From the NCBI RefSeq assembly GCF_020215705.1, contig NZ_JAIWNB010000038.1:1-64000 (forward strand): a stretch of 64,000 bases of DNA. The letters are read 5' to 3'. A program made the position numbers and the translations under genes. The notes below the pieces were generated by a model. That model made no database searches, was not told the DNA's origin, and worked only from the letters and a program-made list of their open reading frames with translations. The stretch comes from Nonomuraea aurantiaca (GTDB lineage Bacteria > Actinomycetota > Actinomycetes > Streptosporangiales > Streptosporangiaceae). Shown here in pieces: positions 1 through 64,000 of this stretch (within the stretch, counting starts at the first letter, position 1; every line of letters begins with the position of its first letter).

Positions 1-2
1 GC

Positions 3-80
3 AAGATCAAATTCTTGAAACGGCTCATGTTCGGCCGCGCCAACTACGACCTCCTCAGAAAGATGGCACTGCTGAACTGA
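3..80 (+). pseudogene. ISL3-like transposase, C-terminal end only
   Basis: The first bases encode the last 25 residues of a protein ending FGRANYDLLRKMALLN before a TGA. That ending (FGRA..DLLRKR.LL) is typical of the extreme C-terminus of ISL3-family transposases. The rest lies left of the window, so it is unclear whether the element is intact. It sits 17 nt before a decapitated P450 gene, so the insertion may have caused that truncation. Family assignment rests on a short stretch and is tentative. Confidence 0.5.
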
Positions 81-96
81 GCTGAGATCACCGACC

Positions 97-465
97 GTGA
101 CCGCTCCCCAGCAAATGCACCAGACCCGTTTACCGCTGAAAGTTACAGCCCTGGAGGACGTCACCATCGGAGGGCAACCGGTGCGAGCCGGGGAAGGGCT
201 GATCGCCGGCTTGCCCGCCGGCAACCGTGACGCGACGGCCTTCCCCCAGGCCGACACCTTCGACATCGACCGCGCCAACGCCCGTACGCACGTCGCGTTC
301 GGCTTCGGCATCCACCAGTGCCTGGGACAGGCGCTGGCCCGGGTGGAGTTGCAGGTGGCGTTGCCCACGCTGCCGGACCTGCGGCCGGCGGTACCGATCG
401 AGCAGATCCGCTTCCGGCACGGCCTGACCACCTACGGCGTCCACGAGCTGCCCGTCGCCTGGTAA
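97..465 (+). pseudogene. Cytochrome P450, C-terminal fragment
   Basis: The 122 residues match only the last third of an actinobacterial P450. The heme-binding loop FGFGIHQCLGQALARVE, with its Cys ligand, is intact and is preceded by the meander region (NRDATAFPQADTFDIDR). A full P450 is about 400 residues; the substrate-binding half, the I-helix threonine and the ExxR motif are absent. The sequence joins directly to the transposase tail upstream, so this is read as a 5'-deleted pseudogene. A short protein could start at GTG 97 but could not be a working monooxygenase. Confidence 0.8.
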
Positions 466-480
466 CGCCTGAGCCTTCCA

Positions 481-524
481 AGCAACCATGGTTGACTATC
501 GACGATTAGTCAACTACGGTTGCT
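481..524. promoter_or_regulatory. 44-bp inverted repeat upstream of the HTH/Clp-N pair
   Basis: Two 18-bp arms (481-498 and 507-524) pair at 16 of 18 positions around an 8-bp centre. The inner core is GTTGACTA...TAGTCAAC. The repeat ends 3 bp before the ATG of the small HTH gene, so it probably overlaps that gene's ribosome-binding site and promoter. The simplest reading is an autoregulatory operator for the downstream HTH protein. Confidence 0.7.
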
Positions 525-527
525 TGC

Positions 528-761
528 ATGCCGGTCGAAGACGTACCCGTTCCCAAGGATCCCGCCGACTCGCTGGCGGCCGTCGTGGCGCTGCGGCTCT
601 TGGCCGATCGGCTGGAGGACGCCGCTGTGGAGCAGGCCATGCGCGCGGGCTGGAGCTGGCCGGACGTCGCCGAGGCCCTCGGCATCACCCGCCAGGCGGT
701 TCACAAGAAGCACGCCAAGCGGCTCATCGCCGCCGGAGTCGCGCTGAGGAGACGACAGTGA
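528..761 (+). CDS. Small HTH DNA-binding protein
   Basis: A 77-residue acidic protein with one helix-turn-helix near residues 38-65 (WSWPDVAEALGITRQAVHKKHAKR), of the type seen in small actinobacterial regulators paired with Clp N-domain proteins. There is no ligand-binding or enzymatic domain. The ATG follows a 44-bp palindrome, and the 3' end overlaps the next start by four bases (GTGA), so the two genes are translationally coupled. It probably represses its own two-gene operon. What signal it senses cannot be read from the sequence. Confidence 0.8.
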   Translation: MPVEDVPVPKDPADSLAAVVALRLLADRLEDAAVEQAMRAGWSWPDVAEALGITRQAVHKKHAKRLIAAGVALRRRQ

Positions 762-1237
762 GTGCGATCGATCACTACATCAACGCGATCATGGAGTGGG
801 GCGCGGCGGAGGCGCGGGAGGACGGCTCCGCGGCGACCGAGGCCCACCACCTTCTGCTGGCGATGGCGGCCGACGAAGGCACCGCGGCCCACCGTGTCCT
901 GGCCGCGGCCGGGCTCGGGCGGCAGGCGATCCGGGACGCACTCGACCGGGAGTTCGAGCACAGCCTGAGCGCGGTCGGGGTGAGCGTCGCCTCCTTCGAC
1001 CTCCCCAAGCCCGCCCCCGCCCCCGAGCCGCCGAAGTTCGGCGCTTCGGCGCGGCTCGCGATCGAACGCGGCTACGCCGCCGCCACCGGCAAGAAGGACC
1101 TGCGTCCGGCGCATCTGCTGCTCGGCGTCCTGGACACCGAGATCGGCACCGTCCCCCGCGCGCTCGCCCTGGCCGGCCTGGACCGGGTGGACCTGATGGC
1201 CCGCGCCCGGGAGGCGCTCGCCGGGAACAGCTGGTAG
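758..1237 (+). CDS. Clp N-terminal repeat domain protein (stand-alone)
   Basis: 159 residues holding two Clp_N-type repeats: the first around residues 5-65 (EAHHLLLAMAADEGTAAHRVL) and the second around 90-155 (LRPAHLLLGVLDTEIGTVPRAL). They are separated by a Pro-rich linker. There is no AAA+ ATPase module, so this is not a ClpC/ClpA unfoldase; such stand-alone domains may act as adaptors or stress sensors. The GTG start overlaps the stop of the HTH gene and has GAGGAG upstream. The HTH plus Clp-N arrangement recurs in actinomycetes, but its function is not established. Confidence 0.85.
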   Translation: MSAIDHYINAIMEWGAAEAREDGSAATEAHHLLLAMAADEGTAAHRVLAAAGLGRQAIRDALDREFEHSLSAVGVSVASFDLPKPAPAPEPPKFGASARLAIERGYAAATGKKDLRPAHLLLGVLDTEIGTVPRALALAGLDRVDLMARAREALAGNSW

Positions 1238-1465
1238 AGCGCCGCTACGCCTGACCAGGCTGAACAGCCTGACCGGTTCCGGCCAGGCGTTCCTCGACGC
1301 CGCCTGATTCCCCTCCCCCTTTCCCCATGGCCCGGCCCGGCCGCAGCCGCCCGTACAGCGACGCGGGCCGCTCGGCTCGGGCCGCGATCTGGCATGCCCT
1401 CGCAACGCCTCCCGCCGGCACGCGCGGCAGGCCGAGGCGCTCACTCCACGAAGAAAGGTCATCTC

Positions 1466-2368
1466 ATGACGACGAGCGACAAGGTCGTGCTCGACGTCGG
1501 CGGGCTGCGCATGCGCTATGGCTCGGTCGACGTCCTGCACGACGTCACCTTCCACGCCCGCCACGGCGAGGTGCTGGCCCTGCTGGGCCCGAACGGCGCC
1601 GGCAAGACCACCACGATCGAGATCCTGGAGGGCTTCCGTACCCGCTCACAGGGCCAGGTCAAGGTGCTCGGCACCGACCCCGCGCACGGCGACGAGCGGT
1701 GGCGGGCCCGGCTCGGGGTAGTGCTGCAGTCCTGGCGCGACCACGGAAAATGGCGCGTACGCGAGTTCCTGGCACACCTCGGCACCTACTACGCCCCGTA
1801 CACCACTCCGCGGATAAAGCGGCCCTGGCATCCCGACGAGCTGATCGAGGCGGTCGGCCTGACCGAGCAGGCCGGCAAGAAGCTCAGGACGCTGTCCGGC
1901 GGCCAGCGACGCAGGCTGGACGTGGCGATCGGCCTGGTGGGCCGTCCCGAGCTGCTGTTCCTCGACGAGCCGACCGCCTCGTTCGACCCGCAGGCCAGAC
2001 ACGAGTTCCACGATCTCGTACGACGCGTCGTCGGCACCGGCGAGACCACCGTCCTGCTCACCACCCACGATCTGGACGAGGCCGAGAAGCTGGCCGACCG
2101 CATCCTCGTCCTCAATGGCGGGCGGATCATCGCCGACGGCACGGCCGGCGAACTCGCGCAGCGGATCGTCGGCGAGGACGAGGTGCGCTGGCTGCGCGGC
2201 GGGCAGCGCTTCACGGAGCGGACCACCGACTCGACTGGGCTTGCCCGCGACCTGTTCGCCCGCTACGGCGACGACCTCCACGAGCTCGAAGTCCACCGCG
2301 CCTCGCTGGAGCAGACCTATCTCTCCCTGGTCCGCCAGGCCGAATCAGCCCAGGAGGCCACCCGATGA
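1466..2368 (+). CDS. ABC transporter ATP-binding protein (ABC-2 exporter)
   Basis: A 300-residue cytoplasmic ATPase. Walker A is GPNGAGKT at residues 41-48, the signature is LSGGQRRRLDVA, Walker B is LLFLDEPTA, and the switch His is in LLTTHDLDEAEKLADR. The C-terminal extension is typical of DrrA/CcmA-like exporter subunits. The ATG at 1466 follows GAAAGG. The stop overlaps the start of the permease gene (ATGA), so the two form an exporter. The substrate is unknown; drug or lipid export is usual for the family. Confidence 0.92.
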   Translation: MTTSDKVVLDVGGLRMRYGSVDVLHDVTFHARHGEVLALLGPNGAGKTTTIEILEGFRTRSQGQVKVLGTDPAHGDERWRARLGVVLQSWRDHGKWRVREFLAHLGTYYAPYTTPRIKRPWHPDELIEAVGLTEQAGKKLRTLSGGQRRRLDVAIGLVGRPELLFLDEPTASFDPQARHEFHDLVRRVVGTGETTVLLTTHDLDEAEKLADRILVLNGGRIIADGTAGELAQRIVGEDEVRWLRGGQRFTERTTDSTGLARDLFARYGDDLHELEVHRASLEQTYLSLVRQAESAQEATR

Positions 2369-3207
2369 ACCCCGCCACGACCGTGCTGCGCACCGGCTGG
2401 ACCCGCGGCCGCATCGAGCTGCGGCAGTCGTTCACCAACGGCGCCGACCTGTTCTCCCACTTCCTCTGGCCCGGACTGATGGCGGCCACCATGTTCTTCA
2501 TCCGGGACCTGCCCTTCGGATCCAGCGGGCTCCTGCTGGGCATGCTGGCGCTGCCGAGCATCCTGGGAATGAACGCCGCGACCGGCATGATCAGCATGAG
2601 CCAGCAGCTCACCGCCGACCGCGAGGACGGCACCCTGCTGCGCGCCAAGGCGACGCCGCACGGGATGCCCGCCTATCTCATCGGCAAGGTGATCTCGGTC
2701 TCCGGCGGTCTCTTAGCCGATCTGGTCATCTTCCTGGTGCCCGCCATGCTCATCGTCGAGGGCCTGCGGATCGGCCCCGGCTCCTGGCCCACCCTGGCCT
2801 GGACGCTGGCGCTCGGCCTGGTCGCGACCCTGCCGCTCGGGGCGGTCCTGGGCTCGGCGTTCACCAGCGCACGCGCCCAAGGGCTCATCCAGCTGCCGTT
2901 CCTCGCCGTGATCGGCATCTCCGGCATCTTCTACCCGATCACCGCGCTGCCCGAATGGCTGCAATGGATCGCCCAGGCCTTCCCGATCTACTGGATGGGT
3001 CTGGGCATGCGATCAGCCCTGCTGCCGGACCCGGCGGCGGCGATCGAGATCGGCCAATCCTGGCGGCACCTGGAGACCGTCGGCGTCCTCGCGGCCTGGG
3101 CGGTGCTCGGTCTGCTCCTGGCGCCGGTGGTGCTGCGCCGGATGGCGCGCGGCGAGTCCGGCTCAACCGTGACGGCGCGCCGCGAGCGCGCCCTGCAGCG
3201 GGTCTGA
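2365..3207 (+). CDS. ABC-2 type exporter permease
   Basis: 280 residues with about six membrane segments and the ABC-2 membrane fold. The late PFLAVIGISGIFYPITALPEWLQWIAQAFPIYW region is characteristic of DrrB-like permeases. It starts within the stop of the ATPase gene and must pair with it as a two-component exporter in the cytoplasmic membrane. No regulator is linked to the pair, and the next 350 bp contain no recognisable gene. Confidence 0.9.
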   Translation: MNPATTVLRTGWTRGRIELRQSFTNGADLFSHFLWPGLMAATMFFIRDLPFGSSGLLLGMLALPSILGMNAATGMISMSQQLTADREDGTLLRAKATPHGMPAYLIGKVISVSGGLLADLVIFLVPAMLIVEGLRIGPGSWPTLAWTLALGLVATLPLGAVLGSAFTSARAQGLIQLPFLAVIGISGIFYPITALPEWLQWIAQAFPIYWMGLGMRSALLPDPAAAIEIGQSWRHLETVGVLAAWAVLGLLLAPVVLRRMARGESGSTVTARRERALQRV

Positions 3208-3556
3208 TGACACCATGATCGTCACCCCGCCAACGGCGTCGTGCCGAGGCGATAGAACCTCATGTGACCGGGTATGCGAAGCCTATGGGGAAGTACCTCG
3301 AGACCGAGTCATTAGGCGACCGCGGATAGCTGGTGCCGCATCCGCGAGGAAACCGAGATCCGGTTCCCTGCCACCACGGCCGCAACTCGACGGACTACTC
3401 ACCTCGCACTCGCGACGCGACCTCGACCGGACCGCAAGGCCGACCGTCGACACCGTGCTCTTCGGGGCGATCCACTCAGCCCACCCCTGGCATCGACGAT
3501 GAACCACTCCGGGCGGTCATACCGACGGCCCGCGATGATGAGCAGGAGGTGGGCCC
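3208..3556. other. Intergenic stretch without a recognisable gene
   Basis: About 350 bp between the exporter and the SDR gene. Short open frames exist on both strands, but none has a convincing start site or recognisable protein family. I see no clear terminator. The promoter for the SDR gene must lie towards its right end. Confidence 0.5.
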
Positions 3557-4312
3557 GTGACCGGGGTGACCAGCAGGGTGGCATTGGTGACAGGCTCCAG
3601 CAGCGGAATCGGTGCGGCCACCGCGCGCCTGCTGGCCGCGCGAGGGATGCGCGTGGTGGTCAACTACCTCCGCAGCGGCGCGGCGGCCGAGGAGGTCGTG
3701 TCCGGCATCGAGGCCGCCGGCGGCCAGGCCATGGCCGTGCAGGCCGACGTACGCGAGGTGGCGGCGGTCGCGAGCATGACCGAGCGGGTCCAGGCGGCAT
3801 GGGGCGGCATCGACGTGCTCGTGCACAACGCGCTCACCCCGTACGCGATCAAGCCCTTCCAGGACATGACGTGGGAAGAACTGGGCGGCAAGCTCGACGA
3901 CGAGATGCGTGCGGCGTACGTGGTCACCAAAGCCGTCCTGCCCGCCATGACCGAACAGGGGTGGGGACGCATCATCTATCTCGGTACCGGCCTCAGCCGC
4001 CGGCCTCGGCAGGGCATGATCGCGCTGGGCACGGCCAAGGCCGCACTGGTGCAGTTCGCCCGCTACCTCGCCCAGGAACTGGGCCCGCGCGGCATCACGG
4101 TCAACGTCGTCGAGCCCGGCCCGGTGGAGGACACCCGCATAGCGGCGGACGCCCTCGACGAGGAGCACAAGCGGCAGCAGGTGGCCGCCACTCCCCTGGG
4201 CCGCCTGGCACACACCGGCGACGTCGCCCAGGCGGTCGCCTTCTACGCCAGCGAGGACAACGGCTTCATGACCGGCACCACGGCCGCGGTCGACGGCGGG
4301 ATGTCCATGTAA
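3557..4312 (+). CDS. Short-chain dehydrogenase/reductase family protein lacking the catalytic Tyr
   Basis: A 251-residue Rossmann protein with the SDR cofactor motif TGSSSGIG at residues 12-19 and the late NVVEPGPVEDT segment. It resembles FabG-like 3-oxoacyl reductases. The active site is abnormal: where YxxxK is expected it reads LGTAK, so Leu157 replaces the Tyr while Lys161 is kept. Thr144 sits about where the catalytic Ser should be. Nucleotide binding looks intact, but standard ketoreduction is doubtful. The GTG start at 3557 follows AGGAGGTGGGC. The gene appears monocistronic. Confidence 0.85.
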   Translation: MTGVTSRVALVTGSSSGIGAATARLLAARGMRVVVNYLRSGAAAEEVVSGIEAAGGQAMAVQADVREVAAVASMTERVQAAWGGIDVLVHNALTPYAIKPFQDMTWEELGGKLDDEMRAAYVVTKAVLPAMTEQGWGRIIYLGTGLSRRPRQGMIALGTAKAALVQFARYLAQELGPRGITVNVVEPGPVEDTRIAADALDEEHKRQQVAATPLGRLAHTGDVAQAVAFYASEDNGFMTGTTAAVDGGMSM

Positions 4313-4416
4313 GTGATGGTCCTATCGCATCCGCATCCGGCACCCCGTCAGCTCAGCGCCATGGATCCACGGCACGCGCGGACGCGTGGCGGTGACACGA
4401 TCAAGGGAAGACGTCC

Positions 4417-5295
4417 ATGGACACGATCGATCTCACCTACGTCGGGCGGGGCCTGCACGAGGAGCTGACCGCCTACATCGCCGACCAGGAGGACTACTAC
4501 GCCGACGAGGGCGTCCACGTCGCGCTGCGCGACGGCTGCACCTGGGACGACGAGCGGCTGCGCCATGGCGCCACCATCGGACTCGGCCGGGCGCTGCTGA
4601 CCCGGCTGGCCGGTGGCATCCCCTGGGTCGCACTGAATGTCAACACCCACCGCCCGCTGTTCTGGTTCCTCGCCCGCCCCGGCCTGACCTCCCTGGCCGA
4701 CCTGTCCGGCCGGCGGCTGGCGGTACACGCGCCCCGCACCGCGCCCGGCTGCTTCGCCCGGATCGTCCTGCGCCAGGCCGGCCTCGACCCGGACCGCGAC
4801 GTCGACACCATAGTCCGCCCGCCCGGCGACTACGGCATGGACCTGCGCCGGCTGAACGACGGCAGGATCGACGCCGCCCTGGTCGGCAGCACCATGGCGC
4901 CGGAGGCGATAGCCGCCGAGTACGGCTGGCAGGTGCTGGCCTGGGTCGGCGACCACTTCGAGATCCCCACCGTAGGCGTGGCCGTCGACCCCACCTATGT
5001 CCGGCCGGACGACCCCGCGGTCAAGGCCGTCGTACGGGCCCATCGGCGCGCCCTGGAGGTGATCCGCGACGATCCCGACACCACGGTGCGGCACATGGGG
5101 ACGTTCCTCGGCCGACACACCGCGGAAGAGGTCCGGGCCCACTACGAGACGTTCATCGCACCGTATTTCAACACCGACGGCCAGGCCGACCTCGATGTCG
5201 GCGCCACCGCGATCGCCTCGGTCGCCGCCGAACTCGGCGTCCCCGCCACCGTCACCGCGGCCGAGTTCTACCGCATCGCGACCACCACACCCTAG
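4417..5295 (+). CDS. NMT1/THI5-like periplasmic-binding-protein fold, no signal peptide
   Basis: 292 residues with the type-2 binding-protein fold of NMT1/THI5, SsuA and TauA proteins. Features include DLSGRRLAVHAP near residue 100, the hinge segment DGRIDAALVGS, and a late AVKAVVRAHRRALEVI helix. No signal peptide or lipobox precedes the domain, and no ABC permease or ATPase gene is adjacent, so a conventional extracytoplasmic transport role is unlikely. It may be a cytosolic ligand-binding protein or an enzyme related to THI5 or 4,5-dihydroxyphthalate decarboxylase-like proteins. Function is not assigned. Confidence 0.75.
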   Translation: MDTIDLTYVGRGLHEELTAYIADQEDYYADEGVHVALRDGCTWDDERLRHGATIGLGRALLTRLAGGIPWVALNVNTHRPLFWFLARPGLTSLADLSGRRLAVHAPRTAPGCFARIVLRQAGLDPDRDVDTIVRPPGDYGMDLRRLNDGRIDAALVGSTMAPEAIAAEYGWQVLAWVGDHFEIPTVGVAVDPTYVRPDDPAVKAVVRAHRRALEVIRDDPDTTVRHMGTFLGRHTAEEVRAHYETFIAPYFNTDGQADLDVGATAIASVAAELGVPATVTAAEFYRIATTTP

Positions 5296-5382
5296 GAGCC
5301 CGGCGCTGCCGAAGCGCACGCCCTACCGGGAACACGCCATGAACGCGATCCGCCGAGCCGGCTGATCCGGACACGTGGGTCG

Positions 5383-6342
5383 TCAGCCAGTCGCTCGTGC
5401 GTAGCGGCCGGCGAGCCGGCGCAGGTGCGTGAGGAGTTCCGGCGGTCCGGTGACGTCGAAGTCCTCACCGAGCAGGCCCAGGTAGACGCCGAGGGTCTCG
5501 ACCGTGTCCGCGCCGGTGTGCAGGACGCAGGTGCGCTCGTCGACGCGTTCGACCGTTCCCACCGCCGGGCTGATCCGATCGGCGACGACATCGGCCGGCG
5601 CGTGTACGGTGACCCGCGCCCGGTAGCGCCAGGCGGCGGCGGACACCCGGCGTGACACGTATGCAGCCACGTCGTCGTCGGGCAGGTCGCGTGGTGTGAA
5701 GCGGGGGCCGGTCGGGGTGCGAGGCCGGATCCGGTCGACGCGGAAGGTGCGCCAGTCGTCCCGTTCGACGTCCCAGGCCAGCAGATACCAGCGGCGGCCC
5801 CAGTTGACCAGCCGGTACGGCTCGGCGGTGCGCACGGTGGCCGCACCGGCATGGTCATGGTAGTCGAAGCGGAGCCGTTCCCGGTCACGGCAGACCGCGG
5901 TCAGGGTGGTCAGGATCGACGGGTCGACGCGGGGGCCGGCGTCGTCGCGGGGCACCGGCACCGTGTAGGTCTGCAGGGTGTTGACCCGGCGCCGCAGCCG
6001 TGACGGCAGCACCTGCTCCAGCTTCGCCAGTGCCCGCAAGGACGCCTCCTCGATCCCCGCGATGGCGCCGCTGGTGGCGGTCCGGAGGCCGACCGTGACG
6101 GCGACCGCTTCCTCATCGTCGAGCAGCAACGGCGGCAGCGCGGCGCCGGCACCCAGACGGTAGCCGCCGGTGGCGCCGCGCGTGGCCAGTACCGGATAGC
6201 CGAGGCCGCGCAGGCGCTCCACGTCGGTGCGCACGGTCCGCCCGCTCACCCCGAGGCGCTCGGCGAGTTCGGTGCCGGTCCAGTCGCGTGGGGTTTGCAG
6301 GAGGGAGAGCAGCCGCAGGAGGCGGGCGGAGGTGTCCAACAT
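5383..6342 (-). CDS. WYL-domain transcriptional regulator (YafY/DeoR-type HTH)
   Basis: 319 residues. An N-terminal HTH_11 winged helix (LAERLGVSGRTVRTDVERLR, residues 26-45) is followed by a WYL domain around residues 140-220 (RLVNWGRRWYLLAWDVERDDWRTFRVDRI) and a C-terminal extension. It is divergent from the epoxide hydrolase gene across 62 bp that contain a perfect ATTAGGA/TCCTAAT inverted repeat, so it probably controls that hydrolase and itself. The ligand is unknown. Confidence 0.9.
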   Translation of the reverse strand: MLDTSARLLRLLSLLQTPRDWTGTELAERLGVSGRTVRTDVERLRGLGYPVLATRGATGGYRLGAGAALPPLLLDDEEAVAVTVGLRTATSGAIAGIEEASLRALAKLEQVLPSRLRRRVNTLQTYTVPVPRDDAGPRVDPSILTTLTAVCRDRERLRFDYHDHAGAATVRTAEPYRLVNWGRRWYLLAWDVERDDWRTFRVDRIRPRTPTGPRFTPRDLPDDDVAAYVSRRVSAAAWRYRARVTVHAPADVVADRISPAVGTVERVDERTCVLHTGADTVETLGVYLGLLGEDFDVTGPPELLTHLRRLAGRYARATG

Positions 6343-6361
6343 TCCTCCAGGATTCCCGCTA

Positions 6362-6384
6362 ATTAGGATCGGAGTCTTCCTAAT
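6362..6384. promoter_or_regulatory. Inverted repeat in the WYL/epoxide hydrolase divergent promoter
   Basis: ATTAGGA (6362-6368) and TCCTAAT (6378-6384) form a perfect 7-bp inverted repeat separated by 9 bp. It lies between the two divergent starts, 20 bp before the hydrolase ATG and 19 bp before the regulator start. It is the best candidate operator for the WYL regulator. Confidence 0.6.
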
Positions 6385-6404
6385 GGTCCGGCAGGGTCGA
6401 TGAC

Positions 6405-7520
6405 ATGACCGAGATCCGCGAATTCCGCATCGACATCCCGCAGGCCGACCTGGACGACTTGACCGAGCGTCTGGCCCGGGTCCGCTGGGCCGACGAGCTG
6501 CCCGACGCCGGCAACGACTACGGCGTCTCGCTGCAGTACCTGAGGAGCCTTGTCCAGCGATGGCGCGACGGCTACGACTGGCGCGCGTGGGAGGCGAAGC
6601 TCAACGCGTACCCGCAGTTCACCACGGCCATCGACGGGCAGAACGTGCACTTCCTGCACGTCCGCTCACCCGAGCCGGACGCCACGCCGCTACTGCTCAC
6701 GCACGGCTGGCCGACCACCATCGTGGAGTACCTGGATGTCCTCGGCCCGCTCAGCGACCCCCGGGCCCACGGCGGCGACCCCGCCGACGCCTTCCACCTG
6801 GTGATCCCCTCGGTGCCCGGTTTCGGCTTCTCCGGCCCCACCGCCGAGCGTGGGTGGAACCGGTACCGGATCGCGAAGGCGTGGGCCACGCTGATGGGCC
6901 GCCTCGGCTACGAGCGCTACGGCGCGCACGGCAACGACGGCGGCTCGCTCATCTCCCCCGAAGTGGGCCGCCACGATCCCGAGCACGTCATCGGCGTGCA
7001 CGTCACCCAGATCTTCTCCTTCCCCTCCGGGGACCCGGCCGAGCTGGCCGATCTGTCCGAGGAGGACCAGAAGAAGGTCCAGTTCCTGCAGTGGTGGCTG
7101 GAGAACGGCGGCGCCTACGACAAGCTCCAGTCGACCGCCCCACAGACCCTGGCACACGCGCTGGCCGACTCGCCGGTGGGGCAACTGGGCTGGAACGCGC
7201 AGCTGCTCGGCCCGAACCTCGACCCGGACTACGTGCTGACCAACACGATGATCTACTGGCTCACCAACACCGCCGCGTCCTCCGCGCGCCTCTACTACGA
7301 GGACTTCCACGCCACCGACAAGCCGGCCGAACCCACTACCGTGCCGCTCGGGCTGGCGAACTTCGCCTGGGACTTCCAGTCGATCCGCCCGTTCGCCGAA
7401 CGCGACCACAAGAACATCGTGTCCTGGAACGTGTATGACACGGGCAGCCACTTCGCCGCGCACGACGCGCCCGACCTGCTGGTCGACGACATCCGCGGCT
7501 TCTTCCGCACGCTCGGCTGA
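6405..7520 (+). CDS. Epoxide hydrolase (EHN domain, alpha/beta hydrolase)
   Basis: 371 residues matching microsomal-type bacterial epoxide hydrolases. The N-terminal EHN domain (residues 1-110) is followed by the alpha/beta fold with oxyanion motif HGWP at 100-103. The nucleophile is Asp178 in HGNDGGS, and the catalytic His is probably in GSHFAAHD near the C-terminus. The expected reaction is hydrolysis of an epoxide to a vicinal diol through an ester intermediate. It is controlled most likely by the divergent WYL regulator. Confidence 0.9.
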
Positions 7521-7551
7521 CCACGACCGGCTCGGACATGTTCGCGGCAGG

Positions 7552-8430
7552 TCACCCGCCCGTGTGCGCGAGGATGGCGGCGGCCAGCTCCTCGTGCACC
7601 TCGGGCGGCAGGGTGTGCCCCATGCCCGCCACGATCATCAGCCGCGCTCCTGGGATCTGCTCGGCGATGATCGCGCTGTGACCCGGCTTGGCCGGCTCGT
7701 GGCTGCCCTCGATGACCAGTGTGGGTGCCTTCACCTGATGCAGGACACCCACCGGCTCGAAGTCGGGCTTGGCCATGGCGGCCAGCCGGTGGTTGGCCAC
7801 CGCCGACAGGTCGCGGGCCCGGTCGTAGATCCGTTCCTGCAGGCGCCGCGCCGCGTCCTCGTCGAACGGCAATCCGGTGCCGTGCAGCAGGCGCTGCTCG
7901 GCGATCATGCCGTCGATCCGCGCGCGCCGGTCCGCCGGTGGCGGGGCGGCCATCAGCGTACGGTAGAAGGCCACGAACTCCGGTGCCGGCTCCGGCAGGC
8001 TCCCCTCGGGCTGCGGCTGTCCCATCAGGGCCCGCATGATCACCTGGCCCTCGCCGCCGCCGAGCGGGGAGGAGCCGATGACGGTCAGCGAGCACACCCG
8101 CTCCGGCCGCTCCACGGCGACGAACTGGCCGAGCAGGCCGCCCGCCGAGTGGCAGACCAGGTGCGCGCTCTCCAGGCCGTGGTCATCCATAACGCGGTAG
8201 ACGTCGTTCTTGATGTCATCCCATGTGTACGGCTCCGCCGCGAAATCGACGGTGCCCGACATGCCGGTGTCGCGGTGGTCGTACCGGATCACCCGGCGGC
8301 CTCCGGCGGTCAGCCGGCCGACGAACTCGTCCGGCCACAGGACGCCCTGCGACATCGAACCCATGATCAACAGGATCGGCGCGTCTGTCTCGGCGCCGAA
8401 CTCTTCGCTCCAGAGGTTCACGTTTTGCAT
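7552..8430 (-). CDS. Alpha/beta hydrolase, RdmC-like
   Basis: 292 residues with the alpha/beta hydrolase core. The nucleophile elbow is CHSAGG (Ser95), an Asp lies in the PTLVIEGSHEP strand, and the His is in GMGHTLPPE near residue 275. The length and the N-terminal LIMGSMSQGVLWPDEF segment fit the RdmC/aclacinomycin methylesterase-like group. It begins 3 bp after the LAL regulator gene and is probably co-transcribed with it. The substrate is unknown. Confidence 0.85.
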   Translation of the reverse strand: MQNVNLWSEEFGAETDAPILLIMGSMSQGVLWPDEFVGRLTAGGRRVIRYDHRDTGMSGTVDFAAEPYTWDDIKNDVYRVMDDHGLESAHLVCHSAGGLLGQFVAVERPERVCSLTVIGSSPLGGGEGQVIMRALMGQPQPEGSLPEPAPEFVAFYRTLMAAPPPADRRARIDGMIAEQRLLHGTGLPFDEDAARRLQERIYDRARDLSAVANHRLAAMAKPDFEPVGVLHQVKAPTLVIEGSHEPAKPGHSAIIAEQIPGARLMIVAGMGHTLPPEVHEELAAAILAHTGG

Positions 8431-8433
8431 GCC

Positions 8434-11127
8434 TCAAAGCATGTCGTCTTCGGCTACGGGCGCCTTCTGTAGAACTACTAGTCGCGCCAGATCCGTACGG
8501 GACCCGATGCCCAGCTTCGGATAGATCTTGTACAGGTGATACTCGACCGTGCGCGGGCTCAGGAAGAGCTGGGCGGCGATCTGCTTGCTCGACAACCCAT
8601 CGGCGACCAGGCCCGCGATGCGCAGTTCCTGCGGGGTCAGCGCGTCGAGCACGGCCGCGGGCGGGGCCTGCCCGCTCTCGCCCGCCACCCGCAGCTCCTC
8701 CCGCGCGCGCCGCGCCCATGGCCGGGCGCCCGCCCGTTCGAACGTCTCCCACGCCGTCCGCAGATGCGTCCGCGCCTCGCCCGGCCGCTGCGTCCGGCGC
8801 AGGCGCTCACCCAGCAGCAGGGCCGTCCGCGCCGCCTCGAACGGATTGGTGTGCAGCCGCAGCGCCTCGCCGAAGGCGTCCTCGGACGACTCGACCAGGC
8901 CACGGCAACGGGCCAGCAGGGCGTGCGACTCGGCCGTGGCGGCGTGCGTCGACCACTGCTCGTACGCGGCGAGCGCCGCCCGGGCGCCCGCCTCGTCGCC
9001 CGCGCCCACGGCGGCCTCGACGCGGTCCGGGGTCGCCCGCCACACCACGGTCGGATGCCCGGCACCCGGTCCTGCCGCGGCGATGGCCGTGAAACGGTCA
9101 TGCGCCGCCGCGAACCGGCCCAGGCACAGGTCGAGCAGCGCCAGCGCGTACGAGGCGACGCCCGCGCGCAACCCGACCCGGTGGGGGACGGCGATGGCCA
9201 GCGCCTCGCGGGCCTGCCGCTCGCAGGGCTCCTCCTCGCCCCGCAGCGCCGCCAGCACCGCCAGGTTGGCCAGGTGCGCCGCCACCGTGTTCTCATACCC
9301 GGCCTCACGAGCCAGCTCCAGGCCCTCCTCGGAGACGGCCTGGCTGCGCGCCAGCCGCCCCGCGATGCGCTCGGCCGTCGCCACGAACTCCAGCACGACC
9401 GGCAGCTGCCCGCTCATCCCCGAGACCCTGGCCACCCGCCCGGCCCGACCGGCCATCTCCGCCGCCAGGTCCGCCTCGCCCAGGTAGCTGGCCGCGGCCG
9501 CCGCCCACAGGTACTCCGCCGCGTCCGCCAGCTCGCCCACCCTGGCCAGCGCCCGCCGCAGCAGGCCCGGCCCGGCAGCGTCGCCGTCCAGCGTCAAGCC
9601 GATCCCGGCCACCGTGTCCCGCAAGAACCCCTCAGGATGCGCCGCGGCCCGCCGGCCGAGCTCGGCGATGGCCGCAGTGTCGCCGACATACGAGGCCGCC
9701 TCTGAGGCGTCGGCCAGCATGGCCAGGCTCTCACCCGCCGCCAGGATCCGTACGGCTTCGGCGGCGTTGCCCGAGTTCAGCTCGAACCGGCCCCGGAGCT
9801 GGGCGATCTCCATGGCGAGCATGGCGTCCCCGCCGGCCCGTTCTCGCGCCTCGGCCAGCAGCGACTCCGCCTGTCCAGGGCGGCCGCCGAGCCAGGCCGC
9901 GACGGCGGCGTCTTTCAGGCGGACGGCACGGGCGCGTGGCTCGGGGGTCAGCTCGGCGGCCCTGGCCAGGGCGGTGGCGGCGGCGCCGTAGCCGCCACGG
10001 TCACGCGCCCGGTCCGCGGCGGCCACCAGCGCGGCGGCGACCTGCTCGTCCTGCCCCAGGGCCGCTTCTGCCAGGTGCCAGGCGCGGCGGTCGTCCGAGG
10101 TCAGCTCCGCGAGGACGGCGTGCACGCGGCGGACGTCGGCGGGGGCGGCCGCCTCGTGCACCGCGGATCGGATGAGCGGATGGCGAAAGCGCACGCTCGT
10201 GCCCGACACCCCGGCCAGCCCGGACTCCTCCAGCTCAGCCAGCGCCACCCGCGTGCTCGTACCGGGCCGTACCGCTTGCTCGGCGAACAGCCGGGCGGTG
10301 GCGCGCAGGACCAGGTCGAGGTCGGCCTCGACGGCGGCGGCCAGGGCGACCAGCCGAGCAGGGGCGGACAGCGCGGCCACCCGATCACCGAAGAGCCGGG
10401 CGCCACCGGGCAGCGGGTCGGGCAGCGGTTCGCGGCCGGCGAGCTGCGCGCGTGTCAGGCGAGCGGCGACCTCGCCCAGGGCGAGCGGGTTCGCGCGGGT
10501 CAACGTGACCAGCTCCCGTGCCACCTGGGCGGGCAGCTCACCGCAGCGCGACTCCAGCAATTCGGCCGCGGCGGACTCGGGCAGGCCGGGCACGTTCATC
10601 GTCAGCGGTACACCCTTGACAGCAGCGTCCCCGCGCACGGCGAACAGCATCGCGATCCGTTCCGTCCCCAACCGCCTGGCGGCGAACAGCAGCGCGTCGG
10701 CCGAAGCCCGGTCCACCCACTGGAAGTCGTCGATCACGCAGATCAGCCCGTCCGGCGCGGCGGCCTCGGCCAGCAGCGAGAGCACGCCGGCCCCCACCAG
10801 GAACCGATCGCCGGCACTGCCCTCGGCAAGCCCCAGGGCCGCGCTCACCGCCACGCGCTGCGGCTCGGGCAGCGCGTCGAGCGAGCCGGTCACCGGCCAC
10901 AGCACCTGGTGCAGCGCCGCGAACGCGAGGTCGGACTCCGACTCGACGCCGGTGGTCCGCAACACCCGCATCGCGCCACCGCGCGCGGCCGCCGCGTCAA
11001 GCAGGGCGGTCTTGCCCGCTCCCGCCGTGCCCCGCAACACCACCGCGCCCCCGAAGCCATCGCGGGCCCGCGCGATCACCTCGTCGAGTGCGCTGATCTC
11101 CACAGCTCTTCCATAAAGCACGAACAC
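8434..11127 (-). CDS. LAL-type (large ATP-binding) LuxR-family regulator
   Basis: 897 residues. An N-terminal AAA ATPase has Walker A GTAGAGKT at residues 33-40 and Walker B LICVIDDFQWVD near residue 130. A long helical TPR-like middle follows, then a C-terminal LuxR HTH at about 825-885 (LTPQELRIAGLVADGLSSKQIAAQLFLSPRTVEYHL, given as motif only). This is the MalT/LAL architecture. The start is GTG 11127, with GTG 11121 an alternative. The adjacent alpha/beta hydrolase is the probable operon partner. Such regulators often activate secondary metabolism or sugar use, but no target is evident here. Confidence 0.92.
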   Translation of the reverse strand: MFVLYGRAVEISALDEVIARARDGFGGAVVLRGTAGAGKTALLDAAAARGGAMRVLRTTGVESESDLAFAALHQVLWPVTGSLDALPEPQRVAVSAALGLAEGSAGDRFLVGAGVLSLLAEAAAPDGLICVIDDFQWVDRASADALLFAARRLGTERIAMLFAVRGDAAVKGVPLTMNVPGLPESAAAELLESRCGELPAQVARELVTLTRANPLALGEVAARLTRAQLAGREPLPDPLPGGARLFGDRVAALSAPARLVALAAAVEADLDLVLRATARLFAEQAVRPGTSTRVALAELEESGLAGVSGTSVRFRHPLIRSAVHEAAAPADVRRVHAVLAELTSDDRRAWHLAEAALGQDEQVAAALVAAADRARDRGGYGAAATALARAAELTPEPRARAVRLKDAAVAAWLGGRPGQAESLLAEARERAGGDAMLAMEIAQLRGRFELNSGNAAEAVRILAAGESLAMLADASEAASYVGDTAAIAELGRRAAAHPEGFLRDTVAGIGLTLDGDAAGPGLLRRALARVGELADAAEYLWAAAAASYLGEADLAAEMAGRAGRVARVSGMSGQLPVVLEFVATAERIAGRLARSQAVSEEGLELAREAGYENTVAAHLANLAVLAALRGEEEPCERQAREALAIAVPHRVGLRAGVASYALALLDLCLGRFAAAHDRFTAIAAAGPGAGHPTVVWRATPDRVEAAVGAGDEAGARAALAAYEQWSTHAATAESHALLARCRGLVESSEDAFGEALRLHTNPFEAARTALLLGERLRRTQRPGEARTHLRTAWETFERAGARPWARRAREELRVAGESGQAPPAAVLDALTPQELRIAGLVADGLSSKQIAAQLFLSPRTVEYHLYKIYPKLGIGSRTDLARLVVLQKAPVAEDDML

Positions 11128-11195
11128 CCACTGTAGGAGGCCCGCATGCCGCCTCGTCCCCTACGACCATGGGTTGACAACGGACGGCCGCATAC

Positions 11196-11231
11196 AACAC
11201 CCTTTCACTACTCAAATAGTGAAAGGGTGTT
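11196..11231. promoter_or_regulatory. Perfect 15-bp inverted repeat at the gntR start
   Basis: AACACCCTTTCACTA (11196-11210) and its exact complement (11217-11231) flank the 6-bp spacer ctcaaa. The right arm contains the GAAAGGG ribosome-binding sequence and abuts the TTG start of the GntR gene. A -35-like TTGACA lies at 11174-11179. Binding here would block both promoter and translation signals, as expected for autoregulation. Confidence 0.75.
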
Positions 11232-11627
11232 TTGTTGATCGAGTTCAACCTGGACCGAGGCTCGGGGGTTTCGACGTACCTGCAGCTCGTTCACCAGGTC
11301 AGACAGGCGCTCCGGCTCGGTACGCTGCGGCCCGGCGACCAATTGCCGACCGCCCGCGAGGTGGTCGAGAGCCTTGCCATCAACCCCAACACCGTGCTCA
11401 AGGCGTACCGGGAGCTGGAGCGCGAAGGGCTGGTCGAGGGCCGGCCGGGGATGGGGACGTTCGTCCGGCAGGGCATCGCGGGTGCCACGCTCGCCGAGCA
11501 CACGCGGCTGCGGCGCGGCCTGGAGGCGTGGGTGCGCGACGCCCGCGTGGCCGGGCTCGATCAGGAGGACCTGCGGGCGCTGTTCAATGTGGTCCTGGCC
11601 GACGCCGCGAAGGAGGGCGTGGCGTGA
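11232..11627 (+). CDS. GntR-family regulator (YtrA-like)
   Basis: 131 residues. An N-terminal GntR winged helix (residues 10-80, LPTAREVVESLAINPNTVLKAYRELEREGLVEGRPGMGTF) is followed by a short C-terminal tail rather than a large effector domain. That is the YtrA subfamily layout, which typically controls a linked ABC exporter. The start is TTG 11232 or 11235 immediately after the palindrome. The stop overlaps the GTG of the ATPase gene by four bases, so gntR, ATPase and permease form one operon. Confidence 0.9.
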   Translation: MLIEFNLDRGSGVSTYLQLVHQVRQALRLGTLRPGDQLPTAREVVESLAINPNTVLKAYRELEREGLVEGRPGMGTFVRQGIAGATLAEHTRLRRGLEAWVRDARVAGLDQEDLRALFNVVLADAAKEGVA

Positions 11628-12469
11628 GTCCCGCGCTGGAGGCGACCGGGCTGGGGGTCCGCTTTCGCCGCACGTGGGTGTTGCGCGACTGCTCGCTGTC
11701 CGTGCCCACGGGACGTGTGGCGGCGCTCGTCGGGCCCAACGGCGCGGGCAAGACCACGATCATGCACACGGCCGTCGGCCTGCTGCGCCCCGCGCTGGGA
11801 AGCGTCCGCGTGGCCGGCGAGGCGGCGTTCGTGGCACAGGACAAGCCGCTGTACGACAGCTTCACCGTCGCCGAGATGCTCGCCTTCGGCCGCCGCATGA
11901 ACACCCGCTGGGACGACACCGCCGCTGCCGGCCGGCTCGCCGGGCTGGGCATCCCGCTGGAGCGGAAGGTGGGCGGGCTGTCGGGCGGGCAGCAGGCGCA
12001 GGTGGCGGTCACGCTGGCGCTGGCCTGCCGCCCCGACCTGCTTGTCCTGGACGAACCGCTGGCCAACCTCGACCCCCTCGCCCGCCACGACGTGATGCGC
12101 TCGATCATGGCGGAGGTGGCCGGGCGGGAGCTGACCGTGCTGCTGTCCTCGCACGTCGTCTCCGATCTGGAGGAGACGTGTGACTGGCTGATCGTGCTGA
12201 ACGGCGGCCGGCTGCAGGTCAGCGGTGACATCGAGGAACTGCTCGACGGACATCTCGTGCTCACCGGGCCGGACGGCGCGTCCGCGGCGGGCACGCAGGT
12301 GGTGGGCGCGAGCCGTACCGGCAGGCAGGTCAGCATGCTGGTCAGGGGCGCTCCCCCGCTGGACCCGCGCTGGCAGGCGCGGCGCCCCGGGCTGGAGGAG
12401 CTCGTCATGGGCTACCTGCGCAGCCCCGAGTCGGCGGCGCTGCCGGGCCTGACGGGGGTGGGCGCGTGA
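11624..12469 (+). CDS. ABC transporter ATP-binding protein (YtrA-linked exporter)
   Basis: 281 residues. Walker A is GPNGAGKTT at residues 37-45, the signature is LSGGQQAQVAVTLAL, Walker B is LLVLDEPLA, and the switch His is in LLSSHVVSDLEE. It starts at GTG 11624 inside the gntR stop and overlaps the permease start. The arrangement resembles ytrA-ytrB operons, which in Bacillus respond to cell-envelope antibiotics. That role is inferred only by analogy. Confidence 0.9.
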   Translation: MSPALEATGLGVRFRRTWVLRDCSLSVPTGRVAALVGPNGAGKTTIMHTAVGLLRPALGSVRVAGEAAFVAQDKPLYDSFTVAEMLAFGRRMNTRWDDTAAAGRLAGLGIPLERKVGGLSGGQQAQVAVTLALACRPDLLVLDEPLANLDPLARHDVMRSIMAEVAGRELTVLLSSHVVSDLEETCDWLIVLNGGRLQVSGDIEELLDGHLVLTGPDGASAAGTQVVGASRTGRQVSMLVRGAPPLDPRWQARRPGLEELVMGYLRSPESAALPGLTGVGA

Positions 12470-13428
12470 TCTGGGTGACGTGGCGCCAGCACCGGGCGCA
12501 GCTCCTCGTGACGGCGGGCTTCCTGGCGCTGCTGGGCGTGCTGCTGCTGGGTTCGGCGCTGGAGGCGAGCCGGTACGTGGCCGAGCACGCCCCGCCCGGC
12601 TGCCCGGGGCCCGCGGTGGCGTGCGGAGACCTGGCGGCGGCGCTCGGACAGCGTTACAACGCGGCCTACTCAGTGTTCGGATGGATGCCGCTCGTGGCGC
12701 CGGCGTTGATCGGGGCGTTCTGGGGCGCGCCGCTGCTCGGCCGCGAGTACGAGCGCGGCACCCACCGCCTGGCCTGGACCCAGTCCGTGCCCGTGCGGCG
12801 ATGGCTGGCGGTCAAGCTGTCGCTCCTGGGCGGGGCGGTCGTGGCGGGCGGGCTGCTGCTGTCTCTCATGGTGAGCCTGTGGCGGCCGGTGTTCAGGACG
12901 GGAGTCGACTCCACGTTCGGCAACATCGGGGTGTTCAACATGGTCGGCGTGGAGCCGGCGGCGTGGTGGCTGTACGCGTTCGCGCTCGGCACCGCGGCCG
13001 GCACCCTGTTCCGGCGTACGCTGCCGGCGATGGCGCTGGTCGTGGCCGGGGTGGCGGCGACGATGTTCACGCTGTTCCAGCTGAGCGACCACTACGCCGA
13101 GCCGGTGCGTACGGAGCTGTCCGGCACCGTGCTGCTGGATGATCCCGACGCCCGGCTGGTGAGCGCCGCCTGGGTGGAGCCGTCCGGGAGAGAGGTCGCC
13201 GAGCCGGTCGGCAGCGGCTGCCCGCGCCGGGTGGACATGGGGCAGAGCAGCAAGAACGCTGAGGCATGGCAGGCGTGCCTGTTCGGCAAGGGTTACCGGT
13301 ACGCGGTGTACCACCACCCGCCGTCGAGGTTCTGGCGCTTCCAGTGGACCGAGGCGGCGATCCTGACGCTCACGTCGGCGGCTTTGGTCGGCCTGGCCGT
13401 ACACCGCACCCTGCGCCGCCCCGGCTGA
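12466..13428 (+). CDS. ABC exporter membrane subunit
   Basis: 320 residues with about six hydrophobic segments and an extracytoplasmic portion containing Cys residues (CPGPAVACGD near residue 45; GSGCPRRV and WQACLFGKGYRY near 240-270). Segment LIGAFWGAPLLGREYERGTHRLAWTQSVPVRRW is typical of actinobacterial ABC transporter permeases linked to YtrA regulators. The GTG start at 12466 overlaps the ATPase stop. It completes a three-gene exporter operon. Confidence 0.85.
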   Translation: MIWVTWRQHRAQLLVTAGFLALLGVLLLGSALEASRYVAEHAPPGCPGPAVACGDLAAALGQRYNAAYSVFGWMPLVAPALIGAFWGAPLLGREYERGTHRLAWTQSVPVRRWLAVKLSLLGGAVVAGGLLLSLMVSLWRPVFRTGVDSTFGNIGVFNMVGVEPAAWWLYAFALGTAAGTLFRRTLPAMALVVAGVAATMFTLFQLSDHYAEPVRTELSGTVLLDDPDARLVSAAWVEPSGREVAEPVGSGCPRRVDMGQSSKNAEAWQACLFGKGYRYAVYHHPPSRFWRFQWTEAAILTLTSAALVGLAVHRTLRRPG

Positions 13429-13559
13429 CAGGTCCACGGTGGCGGCGGCCTGACCTGAACGGCCTGCCCCCCAGCCACAGCAGCCGCTGATACCCGGCCG
13501 CCGACGGTAGCCGCCCAAGTCCGATCGGTGTGGAAAACCGCCGATTCCGAAAACCCCTT

Positions 13560-13591
13560 GCCCAATGGTCAAGAAACGTTGACCATTGGGC
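13560..13591. promoter_or_regulatory. Perfect 13-bp inverted repeat before the ArsR-type gene
   Basis: GCCCAATGGTCAA (13560-13572) and its exact complement (13579-13591) flank gaaacg. The repeat ends 2 bp before the ATG at 13594, so it covers the ribosome-binding region; the transcript may be very short-leadered. It is the likely operator for the HTH regulator and its MFS partner. Confidence 0.75.
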
Positions 13592-13593
13592 GC

Positions 13594-14133
13594 ATGCCTA
13601 CCGACGATCCTCCTGAGACGTTCCACGTCACCACTGACGAGCAGCTACGCGCCGTCTCCAACCTCACGCGTCACCGGATCATGGCCGTGCTCCGCTTCGA
13701 GCCCGCGACGATCACGCAGATCGCCGAGCGATTGGGTCTTGCGAAGGGAAGTTCCAGCTACCACGTACGGCTGCTCGAACGGGCCGGCCTGGTGAAGGTG
13801 GTACGAACACGGAAGGTCCGCGGAGTCACCGAGCGCTACTACGCAATGGCCGCGCGGGCGATCGTGCTGCCGGATCCGGGCCAGGGAGGGCCGGATGTGC
13901 TGATGCGGCATGCGGTGGCGGACCTGGAGGCGGCGCCGGTGGATGGCGCGCGGCACGTACGGATGGCGCATCTACGCCTCACCGAGGAGCAGTTCGCGGA
14001 GCTGGGGGCGCGGCTGCAGGCACTCGCGGACGAATACCAGGAACTGTCCGATCCCTCGCTGCCGGACGCGTCACTCGTCTTCGCACTGTTCCATCCGGCA
14101 CCGCGCGAGCAGGCCGAGAGGGACGCCAAGTGA
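13594..14133 (+). CDS. ArsR-type winged-helix regulator
   Basis: 179 residues. An ArsR/HTH_20 winged helix occupies residues 15-90 (ITQIAERLGLAKGSSSYHVRLLERAGLVKVV), and a helical C-terminal region probably mediates dimerisation. There is no metal-binding Cys motif, so it is not a metal sensor of the ArsR/SmtB type. It lies directly behind a perfect palindrome and overlaps the MFS gene by four bases (GTGA), which suggests local repression of the efflux gene. Confidence 0.88.
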   Translation: MPTDDPPETFHVTTDEQLRAVSNLTRHRIMAVLRFEPATITQIAERLGLAKGSSSYHVRLLERAGLVKVVRTRKVRGVTERYYAMAARAIVLPDPGQGGPDVLMRHAVADLEAAPVDGARHVRMAHLRLTEEQFAELGARLQALADEYQELSDPSLPDASLVFALFHPAPREQAERDAK

Positions 14134-15416
14134 ACTCAGACGTTCGAAAGTTGCCGACCGGGTTCGGACGGCTGTGGACCGCGCAGACGGTGTCCTCGCT
14201 CGGTGACGGGGTGTCGCATGCCGCGCTGCCGCTGCTCGCGTTGACGTTGACGCGGGATCCGATGGGGCTGGCCGTCGTCACGGCCGCCGGAACGCTGCCG
14301 TGGCTGATCTTCGGGGTGCTCGGCGGTGCGCTGGTGGACCGCTGGGACCGTCGGCGCACGATGTGGGTCACGGACGCGGCGCGTGCGCTGCTGCTCGCGG
14401 TACCGGCGGCGGCGGCCGCGCTCGACGTGCTGAGCATTCCCCTGCTCGCGGCCGCCGCCTTCCTGCTCGGCCTCGGCGGACTCTTCTTTGACACGGCCGC
14501 CACGGCCTATCTGCCGGATCTGCTCGGCCGCGACCCCGTGCTCCTGGAGCGCGCCAACTCCCGCCTGCGCGGCACCCAGACCGCCGCGTCCGGCTTCGCG
14601 GGGCCGCCCGCGGGCAGTGCCCTGCTCGCACTCGGGCGGGCGGTTCCGCTGCTCGCCGACGCGGTGTCGTTCGCGCTCTCCGCGCTGCTCGTACGGTCGC
14701 TGCCTGCCCTGCCCCGGCCCGTACCGCAGGCCCATGAGTCGCTGCTGCGGCAGGCGCGGGCCGGCGCCTCGTACGTATTCAAGGATCAGTTGCTGCTCGG
14801 GCTCGCGCTACGTCCGGCGGTCGGGAACATCGCCTTCATGGCCGTGGAGACCGTACTCGCGCTCTTCGCGCACGATCGTCTCGGCATCGACACCTTCGGC
14901 TTCGGCCTGCTCCTCACGGCGGAGGCCACCGGCGGACTGCTCGGCGCGGCCATCGCCTCCTTCCTCGGCCGACGACTCGGCACCGGCACCGCACTGACCT
15001 GCACGGCCGCCGTCGAGGGACTCGCCATCCTGGGCCTTGCCGCCGCCCCGAACCCGTACGTCGCCGGCCTCGCGCTCGCCGTCTGCGGCGCGGGCATGGG
15101 CGCCACGATGGTGCTCGCCCCCTCCCTCCGACAGGCGATCGTCCCCGCCCACCTGATGGGCCGGGTCGCCTCAACCTCCCGCATGCTCGCCATGTGCGCC
15201 GCCCCGTTCGGCGCCTTCCTCGGCGGCTGGCTGGCCACCACCTACGACGTACGCACCCCGCTCTACACCGCCGCCGGCCTCCTCCTCGCCATGACCGCCG
15301 TCACGTCGACCATGACCGGCAACCGCCGGGTCGAGGCGGCGTTGCGTGCCGCCGCCCCGGCCGGTGATCCAGATCACCGGGAATCCCGTGAACCCGTTCA
15401 GGAGGGCGCCATTTAG
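14130..15416 (+). CDS. MFS transporter (probable drug efflux)
   Basis: 428 residues with twelve predicted membrane segments and an MFS_3/enterobactin-exporter-like fold. The loop 2-3 motif is GALVDRWDRRRTMW near residue 70. It starts at GTG 14130 inside the stop of the ArsR-type gene and is probably co-regulated by it. The substrate is unknown; efflux of a small toxic compound is the usual role in this arrangement. Confidence 0.9.
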   Translation: MNSDVRKLPTGFGRLWTAQTVSSLGDGVSHAALPLLALTLTRDPMGLAVVTAAGTLPWLIFGVLGGALVDRWDRRRTMWVTDAARALLLAVPAAAAALDVLSIPLLAAAAFLLGLGGLFFDTAATAYLPDLLGRDPVLLERANSRLRGTQTAASGFAGPPAGSALLALGRAVPLLADAVSFALSALLVRSLPALPRPVPQAHESLLRQARAGASYVFKDQLLLGLALRPAVGNIAFMAVETVLALFAHDRLGIDTFGFGLLLTAEATGGLLGAAIASFLGRRLGTGTALTCTAAVEGLAILGLAAAPNPYVAGLALAVCGAGMGATMVLAPSLRQAIVPAHLMGRVASTSRMLAMCAAPFGAFLGGWLATTYDVRTPLYTAAGLLLAMTAVTSTMTGNRRVEAALRAAAPAGDPDHRESREPVQEGAI

Positions 15417-15538
15417 GGCTCCGCGAGGTCGTTGAGCCCGTGCTAAGCCCAGCTCGGCTTTCCTCGCCTCGGCCCCCGGAGCCTCGGGCGCCTGGCGCAT
15501 CGCCGTATCGGTGAGCTTTTCGTGGAGGGGGCCGGACA

Positions 15539-16855
15539 TCAGCCCGCGCGCAGCTCCGCCGCGACCGCCCGCTCCCGCAGCTGGGTGGCCTCCGCCCGAG
15601 CCGCCTCCAGCTGAGCACGGGCGTCCTCCAGCCGAGACCGCTCCAGCCGCAGCTCCCCCCGCAACCGATCGCGTTCCTCCACCGCGCCCTCCGCCGTCTC
15701 GCGCGCCTGAGCGATCTCCGCGGCGGCCAGCTCCCGAGCCTTCACCGCGTCGTTCAGGGCGACGGCGCGATCCCGCTGCGCCTCGGCCGCGGCACGTTCG
15801 GCGGTCTCCGCCCGGGTGACGGCCCGTTCCCGCTCCTGCCCGGCCGCCTCCGCCCTGGCCTCGGCCGCGGCCAGGTCCCGCTCGGCCAGCTGCCTGGCCC
15901 GCCTGGCTTCCGTCGCCTCCTCACGTGCGCGATCACGCTCCGCCAGCGCCGCCGCCGCCTCTTTGCGGGCCTGTTCGGCTCGCTCCTCCCCGTCCTTTTC
16001 CGCCCGCACGGCTCGGGCTTCGGCCTCCTTCCGCACCTGTACGACCTGCGCCTGCGCCTCCTCCTCAGCGCGTACCACCCGAGCTTCTGCCGCCGTCTCC
16101 GCTCGTACGGCCCGCGCCTCCGCCTCAGCGGCACGCCCGTCGGCGGCCTCGACCCGCTCCGCCAGCTCCTGAAGGGCCTGATCCCTGGCCCGCTCGGTCA
16201 GCTCCGCCCGCCGTACCGCCTCATCGGCCTGCCGTTCGGCCAGATCGGCCCGGCGCCCGGCCTCCTCGGCCGACTGCAGGGCCTGCCGCTCGGTGCTGGC
16301 CGCCTCCCGCAACGCGGCCAGCGCCTGCTCGCGAGCCCGCTCACCGTCAGCCAGCGCCGTGTCCCGCTCTGCCTCGGCCTCCTCCACGCGCAGCCGCATC
16401 ACGCCGGCCTCCCTGCGCGCGTGCTCCGCAGCCTCCCGCGACAGCCGTACCTGCTCGAACGCCTGCTCCCGTTCAGTACGCGCGATGGCGACCCGCGTGT
16501 GAGCCTCAGCCTGTACGGCGCTGAGCTTCGCCTCGACCCCGGCCGGACTCAATTCCTGGGCCAGCGCCCTGGCCAGGGGCTCGATGGCGGCGCTCAGCCC
16601 GTTTTCCATCCGGTCGTACAGCTGCTCGGCCCGCGCCAGCGCCCCCTCCAGCCCGGGCGTGGCACGGCGCATCTCCCGCTCACGCTTGGCGGCGGCCTGG
16701 CAGTCGCCTTCCGGGCAGTACGCCTTGGGCCGCCCCCTCCCCCGCCGCTGCTCTATCGGGGCTCCACAGTGCAGGCACGGCGTAACCACTGTGGCTTCTG
16801 TGCTGATCTGTCGAGCGCCGGCCTGCGGCGCGCCGTGCTTGTCCGGGATGGTCAC
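15539..16855 (-). CDS. Ala/Glu-rich coiled-coil protein with N-terminal zinc-ribbon-like motif
   Basis: From the GTG at 16855 the protein is 438 residues; the frame stays open to 16987, so the start is uncertain. Residues 25-60 hold a Cys cluster (PCLHCGAPIEQ ... GRPKAYCPEGDC) resembling a zinc finger of the CxxCG/RPKxYC type. The rest, about residues 60-438, is almost continuous coiled coil rich in Ala, Glu and Arg (heptads such as AEAEARAVRAETAAEARVVR). The layout resembles KfrA-like plasmid or mobile-element proteins, but I cannot confirm homology. It sits at the edge of the foreign segment. Confidence 0.6.
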   Translation of the reverse strand: MTIPDKHGAPQAGARQISTEATVVTPCLHCGAPIEQRRGRGRPKAYCPEGDCQAAAKREREMRRATPGLEGALARAEQLYDRMENGLSAAIEPLARALAQELSPAGVEAKLSAVQAEAHTRVAIARTEREQAFEQVRLSREAAEHARREAGVMRLRVEEAEAERDTALADGERAREQALAALREAASTERQALQSAEEAGRRADLAERQADEAVRRAELTERARDQALQELAERVEAADGRAAEAEARAVRAETAAEARVVRAEEEAQAQVVQVRKEAEARAVRAEKDGEERAEQARKEAAAALAERDRAREEATEARRARQLAERDLAAAEARAEAAGQERERAVTRAETAERAAAEAQRDRAVALNDAVKARELAAAEIAQARETAEGAVEERDRLRGELRLERSRLEDARAQLEAARAEATQLRERAVAAELRAG

Positions 16856-17080
16856 TGATCTTGCCTTCTCATAGGAAGTGGCGGATTTCGCGGAACGGGA
16901 CGCCGACAGAGGCGGGCCTTGGGCGGACCCAGAACCTGCCGCGTCTGAAGGCGAACCGTAATCGCCGCCCGCCCGCCCGTCTCTCAATGAACGTGGCGTT
17001 CGAGGAACCCCCTGACCCGTCAGAGACCGACGTGACGAAGACGCCGGGCAAGGCCGCGGCCTCTGCGGCCTCGCGCGACT

Positions 17081-17749
17081 TCACGACGCACCACCACCGA
17101 AATACCGCACGTCATCTGGCATATGTGGCGCATCTGGCGCATCTGGCGCAAGGCGCTCGCGCCAGGGATGTGTGGTGTGCTCGGTCTCCAGCGCCTCGTC
17201 CAGCCAGCGCCGCTGCCCCTTACTCAGCAGCGGGAGGACCGCCTCGAAATCGGCCTCGTCCTTCGGCCGCAGCCCCCTGGATTTGTAGAGCAATTGCACC
17301 TCCGGGACAACCCGCCGGAAACCATCCTGTTCGACGGTCAATCCGGCCAGCGGGCGGCGGATCCGAGGGTCACGCCGGTAGACCCAATCCTCCTCGTCGG
17401 CCTCGTCCAGCATGAGCTGGAACCGCCAAGGGCCGTCCGGATGCTCGCGTACCCAGATGTCGTGCGCCTGCTCGGGCAGCACCTCGCCAAGCGCCCATGG
17501 CCGCAGCGTCTGGGGCACGACCGCGGCGTGTACGTCCCAGCCGTCCAGTAGCCGCCGCACTGCGAGTTGATCCCGACGCAGCAGCGCGATATCGACGTCC
17601 CCGTGCTCGCGGTACGCGTGGCCCACGGCCAGCTCGATGGCGTAGCCGCCGGCCACCCACCACGGCGCCGCCAGCCCGCGCATCAGTGCGACGACCTCGC
17701 CAAGCGGCGCGGCCTCCCAGGGACCCCACGGAGTCTCGATCCTCGCCAT
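17081..17749 (-). CDS. Nucleotidyltransferase, aminoglycoside-2''-adenylyltransferase-like fold
   Basis: 222 residues from the ATG at 17749; upstream ATG 17851 and the open frame to 17923 are alternatives. The motif WWVAGGYAIELAVG followed by HGDVDIALLRRDQ matches the GG...HxDxD core of the ANT(2'')/PF10706-like nucleotidyltransferases, which use paired Asp for metal. A late KDEADFEAVLPLL segment is also typical. Many family members have no proven resistance role, so no substrate is assigned. The 3' end carries 9-bp tandem units (gcgcatctg, about 17127-17152) encoding the repetitive APDAPDAPH tail. Confidence 0.75.
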   Translation of the reverse strand: MARIETPWGPWEAAPLGEVVALMRGLAAPWWVAGGYAIELAVGHAYREHGDVDIALLRRDQLAVRRLLDGWDVHAAVVPQTLRPWALGEVLPEQAHDIWVREHPDGPWRFQLMLDEADEEDWVYRRDPRIRRPLAGLTVEQDGFRRVVPEVQLLYKSRGLRPKDEADFEAVLPLLSKGQRRWLDEALETEHTTHPWRERLAPDAPDAPHMPDDVRYFGGGAS

Positions 17750-17923
17750 CGGCAAATCATGCACGATCACAGCCTCCGTCGTCAGCGCGCACGGCACTCC
17801 AAGCCAAGGGCCCGCCAGGCTCCACGCGACGCTTCCAGAGGGACCGGACATCAGGAGGTCTTCCTCGCCTCTTTGGAGGTGAGCCCCCGCACGGTTCTCG
17901 CGTCCGCCCGTCTCAGTCGCCAC

Positions 17924-18100
17924 GCTCAGACTCTAGCATTTTCTGTTTTCTAGAAATTCAAATTCAATAATTCAGATCTGTTGCGTGGCGGAGGATCTTG
18001 GCAACTTGCGAGAAGGTGGAATTCCCACAAGTTTCGATTTACAGCCGCGAGCCGGGGTTCCTGGTGGTTGTCCTGACTCAGCGAAGTATGGGACTAGCCA
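17924..18100. other. Intergenic DNA left of the repeat array
   Basis: This stretch is noticeably more A+T-rich than its surroundings around 17936-17980. I see no gene. It ends at the TGTGAC that may mark a transposon terminus. Confidence 0.4.
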
Positions 18101-18310
18101 TGTGACTTCTCGCTGTAGGTGGCATTTTCTCGTTATACCTGGCACGGCGACGCGACTCTCTCAACGCAGATGGCACGAACTCTCGGAGTGAGGGCTTCGG
18201 GTTCTCATCCAAGGTGGCATCATGGCCACCTTCTCAATCCACTTGGCGCCGGGCACGGGTTCTCATCCAAGGTGGCGTGAGGGAGTGCGCCTGTTCTCAT
18301 CCGACGTGGC
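18101..18310 (+). repeat. Array of TTCTC-N8-TGGC sites, candidate Tn7/Tn5053-type transposon end
   Basis: Six exact TTCTC-N8-TGGC units start at 18107, 18127, 18202, 18231, 18260 and 18294. One unit, at 18158, differs by one base (CTCTC), and one degenerate unit starts near 18180. All lie in the same orientation, with the first two exactly 20 bp apart. The array is preceded by TGTGAC at 18101, and elements of this class begin with TGT. Multiple 20-bp transposase-binding sites at a terminus are the hallmark of TnsB/TniA ends, and the next two genes encode TniQ proteins. No matching inverted array was found to the right, so only one end is supported. Confidence 0.6.
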
Positions 18311-18480
18311 ACTTCGCTCGCACCCGGAGGCGACGGACGCCGAGCTGCCGATAGACAGGCCTGTTAGAACTTGTGGCGTGCCTCCGCATCATGAGGGGCA
18401 CGAGATGTTCCCCTCCCGGCTCGTGGATGTAGGACGTTAGACTGGTTTCTAATACACCCTGTAGTGTTGGTGACTCGATC

Positions 18481-19461
18481 ATGCCGCGAAATGACGGTTT
18501 GCCTACCGGCTGGCCCCATACCGCCACTCATCCACTGCCGCGCCGCGTAGCTCCTATACAATCCGAAACAGTCAACTCCTTCCTTGAGCGTTTGGCGCGC
18601 GCCAATCGAATATCGCTCAGCGATTTGGCATGCCTGCTTTTTCCGTCTGAATATAACAACCTTAATATAACTGTACGCAGACTGCGCCTGGAGCAGCTTG
18701 CGACCGTATCAGGGATCTCACCGATATGTCTGGCATATGGGCTGCCGGAGATGCGGATGCACTTGCCTATAGCGCACGGGCTCCATCTGGAGGGAACCAC
18801 CAGGGCGGGCCGCCCAAATCGGGCGCTATTAGCGTGCCGCCTTTGTGTCTCCGCAAAAGGAGTCAAAGATAATGTCACAGTGTGGCGACGACCCGATGAG
18901 AATGTTTGTCTGCGCCATGGCTTATGGATTGGCGACGACGTGACATCGCCTGCCGATCAGGTTTCCGTGTCGAGTTTGCCTGAAATTCTCTGGGCTCAGC
19001 GTGCACATAGTCGTATGATCAGGCGTTTCGGTTATCGAGAAGTAGGAGCAGCCTACGACGGAGCCATCCGTGCAGTGGACTGGTCGACTCATTTTCCATC
19101 AGATACCCCACGCTGGAGGCGTCGGGAATATTTCGGCCAGCAAGAAGGCACCGGGAACGTCTCCCATGCTTGCGACGCGGCTGCGATGTACCCCGAGGTC
19201 GTGACCCTTGCCAGGGTGCTTGTCTCACCCTATTGGCGGCGGTTGAGTGTCGGGGACGACCCGGAGCGGGAGAGGTTCTTCCGCCAGGTTGCAGAGTACG
19301 GAGTTACGAATGGTCGGCCGGATCTGAACACGCCGTTGCAGCGCTGGATCGACATGCAGAGCTGGCCGTGGCCGGATGTGCCGCAAGACGAGAAAGTGGC
19401 CTTGTTGCGCCGGTGTCTGCCGATGTCACCGGTTGTCGAAGAGGTGGAGAGCCACTCGTGA
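18481..19461 (+). CDS. TniQ-family protein, first of a tandem pair
   Basis: 326 residues with the TniQ N-terminal domain: PRRVAPIQSETVNSFLERLARANRISLSDL (residues about 20-50) and a zinc-binding CRLC...CLRH pattern near residues 119-146. TniQ/TnsD proteins direct target choice in Tn7-, Tn5053- and CAST-type transposons by bridging DNA to the AAA+ regulator. No TniA/TnsB transposase or TniB/TnsC ATPase gene is nearby. Codon use is visibly less G+C-biased than in the flanking genes, consistent with horizontal transfer. Confidence 0.8.
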   Translation: MPRNDGLPTGWPHTATHPLPRRVAPIQSETVNSFLERLARANRISLSDLACLLFPSEYNNLNITVRRLRLEQLATVSGISPICLAYGLPEMRMHLPIAHGLHLEGTTRAGRPNRALLACRLCVSAKGVKDNVTVWRRPDENVCLRHGLWIGDDVTSPADQVSVSSLPEILWAQRAHSRMIRRFGYREVGAAYDGAIRAVDWSTHFPSDTPRWRRREYFGQQEGTGNVSHACDAAAMYPEVVTLARVLVSPYWRRLSVGDDPERERFFRQVAEYGVTNGRPDLNTPLQRWIDMQSWPWPDVPQDEKVALLRRCLPMSPVVEEVESHS

Positions 19462-19496
19462 TCGTCTTCATGTGCAGGGATTCGAAGGACAGATGA

Positions 19497-20576
19497 GTGG
19501 CGGGTCGGATGAGTAACGAGCGCTTTGTGAAGCCGTCGCGCCTGCCTTTGGTTTGCAGACCCTTCCATCGTGAGACGACACAGTCCTACATCACCCGGCT
19601 GGCCAGTGCTAATCGATTGGCGCCCGGCGGGTTACAGCGTTACCTGTCTGCCAGTGATCGGTCCATTTTTCCGACCTCACCCGAGCGATTGTCCGCAGTG
19701 ACAGGTATATCCCAGGCCAACCTGCTCCTGGCTCTGCCGGACCTTGAACAGCGCTACCCAAAGGAACCCTTGCGGCATCAACGGCGAGCGTGTGTGAGCT
19801 GCCAGCGGATACGTGGCTCTACTGAGCCGATAACGTGCTGGTTGCCACAGGAGCAGATGGCGTGTGTGCAGCACTTCCGCTGGTTGGAAGCGGGGAAGGC
19901 GCGGGAGCAACCTAGTCTTGTGGGACAGTCGAGCATCGTACGGGCGAATGCGCAGCATCGGCGCCTGGTGCGCCGTCTAGGCCGTCATGATATGGAGTTG
20001 GGGTATGAGATCGCCACACGCATCGTTGTTGAATGGCATCGTAAGCGGTGGTTCGATGAGGATTTTCAGCGACTCATGACGGTGTTTCGCTCAGACTGGA
20101 GGAGTATTTGGTTGAATGATCCGTACGCCCGGGCCTCGCGCTATCCGCAAGTCATCGCCTTAACACGCCTGATCGCCACGCCACACTGGCGATCCTTGGC
20201 CATACACGATGAGGGTCGGGGCCGCTTCTTCGACGAATTAGTCCGCACGGTGGCGCCTTCGTATCTTTACCAGCCGCAGCAATGGAGTTCGGTAGATCCT
20301 CTGCTGAGGTGGATTGGAGACGAAATCGAGTTCGCTGTCGATCCTCAGGAGATTCGTAGGCGCCGCACGCATCACTTGGCCCGGCCTGCACCGCTCACCT
20401 CACTTCCCGCACATCCAGAGGTGATCGCGCGCCAAATGCTAGGCCAACTCCCCCCATCGCTTCTGTTGTTGCCGGCCGGATACACTCCCACGCCCTGTCC
20501 TGCCTGTTCACGTGCGCGTTCCTGGAACCCTACTCCGCCGAGTGTGCCTAGTCAGTTTAAATCAAGGCCTTTCTAA
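19497..20576 (+). CDS. TniQ-family protein, second of a tandem pair
   Basis: 359 residues from GTG 19497; ATG 19509 is an alternative. The N-terminal RLPLVCRPFHRETTQSYITRLASANRLAPGGL is the TniQ signature, followed by a zinc site CVSC...CVQH near residues 101-125. It is clearly paralogous to the preceding gene, sharing segments such as the YPxVxxLxRxxxxPxWRxL stretch. A C-terminal CPACSRARSW adds a further Cys pair. The two genes are 35 bp apart and probably co-transcribed. Two TniQ paralogues may serve two targeting modes, but without core transposase genes the element looks incomplete. Confidence 0.8.
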   Translation: MAGRMSNERFVKPSRLPLVCRPFHRETTQSYITRLASANRLAPGGLQRYLSASDRSIFPTSPERLSAVTGISQANLLLALPDLEQRYPKEPLRHQRRACVSCQRIRGSTEPITCWLPQEQMACVQHFRWLEAGKAREQPSLVGQSSIVRANAQHRRLVRRLGRHDMELGYEIATRIVVEWHRKRWFDEDFQRLMTVFRSDWRSIWLNDPYARASRYPQVIALTRLIATPHWRSLAIHDEGRGRFFDELVRTVAPSYLYQPQQWSSVDPLLRWIGDEIEFAVDPQEIRRRRTHHLARPAPLTSLPAHPEVIARQMLGQLPPSLLLLPAGYTPTPCPACSRARSWNPTPPSVPSQFKSRPF

Positions 20577-20585
20577 ATTAGCTGG

Positions 20586-21129
20586 TCAGAGGCCCACATT
20601 CCGCATGGCGTTGTCCCGCCAGCGGTCCACGGCCCTGATGTAGCGCAAAACCACGGGTGAGGCGGGGGCCCAGCGGCCGTGCTTGGCGATGACGGCGACG
20701 GGGACACCGGCGGCGTAAGCGACGGTGGCGCCGCCGGCACGCAGACTGTGCGCCGTGATCGTTTCGGCGCTGGGGACACCGGCGCGGACGGCGAGGTCGC
20801 GGACGATGGTGTTGACGGCGTCGGCGCCGAGCGAGGGACCGATCCTCCCGTGCCGGTTGATCCGGCGCAGCAGTCGCCCTGAGGTGTGTCCGGCCTGGTC
20901 AAGCTGAGTGAGCCAGTCGCGCCAGGCGGCGACCGGGTCGGTCAGCGGGTGGCTGCCGCGTGGGATGGCGATGGTCTCGCCGCGGGAGTCCTTGTCGGTC
21001 TCCCGGGCGTAGGCGCGGCGGGTAGCCCGCACTCGACCCGGCCCGCTTCCACGCTTTCTTCACCGAGAGCGGCCCACCAGAGTCGAAGGTCCTCAGCCCG
21101 GGTGTCAGCTCGGTCCTCTCACTCATGGC
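20586..21129 (-). pseudogene. Tyrosine recombinase/integrase with internal deletion and frameshift
   Basis: The last 130 residues match the catalytic half of a phage-type integrase: ITAHSLRAGGATVA, then HGRW, then the Tyr nucleophile in VLRYIRAVDRW. Just upstream, TRRAYAR (from the N-terminal core-binding domain) runs straight into ETDKDSRGETIAIPR (from the catalytic domain). About 150 residues, including the first catalytic Arg, are therefore missing. A plausible N-terminus (MSERTELTPGLRTF, start 21129) is in another frame. This cannot be an active recombinase. It lies 9 bp past the end of the second TniQ gene, tail to tail. Confidence 0.75.
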
Positions 21130-21215
21130 CGACCTTGATCGCACGGACGGTCATGATCCATCTCCGGCACCCGAACATTCCAGAGCGTCACAGGGGTCGA
21201 GCTCGCGGACGTTAA

Positions 21216-21491
21216 TCACGCGGTGTGGAGGTCGAGTACGAACGCCGCCGCCAGCGTGGGGGCGCACGGCCACGCGGATCCGCAAGACGCGCACATGTGC
21301 CGCGCGTCCATCCGATGAACGTCCAGCGTGCCGGCGGCGCGATGGAAATACGTCTCGCTCAGCGGGTCAGCCTCGGTACGCGTCATCCCCAGGAGTACGG
21401 CCATTTCGATCACCTGCATTCGCTCGTCATCGTGTGATGACCAGAGCTTCTCCCCTGCGGCCTTCGCGCGCCCGAGGCGAACGGCCCGCAC
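21216..21491 (-). CDS. Small CxxC protein A (paralogue of 45216-45446)
   Basis: 91 residues of unknown function. The C-terminal half is strongly conserved with the protein at 45216-45446: LDVHRMDARH, a CASC pair, WPCAP and the terminal LAAAFVLDLHTA. The three Cys and nearby His could bind a metal or an Fe-S cluster, or act in redox chemistry. Both copies have TGACCTAAGTCA just upstream. It is divergent from a CBS-BON gene and shares the box-containing promoter region, so co-regulation with the hypoxia-like set is likely. Confidence 0.7.
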   Translation of the reverse strand: MRAVRLGRAKAAGEKLWSSHDDERMQVIEMAVLLGMTRTEADPLSETYFHRAAGTLDVHRMDARHMCASCGSAWPCAPTLAAAFVLDLHTA

Positions 21492-21496
21492 GATTA

Positions 21497-21508
21497 TGAC
21501 CTAAGTCA
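21497..21508. promoter_or_regulatory. TGACCTAAGTCA palindrome upstream of CxxC protein A
   Basis: A near-perfect 12-bp palindrome begins 6 bp upstream of the start codon of the 21491 gene. The identical 12-mer lies upstream of the paralogue at 45446. The core GACCTAAGTC differs by one position from the GACTWWAGTC core of the mycobacterial DosR box, so it may be a variant site. Confidence 0.6.
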
Positions 21509-21509
21509 C

Positions 21510-21545
21510 CGGACCAAGGGCCGCCCGATGCGGGACTTCCGGCCC
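21510..21545. promoter_or_regulatory. Two DosR-like boxes in the CxxC/CBS-BON divergent promoter
   Basis: CGGACCAAGGGCCG (21510-21523) and GGGACTTCCGGCCC (21532-21545) both fit the GGGAC-N4-GNCCC palindrome that recurs through this island. The second ends 59 bp before the CBS-BON ATG, a spacing nearly repeated at the other two CBS-BON genes. Confidence 0.6.
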
Positions 21546-21604
21546 TACTTCCCCGGCGGTCCCGGAGCTGTGCTGGGGTCGACCACTTCCGGATGGAGCA
21601 CACC

Positions 21605-22288
21605 ATGAGAACGACCGTTGAGAACGTGATGACCACCGACGTGGCGGCCGTCAACCAGAACGCGTCCTTCCACACCGTCGCCGAGCTGCTCATCAACAGG
21701 ACCGTCAGCGGCGTACCGGTCCTCGACGACGACAACAAGGTCCTGGGCGTCATCTCCGAGGCTGACCTGCTGGCCAAGGAGGAGTTCAAGGAGCGCTACT
21801 ACGGCGACGACTACCGGCCGCCGCCACGCGCCCGCCTGCGCCACGCCGCCGGCAGTGAGGGCAGCGGCTACCGCAAGTCGGTCGGCGAGACAGCCGGCCA
21901 GCTGATGACCTCACCCGCCCACACCACCGCCCCGGACACCCCCGTCGTGGTGGCCGCCCGCCAGATGGACAAGTACGGCGTCAAACGCCTGCCCGTGGTG
22001 AACACCGAGGGCCACCTGGTCGGCATCGTCAGCCGCCACGACCTGATCAAGGTCTTCGTGCGTCTGGACATCGACATCGAGCGCCAAGTACGCGAGGCCC
22101 TGCGCGGCGAGCTCGACGTCAGAGTGGTCGACGGCGTGGTCACCCTGTTCGGAACCTGCGACGAGCGCAGCCAGACCCTCACCGCGGTCCGGGCCGCCGA
22201 GAGCATCGACGGCGTGGTGGCCGTGCGCGACGAGTTGAGCTGGAAGCACAACGACATCGCCGACCTGCCTGTCTGGGGCGGAGCCTGA
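21605..22288 (+). CDS. CBS-pair plus BON-domain protein (copy 1)
   Basis: 227 residues. Two CBS motifs occupy about residues 7-60 and 95-150 (VKRLPVVNTEGHLVGIVSRHDLIKVFVRLD), followed by a BON domain (residues 160-215) ending in VAVRDELSWKHND. CBS pairs bind adenine nucleotides; BON domains bind membranes or lipids. Mycobacterial Hrp1 is a CBS-pair member of the DosR regulon, although it lacks BON. ATG 21605 with GGATGGAG is preferred over ATG 21593. It has close paralogues at 26255 and 57353. Confidence 0.9.
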   Translation: MRTTVENVMTTDVAAVNQNASFHTVAELLINRTVSGVPVLDDDNKVLGVISEADLLAKEEFKERYYGDDYRPPPRARLRHAAGSEGSGYRKSVGETAGQLMTSPAHTTAPDTPVVVAARQMDKYGVKRLPVVNTEGHLVGIVSRHDLIKVFVRLDIDIERQVREALRGELDVRVVDGVVTLFGTCDERSQTLTAVRAAESIDGVVAVRDELSWKHNDIADLPVWGGA

Positions 22289-22335
22289 CACGTCGCTCGT
22301 CCCGCGCATGGTAAATCGGCTGACGGCCCCCGATC

Positions 22336-22371
22336 ACGTGTCCCGGCCTGGCATTAGACGCCGGGACACGT
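22336..22371. terminator. Bidirectional hairpin terminator
   Basis: ACGTGTCCCGGC (22336-22347) pairs perfectly with GCCGGGACACGT (22360-22371) around a 12-nt loop. It lies between two convergent reading frames, the CBS-BON gene and the rhodanese remnant. No long T-tract follows, as is common in actinomycetes. Confidence 0.65.
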
Positions 22372-22869
22372 TCATATAGCCGCGACCTGCCGCAGCGCGA
22401 GCGCGACGGTGACCGCCAGCGCCGCCGTGGCCGCCCCGGCGGGGATCCAGAGGCTGGCCACGACCGCGGCAAGCACGATGCTGTCCGCAAGCCGGACCTG
22501 CCGTTCCAGCGGCCAGCGAGCCCAGCCGCGGTTGACGGGCGCTCCGGTGGCGATCCAGGCGTTCATGCCGCCGTCCAGGACCACGACGTCGGACAGCCCG
22601 GTGTCGCTGAGTGCCGTCCGGGCGCGCTCGGCGCGGTTGCCAGACTGGCAGATGAGCAACATGCGGCCGCCGGCATCGGTGACGATACGTCGCAGGTGGT
22701 CGTCGGCCTGGTCGAGGGGCAGGTTGATGGCGCCGTCGATGTGCGCGGACTCGAATTCGGCCGGGATGCGGACGTCCACGACGAGGACGTCGGGGTGGGT
22801 CGCGATCAGCGAGCGGGCGGAGGCCGCGTCGATGCGGAAGATCGACGAGGACGCCTTTGCCCTTGTGGG
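22372..22869 (-). pseudogene. Rhodanese-domain protein, N-terminus lost into a truncated USP
   Basis: The frame encodes a rhodanese domain with active-site loop CQSGNRA and a conserved LDGGMNAWIATGAPV, followed by two C-terminal hydrophobic segments. Upstream homology (RIDAASARSLIATHPDVLVVDVR) continues to a TGA at 22870-22872 with no ATG. The only plausible start, GTG 22779, would begin inside the first strand. The same TGA terminates the truncated USP in the same frame, so a deletion appears to have fused the two genes. Sulfurtransferase activity is doubtful. Confidence 0.65.
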
Positions 22870-23238
22870 TCAGCAGTTAGGTCTGGTCGCCCAGCCCCGG
22901 CTGCCGACCATCAGCCCACTGGCCTGCTTCGCCTGGTCGCGCAGAACCGTGGTGGGCGTGCCCTCGATGTCCTGCGTGGTGACCTCGACGGCGGGCTGGC
23001 GCTCGTGGACGAGCGCCTCAGCCTCGCGAAGGATCTTGCGTTCCGCGCGGAGTAGCCGGTCCGGCATTTCTTGATATCCACTGATCTGGTACGGAAAGCG
23101 GCCCGCCGCGTGCACGATGCGCAGCGGCTCCCCCATCCACATGGCATCACTGGCCGCCCACTCCACGGCGGCCCGCGAGGTCACGGAGCCATCCACTCCT
23201 ACAATGATCGTGATATGTCCTCCTTCGCCACCTCTCAT
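22870..23238 (-). pseudogene. Universal stress protein, C-terminally truncated
   Basis: From ATG 23238 (minus strand GATGAGAGG just upstream) the protein begins MRGGEGGHITIIVGVDGSVTS and follows a single USP domain to VGSRGW. It then changes to ATRPNC and stops. The final strand and the ATP-binding G(x9)G(S/T) segment are missing. Translation would yield 122 residues against about 145 for one complete domain. It is joined in frame, across one TGA, to the rhodanese remnant. Confidence 0.7.
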
Positions 23239-23267
23239 CGGACCGTGCCCGCCCGTGCTGGGTGCAG

Positions 23268-23303
23268 GGGCCGGAGGTCCGCCATGCCAGGGCCGAAGGA
23301 CCC
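23268..23303. promoter_or_regulatory. Two DosR-like boxes between the USP remnant and the XRE/FMN gene
   Basis: GGGCCGGAGGTCCG (23268-23281) and GGGCCGAAGGACCC (23290-23303) match the island's palindrome, read on the minus strand as GGGTCCTTCGGCCC for the second. They lie 30-65 bp from the start of the truncated USP and 37-72 bp from the start of the gene at 23340. Confidence 0.55.
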
Positions 23304-23339
23304 TGTCCCCTTCAGTCGCCCGTGCGTAGCGTCGGTGAC

Positions 23340-24002
23340 ATGACGAACAGTGACATAACGAACAAGGGCGACTTCGCACGTCGCATCAGCCATCACCGTG
23401 TCCAGCTGGGCCTCACCCTTGACCAGGTCGCCGCCCGCGCCGACATGTCGGCCGGTTACGTCCAGTACCTGGAGGGCCATCTGGGTACCCCGGATGCGAA
23501 CACAATCGCCCGTTTGGCCCGCGCGCTTGAGACGACGCCCCAGGACCTGCTGGGCGGGAACCGCGACCGTCCGCCCGGCCCCAGTGACGTCATGCACGCG
23601 CCGGCACCGGAGACGCTCGACCCCGAGGAGTGCCTGCGGCTGATCGCGCCGGGCGGCATCGGCCGGGTAGCGTTCAACGGCTCTCAGGGGCCGACCGTGT
23701 TGCCGGTGAACTACAGATACCACGACGGCGCCGTCGTGTTCCGTACTGCTCACGGCGGTCCTATGGACCAGGACCTGCGGACCGGGCTCACCGGAGTGGA
23801 GATCAAGATCGGCTTCGAGGTGGATCGGATCGACGAGGCACAGCGAGCCGGCTGGAGCGTGCTCGTCCAAGGCCCTGCCCACCATGTGCCCGAGGACGAG
23901 GCACCCGGCACCGACGTGGAGCCGTGGGCGGGCGGCGACCGCCACCTGTACATCCGGATCGTCCCCTGCCATGTCACGGGCCGCCGCATCCACGCTCTCT
24001 GA
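23340..24002 (+). CDS. XRE-type HTH fused to an FMN-binding split barrel (PNPOx-like)
   Basis: 220 residues. An N-terminal XRE HTH lies at about residues 11-66 (LGLTLDQVAARADMSAGYVQYLEG), followed by a pyridoxamine-5'-phosphate-oxidase-type split barrel at about 85-215 (CLRLIAPGGIGRVAFNG ... TVLPVNYRY). The barrel is the type that binds FMN or F420 and is common among hypoxia-induced actinobacterial proteins. A DNA-binding domain on a flavin fold suggests redox-responsive regulation, but that is inference. The stand-alone barrel at 26949-27380 is a relative. Confidence 0.85.
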   Translation: MTNSDITNKGDFARRISHHRVQLGLTLDQVAARADMSAGYVQYLEGHLGTPDANTIARLARALETTPQDLLGGNRDRPPGPSDVMHAPAPETLDPEECLRLIAPGGIGRVAFNGSQGPTVLPVNYRYHDGAVVFRTAHGGPMDQDLRTGLTGVEIKIGFEVDRIDEAQRAGWSVLVQGPAHHVPEDEAPGTDVEPWAGGDRHLYIRIVPCHVTGRRIHAL

Positions 24003-24117
24003 CCCTGGGAATTCCGCCCCGCCCTCAGCTCGTGCGAGGCGGGCGGTTCCCTTCGGCCCTGGATCAGGCGGCGGGGCGCGAACGAGAAAGAGAAGGACCA
24101 ACGACGCGTACATCGAT

Positions 24118-24358
24118 GCCGATCGCCACCGGCTCGGGCACCTGCCTGCCCGTTGTCAACGGTCGGGGCCGGCTGACCGGCGTCGTCAGCCGCCACGATC
24201 TGGTCAAGGTGTTCGCCCGACTGGACGAGGACATCGTCACACTCGACGAACGCACCCGCACCCGCTCGGATGCCTCGCTCATCGCCCGTTCCCTAATCCG
24301 CGTCAACGGTGTCGTGGACGTACAGGACAAACTGCTCTGGGACGAGGACGACCTCTGA
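24118..24358 (+). pseudogene. CBS-BON protein fragment
   Basis: The frame preserves the second CBS motif (CLPVVNGRGRLTGVVSRHDLVKVFARLDEDI) and the tail VNGVVDVQDKLLWDEDDL of the CBS-BON family. The first CBS domain and most of the BON domain are deleted. By comparison with the copy at 21605 it is an internally deleted relic. GTTCCCTTCGGCCC at about 24046-24059 may be a decayed regulatory box. Confidence 0.7.
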
Positions 24359-24403
24359 CGGCCGAAACGTGCACGCCCGAAACGTGCACGAGCGGCGACC
24401 GGC

Positions 24404-24424
24404 CACGGCGTGTGACACGCCGTG
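24404..24424. terminator. Short hairpin in the fragment region
   Basis: CACGGCGTG (24404-24412) and CACGCCGTG (24416-24424) form a 9-bp perfect stem with a 3-nt loop. It follows the CBS-BON relic and could terminate transcription from the left. A 15-bp tandem repeat containing CCGAAACGTGCACG precedes it at 24362-24390. Confidence 0.4.
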
Positions 24425-24640
24425 CCCGGGTCGATCACGGTCGCCGCCGCGTGCACCAACTCCACGCCGTGCATCCCGAAGGTCGGCGCCAGCGGGAAAG
24501 TGATGTCGGCCGCGGGCCGCTTGCCGAACGGCAGCCAGATGAGCGACGGATTGAACAGGAAACGGTCGGCGGCCGACACGACCGTGACCTCAGCGCCGGG
24601 CCATCTGGTAGGCGATGGCGCCCGCCCCCTTCCGCCAGCG
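24420..24640 (-). pseudogene. SQR-like FAD oxidoreductase fragment
   Basis: The minus strand reads GAIAYQMA and then, after a one-base frame change, PGAEVTVVSAADRFLFNPSLIWLPFGKR. This is the N-terminal region of sulfide:quinone-oxidoreductase-like flavoproteins. The coding match ends near 24420. Only about 70 of roughly 380 residues remain, so it is a relic. It is joined directly to a transposase fragment on its upstream side. Confidence 0.6.
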
Positions 24641-24832
24641 GCGGATTGACTCCGCCGCGAACGTGGCGGTGTCGTGGTCGGTGCCGACGTTCACCCAGCC
24701 CGCATTGGCGGTCAGGTCGTAGATGCCGTACGGCACCGCCTTGCCCAGGCTCTTGAACTCGCCGACGAGTTCCTTCTTCTCGGTGTCCCCGCTGATCACC
24801 GGATCGTCGCTGTCCTGGAAGTCTTTGACCCT
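24635..24832 (-). pseudogene. ISAzo13-type transposase fragment
   Basis: Minus-strand translation gives VKDFQDSDDPVIS, then DTEKKELVGEFKS, then LGKAVPYGIYDLTANAGW and VNVGTDHDTATFAAESIRRW, all hallmarks of ISAzo13-family transposases. About 30 residues are missing between EFKS and LGKA, and the protein breaks off after IRRW into the oxidoreductase fragment. It is an inactive remnant, with no intact ends visible. Confidence 0.75.
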
Positions 24833-24888
24833 ACGCCGATGGTTCGTCTACTCCCATGGAGGAACACAGCACTAGTAAAAACGATCCC

Positions 24889-25776
24889 TTATGCCGAGCC
24901 ACGCTCGGCCGACGGCACCACCAGGACAGGCCGGGAAGCGCGGTGCAGGGTCGCCATGGCCACGCTGCCGAGCAGAATTTCACGGATGGCGGTACGACCG
25001 CGGGAGCCCACTGCCACCAGCGCCGCGTGCCGTTCCCGCGCGAGGCCGGCGAGTGTGTCAGCCACGGCGCGCGAGGACGTACCGTGCTGACTGTCCACGG
25101 ACAGTCGGACCACTTGGCGGTCGTTGTTGGACCCGGTGTAACTGTCCAGATCATCTGTCGTTCCGTCAGCGTTGACGGACACCAGGAGCAGATCCCGGGT
25201 CGGGAACAGTCGTTCGACTGCGGTCAAGGCGCCGTGCGCACCGGCCGATCCGTCCCAGCCGATGAGAACCGGTCCGGTGGCCAGCGCGGCGTGTTCGGCG
25301 GTGAGCAGTGGATGCGCAGCCACCAGCACGGGCTTCGGACTGTAGTGCACGACCATGTCGGAAACGCTGCCCAGCACGGCTTTGGCGCCACCCAGACCAC
25401 GCGAGCCGACCAGTACGACGTCTGGGTCCAGCTCCAGCGCAAGCTGGGCGACTCTGAATCCCTCACCACCGTAACTGCGCTCGACCAGTGACTCAGCTCC
25501 CCATCCGGCCGCACGGCCAAGCGTGGTGCCCACCGCGGCGATCTGTTCAGCCTCCCACCGGCCCTCGCGTTCGATGGCTTCCACGAACTCGTTGACATGC
25601 GACGTACCGGTCCACAACCGGCGGCGGAGGTCCTCACGGGCAAACGGTGGGGTCCACAGGTACACGATCCACGCGTGCGCACCAGGGAACAACAGCGCTC
25701 CAACACCGACGGCTGCATTCGCCGCCGGGGAGCCGTCGTACCCCATGAGTACACGCAGCGCTGAAACGTCTGGCAT
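24889..25776 (-). CDS. Tandem-domain universal stress protein
   Basis: 295 residues from ATG 25776, chosen for its GGGGAG four bases upstream; an alternative start is at 25800. Two USP domains are present, the first ending VLVGSRGLGGAKAVLGSVS and the second VAVGSRGRTAIREILLGSVA. Both carry the G-2x-G-9x-G(S/T) nucleotide-binding pattern. USPs of this type are prominent in the DosR regulon. A weak palindromic box (about 25884-25897) lies 110 bp upstream. Confidence 0.88.
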   Translation of the reverse strand: MPDVSALRVLMGYDGSPAANAAVGVGALLFPGAHAWIVYLWTPPFAREDLRRRLWTGTSHVNEFVEAIEREGRWEAEQIAAVGTTLGRAAGWGAESLVERSYGGEGFRVAQLALELDPDVVLVGSRGLGGAKAVLGSVSDMVVHYSPKPVLVAAHPLLTAEHAALATGPVLIGWDGSAGAHGALTAVERLFPTRDLLLVSVNADGTTDDLDSYTGSNNDRQVVRLSVDSQHGTSSRAVADTLAGLARERHAALVAVGSRGRTAIREILLGSVAMATLHRASRPVLVVPSAERGSA

Positions 25777-25904
25777 CCGGCTCCCCGATTCGAACATCAC
25801 TCGTCGTTTCAGTTGACAACGAGCCTATAGCGCGCTGCTGCCCGCGTGGCTCGCGCACCAAACCGGGCAGAGCCTCCTGGCTCACGTCCTTGGACACCGG
25901 CTCG

Positions 25905-26062
25905 CTCATGAGGCGGGGCGGATCTCCCGTTGATGACCGTTCGGTGATGGGCCCATCGACTCGGTGAGCGGCCCATTGATCGCCTTGCCGCGGGTTGGCC
26001 GGCAGCAGCAGCGCCAGCCGTTCCCACTCGGCATCAGTCTGATCATGGTTATGCAGGGCGAT
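25905..26062 (-). pseudogene. IS5-family transposase N-terminal remnant
   Basis: On the minus strand the DNA encodes TDAEWERLALLLPANPRQ followed by GDQWAAHR, the N-terminal domain of IS5-family transposases. The next expected motif (HRTVING) appears in another frame, so a frameshift is present. The remaining 200 or so residues are absent. No inverted repeats were identified. Confidence 0.65.
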
Positions 26063-26149
26063 CTTCCATCTGCCGACCTACACCAAACCACCACCAAAGA
26101 TCCACGGGACACGCCACAGCTCGGCCGGCAAGGGTAGCCGCGCTGACTT

Positions 26150-26197
26150 GGGACTTTCGGCGTTTCCAAAGGAGGCAGGGGCAGGGGCTTTCGTCCC
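26150..26197. promoter_or_regulatory. Two DosR-like boxes upstream of CBS-BON copy 2
   Basis: GGGACTTTCGGCGT (26150-26163) and GGGGCTTTCGTCCC (26184-26197). The second lies 58-71 bp before the ATG at 26255, exactly as at the copy starting at 57353. Confidence 0.6.
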
Positions 26198-26254
26198 TAC
26201 GATGGCGCCGCGGATGGCGATCTCATGGAAGGGAGGATGGAAGGAGGGTCCACG

Positions 26255-26968
26255 ATGCGGATCACAGTGAGGGATGTCATGACCACCCAGGTCACCTCGG
26301 TCATGGCGGACACCTTGTTCAAGGACGTCGCCGAGGTTTTGGTGGCGAATGGCATAAGCGCCGTTCCCGTGGTGGACGGCGACGAGCAGGTCCTTGGTGT
26401 GGTGTCCGAAGGAGACCTGATGCGCAAGGAGGAGTTCCGGGAGCAGTACTGCGGCGAAAGCTACCAGCCGCCGCTGCGCGCCCGGTTGCGTCGGCGGATG
26501 ACCGGTCAGGTCGAGGGCGGGAGAAGGAAGGCTGCAGGGGATACCGCAGCCGACCTGATGACCACGCCCGCAGTGACCGTGGCCCCATCCGCCTCGACCG
26601 CCAGGGCCGCCCGCATCATGGACGAGTGCGGCGTCAAACGGCTGATCGTGGTCGATGCCGAGGGAAGGCTGCAAGGCATCGTCAGCAGACGGGATCTGCT
26701 CAGGATGTACCTGCGCGACGATGACGAGATCAGGCGGCGCGTCGTCGAAGGCATCCCATCGCATGCCCGGTGGAATGAGCGCGACGGGATCATCGTCGAG
26801 GTCCACAACGGCATCGTCACGCTGTCCGGCCACACGGGCAAGCGCAGCGAGGCGGCCGCCGCCGTCCGCGCGGCCGAAGGACTGGACGGGATCGTCGACG
26901 TCCAGAAAGCCCTCACCTGGCAGGAGGACGACATCCTGGAACTGCCTGTCATCTGGGATCGCCCGTGA
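26255..26968 (+). CDS. CBS-pair plus BON-domain protein (copy 2)
   Basis: 237 residues starting MRITVRDVMTTQVTSV with GGAGGG upstream. CBS motifs lie at about residues 7-60 and 98-155 (VKRLIVVDAEGRLQGIVSRRDLLRMYL), and a BON domain at 165-225 (VEVHNGIVTLSGHTGKRSE). It closely resembles the copies at 21605 and 57353. The last 20 bp overlap the 3' end of the convergent FMN split-barrel gene. Confidence 0.9.
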   Translation: MRITVRDVMTTQVTSVMADTLFKDVAEVLVANGISAVPVVDGDEQVLGVVSEGDLMRKEEFREQYCGESYQPPLRARLRRRMTGQVEGGRRKAAGDTAADLMTTPAVTVAPSASTARAARIMDECGVKRLIVVDAEGRLQGIVSRRDLLRMYLRDDDEIRRRVVEGIPSHARWNERDGIIVEVHNGIVTLSGHTGKRSEAAAAVRAAEGLDGIVDVQKALTWQEDDILELPVIWDRP

Positions 26969-27380
26969 ACCTCTCGTCCGAGACCAGCTCGAAGCCGGTG
27001 ATGATCTCTGGACGGATGCGGATTACCTGATCCATCTCACCGGCCACCCAGGAGTACAGGATGTCCTTGTAGCGGGCCGCCTCCCCGGGATCCTTCACCA
27101 GCCGGGCGACGCCCGTGACGACGACGCTCCAGCCCAGCTGCTCCTCGACATCCAGATCGTCCGCCTCGAACGCCACTACAACCTCCAAGGCGGCGAGTTC
27201 CGCGCTCAGGATGGTGCCGGGGCTGGAGCGGATGACGATCTGCCCGTCGGCGACGATGTGGTTCACCGGCCGTATGGCCGGGAGCGCATGGCGAGTGAAC
27301 ACGACCCGTCCAAGCGGCACGCTGGCCAGCAGCCGGAGAGAGTCCGCCGTGGACAGTTCTTTGAGGTCACGGCGAGTCAT
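26949..27380 (-). CDS. FMN-binding split-barrel (PNPOx-like) protein
   Basis: 143 residues from ATG 27380, beginning MTRRDLKELSTADSLRLLASVPLGRVVFTR. This is a single split barrel of the type annotated as pyridoxamine 5'-phosphate oxidase family; it is probably an FMN- or F420-linked protein rather than a true PdxH. The open frame extends to 27569, but the homology and the box position favour 27380. It converges with and overlaps CBS-BON copy 2 by 20 bp. Confidence 0.85.
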   Translation of the reverse strand: MTRRDLKELSTADSLRLLASVPLGRVVFTRHALPAIRPVNHIVADGQIVIRSSPGTILSAELAALEVVVAFEADDLDVEEQLGWSVVVTGVARLVKDPGEAARYKDILYSWVAGEMDQVIRIRPEIITGFELVSDERFTGDPR

Positions 27381-27447
27381 GCCACAGAACCGCCTGTCGT
27401 ACTGAAAATCACTGTAACAGCCTGGAGTATCGACGGCACCGGGACTA

Positions 27448-27461
27448 GGGTCCAAGGTCCC
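27448..27461 (-). promoter_or_regulatory. DosR-like box upstream of the FMN split-barrel gene
   Basis: GGGTCCAAGGTCCC, which reads GGGACCTTGGACCC on the coding strand: a 14-bp near-perfect palindrome 68-81 bp before the start at 27380. Confidence 0.65.
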
Positions 27462-27529
27462 TTTCTTGCCGCACCAGGACGCGGCGTCACGCCACAGCGG
27501 GATGGCCGGCACACTGCCTGCCCTTCCTG

Positions 27530-27705
27530 ACGGCGAGAACCGCAGCCCCGGCGAGCGTCCAGCGGCCACACCGACACCTGACCCTCGTCACGGCCCCGGT
27601 GCCCCTCCAGGATCTCCACCGTCGTCGTCTTGCCCGCGCCATTGGGCCCGAGCACCGCGAACACCTCTCCCCGTTCGACGGTGAACCGTCCCGCTGGCGT
27701 TGCCC
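27530..27705 (-). pseudogene. ABC transporter ATPase, N-terminal fragment
   Basis: The minus strand encodes [45 protein letters not shown], i.e. the Walker A region of an exporter ATPase (about 45 residues), and then degenerates. No signature or Walker B motif follows. It lies immediately upstream of the 3' end of the following USP gene and may have altered that gene's C-terminus. Confidence 0.7.
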
Positions 27706-27712
27706 ATATCGC

Positions 27713-28645
27713 TCACCGCAGGCCATCGGTCCGATCAGGCGATGCCGCAACGGGTGGTAGACAGGGCCGATCATCCCGATCTGGGCGGGAAAGCGAAGCT
27801 ATCGTTCGCGATGCGTGCACGACGGCGACGGGGCACGGCGCGTGATGCAGTACGGCCTGGCTCACCGAGCCGAGCAGCAGCCCTCTGACTTCCCCCAGGC
27901 CACGGGCGCCCATCACCAGCAGGCGCGCCTTCTGCGCCGCCTCCAGCAGCGCGGGGCGCGCGGGCTCGTCGACCAACTCGACATCGACTTGAAGCTCGGG
28001 GTACCTGCGCTGCCAGGAGATGAGCTCATTCCAGGCGAGTCCCTGGGCTTCGATGCGGGGTTCCTGCATGCCCGCTTCCCCGCCTCGCTCGCGGTAGGCG
28101 ATCAGTGCCTTGAGCGGGGCCGCCAGCCGATGCGCTTCCATGGCGGCGAAACCCAAGGCGGCCAAGGACTGCGGTGATCCGTCGAAGCCGGCCACCACCT
28201 CGTGTGCGTCGCGTTCGTCCGGGTCCCCGCGCATGACGATCACCGGGCAGGAGGCGTGCGCCGCGACGTGAGCACTCACCGAGCCCGCGACCAGTCCCGC
28301 GAGTGCTCCGTAGCCGCGAGTGCCCACTACGATCAGCTCCGCGTCCCTGGACAGATCGGTCAAGATCACGGCCGGCAGGCCCCGGTCGGTAAGCGTGTTG
28401 AGCGGCACCTTCGGATAGTGGCGCCCGACCCATGCGGCGGCGTCCTTGAGCAGCCGCTGCGCCGGGCGGCGTTCCAACTCGAGCGGCACCAGTTCGCCCG
28501 GCCATTCGTGGTAGGGCCACTCCCATGCGCGGCACACTGTCAGCGGCACTTTCCTGGCGGCCGCCTCCGCCGCGCCCCACCGCAGGGCCTCCTGCGCTGA
28601 CGGCGACTTCTCGTAGCCGACCACCACACCCAGCTGATCCCTCAT
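27713..28645 (-). CDS. Tandem-domain universal stress protein
   Basis: 310 residues with two USP domains. The first ends VVGTRGYGALAGLVAGSVSAHVAAHASCPVIVMRGDP and the second VMGARGLGEVRGLLLGSVSQAVLHHAPCPVAVVHA. The last 30 residues (RTIASLSRPDRDDRPCLPPV...) are not USP-like and run up to the ABC relic, so the C-terminus may be an artefact of rearrangement. A perfect GGGAC/GTCCC box lies 83-96 bp upstream. Confidence 0.88.
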   Translation of the reverse strand: MRDQLGVVVGYEKSPSAQEALRWGAAEAAARKVPLTVCRAWEWPYHEWPGELVPLELERRPAQRLLKDAAAWVGRHYPKVPLNTLTDRGLPAVILTDLSRDAELIVVGTRGYGALAGLVAGSVSAHVAAHASCPVIVMRGDPDERDAHEVVAGFDGSPQSLAALGFAAMEAHRLAAPLKALIAYRERGGEAGMQEPRIEAQGLAWNELISWQRRYPELQVDVELVDEPARPALLEAAQKARLLVMGARGLGEVRGLLLGSVSQAVLHHAPCPVAVVHASRTIASLSRPDRDDRPCLPPVAASPDRTDGLR

Positions 28646-28727
28646 GATTGCCTCCGCTCGGGCGCTGTCACTTCCACCGTCGTCCGAGCATGCGGTGCGG
28701 CTTAGAGTCGTTCCTCTCGTCTTCTCC

Positions 28728-28741
28728 GGGACTTTCGTCCC
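28728..28741. promoter_or_regulatory. DosR-like box, perfect outer arms
   Basis: GGGACTTTCGTCCC: 5-bp perfect arms around TTTC. It sits in the divergent region between the USP (start 28645) and the AMIN-like gene (start 28848). It is the cleanest example of the island's motif. Confidence 0.7.
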
Positions 28742-28847
28742 TGATCTGACCGAAGGTCCGCAGGGTTTGGGATGTCCGCCGGTGTTATCCGGCGATGGCA
28801 GGCATCAGGCTGAAATCAGGAGCACTCATCGGAAAGAGATGGTGATC

Positions 28848-29687
28848 ATGCTCTCGATCCACCCCCTCATCGCCACCGCGATGGTGGTCAGTGTCACCGG
28901 GTTGCCGGCCGTACCGGCGCAGGCTGCTCAGCATGCTGTCCCGCCCATGCTGGTCGGCATCCGAGCCGCGCACCAGCACGGCCTGGACCGGCTCGTCTTC
29001 GAGTTCCACGGCCGGTTACCCGCCCAGCGCGATGTCCGCTACGTGTCCAAACTGATCGCCGACGGCTCCGGGCAGAGGGTCAACGCGGTCGGCAGCGCAC
29101 TGCTGCAGATCCGCTTCGACCAGGCCGACGGCCACAACCGCCGCGGCAAGGTCACCTACGGGCCGAGCCGCAGGACGTACGCGTTGCCCGGCGTCATCCA
29201 GGTCGTCAACACCGGTGACTTCGAGGCCACGCTCACCTTCGGGGTGGGGCTGGCCAAGCGCGTGCCGTACCGGGTCTACACGCTCACCGCGCCGAGCCGC
29301 GTCGTCGTGGACATCGCCACGCCCTACCGGAACGTGCCCGTGCACGAGTACTTCCTCAACACCGCCAACTACAACACCGGCCGCAGGCCGTACACGACGG
29401 CCGTGCAGCGTCCGGTGATCCCTCCGGCGACGGCCTTCGGCGCGCTGCAGCGGCTGTTCGCCGGCCCCACTCAGGCCGAGCGCGCGCAGGGGCTGCGCTT
29501 CATCAGGTCCAAGGCCACCGGCTTCAGCAAACTGACCGTCAAGAACGGTGTCGCCCGGGTGTACCTGACCGGCCGCGTCACCAGCGGCGGATCCACCTTC
29601 ACCATCACCAACCAGATCAGGCCGACGCTCAAGCAGTTCCCACTGATCAAGTGGGGTCAAGATCTACGACTCGACGGGGCAGAGTGA
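28848..29687 (+). CDS. Secreted AMIN-like/GerMN-type protein
   Basis: 279 residues from ATG 28848, preceded by GGAAAGAG at good spacing; ATG 28839 is an alternative. A signal peptide (MLSIHPLIATAMVVSVTGLPAVPAQA) precedes an AMIN-like beta domain (PMLVGIRAAHQHGLDRLVFEFHG ... RVVVDIA). A GerMN-type segment follows (FGALQRLFAGPTQAERAQGL ... VKNGVARVYLTG). Such proteins bind the cell wall or support sporulation and lipoprotein functions in actinomycetes. It is divergent from the USP and may share its regulatory box. Confidence 0.75.
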   Translation: MLSIHPLIATAMVVSVTGLPAVPAQAAQHAVPPMLVGIRAAHQHGLDRLVFEFHGRLPAQRDVRYVSKLIADGSGQRVNAVGSALLQIRFDQADGHNRRGKVTYGPSRRTYALPGVIQVVNTGDFEATLTFGVGLAKRVPYRVYTLTAPSRVVVDIATPYRNVPVHEYFLNTANYNTGRRPYTTAVQRPVIPPATAFGALQRLFAGPTQAERAQGLRFIRSKATGFSKLTVKNGVARVYLTGRVTSGGSTFTITNQIRPTLKQFPLIKWGQDLRLDGAE

Positions 29688-29734
29688 GCACCCGACCGGG
29701 CCGTCGGACTCCATCCCGCAGTCGTTGGAGCCGT

Positions 29735-29880
29735 GAGCGCATCGAGTCCGCACGCAGGTGCGCGGCGAGATCGTCGAGGTCGGGCACGCCGTCGGGGTCG
29801 GTGACAACGATGATCGTCAGCATGCCCACATAGGACAGGACGTCGAAGCTCACCGTGATGTTGCCGCTCTTGGCTGCGCG
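29735..29880 (-). pseudogene. WS/DGAT C-terminal fragment
   Basis: The minus strand encodes GNITVSFDVLSYVGMLTIIVVTDPDGVPDLDDLAAHLRAD, resembling the C-terminal end of wax ester synthase/diacylglycerol acyltransferases, then shifts frame. The HHxxxDG active site is absent. An intact relative is at 54877-56382. The flanking DNA (29881-30132) has no recognisable gene. Confidence 0.55.
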
Positions 29881-30132
29881 ATCGGGATCGCGCGGTGTCC
29901 GCGAAGGACTTGGCCGGGGTCCGCATACAGGTTCTGGCCGATCATCGGCCCATGCCCGAGCAGTGAAGCCTTCAGCAGCTCTTGAATCGAAATCGCGGTA
30001 CACCCCGGTCGGATCGTTAGCGCTGGCGCCTGCGATTTCAGGCGAATCGTTTCACGAGGGGCGTTCTTTCCCGAGGTGAAGAGGGGAAGCCTGGACAGCG
30101 CGGGAGCCTGGCTCCGGTCTTCGCGGGAAACA

Positions 30133-30603
30133 TCATCCGGGGCGGGTGGCCTGGTGCTGTTGCCATCGGTGCAGCAGGGTGGGGATCTCTTGGAACAGGA
30201 ATTGGTAGAAGTCGCGCATCTGCGACAGGCGTCGGTGCGCGGGATCGTTGGCTGCGGTGGTGGCGATGCTGGTCTCGGCGGCCTGGAGCATGAGTTGGAC
30301 GACGGTGTTCTGGGTGGAGAACAGGGTGGCCCAGGCGTCTTCGCGTAGTCGGTAGTGCTCGCGGCGGCTGCCGGGCGCGGGCAGGCGTTCGATCAGGCCG
30401 ACCGACAGCAGGGATTTGACCGAGCCGGATACCGAGCCGGCGCTGACGCCGAGCTGGTCGGCGATGTCGCCCATGGTGACCGTCTCGGCGTCGGTGAACA
30501 GGAACACCGCCAGCGTCCGGGCGGCCATGCGCTGCAGTCCGCCTTCGGTCAAGGTCAGGGCCAGTCGTTCGGCCGCCTGCCACTGCTCGTGCCTGTCGTT
30601 CAC
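30133..30603 (-). CDS. GbsR/MarR-type regulator (first of two)
   Basis: 156 residues. A winged helix (MGDIADQLGVSAGSVSGSVKSLLSVGLIERLPAPGSRREHYRL, residues about 44-86) is followed by a long C-terminal helical pair, as in GbsR-like MarR regulators. It is divergent from the CocE/NonD hydrolase gene across a region with a large palindrome. The protein at 35772-36230 is a paralogue in the same kind of setting. Confidence 0.85.
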   Translation of the reverse strand: MNDRHEQWQAAERLALTLTEGGLQRMAARTLAVFLFTDAETVTMGDIADQLGVSAGSVSGSVKSLLSVGLIERLPAPGSRREHYRLREDAWATLFSTQNTVVQLMLQAAETSIATTAANDPAHRRLSQMRDFYQFLFQEIPTLLHRWQQHQATRPG

Positions 30604-30627
30604 ACGTCACCTCCGGTAGGCGACAGG

Positions 30628-30672
30628 ATAGCGAACCTCGGAAGGGTTCAGAAAGTTCTGAAGATTCGCTAT
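30628..30672. promoter_or_regulatory. Nested palindrome in the GbsR/hydrolase divergent region
   Basis: Outer arms ATAGCGAA (30628-30635) and TTCGCTAT (30665-30672) enclose an inner perfect palindrome TTCAGAAAGTTCTGAA (30647-30662). The segment is A+T-rich, continues into TATATTGCTAACAT (a likely -10 region) and sits 24-69 bp from the regulator start. It is the probable operator and promoter. Confidence 0.6.
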
Positions 30673-30711
30673 ATTGCTAACATCGGCTCCGTCTCGGAGA
30701 TTCGATGGTGT

Positions 30712-30730
30712 GCCGGGAAGCCTGGTCGGC
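30712..30730 (+). promoter_or_regulatory. 19-nt leader motif, copy 1 (hydrolase gene)
   Basis: GCCGGGAAGCCTGGTCGGC ends 31 nt before the ATG at 30762. It differs from the other four copies at one loop base. It lies just downstream of the probable -10 element, so it should be in the mRNA leader, in the sense direction. Confidence 0.6.
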
Positions 30731-30761
30731 GAGCAGCATTGTCGACCCAGGAGTTGACCCG

Positions 30762-32422
30762 ATGACCTTCCTCAGCCGTCTGTCCGGCGTGCGTCCCGCA
30801 GTGCGGCACCCGGTGCGGGTACAGCGCGACATCGCGATCCCGGCCGCGGACGGGGCGCGTCTGCTGGCCACCCGCCGCTACCCCGCCGATCTGCGTCAGC
30901 CGCCGCTGATCTTGCTGCGCAGCCCGTACGGCAGGGGCAACGCGCTGGACCGCATGCCCGCGCTCCTGGCCGAGCGCGGCTACCAGGTGCTGTATCAGAG
31001 CCTGCGCGGCACCGCCGGATCGGGCGGCCGCTTCGACGGGTTCACCATCAACCCCGCCGACGCCGACGGCACGCTGACCTGGCTACGCGCTCAGCCGTGG
31101 TTCGGCGATCAGCTGGCCACGTGGGGAGCCAGCTACCTGGGCTTGGCGCAATGGGAGCTGGCCGCCCGCCAGATCCCGGAATGGAAGATCGCCCTCATCC
31201 AGGACGCGCCATCCGCCTTCGCCCACGCCTTCATGTATCCCGGCGGCGTCTTCGCCCTGGGCAACGCGCTGGGTTGGGTGCAGCTCGTGGACACGATGTT
31301 CACCAGCGGCTTCTCCACCGTGCGGCAGATGCTCGCCGCGTTGTCCGCCGGCCGCACACTGCGCCGGGCCACATTGCGCCTGCCGGTGGGCGAGGCCGAC
31401 CGGGAGCTGACCGGGCACGCGGTGAGCTGGTTTCGGGAGTGGATCGCCCACGACCCGGATGATGGTTACTGGGCGCGGATGGACCATCGGGCCAACGCCG
31501 AGCGGATGCCGCCGGTGGTGCACCTGCAGGGCGGCTGGCACGACTTCTTCCTGTCCAGCATGCTGGACGATCACGCCGCGCTGCAGGCGGCGGGACGGAA
31601 GGTGCGGCTGCTGGTCGGGCCGTGGGGACACGGCCGGGCCTGTACACCCGCGAGGGCATGCGCGACGCCCTTGCCGCACTGGACGCGGCCCTGCTCGGCC
31701 ACGACGTTGAGTCAGGGGTGCGGCTGTTCGTCACCGGCGCCGAACGCTGGATCGAGTCGCCCACCTGGCCTCCCGCACACCAGCCGAGCCCGTGGTACCT
31801 GCAGCCGGACGGGAGGCTGAGCCGTACGGCAGCCGCCGTCGCCGGTGTGCCCAGCCGCTATCGCTATGATCCAGCGGATCCAACCCCCACGGTCGGCGGC
31901 ACGGTGGTGAGTGTGTCCGCGGGTCCGAAGGACAATCGCGCCATCGAGGCCAGAGCCGACGTGCTGACCTTCACCACCGAACCCCTCGCCGCGGACGTCG
32001 AGGCCATCGGCCCGGTGCGCGTCCGCCTGTACGCGCGCTCCTCGATCCCGCACGTCGACTACTTCGCCCGCGTGTGCGAGGTGAATCCACGGGGGCGCTC
32101 GGTCAATGTGTGCGACGGCATCGTCCGGATGCAGGCACCCAGCGCGGCGCTCCACGATCCGCGCGGCGATGGACCGGGCGATGGGCCGGGCGGTGTCCGG
32201 GTGGCCGACATCGTGTTGTGGCCGCTGGCCCACCGCTTCCGGCGTGGTCACCGCATCCGGCTGCAGATCTCCAGCGGCGCCCACCCGCGCTTCGGCCGTA
32301 ATCCGGGAACCGGCGAGCCGCTGGCCACCGGGCGGAGCCTGCACCCGTCCGAGCACGAAATCTTTCACGACCACGACCACCCCTCAGCCGTATGGCTGCC
32401 CATCACCTCTGGAGCGTCATGA
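30762..32422 (+). pseudogene. CocE/NonD-family hydrolase, frameshifted
   Basis: The first part (30762 to about 31635) encodes a CocE-type alpha/beta hydrolase with nucleophile WGASYLG and LLVGPWGH. The frame then goes wrong. The rest (PGLYTREGMRDALAALDAALLG onward, including the C-terminal beta-jelly-roll ending AVWLPITSGAS) continues in another frame to 32422. A single indel near 31625-31640 explains both halves; it may be a real mutation or an assembly error. An intact protein would be about 550 residues and act as an acyl peptidase or esterase. The stop overlaps the next gene (ATGA). Confidence 0.8.
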
Positions 32423-33438
32423 AACTGCTCGTCCTCGGCGGTACTCACCACGTGGGCCGCGCCATCGTGGAAACCGCACTCGAGCGCGGTGATGAGGTGA
32501 GCACGCTCAACCGGGGCCTCAGCCGTCCGCCCGCGCCGGGCGTGCAGGTCCTGATCGCCGACCGCACCGACCCCGACGCCGTCCGCGCCGCCCTGGGCAC
32601 GCAGGCGTGGGACGCCGTCATTGACACCTGGGCCTGGGCACCGCGAGTCGTACGCGACAGCGCTCGCCTGCTGGCCGACCGGACCGGACACTACGGCTAC
32701 GTCTCCAGCCGCGGCGTGCACCGCTGGCCCTGGCCTGCGAATGCGGATGAGCACGCCCCGCTGGTAGACGGCGACCCCAGCAGCGAAGACGGCATCGACT
32801 ACGCCGCGGCCAAGCGCGGCGGTGAGCTCGCCGTGATCGACGCCTTCCCCGAGCGTGCCCTGCTGGCCAGGGCCGGAATGATCCTCGGACCATACGAGGA
32901 CGTCGGCCGCATCCCGTGGTGGCTGCGCCGACTGGAGAAAGGCGGCCGCGTGCTGGCCCCCAGCCCGGCGGACGGGCCACTGCAGTACATCGACGCCCGC
33001 GACATGGCGAGGTGGATGCTGGAGTCCGCCGAGCAAGGACTCACCGGCGCCTTCACCGTGACCGGTCACCCAGGCGCGATCACGATCGGCCGGCTGCTGC
33101 GGACCGTCCTGGAGGTGACCGGCTTCGACACCGAGCTGGTGTGGGCCCCACCGGAGCTACTGCACGAGCACGGCTTCCTGCTGGGGATGGAGTTCGGGCT
33201 GCGGCTGCCGGGCGGCAGCGCGCCGAGCGGCATGCACGACGCCGATGTCAGCGCCGCCTTCGCCGCAGGCCTGACCGTCCGCCCGCTGCGCGACACCCTC
33301 GCCGACACCTGGGCCTGGCTGCAAGCCGAAGGCGACCCAATGCCCCGCCCCGACGCGCCCTCCCCCGACACCTGGCTCGACCCCGCCCAGGAACGCCACC
33401 TTCTCGCCCTGCTCTCGCCCGACAACCAAGGAACCTGA
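32419..33438 (+). CDS. NAD-dependent epimerase/reductase (extended SDR)
   Basis: 339 residues. The N-terminal Rossmann motif is MKLLVLGGTHHVGRAIVETAL, the active-site region is YVSSRGVHRW, and YAAAKRGGE supplies the YxxxK pair. It resembles isoflavone-reductase- or epimerase-like extended SDRs of actinomycetes. ATG 32419 with GGAG upstream overlaps the hydrolase stop, and the stop overlaps the next ATG. The three genes therefore form a tight operon behind leader motif copy 1. Confidence 0.85.
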   Translation: MKLLVLGGTHHVGRAIVETALERGDEVSTLNRGLSRPPAPGVQVLIADRTDPDAVRAALGTQAWDAVIDTWAWAPRVVRDSARLLADRTGHYGYVSSRGVHRWPWPANADEHAPLVDGDPSSEDGIDYAAAKRGGELAVIDAFPERALLARAGMILGPYEDVGRIPWWLRRLEKGGRVLAPSPADGPLQYIDARDMARWMLESAEQGLTGAFTVTGHPGAITIGRLLRTVLEVTGFDTELVWAPPELLHEHGFLLGMEFGLRLPGGSAPSGMHDADVSAAFAAGLTVRPLRDTLADTWAWLQAEGDPMPRPDAPSPDTWLDPAQERHLLALLSPDNQGT

Positions 33439-34583
33439 TGCGCGCCATCATCATCGGAGCCGGCATCGCCGGCTTGGCCGCCGCCCTGCGCCTGCGCCAG
33501 ATCGGCTGGGACACCCTGCTCATCGAACGCGCTCCACAGCGGCGCGGCGGCGGCTACGGGGTCAGCTTCGGCGGCATTGGCTACGACGCCGCCGAGCGCA
33601 TGGGCATCCTGCCCGCGCTGAAGGATAAAGCCTTCGTCACCAGCGAGCTTGTCTACCACAAGCCAGGCGGAGAGCGCCGATTCTCCCTCGACCGCGCCAC
33701 CATCGCGGCCACCATGGGTCAGCGGTCGATGAACATCCTGCGCGGCGACGTCGAGACCGTCCTGTACGAGACGGTCGCGGACACCGTCGAGATCCGATTC
33801 GCCACCACCATCAACGCCGTCGAGCAGGACGAGCGCGCCATCCACGCCACCCTCAGCGACGGCACCGTCGAACACGCCGACCTGCTCATCGGCGCGGATG
33901 GCCTGCACTCGGCCACCCGCGCCCTGGTCTTCGGCCCCGAAGACGACTACCGCCTCGATCTGGAGCACATGGTCGCCGTCTACATGCTGGACAAGCGGCC
34001 GGCGGCCATCGCCGAAGGCACCACCGGCACCCTGTCGCAGGGCGGCCGAACGGTAGCCGTCATGAGCGTCGGCGACGGCCGCAACGTCGCCTTCTTCGGC
34101 TACCGCACCGACCGCGGCACCCCGGGCCAGGACCCCCACAAGGTGCTCCCCGAGGTCTACGGCGATATGGGCTGGGTGGTGCCCGAAGCCCTGGCCGGCC
34201 TGGCCACGACCGAATCGGTCTACTTCGACACCATCAGCCAGATGGTCCTCGACCGGTGGAGCCACGGTCGAGTGGTCCTGCTGGGTGATGCCGCCTGGTG
34301 CGTCACCTTGTTCGCCGGGTACGGCTCAGCCCTGGCCGTCGGCGGCGCCGACCTGCTTGGCACGGCCCTGCAGAACAACCCGGGTGACATCCGCGCCGCC
34401 CTGACCACCTGGGAGGCCGGACTACGCCCGGAGGTGGAGAAGAAACAGAAGCTGGGCCGCCGGGTCAAGGGCGTCTACGCCCCGGCCAACCCCGTCGTGC
34501 TGTGGCTGAGCCGACTGCCGCTGCGCTTGGCCTCCCTGGGCCCGGTCCGCCGCTACATGACGCGCCGCTACATCAAGGGCTGA
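33438..34583 (+). CDS. FAD-dependent monooxygenase (PHBH fold), first
   Basis: 381 residues. The FAD motif GAGIAGLAAALRLRQIGWDTLLIER lies at the N-terminus, the DG motif is LLIGADGLHSATR, and the second FAD contact is GRVVLLGDAAWCVTLFAGYGSALA. Group A flavin monooxygenases of this type hydroxylate small aromatics or polyketides. It is the last gene of the operon starting at 30762. Its 3' end overlaps the convergent second monooxygenase gene by 16 bp. Confidence 0.9.
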   Translation: MRAIIIGAGIAGLAAALRLRQIGWDTLLIERAPQRRGGGYGVSFGGIGYDAAERMGILPALKDKAFVTSELVYHKPGGERRFSLDRATIAATMGQRSMNILRGDVETVLYETVADTVEIRFATTINAVEQDERAIHATLSDGTVEHADLLIGADGLHSATRALVFGPEDDYRLDLEHMVAVYMLDKRPAAIAEGTTGTLSQGGRTVAVMSVGDGRNVAFFGYRTDRGTPGQDPHKVLPEVYGDMGWVVPEALAGLATTESVYFDTISQMVLDRWSHGRVVLLGDAAWCVTLFAGYGSALAVGGADLLGTALQNNPGDIRAALTTWEAGLRPEVEKKQKLGRRVKGVYAPANPVVLWLSRLPLRLASLGPVRRYMTRRYIKG

Positions 34584-35770
34584 TCACTCCTGCCCAGATC
34601 CAGATCGCCACGGTCCAGCTGAGGCGGCTGCCAGCTCCACATGGGGTTGCGCTTGGGCGCGAGCATCCGGGACCACAACGTCGCGGGGATCAGCCGGAGC
34701 ATGGTGGGGGTGAGCCGCCGGACAACGGGACCGCCGTTGACCATCTGCTGACCAGTGCGGTGCGCGTCGCGAGCGATGTACTGAGCGCGCGGCCGACGCT
34801 GGCGGTCGTAGCGGTCCAAGGCAGCCGGGATGCCGTCAGCGGCATCCTTCAGCAGGGCGGCCAGCACCACGGCGTCCTCCAGCGCCTGGCCGGCTCCCTG
34901 ACCCCGGTCAGGGCTCATCGCGTGCGCGGCGTCACCCAGCAGGGCCACCCGGCCGCTGACGAAACTCGGCAGCGGCGCCAGGTCGTGGATGTCGATGCGA
35001 CGGATCGTCGTCGGGTCGGTGGCCGCCACCAGGGCGGGGATCGGGTCGTGCCAGCCATCCAGGCGGCTGCGGACCTCGGCCGCCTCGTCGCCGTAGCGGA
35101 TGCCGGGCCGGTCGGCGGTAGTGCCGAACGCCCAGTAGACATGGCGCTCGCTGATCGGGTGGATGAGAAAGTAGCCGCCGTCGCCCATGGTCACGCTGCC
35201 CTCGAAGCCGGCCGGGCCGCTGGGTCCTACCCGGTGCGCGAGTTCGGCGAGACCGAGCCAGCCGGTGTAGCGCAGGAACCGCGGTGGTGGCGCCTGCGGC
35301 CACAACTGCCGCCGGGTGGCGCTGTGGATGCCGTCGGCCGCGATGACCACATCAGCGCTCACCCCCGCGACGTTCACGTGCGGGCCGGTCTCGTCGATGC
35401 CGGTGACCTCCACGCCGGTGCGCACCCACCCTTCGGGCACCGCGTCCAGCAGCAGCCGGTGCAGCACTGCGCGGCGAAAGGCCCGCAACGGCGGGCCCCC
35501 GGCGGCCGGGGCGCGGACCAGATAGCGGCCGGACGGCAGGCGCAGGTGGTGGGTGGCCATGCTCGGCACGCCGGCCGCGCGGGCCTGCTCGCCGACGCCC
35601 AGCACCTCTAACGCGCGCATCGCGTTAGGGGCCAGCGACAGGCCCGCCCCGACTTCGCCCAGCGCCGTCGCGCGCTCCAGCACGGTGGCCTGCCAGCCGA
35701 TCCGGCGCAGCGCGAGCGCAGCGGCCAGCCCGCCGATGCCGGCGCCGATCACGATCGCGTGTCCGGCCAC
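34568..35770 (-). CDS. FAD-dependent monooxygenase (PHBH fold), second
   Basis: 400 residues with GAGIGGLAAALALRRIGWQATVLER, the DG motif VVIAADGIHSATRR, and GRVALLGDAAHAMSPDRGQGAGQALEDA. The start is GTG 35770, 1 bp from the stop of the GbsR-type gene upstream, so the two are co-transcribed. It resembles salicylate-hydroxylase-like or tetracycline-modifying flavoproteins; no substrate can be assigned. Confidence 0.9.
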   Translation of the reverse strand: MAGHAIVIGAGIGGLAAALALRRIGWQATVLERATALGEVGAGLSLAPNAMRALEVLGVGEQARAAGVPSMATHHLRLPSGRYLVRAPAAGGPPLRAFRRAVLHRLLLDAVPEGWVRTGVEVTGIDETGPHVNVAGVSADVVIAADGIHSATRRQLWPQAPPPRFLRYTGWLGLAELAHRVGPSGPAGFEGSVTMGDGGYFLIHPISERHVYWAFGTTADRPGIRYGDEAAEVRSRLDGWHDPIPALVAATDPTTIRRIDIHDLAPLPSFVSGRVALLGDAAHAMSPDRGQGAGQALEDAVVLAALLKDAADGIPAALDRYDRQRRPRAQYIARDAHRTGQQMVNGGPVVRRLTPTMLRLIPATLWSRMLAPKRNPMWSWQPPQLDRGDLDLGRSDQPLM

Positions 35771-35771
35771 C

Positions 35772-36230
35772 TCAGCGCTCCTTCCCGCTCGGCAGGGGCG
35801 GGGCGCCCTCGAACAGCTTGGCCATCCACTCGAAGGTGGCCTGCGCCTGCCGGATCCTGCCTGCCCGATCCTCTTGTTCGCCGAGCAGGCTCAGACCGTC
35901 GCGGGTGATGTCCAGGAACGAGGTGATGCCGGCGATCTGCTGGCGGACCACCCCGGCCCAGGCGTCCTCGGCCAGCCGGTAGTAGACGGTGCGCTCACCC
36001 GGACGGGTCCGCCACGTCAAGAACCCCATGCTGGACAGCATTCTCAGGTTCGAGGTCAACGACGCCCGGCTGGAGCCGATGGCCGCGCAGATCTGCCCGG
36101 CCGACTGCTCCGGCGGGTCGCACACCATCAGCCAGCCCAGCACCCGCCCGGCGATCGGCGGCACCCCGTCGCGCGCCAAGTACATGGCAATGCGTTCCAC
36201 CCATTCCAGCAGCCGCTCGTGCTCGTTCAC
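35772..36230 (-). CDS. GbsR/MarR-type regulator (second of two)
   Basis: 152 residues with a winged helix (AGQICAAIGSSRASLTSNLRMLSSMGFLTWRTRPGERTVYYRL) and a C-terminal helix. It is a paralogue of the regulator at 30133-30603. Both stand divergent to a gene carrying the 19-nt leader motif. It probably controls its own operon (with the FAD monooxygenase) and the DUF998 gene. Confidence 0.85.
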   Translation of the reverse strand: MNEHERLLEWVERIAMYLARDGVPPIAGRVLGWLMVCDPPEQSAGQICAAIGSSRASLTSNLRMLSSMGFLTWRTRPGERTVYYRLAEDAWAGVVRQQIAGITSFLDITRDGLSLLGEQEDRAGRIRQAQATFEWMAKLFEGAPPLPSGKER

Positions 36231-36318
36231 TCCGGCCTCACTCCCTAGTCAGTCATTACAGTATGAGCTAAAATGGCTTAAATACAAGGGTGCCCGCCTG
36301 AGGCGCCACCATAGGTGA

Positions 36319-36358
36319 GCCGGGAAGTCTGGTCGGCCCGTGACGTTCGCCGTCACGG
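36319..36358 (+). promoter_or_regulatory. 19-nt leader motif, copy 2, followed by a hairpin
   Basis: GCCGGGAAGTCTGGTCGGC at 36319-36337 ends 42 nt before the ATG at 36380. It is followed by an 8-bp stem (CCGTGACG 338-345 and CGTCACGG 351-358 of the 36 kb block) and then a strong GGAGGAGGG ribosome-binding sequence. TAAAAT at about 36269 may be the -10 element. Confidence 0.6.
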
Positions 36359-36379
36359 AGAAGGAGGAGGGCTTTCCCG

Positions 36380-37075
36380 ATGACCTCACGCACCCTTTCG
36401 GTGCTGCTCGGCAGCGGTATCGCTGCCGGCGTCCTGGTTCCGGTGCTGCTGTGGGCCGACGGCGCCACCCGGCCCGGCTACAGCCTGTGGCACCACGGCG
36501 CCAGCCAGCTCGGCACCGGCGAGCGCGCCTGGCTGCAGACGATCAACTTCGTGCTCGGCGGGCTGCTGCTGGCAGCGTTCGCCGCCGGAGTCCGGAGAGC
36601 CCTGCGTGGCGGGCGCGGCTCGACCTGGGGACCGATCCTGCTCGCGGCGACGGCGGCGGGCCTGGTCGTGGCTGGGCTGGTGCCCACCAATCCCGCCCTG
36701 GGCTACCCGCCTGGGCAGCCGAACGTCGTCACCGCCTCCGGCATCGTCCACCAGGTGGCCGGTTTCCTCCTGTTCGCCGGACTCAGCGCTGCCGCGTTCG
36801 TCCTGGCCAGACGCCTGGGCGAGACGAGTCGCGCCTGGGTCGTCTACTCCCGGCTGTCCGGAACCCTCATTATCGTCTTCGCCTTCGCCGCCGGTATCGC
36901 CTACAGGCTGGACACCCTAGGGATCTGCCGACCAGCCCCGGCGGGCCTGCTCGAACACCTCTCCCTACTGGCCGGATTCTGCTGGATCGTGGCGGTGGGC
37001 GTGCACCTGCGCCGCGCCCACCCCAACAGCCCTTCGGCATCAGCGATGTCCCCGGGAGACAAGACCCATCGCTGA
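36380..37075 (+). CDS. DUF998 membrane protein
   Basis: 231 residues with six predicted membrane segments and the DUF998 pattern YSLWHHGASQLGTGERAWLQTINFVLGGLLL near residues 34-65. The family is widespread in actinomycetes and of unknown function. It stands alone behind leader motif copy 2 and is divergent from the GbsR-type regulator. No gene was recognised in 37076-37310. Confidence 0.88.
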   Translation: MTSRTLSVLLGSGIAAGVLVPVLLWADGATRPGYSLWHHGASQLGTGERAWLQTINFVLGGLLLAAFAAGVRRALRGGRGSTWGPILLAATAAGLVVAGLVPTNPALGYPPGQPNVVTASGIVHQVAGFLLFAGLSAAAFVLARRLGETSRAWVVYSRLSGTLIIVFAFAAGIAYRLDTLGICRPAPAGLLEHLSLLAGFCWIVAVGVHLRRAHPNSPSASAMSPGDKTHR

Positions 37076-37310
37076 TCCCGGTGCGCCGACGGGTGCACCA
37101 CGCGCGGACCGCTGGCGCCGCCGCTCGTTCAACGAAAGCGGCGGCGCTCACCGGTCACTGATGGCGGTTCTGTTGACGGCGCCCTGTTCGTCTGGGCGCT
37201 CGTCATGCTCGCCACGCAAACTGACACGCGCAAAACTCGTTCCACCCTCACACGCGTCTGTGGCTGGGGCCGTACAGGGCCGAAGCCGACTCCCAGTACG
37301 GCGAAGTCGG

Positions 37311-38540
37311 TCAGCTCTCCTCTTCCCGCCGGCTCCGCGCTCGCAGCCGGCGGGCCGCGCCGTACCAGGCGGGCACCTCGCGCTCGTCGTCGAACCAGCG
37401 GGCCACCACGATGTCGGTGGAGGAATGCAACAGGATCGAGGCCACGATGGTGACCGCGACCAGCTGGAAGACCTGCTGGGAGGCGGCGATACCCGAGGCG
37501 AGCACGATTAGGGCGTAGACCACCGAGGCGAACCCCTTGGGCCCGAACCACGCCACCGCCGCCTGCTCGCGCACTGTCAAACCGGAGCCGAGGAAGGAGA
37601 TCCAGATGGCCAGCGGCCGGGCCAGCACCAGCGCCAGGAGGGCGAACAGCCAGCCTGCCCAGCCGACCGACCCCAGCAGGGGCAGGCTGATGAGTGCGCC
37701 GAACACCAGCAGCGCGGCCAGCTTGAACAGCTCCGCGAGCAGCTCCCCGAAGTGCTCGAACGACGCGCGCTGGCGCTCGCCGAAGGTGGCCACCGTGATC
37801 CCGGCCGAGAAGGCCGCCAGGAACAGATTGCCGTGCGTGGCCTTGCCCAGCGCCAGCACCAGCAGCCCGATCGCCAGCGCGTTGAGCGGCTCGTAGGCGG
37901 TGGAGGCCGAGAACCAGCGGGTGCGCTCCAGCGTGATCGCCAGCCATGGCACGGCCACCCCGATCACGACGCCCAGCCCGAGCTCCCAACCGAGTTCGCC
38001 CAGATGCAGGTCCTGCGATCCGGCGGCGACGGCCAGGAACACCATCACGAACGGCAAGGCCAGGCCGTCGTTGACGCCGGACTCGACGTTGAGCAGCTGC
38101 CGCAGCCGGGGCGGCACCTTGTCGTTACCGACCAGCGCCGCGGCGAAGACCGGGTCGGTGGGCGCGAGGATCGCGCCGATCAGCAACGACTCGATCCACC
38201 CCAGCCCGACCAGGTAGTGCGCACCCACCGCGGTGATGGCCAGGGTGAGCGGAAGCCCCCAGCCGAGCGCCCGGCCCGGCAGCCGCCACGCGCTGCGCAG
38301 CTCGGCCCAGCCCACCCGCATCCCGTCGGTGAACAGCACCGCGAACAGTGCCAGCTCCGCCAGCGTCCCCACTAACTCCTCGTCGGGCGCCAGCGACACC
38401 ACGCCGAGCGCGCCGTCGCCGAGCACGAACCCGGCCACCAAGAACAGCGCCGCCGTGGACAAGATCGTGCGATGGGCCAGACTGGACAGCAGTACGGCCA
38501 GCAACAGCACGCCCGCGAACGCGAGCAGCAGAACACCCAT
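37311..38540 (-). CDS. CPA1-type Na+/H+ antiporter
   Basis: 409 residues with about twelve membrane segments. Segment IESLLIGAILAPTDPVFAAALV followed by LNVESGVNDGLALPFVMVF is the CPA1 core; the Asp in NDG is the ion-binding residue. It exchanges Na+ or K+ for protons across the cytoplasmic membrane. It lies in the same direction as the NhaD-type transporter upstream (62 bp apart), so the two may be co-transcribed. Confidence 0.9.
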   Translation of the reverse strand: MGVLLLAFAGVLLLAVLLSSLAHRTILSTAALFLVAGFVLGDGALGVVSLAPDEELVGTLAELALFAVLFTDGMRVGWAELRSAWRLPGRALGWGLPLTLAITAVGAHYLVGLGWIESLLIGAILAPTDPVFAAALVGNDKVPPRLRQLLNVESGVNDGLALPFVMVFLAVAAGSQDLHLGELGWELGLGVVIGVAVPWLAITLERTRWFSASTAYEPLNALAIGLLVLALGKATHGNLFLAAFSAGITVATFGERQRASFEHFGELLAELFKLAALLVFGALISLPLLGSVGWAGWLFALLALVLARPLAIWISFLGSGLTVREQAAVAWFGPKGFASVVYALIVLASGIAASQQVFQLVAVTIVASILLHSSTDIVVARWFDDEREVPAWYGAARRLRARSRREEES

Positions 38541-38602
38541 CAGGCAGCCCTCTCATCCTCGCTCATCAGTCCGCCTTCCAGCGCTCTCGCCGGCAAAGGT
38601 GA

Positions 38603-39895
38603 TCACGTCAGGTAGCGCAGCCACAGGTACGGCGTCACCAGCGCCACGGTGACGACCGTGACGATGAGGCCGTATTTGGTGAACTGCCAGAAGCTGATCG
38701 GGTGCCCGTTGCGGGCGGCGATGCCGATCACAACGACGTTGGCGGCGGCGCCGACGGCGGTGGCGTTGCCGCCGAGGTCGGCGCCGAAGGCCAGCGCCCA
38801 CCACAGCACTTGCCCGGGGCCGTGTCCGCCGTTGGCCTGCACCAGGTCGGCGACGATGGGGCTCATCGTGGCGACGTAGGGGATGTTGTCCACGATCGCC
38901 GACAGCCCGGCTGAGGCCCACAGCAGCGCCATCGTGGTCAGAGCGAGCTGCCCCGAGGTGGCCTCGACGGCGAGCGTGGAGACCTGGCCGATCACGCCGG
39001 TCTGCACCAGCGCGCCGACCATGACGAACAGGCCCATGAAGAACACCAGGGTGGGCCATTCGACCTCGGCGATGGCCTGCTCGGTGGTCACCTTGGTGGC
39101 CGCCACCAACAAGCCCGCCCCGAGGATGGCCACGACCGACGGCTCGTAGTGCAACACCGGATGCAGCACGAAGGCCGCCATCACCAGTGCCAGCACCGTC
39201 AGGCTCTGCCACAGCAATCTGCGGTCGGCGATCGCCTCCCGCTCATCCAGCGCCATGACCTCACCGGCCCGGTCCGGATCGTAGACGAACGCCTTACGGA
39301 ACATGACCCAGCACAGACCAAGAAACACGACCATCAACACGATGATCATCGGCGCCATGTGGACGAGGAAGTCGTTGAAGCTCAGCCCGCCCCGGCTGGC
39401 GATGATGATGTTCGGCGGGTCGCCCACCAGGGTGGCCGCGCCGCCGATGTTGGAGGCCATCGCCTCGGCGATCAGGAACGGCACGACCGGCAGCGCCAGC
39501 CGTTCACACACCAGGAACGTGACCGGCGCGATCAGCAGCACCGTGGTGACGTTGTCCAGCAGCGCCGAGGCCAGCGCGGTGATGACGACCAGCAACACCA
39601 TCAGCCGGTACGGCCGGCCGCGAGCGCGTTTGGCCGCCCAGATGGCCAGATACTCGAACACGCCGGTCTGCTTCAGCACACCGACGATCACCATCATGCC
39701 CAGCAGCAAGAAGATGACGTTCCAGTCGACGCCGCTCTTCTCGGAGAAGAACGCGGCACGGGCGTCGGTGGCGTGAATGGCCAGCATGATCCCGGCGCCG
39801 CCCAGTGCGGCGGCCACCCGGTGGATCTTTTCGGAGGCGATCAGCGCGTAGGCGCCGAGGAAGACCGCGACCGACAACCAAGCCAGAGCCGTCAT
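38603..39895 (-). CDS. NhaD/ArsB-type ion transporter (SLC13-like)
   Basis: 430 residues with about eleven membrane segments and duplicated signatures SALLDNVTTVLLIAPVTF and SAIVDNIPYVATMSPIV. The SNIGGAATLVGDPPNIIIA loop is also present. These define the ArsB/NhaD branch of the ion transporter superfamily, mostly Na+/H+ or anion transporters. No arsenic genes are linked, so an Na+/H+ role is more likely. The start overlaps the stop of the small CBS gene (ATGA), indicating translational coupling. Confidence 0.88.
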   Translation of the reverse strand: MTALAWLSVAVFLGAYALIASEKIHRVAAALGGAGIMLAIHATDARAAFFSEKSGVDWNVIFLLLGMMVIVGVLKQTGVFEYLAIWAAKRARGRPYRLMVLLVVITALASALLDNVTTVLLIAPVTFLVCERLALPVVPFLIAEAMASNIGGAATLVGDPPNIIIASRGGLSFNDFLVHMAPMIIVLMVVFLGLCWVMFRKAFVYDPDRAGEVMALDEREAIADRRLLWQSLTVLALVMAAFVLHPVLHYEPSVVAILGAGLLVAATKVTTEQAIAEVEWPTLVFFMGLFVMVGALVQTGVIGQVSTLAVEATSGQLALTTMALLWASAGLSAIVDNIPYVATMSPIVADLVQANGGHGPGQVLWWALAFGADLGGNATAVGAAANVVVIGIAARNGHPISFWQFTKYGLIVTVVTVALVTPYLWLRYLT

Positions 39896-40335
39896 GAGGG
39901 CACCACCCGGTCCATCAGCGCCTGCAGGGTGACCGCACCCAGCAGGCGACCCCCCTCCACCACTGCCACCAGAGGCGTACGCGTGCGCGCCATCAGCGCC
40001 GCCAACTCCAGCACGGTGGCATCCGGGTCGGTGACCGGCAGCTCACGCGGCCTGGGCGGCAGCGCCTGACGCACCGTCCGACCGACCAGCGACGACAGGA
40101 ACGCATCAGCGTGTTTCTCATCCACCACCCGGGCCAACGCCGGATCGTCCTGACAATAGCGAGGCACGGCCAACGCCAGGACCTGGGTGCCCGCCAGGAT
40201 GCTGACGGGCAGCCCGGCATCATCGACCACGATCAGACCGGGCAGATCCTGCTCGGCCAGCAGCCGGGCGGCCTCGATCACCGGAGCGTCAGCGGTGACG
40301 GTGGGGAAGGCGGCGAGCAGGTCACGAGCGCGCAT
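39892..40335 (-). CDS. Minimal CBS-pair protein coupled to the NhaD-type transporter
   Basis: 147 residues from ATG 40335: MRARDLLAAFPTVTADAPVIEAARLL, then the second motif VTDPDATVLELAALMARTRTPLVAVVEGGRLLGAVTLQALMDRVV. It is only a CBS pair, the usual adenosyl-ligand sensor. The overlap with the transporter start suggests it gates or senses for that transporter. A very similar protein lies at 44155-44598. Leader motif copy 3 precedes it. Confidence 0.88.
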   Translation of the reverse strand: MRARDLLAAFPTVTADAPVIEAARLLAEQDLPGLIVVDDAGLPVSILAGTQVLALAVPRYCQDDPALARVVDEKHADAFLSSLVGRTVRQALPPRPRELPVTDPDATVLELAALMARTRTPLVAVVEGGRLLGAVTLQALMDRVVPS

Positions 40336-40365
40336 GGCGAGCCTTTCAAGATCGGCAATGAGACT

Positions 40366-40384
40366 GCCGACCAGACTTCCCGGC
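40366..40384 (-). promoter_or_regulatory. 19-nt leader motif, copy 3 (CBS/NhaD operon)
   Basis: On the minus strand it reads GCCGGGAAGTCTGGTCGGC, ending 30 nt before the ATG at 40335. A plausible promoter (TTGACG, 17 bp, TGCAGG) ends about 3 nt before it, which would place the motif at the very 5' end of the mRNA. Confidence 0.6.
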
Positions 40385-40435
40385 TCACCTGCAAGAAGGC
40401 TATCAAGGAGCGTCAAGATCGGGGACAGCGGACGC

Positions 40436-40983
40436 GTGCCGGTCATCGAGGTGTCGAATCTAACCGAGCGCTACCACGACGTGCTCGCGCCGAACATGGC
40501 CTGCATCACCGCGAGAGTGGACAGGCCCCGCGTCGCCGAGCTCCGGTGCGATGCCCACCGCCGGGCGCGACGGCGTAAGCGGACAACGCGGCCCTGTGCA
40601 CGGTTCCCGCACGGCGTGGGTGCACACGAGTCCGTGCGCCGACACCTACTGCGGTGAAGACCCGGTGCCGACCTTCACGTCGGGCGTCCCTACGGGTCCC
40701 TGCGGTCACCTGCTTCATCCAGCCCTAACGCGCGCACCGAAGTCAGCCTGCCGATCTCAGTCAGCAACGCGTCCAACCCGGCGAGCCCTGAGCCGGCCTT
40801 CAACGTGGCCGACTATCCGGCCTTGCCCACCGCTCCTCATCGGCTCCGCTCGCCGGTCGCGTGCAGCCTGGGCTCGCCGTCGCGTCCATACGCAGAAGCT
40901 TCGTCGAGAACCCGCATGGACGGCCGCACCGCGCCTACTGAGGTGTGTCTGGTGTGGAGGGTTCGGTGCTGCTAACGTCGATT
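40436..40983. other. Gene-poor stretch with a possible ABC ATPase N-terminal relic
   Basis: At 40436-40520 the plus strand reads PVIEVSNLTERYHDVLAPNM, which resembles the first 20 residues of an exporter ATPase, but no Walker A follows. The rest has several overlapping open frames without recognisable family or start signals. It looks like decayed sequence. Confidence 0.35.
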
Positions 40984-40990
40984 GCGGAGC

Positions 40991-41009
40991 GCCGGGAAGT
41001 CTGGTCGGC
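40991..41009 (+). promoter_or_regulatory. 19-nt leader motif, copy 4 (ABC exporter operon)
   Basis: GCCGGGAAGTCTGGTCGGC ends 34 nt before the ATG at 41044. TAACGT at about 40973 may be the -10 element, as TAACAT is at copy 1. Confidence 0.6.
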
Positions 41010-41043
41010 AACGTCATATCGGACCGGCTTCAGGGAGGCGCCC

Positions 41044-41937
41044 ATGTCGGGCAATCCTGCCATTCTCATCAGCGGGCTGACCAAGACCTTCGGGCGCGTG
41101 CGTGCCCTGGACGGACTCGATCTCACCGTGGAAGCGGGCGAGGTCCACGGCTTCCTCGGCCCGAACGGTGCGGGCAAGACCACCACTCTGCGCATCCTGC
41201 TCGGCCTGCTGCGGGCCGGCTCCGGCCACGCCGAACTCCTCGGTGGCCACCCATGGCGCGACGCGGTCGAGCTGCACCGGCGCCTGGCCTACGTACCCGG
41301 CGACGTCGTGCTCTGGCCGACGCTGTCCGGCGGCGAGGCCATCGACCTGCTCGGGCGCCTACGCGGCGGGCTCGACCAGCGGCGCAAGAAGGCGCTGCTG
41401 GAGCTCTTCGACCTCGACCCGACCAAGAAGGGCCGCGCCTACTCCAAGGGCAACCGGCAGAAGGTGGCCCTCGTCGCGGCCCTGGCCTCCGACGTGGAAC
41501 TGCTGCTTCTGGACGAGCCGACCGCCGGGCTCGACCCGCTGATGGAGGCCGCCTTCCGCGAGTGCGTCACCGAGGAGCGCGGCAACGGTCGCACGGTGCT
41601 GCTGTCCAGCCACATCTTGTCCGAGGTCGAGGCGCTGTGCGACCGGGTCACCATCGTCCGCGACGGCCGAGCCGTCGAGAGCGGCACCCTGGCGCAGTTA
41701 CGTCACCTGACCCGTAGCTCCATCACCGCCGAGCTCGACCGGATCCCCGACGGCCTGGCCGAGCTGGCGGGCGTGCACGAGCTGGCCATCAGCGGCTCCC
41801 GGGTGCGCTTCGAGGTCGAGGCCGACCGGCTCGGCGGCGCGCTGCGACTGCTGACCGACGCGGGCGTACGTGGCCTGACCTGCCAGCCGCCCACCCTGGA
41901 AGAGCTGTTCCTGCGGCACTATCAGAGCGCGTCATGA
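41044..41937 (+). CDS. ABC exporter ATP-binding protein (antibiotic-type)
   Basis: 297 residues. Walker A is [10 protein letters not shown] at residues 39-48, Walker B is LLLLDEPTA, and the switch His is in [14 protein letters not shown]. The signature motif is unusual, [15 protein letters not shown], as in tetronasin-type exporters. The permease gene overlaps its stop. The pair would export a polyketide-like or membrane-active compound. Confidence 0.9.
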
Positions 41938-43523
41938 CGGGCACGTTCGCGCTGGTACGGCTGGCGTTGCGCCGTGACCGCCTCCTCCTGCCGGTCTGGA
42001 TCATGGTGATCACGGGTGCCATCGCGGGCACCGCCTCGGCGATCGGCGAGCTCTACCCCGGCATGGAACAACGCCTCGCCCTGGGCGTCACCATCGGCTC
42101 GACCCCCGCGCTGCAGGCGCTCACCGGCCCGGTCTTCGACGCGACGTCGGTAGGCGGTCTGACCGCCTGGCGAGCGACCACCCTGGCCACCGCCCTGGCC
42201 GGCTTGATGAGCATCATGGTGGTCACCAGGCACACCCGCGCGGAGGAGGAAACCGGCCGCGCCGAGCTGATCGGGGCCTGTGCGGTCGGCCGCCACGCGA
42301 TCCCGGCAGCCGCGGTGATCGTGGCGGGTGGCGCCAACCTCCTCATCGCGCTCCTCCTCACCGTGGCTCTGACCGGCCAAGGACTTCCCGGCTCCGGCGC
42401 GCTCGCTTCCGGGCTCGCGGTGGGCGGCACCGGGTGGGTGTTCACCGGCATCGCCGTGGTGGCCGCGCAGGTGACCGAGCACGCCCGCACCGCCAACGGG
42501 CTGGCCATCTCGGTACTCGGCCTGGCCTACCTGCTGCGGGCTTCAGGTGACGCCGCTGGTGTCGAGACACTGTCGTGGCTGTCGCCCTTGGGCTGGGCTC
42601 AGGGGGTGCGAGCCTTCGCCGGCGAACGCTGGTGGGTCGTCGGACCGTTAGCGCTGACCGGACTCATCCTGGTCGGACTAGCCGCGCTGCTGGCCAGGCG
42701 GCGAGATGTGGGCACTGGACTGCTGCCGCCCCGGCTGGGCCCATCGGATGCGGCCCCGAACCTGGCCAGTGCGCTGGCGCTGGCATGGCGGTTGCAGCGG
42801 GGCGGGCTACTGGGCTGGATGATCGGCTTCGCGATCGGCGGGGCCATGCTCGGCTCGCTGGCCCAAAGCGTGGGCGACATCGTCAACGACAACCCTCAGC
42901 TCGCTGCGATCCTGGAGCGGATAGGCGGCGCGGGGGCGCTCGTGGACACCTTCCTGGCCGCCGTGATGGGGCTGCTCGGCCTGGCCGTGGGCGGTTTCGC
43001 CGTACAGGCCACACTGCGGTTGCAGGGGGAAGAGGCCGGCGTCCGCGCCGAGCCCGTACTGGCGGCGGCCGTGCCACGCTGGCGGTGGACGCTCAGCCAC
43101 CTGGTCATCGCTCTGGGCGGCACCGCGATCGTCATCACGGCGGGCGGCCTGACGGCCGGGCTGGCGCACGGCGTGCGAACAGGCGAGGTTGGCGAGCAGG
43201 TCATCCGGCTGCTGGGTGCGGCCTGGGTACAGGTGCCCGCGGCGTGGGTGTCGGCCGGGATCGCGATGCTGTTGTTCGGCCTGCTGCCCCGGCTGACCGC
43301 CCTGGCCTGGGCGGCTCTGGTGGCCTTCGCTCTGCTCGGCCAGCTCGGCGAGCTGCTCCAGCTCGATGACTGGATAAGGAGCCTGTCGCCCTTCGCCCAC
43401 CTGCCCCAGGCGCCCGGTGGCGAGGTGAGCGCCACGCCGCTGCTCTGGTTGACCGCCATCGCGATGGCGCTCGCACTGGCCGGTGTCGCCGCGTTCCAGC
43501 GGCGTGACCTGGCTGGCAACTGA
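41934..43523 (+). CDS. ABC exporter permease, tetronasin/polyketide-type
   Basis: 529 residues with about twelve membrane segments in two homologous halves, the second beginning near [23 protein letters not shown]. That is the double-length TnrB3-type permease annotated as an exporter of polyketide antibiotics. It overlaps the ATPase gene by four bases. No biosynthetic genes are nearby, so a resistance role is as likely as self-protection. Confidence 0.88.
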
Positions 43524-43569
43524 CTTGTTGGGAGCTGTCCTGGGGTGAACACCCGTCCCACCATGATCG

Positions 43570-43885
43570 GTGCTTGACACCGTGGCTGGCCGGGTCCCCT
43601 TCATCAGGCTCGTCGCCGCCGCGCTGGGAGCGTTCAGCGAAGCCATCGGCCATGCTCTACCGGCGACCCGCCCCAACTAGATCATCGGCATCCACACACT
43701 CTGGGCGCTGGCTGAAGAACGTTCCTGGACGCGGACCCATCGGCTGGGCGGGCGAATGTTCATGACCGTCGGCGCGGTCCTGGTTGTGGTGCCCTTCGTT
43801 GTCCAGGTGGCTGCGCTGCTGCCGCTCGTGCTGATCGGCATCCTGAGGTCGGGGATCACCACGGTCGTCTACTCTTGGAGGACCC
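43570..43885 (+). pseudogene. SdpI-family membrane protein remnant
   Basis: The plus strand encodes FIRLVAAALGAFSEAIGHALPATRPN, a TAG stop at about 43678, then IIGIHTLWALAEERSWTRTHRLGGRMF and hydrophobic VGAVLVVVPFVVQVAALLPLVLIG. The segment matches the RN.FIGIRTPWTL...VW.RTHRL.GRLF motif of SdpI-like immunity proteins. The internal stop and missing N-terminal part make it a relic. Confidence 0.6.
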
Positions 43886-43888
43886 GCG

Positions 43889-44161
43889 ATGCTGACTCTC
43901 GCGCTGCTTAGCCTGCTCGGCCTGGCCGTGCTCGCGCTGGCAGCCGACCAGTTGGTCCTCGGCTCGGGTCGGCCGGCCGAGCGGCTCGGGGTTCAGCCGG
44001 TCGTGGTCGGCGTGGTGGTGATCGGGTTCGGGACCAGCGCGCCCGAGCTGGTCGTCGCGGGTACGGCGAGCGTGCATGGGCAGGTCGAGCTCGCTGCGGG
44101 CAGCCTGGTCGGATCCAACATCCTTGGCGATCAGCCCGTACGCGCCGAGCATGCTCACTGA
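43889..44161 (+). pseudogene. Ca2+/cation exchanger (CaCA), N-terminal fragment
   Basis: 90 residues containing one alpha repeat of the CaCA family (VVVIGFGTSAPELVVAGTASVHGQVELAAGSLVGSNI) after a first membrane segment. Complete exchangers have about 320 residues and two alpha repeats. The frame breaks into GDQPVRAEHAH and stops, overlapping the tail of the convergent CBS gene. It is almost certainly non-functional. Confidence 0.75.
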
Positions 44162-44598
44162 GCGAACAGTCTGTCCAGCAGCGCCTGCAGGGTGACCGCG
44201 CCCAGCAAACGTTTCCCGCTGACCACCGCCACCAACGGACTGTGCGTTCGGGCCATCAATGCGGCCAGTTCCAACGCGGTGGCCTCGGGATCAGTGACCG
44301 GCAGCTCGCGCGCATGGGCGGGCAAGGCGTCGCGCACGCGCCAGCCTGCCAGCGAGGCGAGGAAGGCATCGGCGTGCGCCTCGTCCACCACACGCGCCAG
44401 TGCCGGATCATCTTGGCAATAGCCGGGCACGGCCAAGCGCAGCACCTGGGTGCCAGGCAGGATGCTGGACGGCAGCCCGCGCTCGTCCACGACGATCAGA
44501 CCGGGCAGGTCCTGATCGGCCAGCAGCCGGGCCGCGTCGGTCACCGCGGTGTCGAGAGTAACTGTGGGGAAGGCGGTGAGCAGATCTCGAGCACGCAT
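44155..44598 (-). CDS. Minimal CBS-pair protein, second copy
   Basis: 147 residues from ATG 44598, close to the protein at 39892-40335 over the full length (shared MRARDLL.AFPTVT, SILPGTQVLRLAVPGYCQDDPALARVVDE.HADAFL). Unlike that copy it is followed by no transporter, only the exchanger relic on the other strand; a lost partner is plausible. Leader motif copy 5 lies 31 nt upstream, inside sequence similar to the leader of the first copy. Confidence 0.88.
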   Translation of the reverse strand: MRARDLLTAFPTVTLDTAVTDAARLLADQDLPGLIVVDERGLPSSILPGTQVLRLAVPGYCQDDPALARVVDEAHADAFLASLAGWRVRDALPAHARELPVTDPEATALELAALMARTHSPLVAVVSGKRLLGAVTLQALLDRLFAQ

Positions 44599-44629
44599 GG
44601 TGGGCACCTTTCGCGATCGACGAATGACT

Positions 44630-44648
44630 GCCGACCAGACTTCCCGGC
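44630..44648 (-). promoter_or_regulatory. 19-nt leader motif, copy 5 (second CBS gene)
   Basis: On the minus strand it reads GCCGGGAAGTCTGGTCGGC, 31 nt before the ATG at 44598. A promoter-like TTGACC, 17 bp, TACAGG directly precedes it, so the motif would start within a few nucleotides of the RNA 5' end. Confidence 0.6.
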
Positions 44649-44709
44649 ACACCTGTAGAGAACCTATCAATGAGGGTCAAGGTCGGACACAGTGGATGCG
44701 GGCCGTTCG

Positions 44710-44979
44710 TCAAGCTGAGGAAGTCCAGGCTGCCGGAGCTGTACCCGATGGTCCCAGGTGCGTCGCCGAAGTAGCAGGCGCGAGATCAGCTCGCCCGGCT
44801 TGGACCACTCGTGCGTCGGGGCCGGGAAAGACGAGGGTCTCGCGTTCGGTGTCCAGCCAGCGGACCAGGTAGGGCGGTGAGCCGTCCGGGTGGTCCACCT
44901 GCATGATGAATCCTTCATGGCGCGTGCTGGTGCCACGTGTGGCCTCCACGATCAGTCGATCACCCACTGCCGCCTTCAT
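44710..44979 (-). CDS. DUF1918 protein
   Basis: 89 residues from ATG 44979. The DUF1918 core is MKAAVGDRLIVEATRGTSTRHEGFIMQVDHPDGSPPYLVRWLDTERETLVFPGPDARVV, an SH3-like barrel (given in part). The C-terminal 25 residues are atypical for the family and may reflect a frameshift near 44790. The mycobacterial DosR-regulon gene Rv0569 belongs to this family. Two boxes lie 79-114 bp upstream. Confidence 0.85.
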   Translation of the reverse strand: MKAAVGDRLIVEATRGTSTRHEGFIMQVDHPDGSPPYLVRWLDTERETLVFPGPDARVVQAGRADLAPATSATHLGPSGTAPAAWTSSA

Positions 44980-45057
44980 GGCGATCTCCTCTTCTCCGGG
45001 TACTAAGCGGTGGTATTTACCCGCTTTCACCCTGCAGGGTTCGGTCGGTATCCAGCA

Positions 45058-45093
45058 GGGCCGGAGGTCTCCTCGGCGGGGGACCTTCGGCCC
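45058..45093. promoter_or_regulatory. Two DosR-like boxes upstream of the DUF1918 gene
   Basis: GGGCCGGAGGTCTC (45058-45071) and GGGACCTTCGGCCC (45080-45093). The second is the apparent consensus form. The 22-bp offset between them equals that at 23268/23290. Confidence 0.65.
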
Positions 45094-45215
45094 TCAGAAG
45101 TCCGGTCTGAGGTGCCGGTCGAACAAAGGCACGGGTGGAACCGAAGCTTGTGCCCAGGCCGCCACAGCGCGCTGCCTGCACGTATATGGGCGCACCTGCC
45201 CGATCTCGACGTTCG

Positions 45216-45446
45216 TCAGGCGGTGTGCAGATCGAGCATGAAGGCCGCGGCCAGTGCAGGTGCGCATGGCCATGCGGCGGCACAGGAGAGACAGGCGTGC
45301 CCCGAATCCGCGCGGTGCACATCCAGCGCATCGGCCGCTCTCGCGAAGTACGTCTCGATCAGCGGGTCATTTTCGGTGCGCATTACACCCAAGAAAGCCG
45401 ACATTTCGATCACCCTTGTCCGCTCAGGATTTCGTGGTGACCTCAC
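45216..45446 (-). CDS. Small CxxC protein B (paralogue of 21216-21491)
   Basis: 76 residues from GTG 45446. Upstream in-frame sequence GRAKKIGER also aligns with the N-terminus of copy A (GRAKAAGEK), so translation may begin earlier at a non-standard codon. The shared features are RVIEM, LIETYF.RAA..LDVHR, H.C.SC, WPCAP and LAAAF.LDLHTA. Function is unknown. The TGACCTAAGTCA palindrome and flanking bases upstream are also shared. Confidence 0.7.
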   Translation of the reverse strand: MRSPRNPERTRVIEMSAFLGVMRTENDPLIETYFARAADALDVHRADSGHACLSCAAAWPCAPALAAAFMLDLHTA

Positions 45447-45497
45447 CCTCTCTCCGATCTTCTTCGCACGCCCGGGGGCGAACGTCCTGGAGTGGTG

Positions 45498-45509
45498 TGA
45501 CCTAAGTCA
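45498..45509. promoter_or_regulatory. TGACCTAAGTCA palindrome upstream of CxxC protein B
   Basis: This is identical over 12 bp to the site at 21497-21508 and also followed by CC. It lies 52 bp before GTG 45446. Confidence 0.6.
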
Positions 45510-45814
45510 CCATGGCAGGCTGGATCCGCGTACCGCAATCGCCGGGCGCGACCGGCGCGAACTCAGCCAGGCCTCCGCTGGCCGCGGGACGTTCCGTTGC
45601 GCGGCTGAACGCGCGACAACGTTGATCTTCGGCCCCGACGCGTTCAGCGAGTAGCGCGGCGACCAGGCTCTTGTCCACGACCCCCCGACGCTGTCCCGCC
45701 GGCCGCCGCTCCCACCTGCCATCACCACCTAGCCGTCGATCACAGTCCAGACCTGCCCTCTCAGCTCAGATGGGCAGACCGCGTGCACGATACCTGCCAT
45801 TCGCCCTGTCTGGA

Positions 45815-45828
45815 TGGGACCTTCGCTC
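45815..45828 (+). promoter_or_regulatory. DosR-like box upstream of the P-type ATPase
   Basis: GGGACCTTCGCTCC has one mismatch to GGGAC-N4-GNCCC and lies 97-110 bp before the ATG at 45925. The rest of the 45447-45924 gap has no recognisable gene. Confidence 0.55.
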
Positions 45829-45924
45829 CTGGTTTGACAGTTCATCCCGTGCGAAAACAGGTAGGGGAAATGATGCGGCGCCCCGATGCGGCCGACCGGA
45901 AGACAGCAGGTCAGAGAGGAAGAC

Positions 45925-48504
45925 ATGGTGATTCCCGCGCCCTCTGGGTTGTCGTCTGCGGAGGCGGCCGTGCGTCTGGAGCGGGATGGGGCCAACCTGC
46001 TCCCGCAGAAGCCGCCCGTTCCGTTGTGGCGGCGGGTGATGGCCCAGCTTCGCGATCCGCTGATCGTCGTTCTGCTCGTGGCGGCGGCGTTGACCATCGT
46101 CACGGGCGACTGGACCGACACCGCCGTCATCATGCTCGTGGTCGTGGTCAACACCTCCGTCGGGGTGGCACAGGAGGTGCGCGCCGACCGAGCCATCACG
46201 GCGTTGTCACAGCTCACGGCCCCTGTAGCCCGCGTGATCCGGGACGGTTCCCAGACACAGATTCCGGCAGCCGATGTCGTTGTGGGAGACCTGCTGGTGC
46301 TGGCCGAAGGCGACATCATCGTGGCCGACGCCACGGTGGTGGAGTCGGCGGCGTTGCTCATCGACGAGTCGTCCTTGACCGGTGAGTCGGTGCCGGTGGA
46401 CAAGGCCGGCGACGACCCGGTCTCCTCGGGCACCGTCGTGGTGCGAGGGCGTGGCCGGGCGGTGGTCACTGCCGTCGGGGCGGCCAGCGCGAGCGGCCGT
46501 ATCGCGTCCATGATGGTCAAGGGAGCCGGTCTGACGCCGTTGCAACGGCGGCTGATGGGGGTGGGGCGCCTGCTGGCCGGCATCACGGTGTTGCTGTCCG
46601 CGGTGGTGCTGGCCCTGGGGCTGGTCCGCGGGCAGCCGGTCGAGCTGATGGTGGTGACCGCGATCAGTCTGGTGGTCGCGGCCGTGCCCGAGTCGCTGCC
46701 CGCCGTTGTGACCTTGAGCCTGGCGTTGGGCGCTCGCCGGATGGCCGCGCGCGACGCTCTCGTACGCAGGCTGTCCGCTGTGGAGACGCTGGGCTCGGTG
46801 ACCGTGCTCGCCACCGACAAGACCGGGACCCTCACCGAGGGCCGGATGGTCACCCGGCACCTCTGGACCCCCGCAGGGGAGGCCACGATCACCGGCTCCG
46901 GATACGCACCCGACGGCGAGGTCGAACGCGACGGCTCCCTCGACGGAGCGATCCTCACCGATCTGCTGACGGCGGCCGTACTGTGCAACGACGCGAGGTT
47001 GTCACCGCCGCAGGACACCGGCGAGGAGTGGGCGGCGCTGGGCGACCCGACCGAGGCGGCCTTGCTCGCCGCCGCCGCCAAGCTCGGCCTGGACCGCGAG
47101 GAACTGCAGGGGCGTTTCCCGCGCGTCGCCGAGCGTCCCTTCGACAGTGAACGCAAGCGGATGAGCACCGTGCATCGCCTGCCCGGCGGACATGGCCGGG
47201 TGATCTGCAAGGGGGCACCCGAAGCGCTGCTCCACCCGCCTGTCCTGGTCGACGATCCCGTGCTGCTGGCCCGCGCGGCCGAGCGGGCCGAGCAGCTCGC
47301 CCAGGCCGGATACCGGGTCCTGGCGGTGGCGAGCACCGATCTGGACACTGTTCCGGAAACAGTGTGGGAGAGCGGCTTGTCGTTGCTCGGACTGGTCGCG
47401 ATCCTGGATCCGCCGCGTCCTGCGGCGGCGGCCGCGATCGCCGCCTGCAAGCAGGCCGGAATCAGACCGCTCCTCATCACCGGCGATCACCCCGGGACCG
47501 CACGCGCCGTCGCCACCGATCTGGGCATCATCGCCGCCGGCGACCCGGTCGTGGACTGCCGCGACCCCGCAGCACCCGATCAGGCCGCGGCCGGGGTGTA
47601 TGCCCGGGCCACCCCGGGGCAGAAGCTCGAGATCATCCAGGGTCTGCGGGATCGCGGCGAGACCCTCGCCATGACCGGTGACGGCGTCAACGACGGCCCG
47701 GCGCTGCGACGCGCCGACATCGGTGTGGCCATGGGCAAACGGGGCACCGAGGTTGCCCGTCAGGCGGCCGACCTCGTTCTCGCCGACGACAACCTGGACA
47801 CCGTTGTCGCGGCCGTCGAGGAGGGCCGCCGGGTCTACGCCAACATCCGCCGGTTCCTGGTCTACGGCCTGTCGGGCGGAGCCGCCGAGATCGCGGTGAT
47901 GCTGCTGGGGCCGTTCGTCGGCCTCGCGCTCCCCCTGCTTCCCGCCCAGATCTTGTGGATCAACCTGCTCACCCATGGACTGCCGGGCGTGGCCCTCGGC
48001 GGCGAACCGGCCCTGCCCGGAGCCATGACCACCCCACCCCGGCCGCCCACCCAGAGCATCCTGGGCGCGGGGCTGTGGCAGCGCGTGATCCGGATCGCCG
48101 TCGTCCTGACCGCCGTCACCCTGGGCGTCGCCGTCTGGGCCGACCTGACGGGACGTCCGTGGCAGAGCATGGCCTTCTTCGCCCTTGGCGCCACCCAACT
48201 CGGCGTCGCGCTCGGTTCCCGCACCAGACCCGGCTCGCTGGCCAACCCCATGCTGCTGTTCGCCGTCGCCGGCGCGTTCGTCCTGCAGCTCGCCGGACTG
48301 TACCTCCCGCCGCTACGCGAACTGCTCGGCACCGAACCACTGCCCCTGGGCGACCTGCTGATCGTCACCGCGCTGTCCACCCTCGGCTACGCCGCCGTCC
48401 GCCTCGACCGGATCCTTCACCCCGCCCGCCCGCCACAGCCCCTCCCACCAGGCGCCCCCGCCCATGCCCACCAGCTCGACCACAGCGATCAATCCCGCGC
48501 GTGA
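45925..48504 (+). CDS. Cation-transporting P-type ATPase (Ca2+/PMA-like)
   Basis: 859 residues from ATG 45925 (GAGGAAG upstream). Landmarks are the actuator TGES at about residues 153-156, the phosphorylated Asp298 in DKTGTLT, and the hinge TGDGVNDGPAL near residue 584. The N-terminal cation-ATPase domain and about ten membrane segments complete the fold. The AAVPESLPAVVTLSLALGARRMA segment points to a Ca2+ or monovalent-cation pump rather than a heavy-metal CxC type. Mycobacterial CtpF, a DosR-regulated pump, has the same architecture. Confidence 0.92.
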   Translation: MVIPAPSGLSSAEAAVRLERDGANLLPQKPPVPLWRRVMAQLRDPLIVVLLVAAALTIVTGDWTDTAVIMLVVVVNTSVGVAQEVRADRAITALSQLTAPVARVIRDGSQTQIPAADVVVGDLLVLAEGDIIVADATVVESAALLIDESSLTGESVPVDKAGDDPVSSGTVVVRGRGRAVVTAVGAASASGRIASMMVKGAGLTPLQRRLMGVGRLLAGITVLLSAVVLALGLVRGQPVELMVVTAISLVVAAVPESLPAVVTLSLALGARRMAARDALVRRLSAVETLGSVTVLATDKTGTLTEGRMVTRHLWTPAGEATITGSGYAPDGEVERDGSLDGAILTDLLTAAVLCNDARLSPPQDTGEEWAALGDPTEAALLAAAAKLGLDREELQGRFPRVAERPFDSERKRMSTVHRLPGGHGRVICKGAPEALLHPPVLVDDPVLLARAAERAEQLAQAGYRVLAVASTDLDTVPETVWESGLSLLGLVAILDPPRPAAAAAIAACKQAGIRPLLITGDHPGTARAVATDLGIIAAGDPVVDCRDPAAPDQAAAGVYARATPGQKLEIIQGLRDRGETLAMTGDGVNDGPALRRADIGVAMGKRGTEVARQAADLVLADDNLDTVVAAVEEGRRVYANIRRFLVYGLSGGAAEIAVMLLGPFVGLALPLLPAQILWINLLTHGLPGVALGGEPALPGAMTTPPRPPTQSILGAGLWQRVIRIAVVLTAVTLGVAVWADLTGRPWQSMAFFALGATQLGVALGSRTRPGSLANPMLLFAVAGAFVLQLAGLYLPPLRELLGTEPLPLGDLLIVTALSTLGYAAVRLDRILHPARPPQPLPPGAPAHAHQLDHSDQSRA

Positions 48505-48828
48505 CCCGTGCGGGTCGGGACAACGTTTAGCATGGTCAGCTGGGCTAACGCGGTGGCCATCGGGGTGCAGAGCTGCATAGTCAGCGTAGGCGGCCGCGAC
48601 AGTTTCGGCGTTCGGCTGTCGTTGTCGTGTTCCATCGAGGGCACGGCACCTCGCCGCCATCCAAGTGACCCGGATGGGGACCGATCGCCGCCCACCTGTG
48701 AAGTCGTACCGCCCGCGACGGACAGTAGGGCCGTTGGTCCGACCGGCTTGTGGACTTTCGCCTCTGCCATGCGTCGAGTCCATCCGATGGGATGAAGGCA
48801 TATAGGCCACTGAAGGAGGTTGGCGATC
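48505..48828. other. Intergenic region before the DUF1876-formate dehydrogenase operon
   Basis: I see no gene. It contains a DosR-like box at 48728-48741 (GGGCCGTTGGTCCG, 88-101 bp before the ATG at 48829) and a strong AAGGAGGT ribosome-binding site at 48813-48820. Confidence 0.55.
48728..48741. promoter_or_regulatory. DosR-like box upstream of the DUF1876 gene
   Basis: GGGCCGTTGGTCCG is an imperfect GGNCC-N4-GGNCC-type palindrome matching the island motif with one end mismatch. Confidence 0.5.
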
Positions 48829-49098
48829 ATGGAAGCCAAGCAGTGGACCGTGCAGATCTACCTCACGCAGGAGAGCGACGACACCACCGCGCGAGCGGTC
48901 CTGACCACCAGGGATGCCACGCGGCTGACGGGCACGGGCCACGCCCGGCGCAACCCGGCCGACCCCGCCGTGCCCGAGATCGGCGACGAGCTAGCCGCCT
49001 CACGCGCCCTGGCGGATCTCGTCGAGAAGCTGGCCCGCATCACGCAACACGACATCACCGAACTCGCCGATTCTGCCGTGCCGAGCCGTTCATGGTGA
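48829..49098 (+). CDS. DUF1876 protein (Rv1738-like)
   Basis: 89 residues beginning MEAKQWTVQIYLTQESDDTTARAVLTTRD and containing PADPAVPEIGDELAASRALADL, the DUF1876 signature. Mycobacterial Rv1738, strongly induced by DosR, is a member and resembles ribosome hibernation factors in fold. ATG 48829 sits behind AAGGAGGT. The stop overlaps the next gene by 7 bp, so it leads a four-gene operon with formate dehydrogenase. Confidence 0.88.
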   Translation: MEAKQWTVQIYLTQESDDTTARAVLTTRDATRLTGTGHARRNPADPAVPEIGDELAASRALADLVEKLARITQHDITELADSAVPSRSW

Positions 49099-49439
49099 GC
49101 CCGGCCGTCGCCAGCGTTAACGGCAGTCCCGTCTCCTTGCGCGCGGCCGCCTGGGCGGGCAAGGAGGCAGAGTTGCGCCGGGCCCCGCTGCTCATGCTGC
49201 ACGCCCTCCCAGCCCGTATGAGGCGGCGGCTCGCTGCCGCGGTGCGGACGCTACTGGACGGTGCCGTGCTCCGCACCACACAGCCCCACATCAGCGTCAT
49301 CACCCAGGTGGTCACCGGGTCACCGGTTCTGGCCCTAGTCGAGCGTGTCACCGATGCCCAGCTGCTGGTCACCGTGGGCGCGGCCTTGCCCAATGATGAC
49401 CAGCGCCTGCGTGCGACGGTGACGGGCGTGGGGTCATGA
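49092..49439 (+). CDS. USP-like half-domain protein
   Basis: 115 residues that follow a USP fold (VNGSPVSLRAAAWAGKEAELRRAPLLMLHA, then VITQVVTGSPVLALVERVTDAQLLVTVGA) but end before the final glycine-rich ATP-binding segment. It also lacks the usual VGVDGS start (ASVNGS instead). It may be a degraded USP or a shortened non-nucleotide-binding form. It overlaps both neighbours, so its translation is probably needed for coupling. Confidence 0.6.
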   Translation: MVSPAVASVNGSPVSLRAAAWAGKEAELRRAPLLMLHALPARMRRRLAAAVRTLLDGAVLRTTQPHISVITQVVTGSPVLALVERVTDAQLLVTVGAALPNDDQRLRATVTGVGS

Positions 49440-51124
49440 TGGGGAACATGGGGTCAGACAGCCGATTCGACGCTTTTCGCGCCTTGGCCGAGCGTCGTGG
49501 GCGTCCTGGCATCCGGTTGCTGGAGGCTTTGTCCGACGCGGCGAAGACTGGGCGGGAGGCCGCCGAGGTGTTTGCTCCTGAGGTCGCCGATCGGTTTGGC
49601 CTGCCAGCGGCGGCGGGGCTCGGGCCGGCCACCTTCTACGCCGATCTGGCCGCTCCTCACGGTCGCCGTCATGTGCGGGTCTGTACCGCTGCGGCGTGCT
49701 TCGCCGCAGGGGCGGGTCGGCATGTTCGTGAGGTGGAGGAGGTGCTCGGCGTCGCGGCAGGTCACGTCGATGCGGCGGCGGAGGTCTCGCTGCAGGGTGT
49801 CCGGTGTCTTGGCTACTGCTATGCCGGTCCCGCCTGCCTCGATGGCGACACGCCGTGTACCGGGCCGGTGCTGGCCGATCAGCTCTCTGGCCGCGCGGAA
49901 CCTCATGCTCCCCCGATACCGGCCGTCGATGCCACCGGTGCTCCTGTGGTGCTGGCCGGCGTCGTCGGGGGAGAGGACGCCTGGCAGGTGTGGCCCGGCA
50001 TTGTGCGGACGCGCACGCCGGAGCAGGTCCTTGCCGAGGTGGCGGCCTCCGGGCTGCGGGGGCGCGGAGGAGCCGGGTTTCCGGTGGCCGCCAAGTGGGC
50101 CGCCGCGGGGCGCTCGCCCGACACGGTGGTGGTGGCCAACGGCGATGAGGGCGATCCGGGTTCGTACGCCGATCGGCTGCTGATGGAGACTGATCCGGGG
50201 AGGGTGCTGGAGGGGCTGGCTCTGGCTTGTTTCGCCTGCGGAGGCCGCCGTGGTGTGGTGCTGGTCCGGTCGGAGTATCCGCGCGCGCTGGCCCGGATGC
50301 GGGTCGCGGTCGAGTGGGCACGCGCCGAGGGGCATCTGGGGCGGCGGATCCATGACACTGATGTCGATCTCGACGTTGAGGTGGTTGACGGCTCGGGCTC
50401 TTATGTCGCAGGCGAGGAGACCGCCCTTGTCGCCGGACTTGAAGGCGGGCGCGGCTGTGCGCGGCCGCGTCCGCCCTACCCGACGCAGCGGGGTCTGTGG
50501 GATGCCCCCACCGTGGTGAACAACGTCGAAACGCTGGCCGCGGTCCCGTGGATCGTCGCTCGCGGCGGAGACGCCTATGCCGCACGCGGCACGCCGTCGG
50601 AGTCCGGTACGAAGCTGGTCTGCCTGTCTGAGCGGTTCGCCCGGCCTGGCTGCTACGAGGTCGAGCTCGGCATGCCCGTGCTCAGGATCGTCGTCGAGCT
50701 GGGCGGTGGCCTGCGTGAGGGCTCGGATCTGACCGTTTTGCAGGTCGGCGGGCCTCTGGGCGGCTTCCTTGCTGCCGACCAGCTCGACGTGCCGCTGTCG
50801 GAGGCGGATCTGGCCGGTCGCGGCGCGGCTCTCGGGCATGCCGGACTGGTCGCCTTCGACCAGCATGTCGAGCCCGAAGAGGTGTTGCGCCATGTATGGG
50901 AGTTCGCCGCCGCGGAGAGCTGCGGCGCGTGCTCACCGTGCCGGGTCGGGTCCCGCCGCGGCTTGGAGATCGTCCGGACCGGTGCGCCGGCCGACGCGGA
51001 GTACGCGCGGCTGCTCCAGGTCATGGGTGAGGCCAGCCTGTGTGCTTTCGGGCGGCGAGTACCGGCGGCGGTGCGCAGCCTCGCCCGCGCCTACGGCGAA
51101 CGGCTAGCGAGGTGGGACCGGTGA
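49436..51124 (+). CDS. NAD-linked formate dehydrogenase, fused NuoE/NuoF-type diaphorase subunit
   Basis: 562 residues. Positions 1-150 are a NuoE/FdsG-like 2Fe-2S thioredoxin fold with cysteines in CTAAACF and CLGYCYAGPAC. The remainder is NuoF/FdsB: the FMN/NADH motif GRGGAGFPVAAKW, then EGDPGSYADR, an SLBB region, and a C-terminal 4Fe-4S motif SCGACSPCRVGSRR. Thus two subunits that are separate in many Fds enzymes are one chain here. It would pass electrons between formate and NAD+ in the cytoplasm. The stop overlaps the alpha-subunit start. Confidence 0.88.
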   Translation: MMGNMGSDSRFDAFRALAERRGRPGIRLLEALSDAAKTGREAAEVFAPEVADRFGLPAAAGLGPATFYADLAAPHGRRHVRVCTAAACFAAGAGRHVREVEEVLGVAAGHVDAAAEVSLQGVRCLGYCYAGPACLDGDTPCTGPVLADQLSGRAEPHAPPIPAVDATGAPVVLAGVVGGEDAWQVWPGIVRTRTPEQVLAEVAASGLRGRGGAGFPVAAKWAAAGRSPDTVVVANGDEGDPGSYADRLLMETDPGRVLEGLALACFACGGRRGVVLVRSEYPRALARMRVAVEWARAEGHLGRRIHDTDVDLDVEVVDGSGSYVAGEETALVAGLEGGRGCARPRPPYPTQRGLWDAPTVVNNVETLAAVPWIVARGGDAYAARGTPSESGTKLVCLSERFARPGCYEVELGMPVLRIVVELGGGLREGSDLTVLQVGGPLGGFLAADQLDVPLSEADLAGRGAALGHAGLVAFDQHVEPEEVLRHVWEFAAAESCGACSPCRVGSRRGLEIVRTGAPADAEYARLLQVMGEASLCAFGRRVPAAVRSLARAYGERLARWDR

Positions 51125-53811
51125 GGGTCCGGGTCGACGGGGTGACCGCTCAGGTGGCGGATGACGCCTCGGTGCTCGATGCCGTGCGTGCGACCGGCGG
51201 CGAGTTGCCCACGTTGTGCAACGATGACCGTCTGACTCCGGTTGGCTCCTGCCGTACCTGCCTGGTGAGATCCGGTGGAAAGGTGGTGGCCGCGTGCGTG
51301 ACTCCGGCCGCCGATGACGCCCTGATCGAGGTCGCGGCCGACGATCTGCGAGCGTTGCGTCGCGAGGCGGTCGAGCTGATCGTCTCGGCTCTGCCGCCCT
51401 ACACTCTTGACGGTGGCCCCGGCGGCAGCGAACTGGCCAGGGTCTGCCACTCGCTGGGGATCGCGCCGCAGGCCGCCCAAGGGCTCGGCGGTCGGGGACG
51501 TGATGACAGCCACCCCTACGTCCACCTCGACCGGGACCTGTGCATCGCCTGCGGCCGGTGCGTGCGGATGTGCGCCGAGGTGCAGGGCACGTTCGCCCTC
51601 ACCTTGGTAGGGCGGGGTGCCGATACGGTGGTCGCGCCTGGCACGGGAGGATTGTGGGCGGACTCCGATTGCGTCGCCTGTGGTGGCTGCGTCGACTCCT
51701 GTCCCACCGGCGCGCTCACCGAGCCCGGCCTGCCCATCGGCGGCAGGACACCGGAGCCGGCACGTACCCGCACCACGTGTGGCTACTGCGGGGTGGGCTG
51801 CTCGCTGGACGTGCTCACGCGCGAGGGCGGGGTGGTCGCGGTGCTGCCCGACCACGACGGCCCGGTCAATCGCGGGCACGCGTGCGTCAAAGGCCGTTTC
51901 GCCCACGGCTTCCTCAGCTCGCCCGAGCGTCTCACCCAGCCGCTGCTGCGCCGCGACGGCCGACTGGAGCCGGTGAGCTGGCGCGAGGCGCTCGAGCACG
52001 TCGCCCGAGGGCTACGGGCCGCGGTTGCCGAGGGCGGCCCCGACGCGGTGGCGGCGATCTCCTCGGCTAGGGCGACCAACGAGGAGAACTACCTGCTCCA
52101 GAAGTTCATGCGGGTGGTGATCGGCACCAACAACGTCGACAACTGCTCAAGGCTGTGCCATGCGCCATCGGCGGCCGGACTGACCGCGACGTTCGGCCTG
52201 TCCGGCGGCACCGACTGCTTCGACGACGTGGAGAGCGCCGATTGTCTGCTGCTGGTGGGCGCCAACCCGGCCGAGGCGCACCCGGTGGTCGGCGCGCGCC
52301 TGCTGCAGCGGGTCCTGCGCGGGGCGCGGCTCGTCGTGGCGGACCCTCGGGCGGTTGGCCTGGCCCGCTACGCCGACGTTCACCTGCGGCCCCGGCCCGG
52401 CACCAACGTCGCCCTCTTCCATGGGCTGGCTCACGTGATGCTCACCGAAGGCCTGATCGATGAGGAGTTCCTGCGCCGCCGAGCCACCGGCCTGCCGGAG
52501 CTCACCACGCTACTGGCGGACTACTCCCCGGACCGGACGGCCGCGATCACCGGCGTCCCCGCCGACGACGTGGTCGCCGCCGCCCGGCTCTTCGGCCGGG
52601 CCGAGAAGCCCGCGATCATCTACGGGCTGGGGGTCACCGAGCACCTGCACGGCACCGACGGCGTACGCACCCTGGCCAACCTGGCGATCCTGCGCGGAGC
52701 GGTCGGCACCGGCCGCGGCTTCGGGGTGAACCCGCTACGCGGCCAGAACAACGTCCAAGGCGCCTCCGACATGGGCGCGCTGCCGGACCTCCTGCCCGGA
52801 TACGGGAAGGTGACCGACCCTGCCGCCCGAGCCCGAGCAGAGCGCGTGTGGGGCACATCAGTCCCGCAGCGGCCCGGAATGCGCATCCCAGAGATATTCG
52901 CCGCCGCGCGCGCGGGAGAACTGCGCGCGTTGTGGGTTATCGGAGAAGACGTGTGCGCCACCGATCCGGACAGCACACACGTCGCCCAAGCGCTCGAGAC
53001 GTGCCCGCTCGTCGTGTGCAACGAGCTCTTCCTATCCGAAACCGCCCGCAGGGCCGACGTCGTGCTACCGGTCGCGTCCTGGCTGGAGAAGGAAGGCACC
53101 TTCGTCAACTTCGACCGTCGCTTCCAAAGGGTGCGAACCGCCCTCGACCCGCCGGGAGCGGCGATCACCGATTTCGAGGTCATCCACGCCCTCGCCGCAG
53201 CGCTCGACGCCGATCTGGGATGTCCCACCCCGGCAGAGGCACTGACCGAGTGCGGCCGACTGGCTCCCCCCTTCGCCGGACTGTCTCACGAACGCCTCGA
53301 CCGCGAAGGCGCTGTCCCCTGGCCGTGCCCGGACCCCGACCGGCCCGGCGAGGTCTCGCTCTACCGGGAACGCTTCGCCACCCCCGATGGGCTGGCTCAG
53401 CTCAGCGCCGCGCCCTATCTACCGCCCGGCGAGCAGCCTGACGACCGTTACCCTCTGGTGCTGGTCACAGGACGGCGCTGGGCCCACTACAACTCCGGCG
53501 GCATGACCCGGCGCACGGACAATCTCCTCCTCGACTCCGTGGACCGGCTCGACATCCATCCCACCGACGCGGCCCGCTACGGCCTGCGCGACGGCGACCC
53601 GGTCGCGGTGGAGAGCCGCCACGGTCAGGCCCGCCTGATCGTCGGAACCAGCGACGCCATGGCTCCGGGCCAAGTCTTCTGCGCCTTCCACTTCCCTGCC
53701 AGCGGGGTCAACACCCTCACCTCTGACCGAGTCGACACCGTGACCTCATGCCCCGAATACAAAGTCACGGCTGTGCGGCTGACAGCGCTGAACCCCCTTA
53801 CCGCTAAATGA
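51121..53811 (+). CDS. NAD-linked formate dehydrogenase alpha subunit (molybdopterin)
   Basis: 896 residues. A NuoG-like N-terminus carries a 2Fe-2S ferredoxin (CNDDRLTPVGSCRTCLV), a His-Cys region, and two 4Fe-4S clusters (CIACGRCVRMC and CVACGGCVDSCP). The Mo-bis-MGD domain begins TTCGYCGVGCSLDV. Cys346 in NCSRLCHAPS is the expected metal ligand, in place of the selenocysteine of some homologues; adjacent His347 is also conserved. The GTG start overlaps the previous stop. No fdhD or FdsD chaperone gene is adjacent. Confidence 0.9.
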   Translation: MRVRVDGVTAQVADDASVLDAVRATGGELPTLCNDDRLTPVGSCRTCLVRSGGKVVAACVTPAADDALIEVAADDLRALRREAVELIVSALPPYTLDGGPGGSELARVCHSLGIAPQAAQGLGGRGRDDSHPYVHLDRDLCIACGRCVRMCAEVQGTFALTLVGRGADTVVAPGTGGLWADSDCVACGGCVDSCPTGALTEPGLPIGGRTPEPARTRTTCGYCGVGCSLDVLTREGGVVAVLPDHDGPVNRGHACVKGRFAHGFLSSPERLTQPLLRRDGRLEPVSWREALEHVARGLRAAVAEGGPDAVAAISSARATNEENYLLQKFMRVVIGTNNVDNCSRLCHAPSAAGLTATFGLSGGTDCFDDVESADCLLLVGANPAEAHPVVGARLLQRVLRGARLVVADPRAVGLARYADVHLRPRPGTNVALFHGLAHVMLTEGLIDEEFLRRRATGLPELTTLLADYSPDRTAAITGVPADDVVAAARLFGRAEKPAIIYGLGVTEHLHGTDGVRTLANLAILRGAVGTGRGFGVNPLRGQNNVQGASDMGALPDLLPGYGKVTDPAARARAERVWGTSVPQRPGMRIPEIFAAARAGELRALWVIGEDVCATDPDSTHVAQALETCPLVVCNELFLSETARRADVVLPVASWLEKEGTFVNFDRRFQRVRTALDPPGAAITDFEVIHALAAALDADLGCPTPAEALTECGRLAPPFAGLSHERLDREGAVPWPCPDPDRPGEVSLYRERFATPDGLAQLSAAPYLPPGEQPDDRYPLVLVTGRRWAHYNSGGMTRRTDNLLLDSVDRLDIHPTDAARYGLRDGDPVAVESRHGQARLIVGTSDAMAPGQVFCAFHFPASGVNTLTSDRVDTVTSCPEYKVTAVRLTALNPLTAK

Positions 53812-54004
53812 ATATCAAAGATGAATTTTCGGTGCTGAGAACTATTCCAAGCACGCCGATTCACGGCCTGCGACCTCGGCTAGGAGCGCCCGTCTAGGGC
53901 AGGCGAGATAGCGCCAAGAGTTTTATCGTCTGCGGGTCTCATCTCATCAGCTGGGGGAAAGCTCATGCGGCAAGGCCAGAGAATTCCTCTTCCGGGAGGC
54001 GGCA

Positions 54005-54880
54005 GTGAGCGATCAATATGCCGGTCGGCCCATTCTGGTCGGCTACGACGATTCGTCTGAGAGCCAGCAGGCGCTGCGCTGGGCAGTCGAGGAGGCGCGG
54101 CTGCGGGCGCTTCCTGTACTGGTCTGCCATGCCTGGCACTGGCCCTATGCCCTCAGACCTGTTCCGCAGGAGGTTTTGGCCCAGATCGAGCGAGTCGCCC
54201 GCGGTGTGCTGGACGATGGCGTCCGCCGCGCCCGGAACCTGGCTCCGGAGATAGACGCCCAGCCACTGCTGGGGAGAGGGACACCCTCAGCGGTGCTCCT
54301 GGAGGCCGCACGCGAGGCGGAGCTGACGGTGCTCGGATCTCGCGGGCAAGGAGGATTCGACGGCCTACGCATGGGGTCAGCCGCCGTACAAGTGCCCGCG
54401 CACAGCGTCAGGCCGGTCATCGTCGTACGGCCCCTGCCATCACCGAGCAGCCAGGAGGTCCGGATCGTGGTCGGCGTCGACGGCTCGCCCGCGAGCCTGG
54501 CGGCCCTCGATTTCGCTCTGGAGGAGGCCGCGCTGCGTGGCGGCACCGTGACGGCCCTGTGCTGCTGGGGAGATTGCGGATCATCGTCTTGGCAGGAGCC
54601 GCTTCCCTTCGTGGATTCGCACGCGCTGCGCAGGGGAGCCGAAGCCCGCTTCCATGAAGTCGCATCCCAGCTGGCGCGCAGACACCCCGATGTACCGGTC
54701 ACGACGGAATTCGTGACCGAGCGGCCCCAGCGCGCACTGATCGACTCAGCCAAAGATGCGACGCTTCTCGTGCTCGGCAGCCGGGGAAACGAGTCACCAG
54801 CCTGCCTTCTGCTGGGACCGGTCACCCAGACCGCACTGCTCGAAGCCTGGTGCCCGGTCGCGGTAACCCCGCCCGGCTAG
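54005..54880 (+). CDS. Tandem-domain universal stress protein
   Basis: 291 residues from GTG 54005 (GGGAGG upstream). Two USP domains begin PILVGYDDSSESQQALRWAV and VRIVVGVDGSPASLAALDFAL. Nucleotide-binding loops are VLGSRGQGGFDGLRMGSAAV and VLGSRGNESPACLLLGPVTQ; the second is irregular. I see no clear DosR-like box in the 190 bp upstream. The stop codon shares CTAG with the stop of the convergent WS/DGAT gene. Confidence 0.88.
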   Translation: MSDQYAGRPILVGYDDSSESQQALRWAVEEARLRALPVLVCHAWHWPYALRPVPQEVLAQIERVARGVLDDGVRRARNLAPEIDAQPLLGRGTPSAVLLEAAREAELTVLGSRGQGGFDGLRMGSAAVQVPAHSVRPVIVVRPLPSPSSQEVRIVVGVDGSPASLAALDFALEEAALRGGTVTALCCWGDCGSSSWQEPLPFVDSHALRRGAEARFHEVASQLARRHPDVPVTTEFVTERPQRALIDSAKDATLLVLGSRGNESPACLLLGPVTQTALLEAWCPVAVTPPG

Positions 54881-56382
54881 CTCAGGCGCCGGTCTGCCGC
54901 CTTCGCCTTCGTGGCGGTCGATGGACGCGTGGCCGCTCTACGTGGCCGTCTGTCCTTGGGGCGCAGCAGCGTGACCACCGATGGGGCGGGGTTCGGGCGG
55001 TGGGCAAGGCTCAGCGCGTGAAGTTCGTGCTCGATGGCGCGGGCGAACGGCTTGACCTCGGGCGCGCTGTCGTAGTCGCCGGTGACGCCGAACGTGACCT
55101 GATCACCGTACGTGAAGATCGACACGCCGGTACGCAGCCGCAACGCGATCGGGACGTACGGGAGGATCTCCAACGCCCGTCGGCCGAGCAGGTACAGCGG
55201 TTCGCGCGGCCCGGGCACGTTCGTGGTGACCGTGACGATGTGACGCTGCGGCAGGTGCGCAGCCAGCCGCAGTCCCCAGGAGATGGGCAGGAAGGGCTCG
55301 TGGCCGGCCAGCGCGGTCATCGCCTCCCCCGCCTGGGCCTCCCCGCTCGCCTTCAGCTCGGCGAGGTGCTCGTGTACGGCGCGCAGCCGCTCGACCGGAT
55401 CGGCCACGTGCACCGGCAGGAACGCCAGCATCACCGACACTCGGTTCTCGCAAACGCCCTCCGCGCCTCGGGCGCGCACCGACACCGGGACCAGCGAGCG
55501 CACCGCGCGCGAGTGCGGCTCCTCACCGCGCTGGAGCAGCAGGTGGCGGAAACCACCGCTGATCGCGGACAGCACCACCTCGTTGACGGTGACATCCGCC
55601 CGGTGGGCGATCTCCTTGACGTCGGTCAGCGACGCGCGGGCCACGGTGTATCGCCGGTACCCACCGATCGGGCCGGTCAGGGTGGAGCCGCTCGCCGGCC
55701 ACAGCGCGCCGGCCAGGGCGATCAGACCGCGCGCGGTGTCCGTCACGTGCTGGACGGTGGCGCGCGGCGCGGCCAGCGCCCTGCCGATCATGCGCGCCTG
55801 CTCGACCGGGTTGAGGAGCAGCTCGCGCAGCGCGCCCGCGGCCAGGCTCAGCGTGGACGGTTCGGGGGCCGGAGTCCACACGTCCGGCGGCGGCTCCGCT
55901 CCGCCCTCGGGCGACTCCTCGAAGATCACCTGGTAGAGGTGTGGGCCGGAATCCCCGTCGACCATGCAATGGTGCATTTTGGACACCAGCGCCCACCGGC
56001 CGCCGGACAACCCTTCGATCACCCAGTACTCCCACAAAGGCCGGGCGCGATCGAGTCGCTGCGACATGATGTCGCCGATCCGGTCGTGGAGCGCCGTGTC
56101 CTGACCCGGTGGAGCAAGAGCCACGCGCCGGACGTGATAGCTCAGATCGAACGCGGGGTCGTCCACCCAGACCGGCAAGCCGAGGTCGAGCGGCACCTGG
56201 CGGGCCTTCTGTCGGTAGCGCGGCACCAGCGGAAGCCGGGCCCTGATGGCCGCGAGGAACTCCTCCGGAGCGGGCGCCGGCCCTTCGAAGACGGCGACCG
56301 ACGAGATCGCCATGGACACCTCGGGTTCCTCGTCTTCGAGATCCAGGAATGCCGCATCCAGCGGGCTCATGTGATCGGCCAT
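54877..56382 (-). CDS. Wax ester synthase/diacylglycerol acyltransferase (Tgs-like)
   Basis: 501 residues from ATG 56382: MADHMSPLDAAFLDLEDEEPEVSMAISSV, the WS/DGAT start. The catalytic HHxxxDG motif is HHCMVDGDSG near residue 138, and the C-terminal region contains NVPGPREPLYLLGRR. It would make triacylglycerol or wax esters from acyl-CoA at the membrane. Mycobacterial tgs1, the dormancy lipid enzyme, is in this family and in the DosR regulon. A box with one mismatch lies 65-78 bp upstream. Confidence 0.92.
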   Translation of the reverse strand: MADHMSPLDAAFLDLEDEEPEVSMAISSVAVFEGPAPAPEEFLAAIRARLPLVPRYRQKARQVPLDLGLPVWVDDPAFDLSYHVRRVALAPPGQDTALHDRIGDIMSQRLDRARPLWEYWVIEGLSGGRWALVSKMHHCMVDGDSGPHLYQVIFEESPEGGAEPPPDVWTPAPEPSTLSLAAGALRELLLNPVEQARMIGRALAAPRATVQHVTDTARGLIALAGALWPASGSTLTGPIGGYRRYTVARASLTDVKEIAHRADVTVNEVVLSAISGGFRHLLLQRGEEPHSRAVRSLVPVSVRARGAEGVCENRVSVMLAFLPVHVADPVERLRAVHEHLAELKASGEAQAGEAMTALAGHEPFLPISWGLRLAAHLPQRHIVTVTTNVPGPREPLYLLGRRALEILPYVPIALRLRTGVSIFTYGDQVTFGVTGDYDSAPEVKPFARAIEHELHALSLAHRPNPAPSVVTLLRPKDRRPRRAATRPSTATKAKAADRRLS

Positions 56383-56446
56383 GACCGTCTCACCTCTGTA
56401 TTTGTCGATGTGCCCCCAGCGTCGTCTCGTGCTGGCAAGGCGGCCA

Positions 56447-56460
56447 GGGCACAAGGTCCC
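56447..56460 (-). promoter_or_regulatory. DosR-like box upstream of the WS/DGAT gene
   Basis: GGGCACAAGGTCCC reads GGGACCTTGTGCCC on the coding strand, with one mismatch to the island consensus. Confidence 0.55.
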
Positions 56461-56522
56461 GGGCGGCTCGCCGTTATGCCCGATCTGTGAACGGGTGCGT
56501 GGCGGCGGGGAGCGGCACAGCG

Positions 56523-56555
56523 CGATGCCCACCCCCGGGCTGGGGGTGGGCATCG
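56523..56555 (-). terminator. Strong hairpin terminator after the DoxX gene
   Basis: CGATGCCCACCCCC (56523-56536) pairs perfectly over 14 bp with 56542-56555 around the loop gggct. It lies 15 bp past the DoxX stop and insulates the WS/DGAT promoter from read-through. Confidence 0.8.
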
Positions 56556-56569
56556 AGCGCGGGGGCGCA

Positions 56570-57094
56570 CTACTTCAGGTAGGCGTTGCGTTGGATGATG
56601 GGGAGCTTGCCGAGTCCGAGGGTGGTGCCGGCGCCTGCCAGAGCGAGGCCGACCAGGACGATGGAGTAGATGATGTGGTCGTCCATGAAGGGGTTGTTGG
56701 CCAGGGGCAGTTCGGCGGCCCACATCAGGACCAGCATGAGTGTGCCGGTGACGGCCGCGATCCGCAGGCCAACGCCCAGGATGAGCGCGGTGCCGATGCC
56801 CAGCAGGCCGAGCATGAACAGCCAGTCCACCCAGGGCTGTCCGGCCAGCGTGCTGAAGAAGCCGCCGAGCGCGTTTTCGCCGGTGCCCTTGAGGAAGCCG
56901 GTGGTGGGGCTGCCGCCGGAGATCCAGGCGCGGTTGGCGGGGGTGGCGAAGCCCCAGCCGAAGGTCTTGTCCAGGAACGCCCACAGGAAGATCCAGCCGA
57001 TCGAGATCCGGGCGATCGCCCAGACATAGTCGACCGGGCGAGTGGCGTTGTCCCTCGTGTTGACGTTCATGGGGGTTAAACGTGTGGTGGCCAT
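56570..57094 (-). CDS. DoxX-family membrane protein
   Basis: 174 residues with four membrane segments; the first (VDYVWAIARISIGWIFLWAFLDKTFGWGF) and a charged ANNPFMDDHIIYSIVLVGLAL near the end fit DoxX/DoxD-like proteins. Relatives are membrane components of thiosulfate:quinone oxidoreductase or of redox-stress complexes; no activity can be assigned. Box 57191-57204 lies 97-110 bp upstream, in the divergent region shared with CBS-BON copy 3. Confidence 0.85.
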   Translation of the reverse strand: MATTRLTPMNVNTRDNATRPVDYVWAIARISIGWIFLWAFLDKTFGWGFATPANRAWISGGSPTTGFLKGTGENALGGFFSTLAGQPWVDWLFMLGLLGIGTALILGVGLRIAAVTGTLMLVLMWAAELPLANNPFMDDHIIYSIVLVGLALAGAGTTLGLGKLPIIQRNAYLK

Positions 57095-57190
57095 GACGGC
57101 CCCCTTTCAGTGCGGATGGGCTGCTCTTCTCACACCTCGATCACACCGTTTCCGGTGACCGGCGGGCAGTGCCGTACGGCCCTCCATGCC

Positions 57191-57295
57191 GGGACCTTTG
57201 GCACTTCGTACGGCTATGCCGGTTTCGGTGTGGTGCGTCACCGTCACCGCATCCCCATACAGACCAAGGACCGGACGCTCTGGGACTTCCGCCCC
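57191..57295. promoter_or_regulatory. DosR-like boxes in the DoxX/CBS-BON divergent promoter
   Basis: GGGACCTTTGGCAC (57191-57204) and GGGACTTCCGCCCC (57282-57295); a weaker AGACCAAGGACCGG lies at 57261-57274. The second strong site is 58-71 bp before the ATG at 57353, matching CBS-BON copy 2 exactly. Confidence 0.6.
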
Positions 57296-57352
57296 TATCG
57301 GTCCGGAGCGCTTGGCTGTGGGATCGAGATGAAATCCGAAGGAGGGTCCACC

Positions 57353-58066
57353 ATGCGGACCACTGTGAAAGACGTTATGACCACGCAGGTCGTCTCGGTC
57401 AACAGCAGCACCCCGTTCAAGGACATCGCCGAGGCGCTCATAGCGCATGGCGTCAGCGCCGTGCCGGTGGTTCACGAGAGCAACTATGTGCTCGGCGTCG
57501 TGTCCGAGGCGGACCTGCTGTGCAAGGAGGAGTTCCGTGAGCAGTGTTACGGCGACAATTACCAACCGCCGCTGCGCGCACGGCTGCGCCACCGGCTGTC
57601 GCAGGACGGGGGCAGTCTCCGGCAGAAGGCGGTGGGTGACACAGCCGCCGAGCTCATGACGTCGCCCGCGGTGACGGTCTCGCCCCGCTCCTCGACTGTC
57701 ACGGCCGCCCGTCTCATGGACAAGCACGGCGTCAAGCGCCTGGTCGTCGCCGAAGACGGCTATCTCGAAGGAATCGTCAGCAGACGCGATCTGCTCAAGA
57801 CGTTCGTGCGGGCCGATTCCGACATCGCCCGCGAGATCCGCGAGGAGGTGCTGGAGCGCTCGTTGTCGATGGAGACCTTGGGCGTTGCCGTGCATGTCGA
57901 CCAGGGGTTGGTAACGCTGAGCGGTTGGATGGACCGACGCAGCGAAGTCATGCTCGCGACACGTATGACCCGCCGCGTCAACGGCGTCGTCGACATCATC
58001 GACAAGCTGAGCTGGAAGCACGACGACTCCACGCGTGCCGGCGACACCTTTTCCGGCCCGTCCTAA
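57353..58066 (+). CDS. CBS-pair plus BON-domain protein (copy 3)
   Basis: 237 residues from ATG 57353 (GGAGGG upstream), starting MRTTVKDVMTTQVVSV. It has a CBS pair (residues 7-60 and 97-152, VKRLVVAEDGYLEGIVSRRDLLKTFV) and a BON domain ending DIIDKLSWKHDD. Over the first 90 residues it is almost the same as copy 2. In-frame sequence continues further upstream but lacks a better start. It is followed by a gene-free 150 bp before the end of narI. Confidence 0.9.
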   Translation: MRTTVKDVMTTQVVSVNSSTPFKDIAEALIAHGVSAVPVVHESNYVLGVVSEADLLCKEEFREQCYGDNYQPPLRARLRHRLSQDGGSLRQKAVGDTAAELMTSPAVTVSPRSSTVTAARLMDKHGVKRLVVAEDGYLEGIVSRRDLLKTFVRADSDIAREIREEVLERSLSMETLGVAVHVDQGLVTLSGWMDRRSEVMLATRMTRRVNGVVDIIDKLSWKHDDSTRAGDTFSGPS

Positions 58067-58218
58067 TCCCGTGGACGCCACTTTCCGCCCTGATGCTCTG
58101 GAGCGATCAGCGAGTGTCCTCGGCCGCGGTGTCCTTGGCTCCTTCCTGCCTGACCACCGCAGGGAGGACGGAGCCTGATGCAGTTTCGTCGTGCTCGCCG
58201 TCGGTTGGCCGGCGGCCG

Positions 58219-58950
58219 TCAGCGTGACGGTTCCCAGCCGCGCCGGGGCGTGCGGGCGCCGGTCGGCTGGTCGGCTCGGCTGCGGTAGACGATATAGGGG
58301 CGAGTCAGGTAGCCGATGGGCGCGGTGAGCATGTGCACCAGCCGGGTGAACGGCCAGATGGCGAACAGCAACAGCGCGCTGAGGGCGTGCAATTGGAACA
58401 GGATCGGCGCGCCGGCCATCAGCGCGGGGTCCGGGCTAAAGGAGAAGATCGACCGGAACCAGGGTGAGATGGTGGTGCGGTAGTCGTAGCCGGTGCCGAC
58501 GACATTCGCGACGACCGTGGCGGCCAGCCCGAGCACGATGGTGACGCTCAGCACGGCGTACATGAGCTTGTCGTTGCGGGTGGTGGCGGTGAACACCGGT
58601 CCGACGGTGCGGCGCCGGTAGATGAGGATTGCCAGGCCGCCGAGGGTGGCGATGCCCGCGATGGTGCCGAGCACGACGGCGCCGGCGTGGTAGGCCTCCT
58701 CGCTCACGCCTACCGCCTCGGTCCAGCTCTTGGGGATGACCAGCCCGCCGATGTGGCCGAGCAGGACGACCAGGATGCCGAAGTGGAACAGTGGGCTGCC
58801 GATGCGCAGCAGCCGCGACTCGTACATCTGCGACGAGCGGGTGGTCCAGCCGAACTTGTCGTAGCGGTAGCGCCACATGTGGCCGAGCACGAACACGGTG
58901 AGTGCCACGTAGGGCGCCACCACCCACAGCAGGACGTCGAGGGCGTTCAC
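58219..58950 (-). CDS. narI: Respiratory nitrate reductase gamma subunit (cytochrome b)
   Basis: 243 residues from GTG 58950. Five membrane segments are present, with candidate heme-ligand His residues in FVLGHMWRYRYDKFGW, PLFHFGILVVLLGHIGG and LFQLHALSALLLFAIWPFTRLVHML. It anchors NarGH and takes electrons from menaquinol. The start overlaps the narJ stop by 4 bp. It is the last gene of the nar operon. Confidence 0.95.
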   Translation of the reverse strand: MNALDVLLWVVAPYVALTVFVLGHMWRYRYDKFGWTTRSSQMYESRLLRIGSPLFHFGILVVLLGHIGGLVIPKSWTEAVGVSEEAYHAGAVVLGTIAGIATLGGLAILIYRRRTVGPVFTATTRNDKLMYAVLSVTIVLGLAATVVANVVGTGYDYRTTISPWFRSIFSFSPDPALMAGAPILFQLHALSALLLFAIWPFTRLVHMLTAPIGYLTRPYIVYRSRADQPTGARTPRRGWEPSR

Positions 58951-59573
58951 CGGGATGCCTCCATGACGGCGTAGGGTTCCAGTCCGACTTCCTCGGCGGG
59001 CGGTCCTTCGGCCGCCAGCCGCAGCGCGGCCTCTTTCTCGCGCGGGCCGGCTGGGGGCAGCGTGGCCGTCACGGCGGCCACCACGTCGGCGTACGGCGAG
59101 CGCTCGTCCTCCAGCGCCGTGTGCAGCAGCTCCAGGCCCGCCCGGTGCTCCTGTAGCAGGCGCCGCGCCTCCCGCACGGCGCCGCGGGCCGACAGCTCGC
59201 ACACCACCGCCACGTGGTCGGGCAGTTCTCCGTCGGCGACCTCGAAGCCCGCGGCGCGCAGGGCGTGCTTGAAACGCAGCAGTGCCCCGCCGCGCTTGCG
59301 GGTGTCGCCGTAGGCGTAGTACGTCAGGTACGGGCAGCAGCGCCGCTTGAGGTCGAAGGTCGCCACGTAGTGGGCGGCCAGGTCGGCCTGCGCGGTGCCG
59401 GCGGCGTGGTCAAGAAAGGCGCTCAGGTGGTCGCGGACCTCCCCGGCGGGCAGCGCGTCCACCGCCTCGGCCAGCACCTGCCGGGCGCCGTACAACCGGT
59501 CGTCGGGGTAGCCGAGCAGCACCGACGCCACCATGTGGGCGGCACGCAGCTCGCTTTCTCCCAGATCGATCAT
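58947..59573 (-). CDS. narJ: Nitrate reductase assembly chaperone
   Basis: 208 residues of the all-helical NarJ/TorD chaperone family, with the typical LLGYPDDRL start region and HYVATFDLKRRCCPYLTYYAYGDTRKRG near residues 67-94. It inserts the Mo cofactor and holds NarGH until membrane docking. It overlaps narH and narI by 4 bp at each end. Confidence 0.95.
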   Translation of the reverse strand: MIDLGESELRAAHMVASVLLGYPDDRLYGARQVLAEAVDALPAGEVRDHLSAFLDHAAGTAQADLAAHYVATFDLKRRCCPYLTYYAYGDTRKRGGALLRFKHALRAAGFEVADGELPDHVAVVCELSARGAVREARRLLQEHRAGLELLHTALEDERSPYADVVAAVTATLPPAGPREKEAALRLAAEGPPAEEVGLEPYAVMEASR

Positions 59574-61225
59574 GATTTGTCCCGGTTTCTTTTAGGGAAC
59601 AGCCCGTCAGGGGTGCCCTTGCCGTCCCAGTTGAGGAGGTTGACGCGGCCGCGCAGCTCGCCGGCGTCCTCCAGGTCGTCGCCGGCCTGCCGCTCGCGCA
59701 GCGCGTGGAAGTTCTCCACCGCCATCGGGGCGGGCATGCCGGAGGCCTCGCCGAACGGGCCGTTCATGCCGGGGCCGCCGTCGTAGTCGAGGCTGCACCC
59801 GGTGGCGGTCTCCTCCAGTTGCGCGCCCTGCTCGGCGTGGGCTTTGGGGATGACGTACCGCTCGTCGTAGGGGGCGAGGGCGAGCAGCCGGTGCATGCCT
59901 TCGACCTGCCCGCCGCTCATTCCCACGGCGGCGGCGATCGATTCGTCGGGGTCCTGGCCGAGGTTGAGTCGGCGCATGTAGGAGCGCATGGCGGCCAGGC
60001 GGCGCAGCGCGGCCCGCACCGGCTCGGGGTCGCCGGCGGTGAACAGTTCGGCCAGGTAGCCGATCGGGATGCGCAGGGCGTCGATCGCGCCGAACAGGTT
60101 GCCGGCGTCCTCGCCGTCGTGGCCGGTGTTCGCCAGCACGTCGACCACGGGCGACAGTGGCGGGATGTACCAGACCATCGGCATCGTGCGGTACTCCGGG
60201 TGCAGCGGGAGCGCCACGCCGTACTCGAAGATCAGCTTGTGGATCGGGGAGTTGCGTGCCGCCTCCAGCCAGTCCTCGGGGATGCCCGCCGTGCGGGCGG
60301 CGGCGATCACCTCGGGGTCGTGCGGGTCCAGTAGGACGCTCTTCTGCGCCTCGTACAGGTCCTTCTCGTCCGGGACGGAGGCGGCCTCGGCGACGCGGTC
60401 GGCGTCGTAGAGGAGCAGACCGAGGTAGCGCAGGCGGCCGACGCACGTCTCCGAGCAGACTGTGGGGATGCCGACCTCGACCCGGGGGTAGCAGAAGGTG
60501 CATTTCTCGGCCTTGCCGGTGCGGTGGTTGAAGTACACCTTCTTGTACGGGCAGCCGGTCACGCACATCCGCCAGCCCCGGCAGCGGTCCTGGTCGACCA
60601 GGACGATGCCGTCCTCGGAGCGCTTGTACATTGCGCCGGATGGGCAGGAGGCCACGCAGGAGGGGTTGAGGCAGTGCTCGCAGATGCGCGGCAGGTAGAA
60701 CATGAACGCCTGCTCGAACTCCAGCTTCACCTGGTCCGACAGCTTGCGTAGCACCGGGTCGGCGGAGGTGAGCTCCGGGCCGCCGGCGAGGTTGTCGTCC
60801 CAGTTCGCGCTCCAGGTGATCTTCGTGTTCTTGCCTGTGATCAGCGACTTGGGCCGGGCGACGGGCGTGTCTTCGGAGGCGGGAGCCGAGAAGAGCCGGT
60901 CGTAGTCGTAGGTCCAGGGCTCGTAGTAGTCCTGGATGGACGGCATGAGCGGGTTCGCGAAGATGGTGAACAGCTTCTTGAGCCGCCCGCCCGCCTTCAG
61001 CCGGAGCCGGCCGCGCCGGTTGAGCTCCCAGCCGCCCTTCCATTTGTCCTGATCCTGGTAGGTGCGCGGGTAGCCCTGGCCTGGGCGGGTCTCGACGTTG
61101 TTGAACCAGACGTACTCGACCCCGGCCCGGTTGGTCCACGCCTGCTTGCAGGTGACCGAACAGGTGTGGCAGCCGATGCACTTGTCCAAGTTCATTACCA
61201 TGGCCAGCTGGGCCATCAGTCTCAT
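59570..61225 (-). CDS. narH: Respiratory nitrate reductase beta subunit (Fe-S)
   Basis: 551 residues. Four Cys groups are present: CIGCHTCSVTCKQAW near the N-terminus, CEHCLNPSCVASCPSG, CRGWRMCVTGCPYKK (Trp in the second position, typical of the 3Fe-4S cluster site) and CTFCYPRVEVGIPTVCSETCVGR. It relays electrons from NarI heme to NarG. The start at 61225 (MRLMAQ) could also be ATG 61216. It lies 37 bp after narG and overlaps narJ. Confidence 0.95.
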   Translation of the reverse strand: MRLMAQLAMVMNLDKCIGCHTCSVTCKQAWTNRAGVEYVWFNNVETRPGQGYPRTYQDQDKWKGGWELNRRGRLRLKAGGRLKKLFTIFANPLMPSIQDYYEPWTYDYDRLFSAPASEDTPVARPKSLITGKNTKITWSANWDDNLAGGPELTSADPVLRKLSDQVKLEFEQAFMFYLPRICEHCLNPSCVASCPSGAMYKRSEDGIVLVDQDRCRGWRMCVTGCPYKKVYFNHRTGKAEKCTFCYPRVEVGIPTVCSETCVGRLRYLGLLLYDADRVAEAASVPDEKDLYEAQKSVLLDPHDPEVIAAARTAGIPEDWLEAARNSPIHKLIFEYGVALPLHPEYRTMPMVWYIPPLSPVVDVLANTGHDGEDAGNLFGAIDALRIPIGYLAELFTAGDPEPVRAALRRLAAMRSYMRRLNLGQDPDESIAAAVGMSGGQVEGMHRLLALAPYDERYVIPKAHAEQGAQLEETATGCSLDYDGGPGMNGPFGEASGMPAPMAVENFHALRERQAGDDLEDAGELRGRVNLLNWDGKGTPDGLFPKRNRDKS

Positions 61226-61262
61226 GGCTCACTCCGTTCGCGGCTCGCTACGCTCGCGGGCA

Positions 61263-64000
61263 TCAGTAGTCGACCTCCTGAGAGCGGCGGCGGATCACGG
61301 TGACCTCGTCGCGCTGGTTGCCGGTGGGCCCGAGGTAGTTGAAGGCGAAGCTCAGCTGGGCGTACCCGCCGATCAGGTGGGTGGGCTTGACCAGGAGCCG
61401 GGTGAGCGAGTTGTGGATGCCGCCGCGGCGCCCGGAGGTCTCGCTCTTGGGGACGTCCACCACGCGCTCCTGGGCGTGGTACATGTACACGGTGCCCTCG
61501 GGCATCCGGTGGGAGACGACCGCGCGGGCCACGACGACGCCGTTGCGGTTGACCGCCTCTACCCAGTCGTTGTCGGCGATCTTCGCCTTGGCCGCGTCGG
61601 CGGGGCTCATCCAGATGGTCGGGCCGCCTCGGGAGAGCGTGAGCATGAGCAGGTTGTCCTGGTATTCGGAGTGGATGGACCACTTGGAGTGCGGGGTGAG
61701 ATAGCGCACGGTGATGCCGTCCACCCCCGATCGGCCGACGCCGGGCTCGCCGAACATCGCGGTCATGTTCAGCGGCGGCCGGTAGATCGGCAGCGCCTCG
61801 CCGGCCTCGTGGATCCAGTCGTGGTCGAGATAGAAGTGCTGGCGGCCGGTGAGCGTATGCCAGGGTTTGCGGTGCTCGACGTTGATGGTGAACGGCGAGT
61901 AGCGCCGCCCGCCGCTCTCGCTGCCCGACCATTCCGGCGAGGTGATCACGGGTACGGGCCGGGCTTGGGTGTCGGCGAAGGTGATCTGCTTGTGCTCGTC
62001 GGCCAGCCCGTCGAACGACGTCCCGGTACGGCGGCCCAGCGTGGCGAACCCCTGAGCGGCCAGGTGCCCGTTGGTGGTGCCCGACAGGGCCAGGATGGCC
62101 TCGCACATGTCGCAGTCGCGGGCCAGAGAGGGGCGGCCCTCGGCGACGCCGCCGCGGACGGTGCCGTTCATCCTGCCCAGCCGGTCGATCTCGCCGGAGA
62201 CGTCGAACGTCAGCCCCTTGGTCGTGGCGCCGAGCCGTTCCAGCAGCGGACCGAGGGCGGCCATCTTCTCCGCCACCGCTCCGTAGTCGCGCTCCACCGT
62301 GACCAGCTTGGGGAAGTCGCGTCCCGGAGCAGGCGGCCGGCCCGTCGCGCGCCAGTCGTGCACCCGTCCGTGCGGGGTGGCCAATTCGTCGGGCGTGTCG
62401 TGCAGCAGCGGCACGGCCACCACGTCCGTGCGCGTGCCCAGGTGGGTCTTCGCGAGGTCGCTGAAGGCTTTGGCGATGGCGTGGAAGGCGGCGAAGTCGG
62501 TGCGGGTCTGCCAGGGCGGGTCGATCGCCGGGGTGAAGGCGTGCACGAACGGGTGCATGTCGGTCGAGGACAGGTCGTGCTTCTCGTACCAGGTGGCGGC
62601 GGGCAGCACGATGTCGGAGAACAGCGTGGTGGAGGTCATCCGGAAGTCCAGTGACAGCAGCAGGTCGAGTTTGCCGCGCGGCGCCTCCTGCGGCCAGGCC
62701 AGGCTCTGCGGCCGCTGTCCGGGCGCGGCCTCCTCGGCCCGTACGGCCGAGTCGGTGCCCAGCAGGTGGCGCAGGAAATACTCGTTGCCCTTGGCCGAGG
62801 AGCCGAGCAGGTTGGCCCGCCACACGGTCAGCACGCGCGGCCAGTTCGCGGGCGCGTCGGGGTCCTCGCAGGCGAACCCGAGCCGCCCCTGGGCGACCTG
62901 CTCGGCCACGTACGGCCCCGCCTCCGCGCCCGCCGCGGCGGCCTCGTCGGCCAGGTCGAGCGGATTGCGGTCGAAGGTCGGGTACGACGGCATCCAGCCC
63001 ATCCGCGCCGACTGCGACAGCAGGTCAGCGGTGGCCTTGCCGGTGAACGCGCCGTCGCTGAGCGGCGAGGAGACGACGTCGGCCGAGTAGGTGTCGTAGC
63101 GCCACTGGTCGGTGTGCAGGTACCAGTAGGCGGTGCCGATCATCTGCCGGGGCGGGCGCGACCAGTCCAGGCCGAAGGCGAGCTGCGCCCAGCCGGTGAT
63201 CGGCCGGCACTTCTCCTGGCCGACGTAGTGCGCCCAGCCTCCGCCGTTGACGCCCTGGCAGCCGGTCAGCGTGGTCAGCGCCAGGAACGAGCGGTAGATG
63301 GTGTCGGAGTGGAACCAGTGGTTCGTCCCCGCCCCCATGATGATCATGGATCGGCCGCTCGACTCCTCGGCGTTGCGGGCGAACTCCCGGGCGATGCGGG
63401 CCGCCGCCGCGGCCGGCACCGAGGTGAGCGCCTCCTGCCAGGCGGGGGTGTACGGCTCGGCCGCGTCGTCGTACCCGGACGGCCAGCGCCCCGGCAGCCC
63501 GTCGCGGGCCACGCCGTACTGGGCGAGCATCAGGTCGTACACCGTGGTGACCAGGTGGCCGCCGACCCGCCGCACCGGCACGCCACGCTCCAGCACTCCT
63601 TCGCCGTGACCGTCGAAGCGCGGCAGCGCAACCGCCGCTGCCTCCTGCCCGAGGCAGGTCAGCAGCGGGTCCACCTCGCCGAGGTCGAGATTCCAGCGGC
63701 CCTGCCCGTGGTCGGAGTAGCGGAAGGCGAGTGAGCCGTTCGGCACGACCGGCTCGCCGGTCCGCGCGTCCAGCAGGACCGTCGCGAACGCCGCCTCCTG
63801 ACCTTCCTCTCCCAGGTCGGCCGCGGTGAGGAACTTGTCCGGCACATACGACCCGTCCCGCTCACGCAGCCGCACCAGGAACGGCAGGTCGGTGAACCGC
63901 TTGACGTAATCGGCGAAATACGCCGTTGGCCGGTCGACGAAGAACTCCTTGAGAATCACCTGCCCCATCGCCATGGCCAACGCCCCGTCCGTGCCCGGGT
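61263..64000 (-). CDS. narG: Respiratory nitrate reductase alpha subunit (partial, runs off the right edge)
   Basis: About 912 C-terminal residues are present, beginning mid-protein at GTDGALAMAMGQVILKEFF. The N-terminal roughly 310-330 residues, with the FS0 cluster and the Asp Mo ligand, lie beyond 64000. Recognisable NarG segments include SGRSMIIMGAGTNHWFHSDTIYRSFLALTTLTGCQGVNGGGWAHYVGQEK (in part) and LPAATWYEKHDLSSTDMHPF. It reduces nitrate to nitrite in the cytoplasm. The promoter is outside the window, so its regulation cannot be checked here. Confidence 0.95.
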   Translation of the reverse strand, partial: PGTDGALAMAMGQVILKEFFVDRPTAYFADYVKRFTDLPFLVRLRERDGSYVPDKFLTAADLGEEGQEAAFATVLLDARTGEPVVPNGSLAFRYSDHGQGRWNLDLGEVDPLLTCLGQEAAAVALPRFDGHGEGVLERGVPVRRVGGHLVTTVYDLMLAQYGVARDGLPGRWPSGYDDAAEPYTPAWQEALTSVPAAAAARIAREFARNAEESSGRSMIIMGAGTNHWFHSDTIYRSFLALTTLTGCQGVNGGGWAHYVGQEKCRPITGWAQLAFGLDWSRPPRQMIGTAYWYLHTDQWRYDTYSADVVSSPLSDGAFTGKATADLLSQSARMGWMPSYPTFDRNPLDLADEAAAAGAEAGPYVAEQVAQGRLGFACEDPDAPANWPRVLTVWRANLLGSSAKGNEYFLRHLLGTDSAVRAEEAAPGQRPQSLAWPQEAPRGKLDLLLSLDFRMTSTTLFSDIVLPAATWYEKHDLSSTDMHPFVHAFTPAIDPPWQTRTDFAAFHAIAKAFSDLAKTHLGTRTDVVAVPLLHDTPDELATPHGRVHDWRATGRPPAPGRDFPKLVTVERDYGAVAEKMAALGPLLERLGATTKGLTFDVSGEIDRLGRMNGTVRGGVAEGRPSLARDCDMCEAILALSGTTNGHLAAQGFATLGRRTGTSFDGLADEHKQITFADTQARPVPVITSPEWSGSESGGRRYSPFTINVEHRKPWHTLTGRQHFYLDHDWIHEAGEALPIYRPPLNMTAMFGEPGVGRSGVDGITVRYLTPHSKWSIHSEYQDNLLMLTLSRGGPTIWMSPADAAKAKIADNDWVEAVNRNGVVVARAVVSHRMPEGTVYMYHAQERVVDVPKSETSGRRGGIHNSLTRLLVKPTHLIGGYAQLSFAFNYLGPTGNQRDEVTVIRRRSQEVDY

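Follow-up and report, generated by a model that had tools for sequence, protein, structure and literature searches.

The window analysed here, i.e., the whole stretch of 64,000 nucleotides from Nonomuraea aurantiaca (contig NZ_JAIWNB010000038.1, positions 1 to 64,000), contains a row of short repeats in front of two genes of the TniQ target-selector family, and the question is what such a locus represents when no core transposase gene accompanies it. In Tn7, TnsB binds the end array and pairs the left end with the right end, TnsA and TnsB carry out the cutting, and TnsC together with TniQ chooses the target. A preliminary description of the locus left three options: a remnant, an element mobilised in trans, or a group in which duplicated TniQ proteins have another job. 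The first fits best, no right end above chance having been found in the searched contig; with a probability of roughly 85%, the locus would be an internally deleted remnant of a Tn7-like element that has lost its right end. That is to say, an actinobacterial transposon of the TnsA-TnsB-TnsC-TniQ type would have inserted into the variable interval that separates a conserved, palindrome-bearing block from the 3′ terminus of a tyrosine-recombinase gene, an internal deletion would then have removed tnsA, tnsB and tnsC, and the right end would have been lost by deletion or replacement. There would remain a left end with predicted TnsB sites and, behind it, a pair of target-selector genes that differ in lineage; tniQ-B possibly came from a second element. 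The features are collected in Table 1.

Table 1. Features of the locus (positions in the window).
Feature	Position	Strand	Remarks
Relic Tn7-like right end of another element	16791–16936	+	G069 mini-element right end matched at 75% identity (E 2e-29)
Genus-conserved flanking block	17905–18033	.	Ends in an imperfect palindrome, 18004–18032
Tn7-like left end	18101–18310	+	TGT-N3 terminus; sites 18107, 18127, 18158 (spacing 20/31)
Extra left-end sites	18202, 18231, 18260, 18294	+	Within 18101–18310
Leader between array and tniQ-A, presumed deletion scar	18311–18480	+	No tnsA/tnsB/tnsC remnant detectable
tniQ-A, target-selector family, 326 aa	18481–19461	+	PF06527 41.6 bits; subfamily profile 183.7 bits
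tniQ-B, 359 aa	19497–20576	+	Subfamily profile 160.0 bits; TniQ-homologous to about 20375, then a 66-aa tail
Tyrosine-recombinase gene, C-terminal remnant, 3′ end bordering the insert	20586–21032	-	PF00589 20.4 bits, cut-off 27.1

The site array and its terminus

First of all, the motif scan of the window confirmed the array as it had been described, with six exact and one near-exact TTCTC-N8-TGGC sites between 18107 and 18310, in one direction and beginning 6 bp after a TGT at 18101. All the sites of Table 1 are exact except that at 18158, which carries one mismatch (CTCTC), and a degenerate unit lies near 18180. In simulated sequence of the window's composition (first-order Markov, 300 runs of 64 kb), exact sites on the + strand occurred at 0.24 per 64 kb with at most one within 215 bp, against six observed; when the array's own composition was used for 5000 simulated stretches of 220 bp, 24 held one site and one held two. 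With up to one mismatch allowed, the whole window has 27 matches compared with 11.7 expected.

The alignment of related left ends gave the layout TGT-N3-[T/G]TC[T/C]C-N8-TGGC wherever the terminus was readable. A second site followed at +20 bp in nine of the 12 comparison ends and a third at +30 to 32 in six, these ends having been preselected because a terminus or site had already been found in them, with up to 2.3 mismatches allowed. The left end in the window shows TGT-N3 and sites at +20 and +31; since this layout matches that of related ends, some of which have 5-bp duplications, the TGT at 18101 very probably marks the genuine left terminus, as the preliminary description had supposed. 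Perfect 5-bp duplications were present in four of 13 non-window elements, namely L020 (CTGGC), L196 (GCGAC), L212 (ATGGG) and L025 (ACCGC), and the others had no clear duplication, L042 carrying a 12-bp direct repeat instead. The AGCCA abutting 18101 may be the left copy of a lost duplication. With predicted TnsB-type sites, a terminal TGT at fixed distance and the spacing of the family, 18101–18310 is, as far as such features can tell, the left end of a Tn7-like transposon, and its sites form a predicted array to which TnsB would once have bound.

Because the repeats stand just upstream of an apparent operon, they could also be taken as binding sites for a regulator of the tniQ genes, with no transposon end involved. 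This reading is scarcely credible, and it was rejected on the left-end layout, since motif, terminus and 20/31 spacing recur at the related left ends, including some with 5-bp duplications. The motif does not occur throughout the family: 10 of 27 related operons have a site with no more than one mismatch within about 300 bp upstream of tnsA, and the others have either a diverged motif or an end that escaped recognition. Seven left-end sites are more than most related left ends carry, and decay offers no explanation for this number. When genome_contigs was scanned for sites standing three in a row, no Tns gene appeared among the matches listed, and the seven three-site loci that were closely inspected were unrelated repeats or had no array of this motif.

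Two target selectors of different lineages

Both proteins encoded behind the array belong to the TniQ family, as had been proposed. TniQ-A exceeds the Pfam cut-off of 27 bits and TniQ-B, at 25.7 bits, lies just below it; both score high with a subfamily profile built from eight operon-linked TniQs (Table 1). Moreover, both retain every invariant residue of an 11-row alignment, including the CxxC...CxxH zinc residues (C119, C122, C143 and H146 in TniQ-A), and the profile of these 11 rows is weakly linked to solved TniQ structures (best E 0.0068). The distinct base composition noticed earlier is also real, with a local GC content of 57–64% per kb around the tniQ genes against about 70%.

The two frames are intact and run in the same direction, 35 bp apart, with no transposon end between them. 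TniQ-A and TniQ-B share 28–29% identity, whereas the TniQ of a relative, G102 (L194), matches TniQ-B at 51% identity over aa 10–293. Since TniQ-B is closer to that protein than to TniQ-A, the pair did not arise by a recent tandem duplication; the word 'paralogous' used in the preliminary description holds in a wide sense, and its 'duplicated TniQ' is wrong in detail. In the tree, TniQ-B pairs with the G102 protein at 100/99 support and TniQ-A stands elsewhere with weak support; a count of tree labels, made against the L212 rows only, came to 10% of bootstrap trees and still allows one origin.

The homology of TniQ-B to the G102 protein ends at about aa 293, and the 66 aa that follow are an unrelated frame, for which no convincing relative was found among the fetched loci. 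In G102 the right end of the element starts inside the 3′ part of the tniQ frame, so the loss of homology at this point suggests that the right end in the window was cut away at the same break. TniQ-B and its closest relative differ at 38, 32 and 61% of codon positions 1, 2 and 3, respectively (290 codons), a pattern that speaks for past constraint on the protein and is silent on constraint after a loss of tnsABC.

Relatives of the two proteins were looked for at several levels. TniQ matches were found in 5 of 59 relatives, in 29 of 341 genomes of the family (E 1e-15) and in 17 of 394 genomes of the class (E 1e-20), own genome included each time, and 54 plasmid records matched TniQ-A and 32 matched TniQ-B, of which 10 were read. 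TniQ-A had no confirmed relative in genome_contigs, neither protein had one in viral_contigs, and the DNA of 18050–20600 found nothing in plasmids. Two such TniQs side by side were listed for no other genome of the family or class (341 and 394 searched), and none of the loci read had two TniQs of the subfamily in one intact operon; among them an array directly followed by tniQ is likewise confined to the window.

Tandem tniQ genes as such are known. In the available part of Faure et al. (2023, PMC10293859), 'dual' tniQ-tnsD elements have two adjacent TniQ-family genes, as the window does, and the Tn7 branch of the TnsC tree includes 1,048 tandem tniQ loci compared with 2,905 single-gene ones; being counted on a TnsC tree, these tandems possess tnsC, unlike the window. 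Another likeness is offered by L212 (Streptomyces sp. NBC_01643 plasmid, NZ_CP109267), which has two neighbouring TniQ-derived genes and has lost tnsB; it differs in having kept a partial tnsA, tnsC, both ends and the 5-bp duplication, and its first TniQ is partial and its second full. Two intact selectors from different lineages are not yet explained for the window.

The absent transposition genes and the missing right end

In agreement with the earlier description, no profile match to tnsA, tnsB or tnsC was found anywhere in the window, and a six-frame search of 18300–18620 (hmmsearch --max) gave negative scores for all Tns profiles. Because no scrap of these genes lies between the array and tniQ-A, the deletion itself we can only infer, and the absence of tnsABC is read as a loss by comparison with related loci. 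Outside the window, 34 context loci were read, of which 24 came from the 32 places of the family search and 10 from plasmid records; tnsC, whole or partial, stood directly upstream of the best TniQ match or pair in all 34, and tnsA, tnsB, tnsC and tniQ were all present in 26. In the class-level sample, 19 of 23 TniQ loci had a nearby tnsC, and four short loci (L277, L281, L282 and L287) had none within about 1.5 kb. Stretches of 20 kb showed the TniQs of G658 and G527 to lie 2–3 kb from a lower-scoring tnsABC of a more distant subgroup, G582 to retain tnsA only and G615 to have no tns gene, so that the window is not the sole TniQ locus without tnsABC. Weaker TniQ matches (21–25 bits) in L042, L020 and L199 had no adjoining tnsC.

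Partly deleted relatives are common. In addition to L212 without tnsB, part of tnsC and tniQ are kept in L205 and L207, a scrap of tnsC and tniQ in L202, and tnsA with a partial tniQ in L321, and L320 has an orphan tniQ in 20 kb.

The right end of related elements is an inverted site ending in ACA. No such end above chance was found in the rest of contig C65, to which the window belongs and whose bases 83001–83835 lay outside the search: the best match had 2 mismatches within the remaining window and 2.3 within the next 19 kb, and the best in random sequence had 1 to 2.3 (20 runs of 45 kb). A partner end elsewhere on C65 was therefore rejected, the best matches being at chance level. The preliminary description had looked forward to an inverted partner with ACA joined to AGCCA; its sole occurrence, at 33658, has no site and was discarded. 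Compared with TnsA-TnsB-TnsC-TniQ elements, the window thus lacks tnsABC, the right end and the pair of inverted right end and 5-bp duplication that a complete transposon has, and it differs further in its seven sites and two TniQ lineages.

The genome is a draft of 11.85 Mb in 132 contigs, and the genome-wide transposase search covered TnsB. No near-full-length cognate TnsB was found in the draft by the TnsB profile, whose matches covered positions 557–634 (with a stop inside), 114–275 and 514–590 of 691. Mu-transpos_C was found in one transposase of another group and one fragment; supply in trans by the Mu-type transposase on C93 was rejected, as this enzyme scores 36 and 13 bits with the TnsB profile of the subfamily and belongs to another group. 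Since one end is present and the draft genome holds no near-full-length cognate TnsB, the copy should not be able to move on its own, except if TnsABC were provided by a plasmid or by a contig missing from the draft. As to CRISPR parts, the absence stated earlier holds for what was covered: 10 ORFs within 12.5–27.5 kb matched no PADLOC family except TniQ, and 8–34 kb contained no CRISPR-like direct repeats.

Mobilisation in trans by the TnsABC of another element, with the selectors carried along, was the second option. Elements of such a kind seem to be present in the genus, which makes trans-mobilisation there plausible, as judged from their ends and content. G075 (L305, C1 about 9895970–9896632) has a 660-bp pair of left and right ends that lacks any match to a Tns profile and is flanked by the perfect duplication ATGAC. 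In G012, G069 and G021 (L041, L251 and L307), a gene of about 228 aa comes after DNA matching a left end. This gene, whose open frame was checked in G012, occupies the place of tnsA and could be the cargo of non-autonomous elements. The G075 mini-element resembles the window in its three left-end sites with 20/32 spacing and the lack of a Tns match, and differs in having a right end and a duplication and no TniQ. For the window itself the option is improbable: a non-autonomous element has both ends and no transposase, whereas here the left end stands alone, no right end above chance exists on the searched contig and no near-full-length cognate TnsB was found in the draft. The tandem TniQ pair was listed for no other genome of the family or class and an array joined to tniQ was seen at no other locus read, and the G069 mini-element holds a tnsA scrap of 20 bits, so that the mini-elements may be deletion derivatives.

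The insertion place and the related elements

The insert lies between two conserved parts. On the left, the flanking block was counted by hand in 38 of 54 genus genomes, own included, some matches being partial, and its palindrome reads ACTTGCGAGAA-N7-TTCCCACAAGT (11-7-11). On the right, tniQ-B ends about 10 bp from the 3′ end of the tyrosine-recombinase gene, with which homology begins at 20578–20590 in relatives; a longer open frame containing the whole matched recombinase part was found in 14 of 20 relatives' loci, and a hand count, with the own genome included, gave at least 18 of the 54 genomes of the genus that have the gene. In eight relatives, 0.2 to 13 kb separate block and recombinase; the content of seven of these intervals was compared and mostly differs, although next to the recombinase L248, L249 and L253 have a stretch in common. 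The pair of block and recombinase gene, which recurs across the genus and lies at 17905–18033 and 20586–21001 in the window, has the look of a core site for recombination together with the enzyme that acts on it.

Across the block, 1.2 kb to the left of the array, lies the relic right end of another Tn7-like element (16791–16936), which is also 72% identical to the right end of G075 (E 2e-15). Its outer flank is similar in G069, and a similar right end stands beside the block in G074 (L306). Having the same orientation as the left end at 18101, it is not the partner of that end. The part inward of it contains a nucleotidyltransferase gene (17081–17923), and it seems that the inner part of that element was replaced by nucleotidyltransferase DNA. 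Owing to the variable interval and this second end across the block, the insertion place resembles a hot spot in which the debris of several elements has gathered. None of the relatives read showed these repeats at the corresponding position in a strain without TniQ, although in G069 a different Tn7-like left end lies across the block. No empty site without exactly this insert was found, which leaves some doubt as to where the insert ends on the right and how many elements contributed to it.

The remnant may have one of two sources, a single dual-tniQ element or several stacked elements. An origin of the array, tniQ-A and tniQ-B in two or three different elements that piled up at one hot spot is a tentative proposal, drawing on the firm placement of TniQ-B with L194 and the weak placement of TniQ-A elsewhere, on the second Tn7-like end to the left and on L042 and L020, where a second, long TniQ lies just beyond the right end. 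It has to be weighed against the short distance and common direction of the two tniQ genes with no end between them, and against the tandem tniQ genes of single elements in the part of Faure et al. cited above.

The remnant has close counterparts in intact elements. The element of the Rhodococcus sp. AH-ZY2 plasmid NZ_CP126457 has, like the window, a TGT terminus, the same invariant TniQ residues and sites at +20 and +31, and that of the Streptomyces sp. NBC_01216 plasmid NZ_CP108679 has a TGT, a TniQ of the same subfamily and +20 with poorer sites. It has been reported, in the available part of the source, that an Actinobacteria-dominated Tn7-like clade had no experimentally characterised member as of 2021 (PMC8649781), and we assume that the group of the window belongs to it. 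A terminus and an end layout (TGT-N3, sites at 0, +20 and +31) are now available for this actinobacterial group. Its end arrays, TniQ genes and mini-elements are scattered as debris, and therefore TniQ genes or site arrays alone are no proof of a live element.

The locus is for the most part an ordinary relic of a known kind of element, and what is unusual in it is the seven sites and the two heterologous intact selectors. A very improbable further reading is that a selector-only derivative of Tn7 is kept by selection, its seven-site end capturing incoming TnsB. That such capture would lead to target immunity or to pairing with a foreign right end is just as far-fetched, and there is equally slight expectation that the two selectors, acting in trans, divert or hold back transposons that arrive at the recombinase hot spot. 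If selector-only derivatives were truly maintained, they would be a new kind of satellite.

Some related loci deserve mention in their own right. In L042 (G023), an intact-looking Tn7-like element is flanked by the 12-bp repeat GGCGTGTACGGC (1290–1301 and 6305–6316) and sits directly upstream of a second, longer tniQ. A longer TniQ gene beside a tnsA-like gene occurs in L020 (6247–8309, G024) and in L004 of the own genome (5470–7375), and this pair is perhaps another type of element. In the Mycobacterium phage prophiGD15-1 (MW584180.1, 59395–64092, L317), an operon of TnsA, a transposase, a third gene and a TniQ-like gene lies in a prophage, the last of these genes bearing the annotation RNA binding protein.
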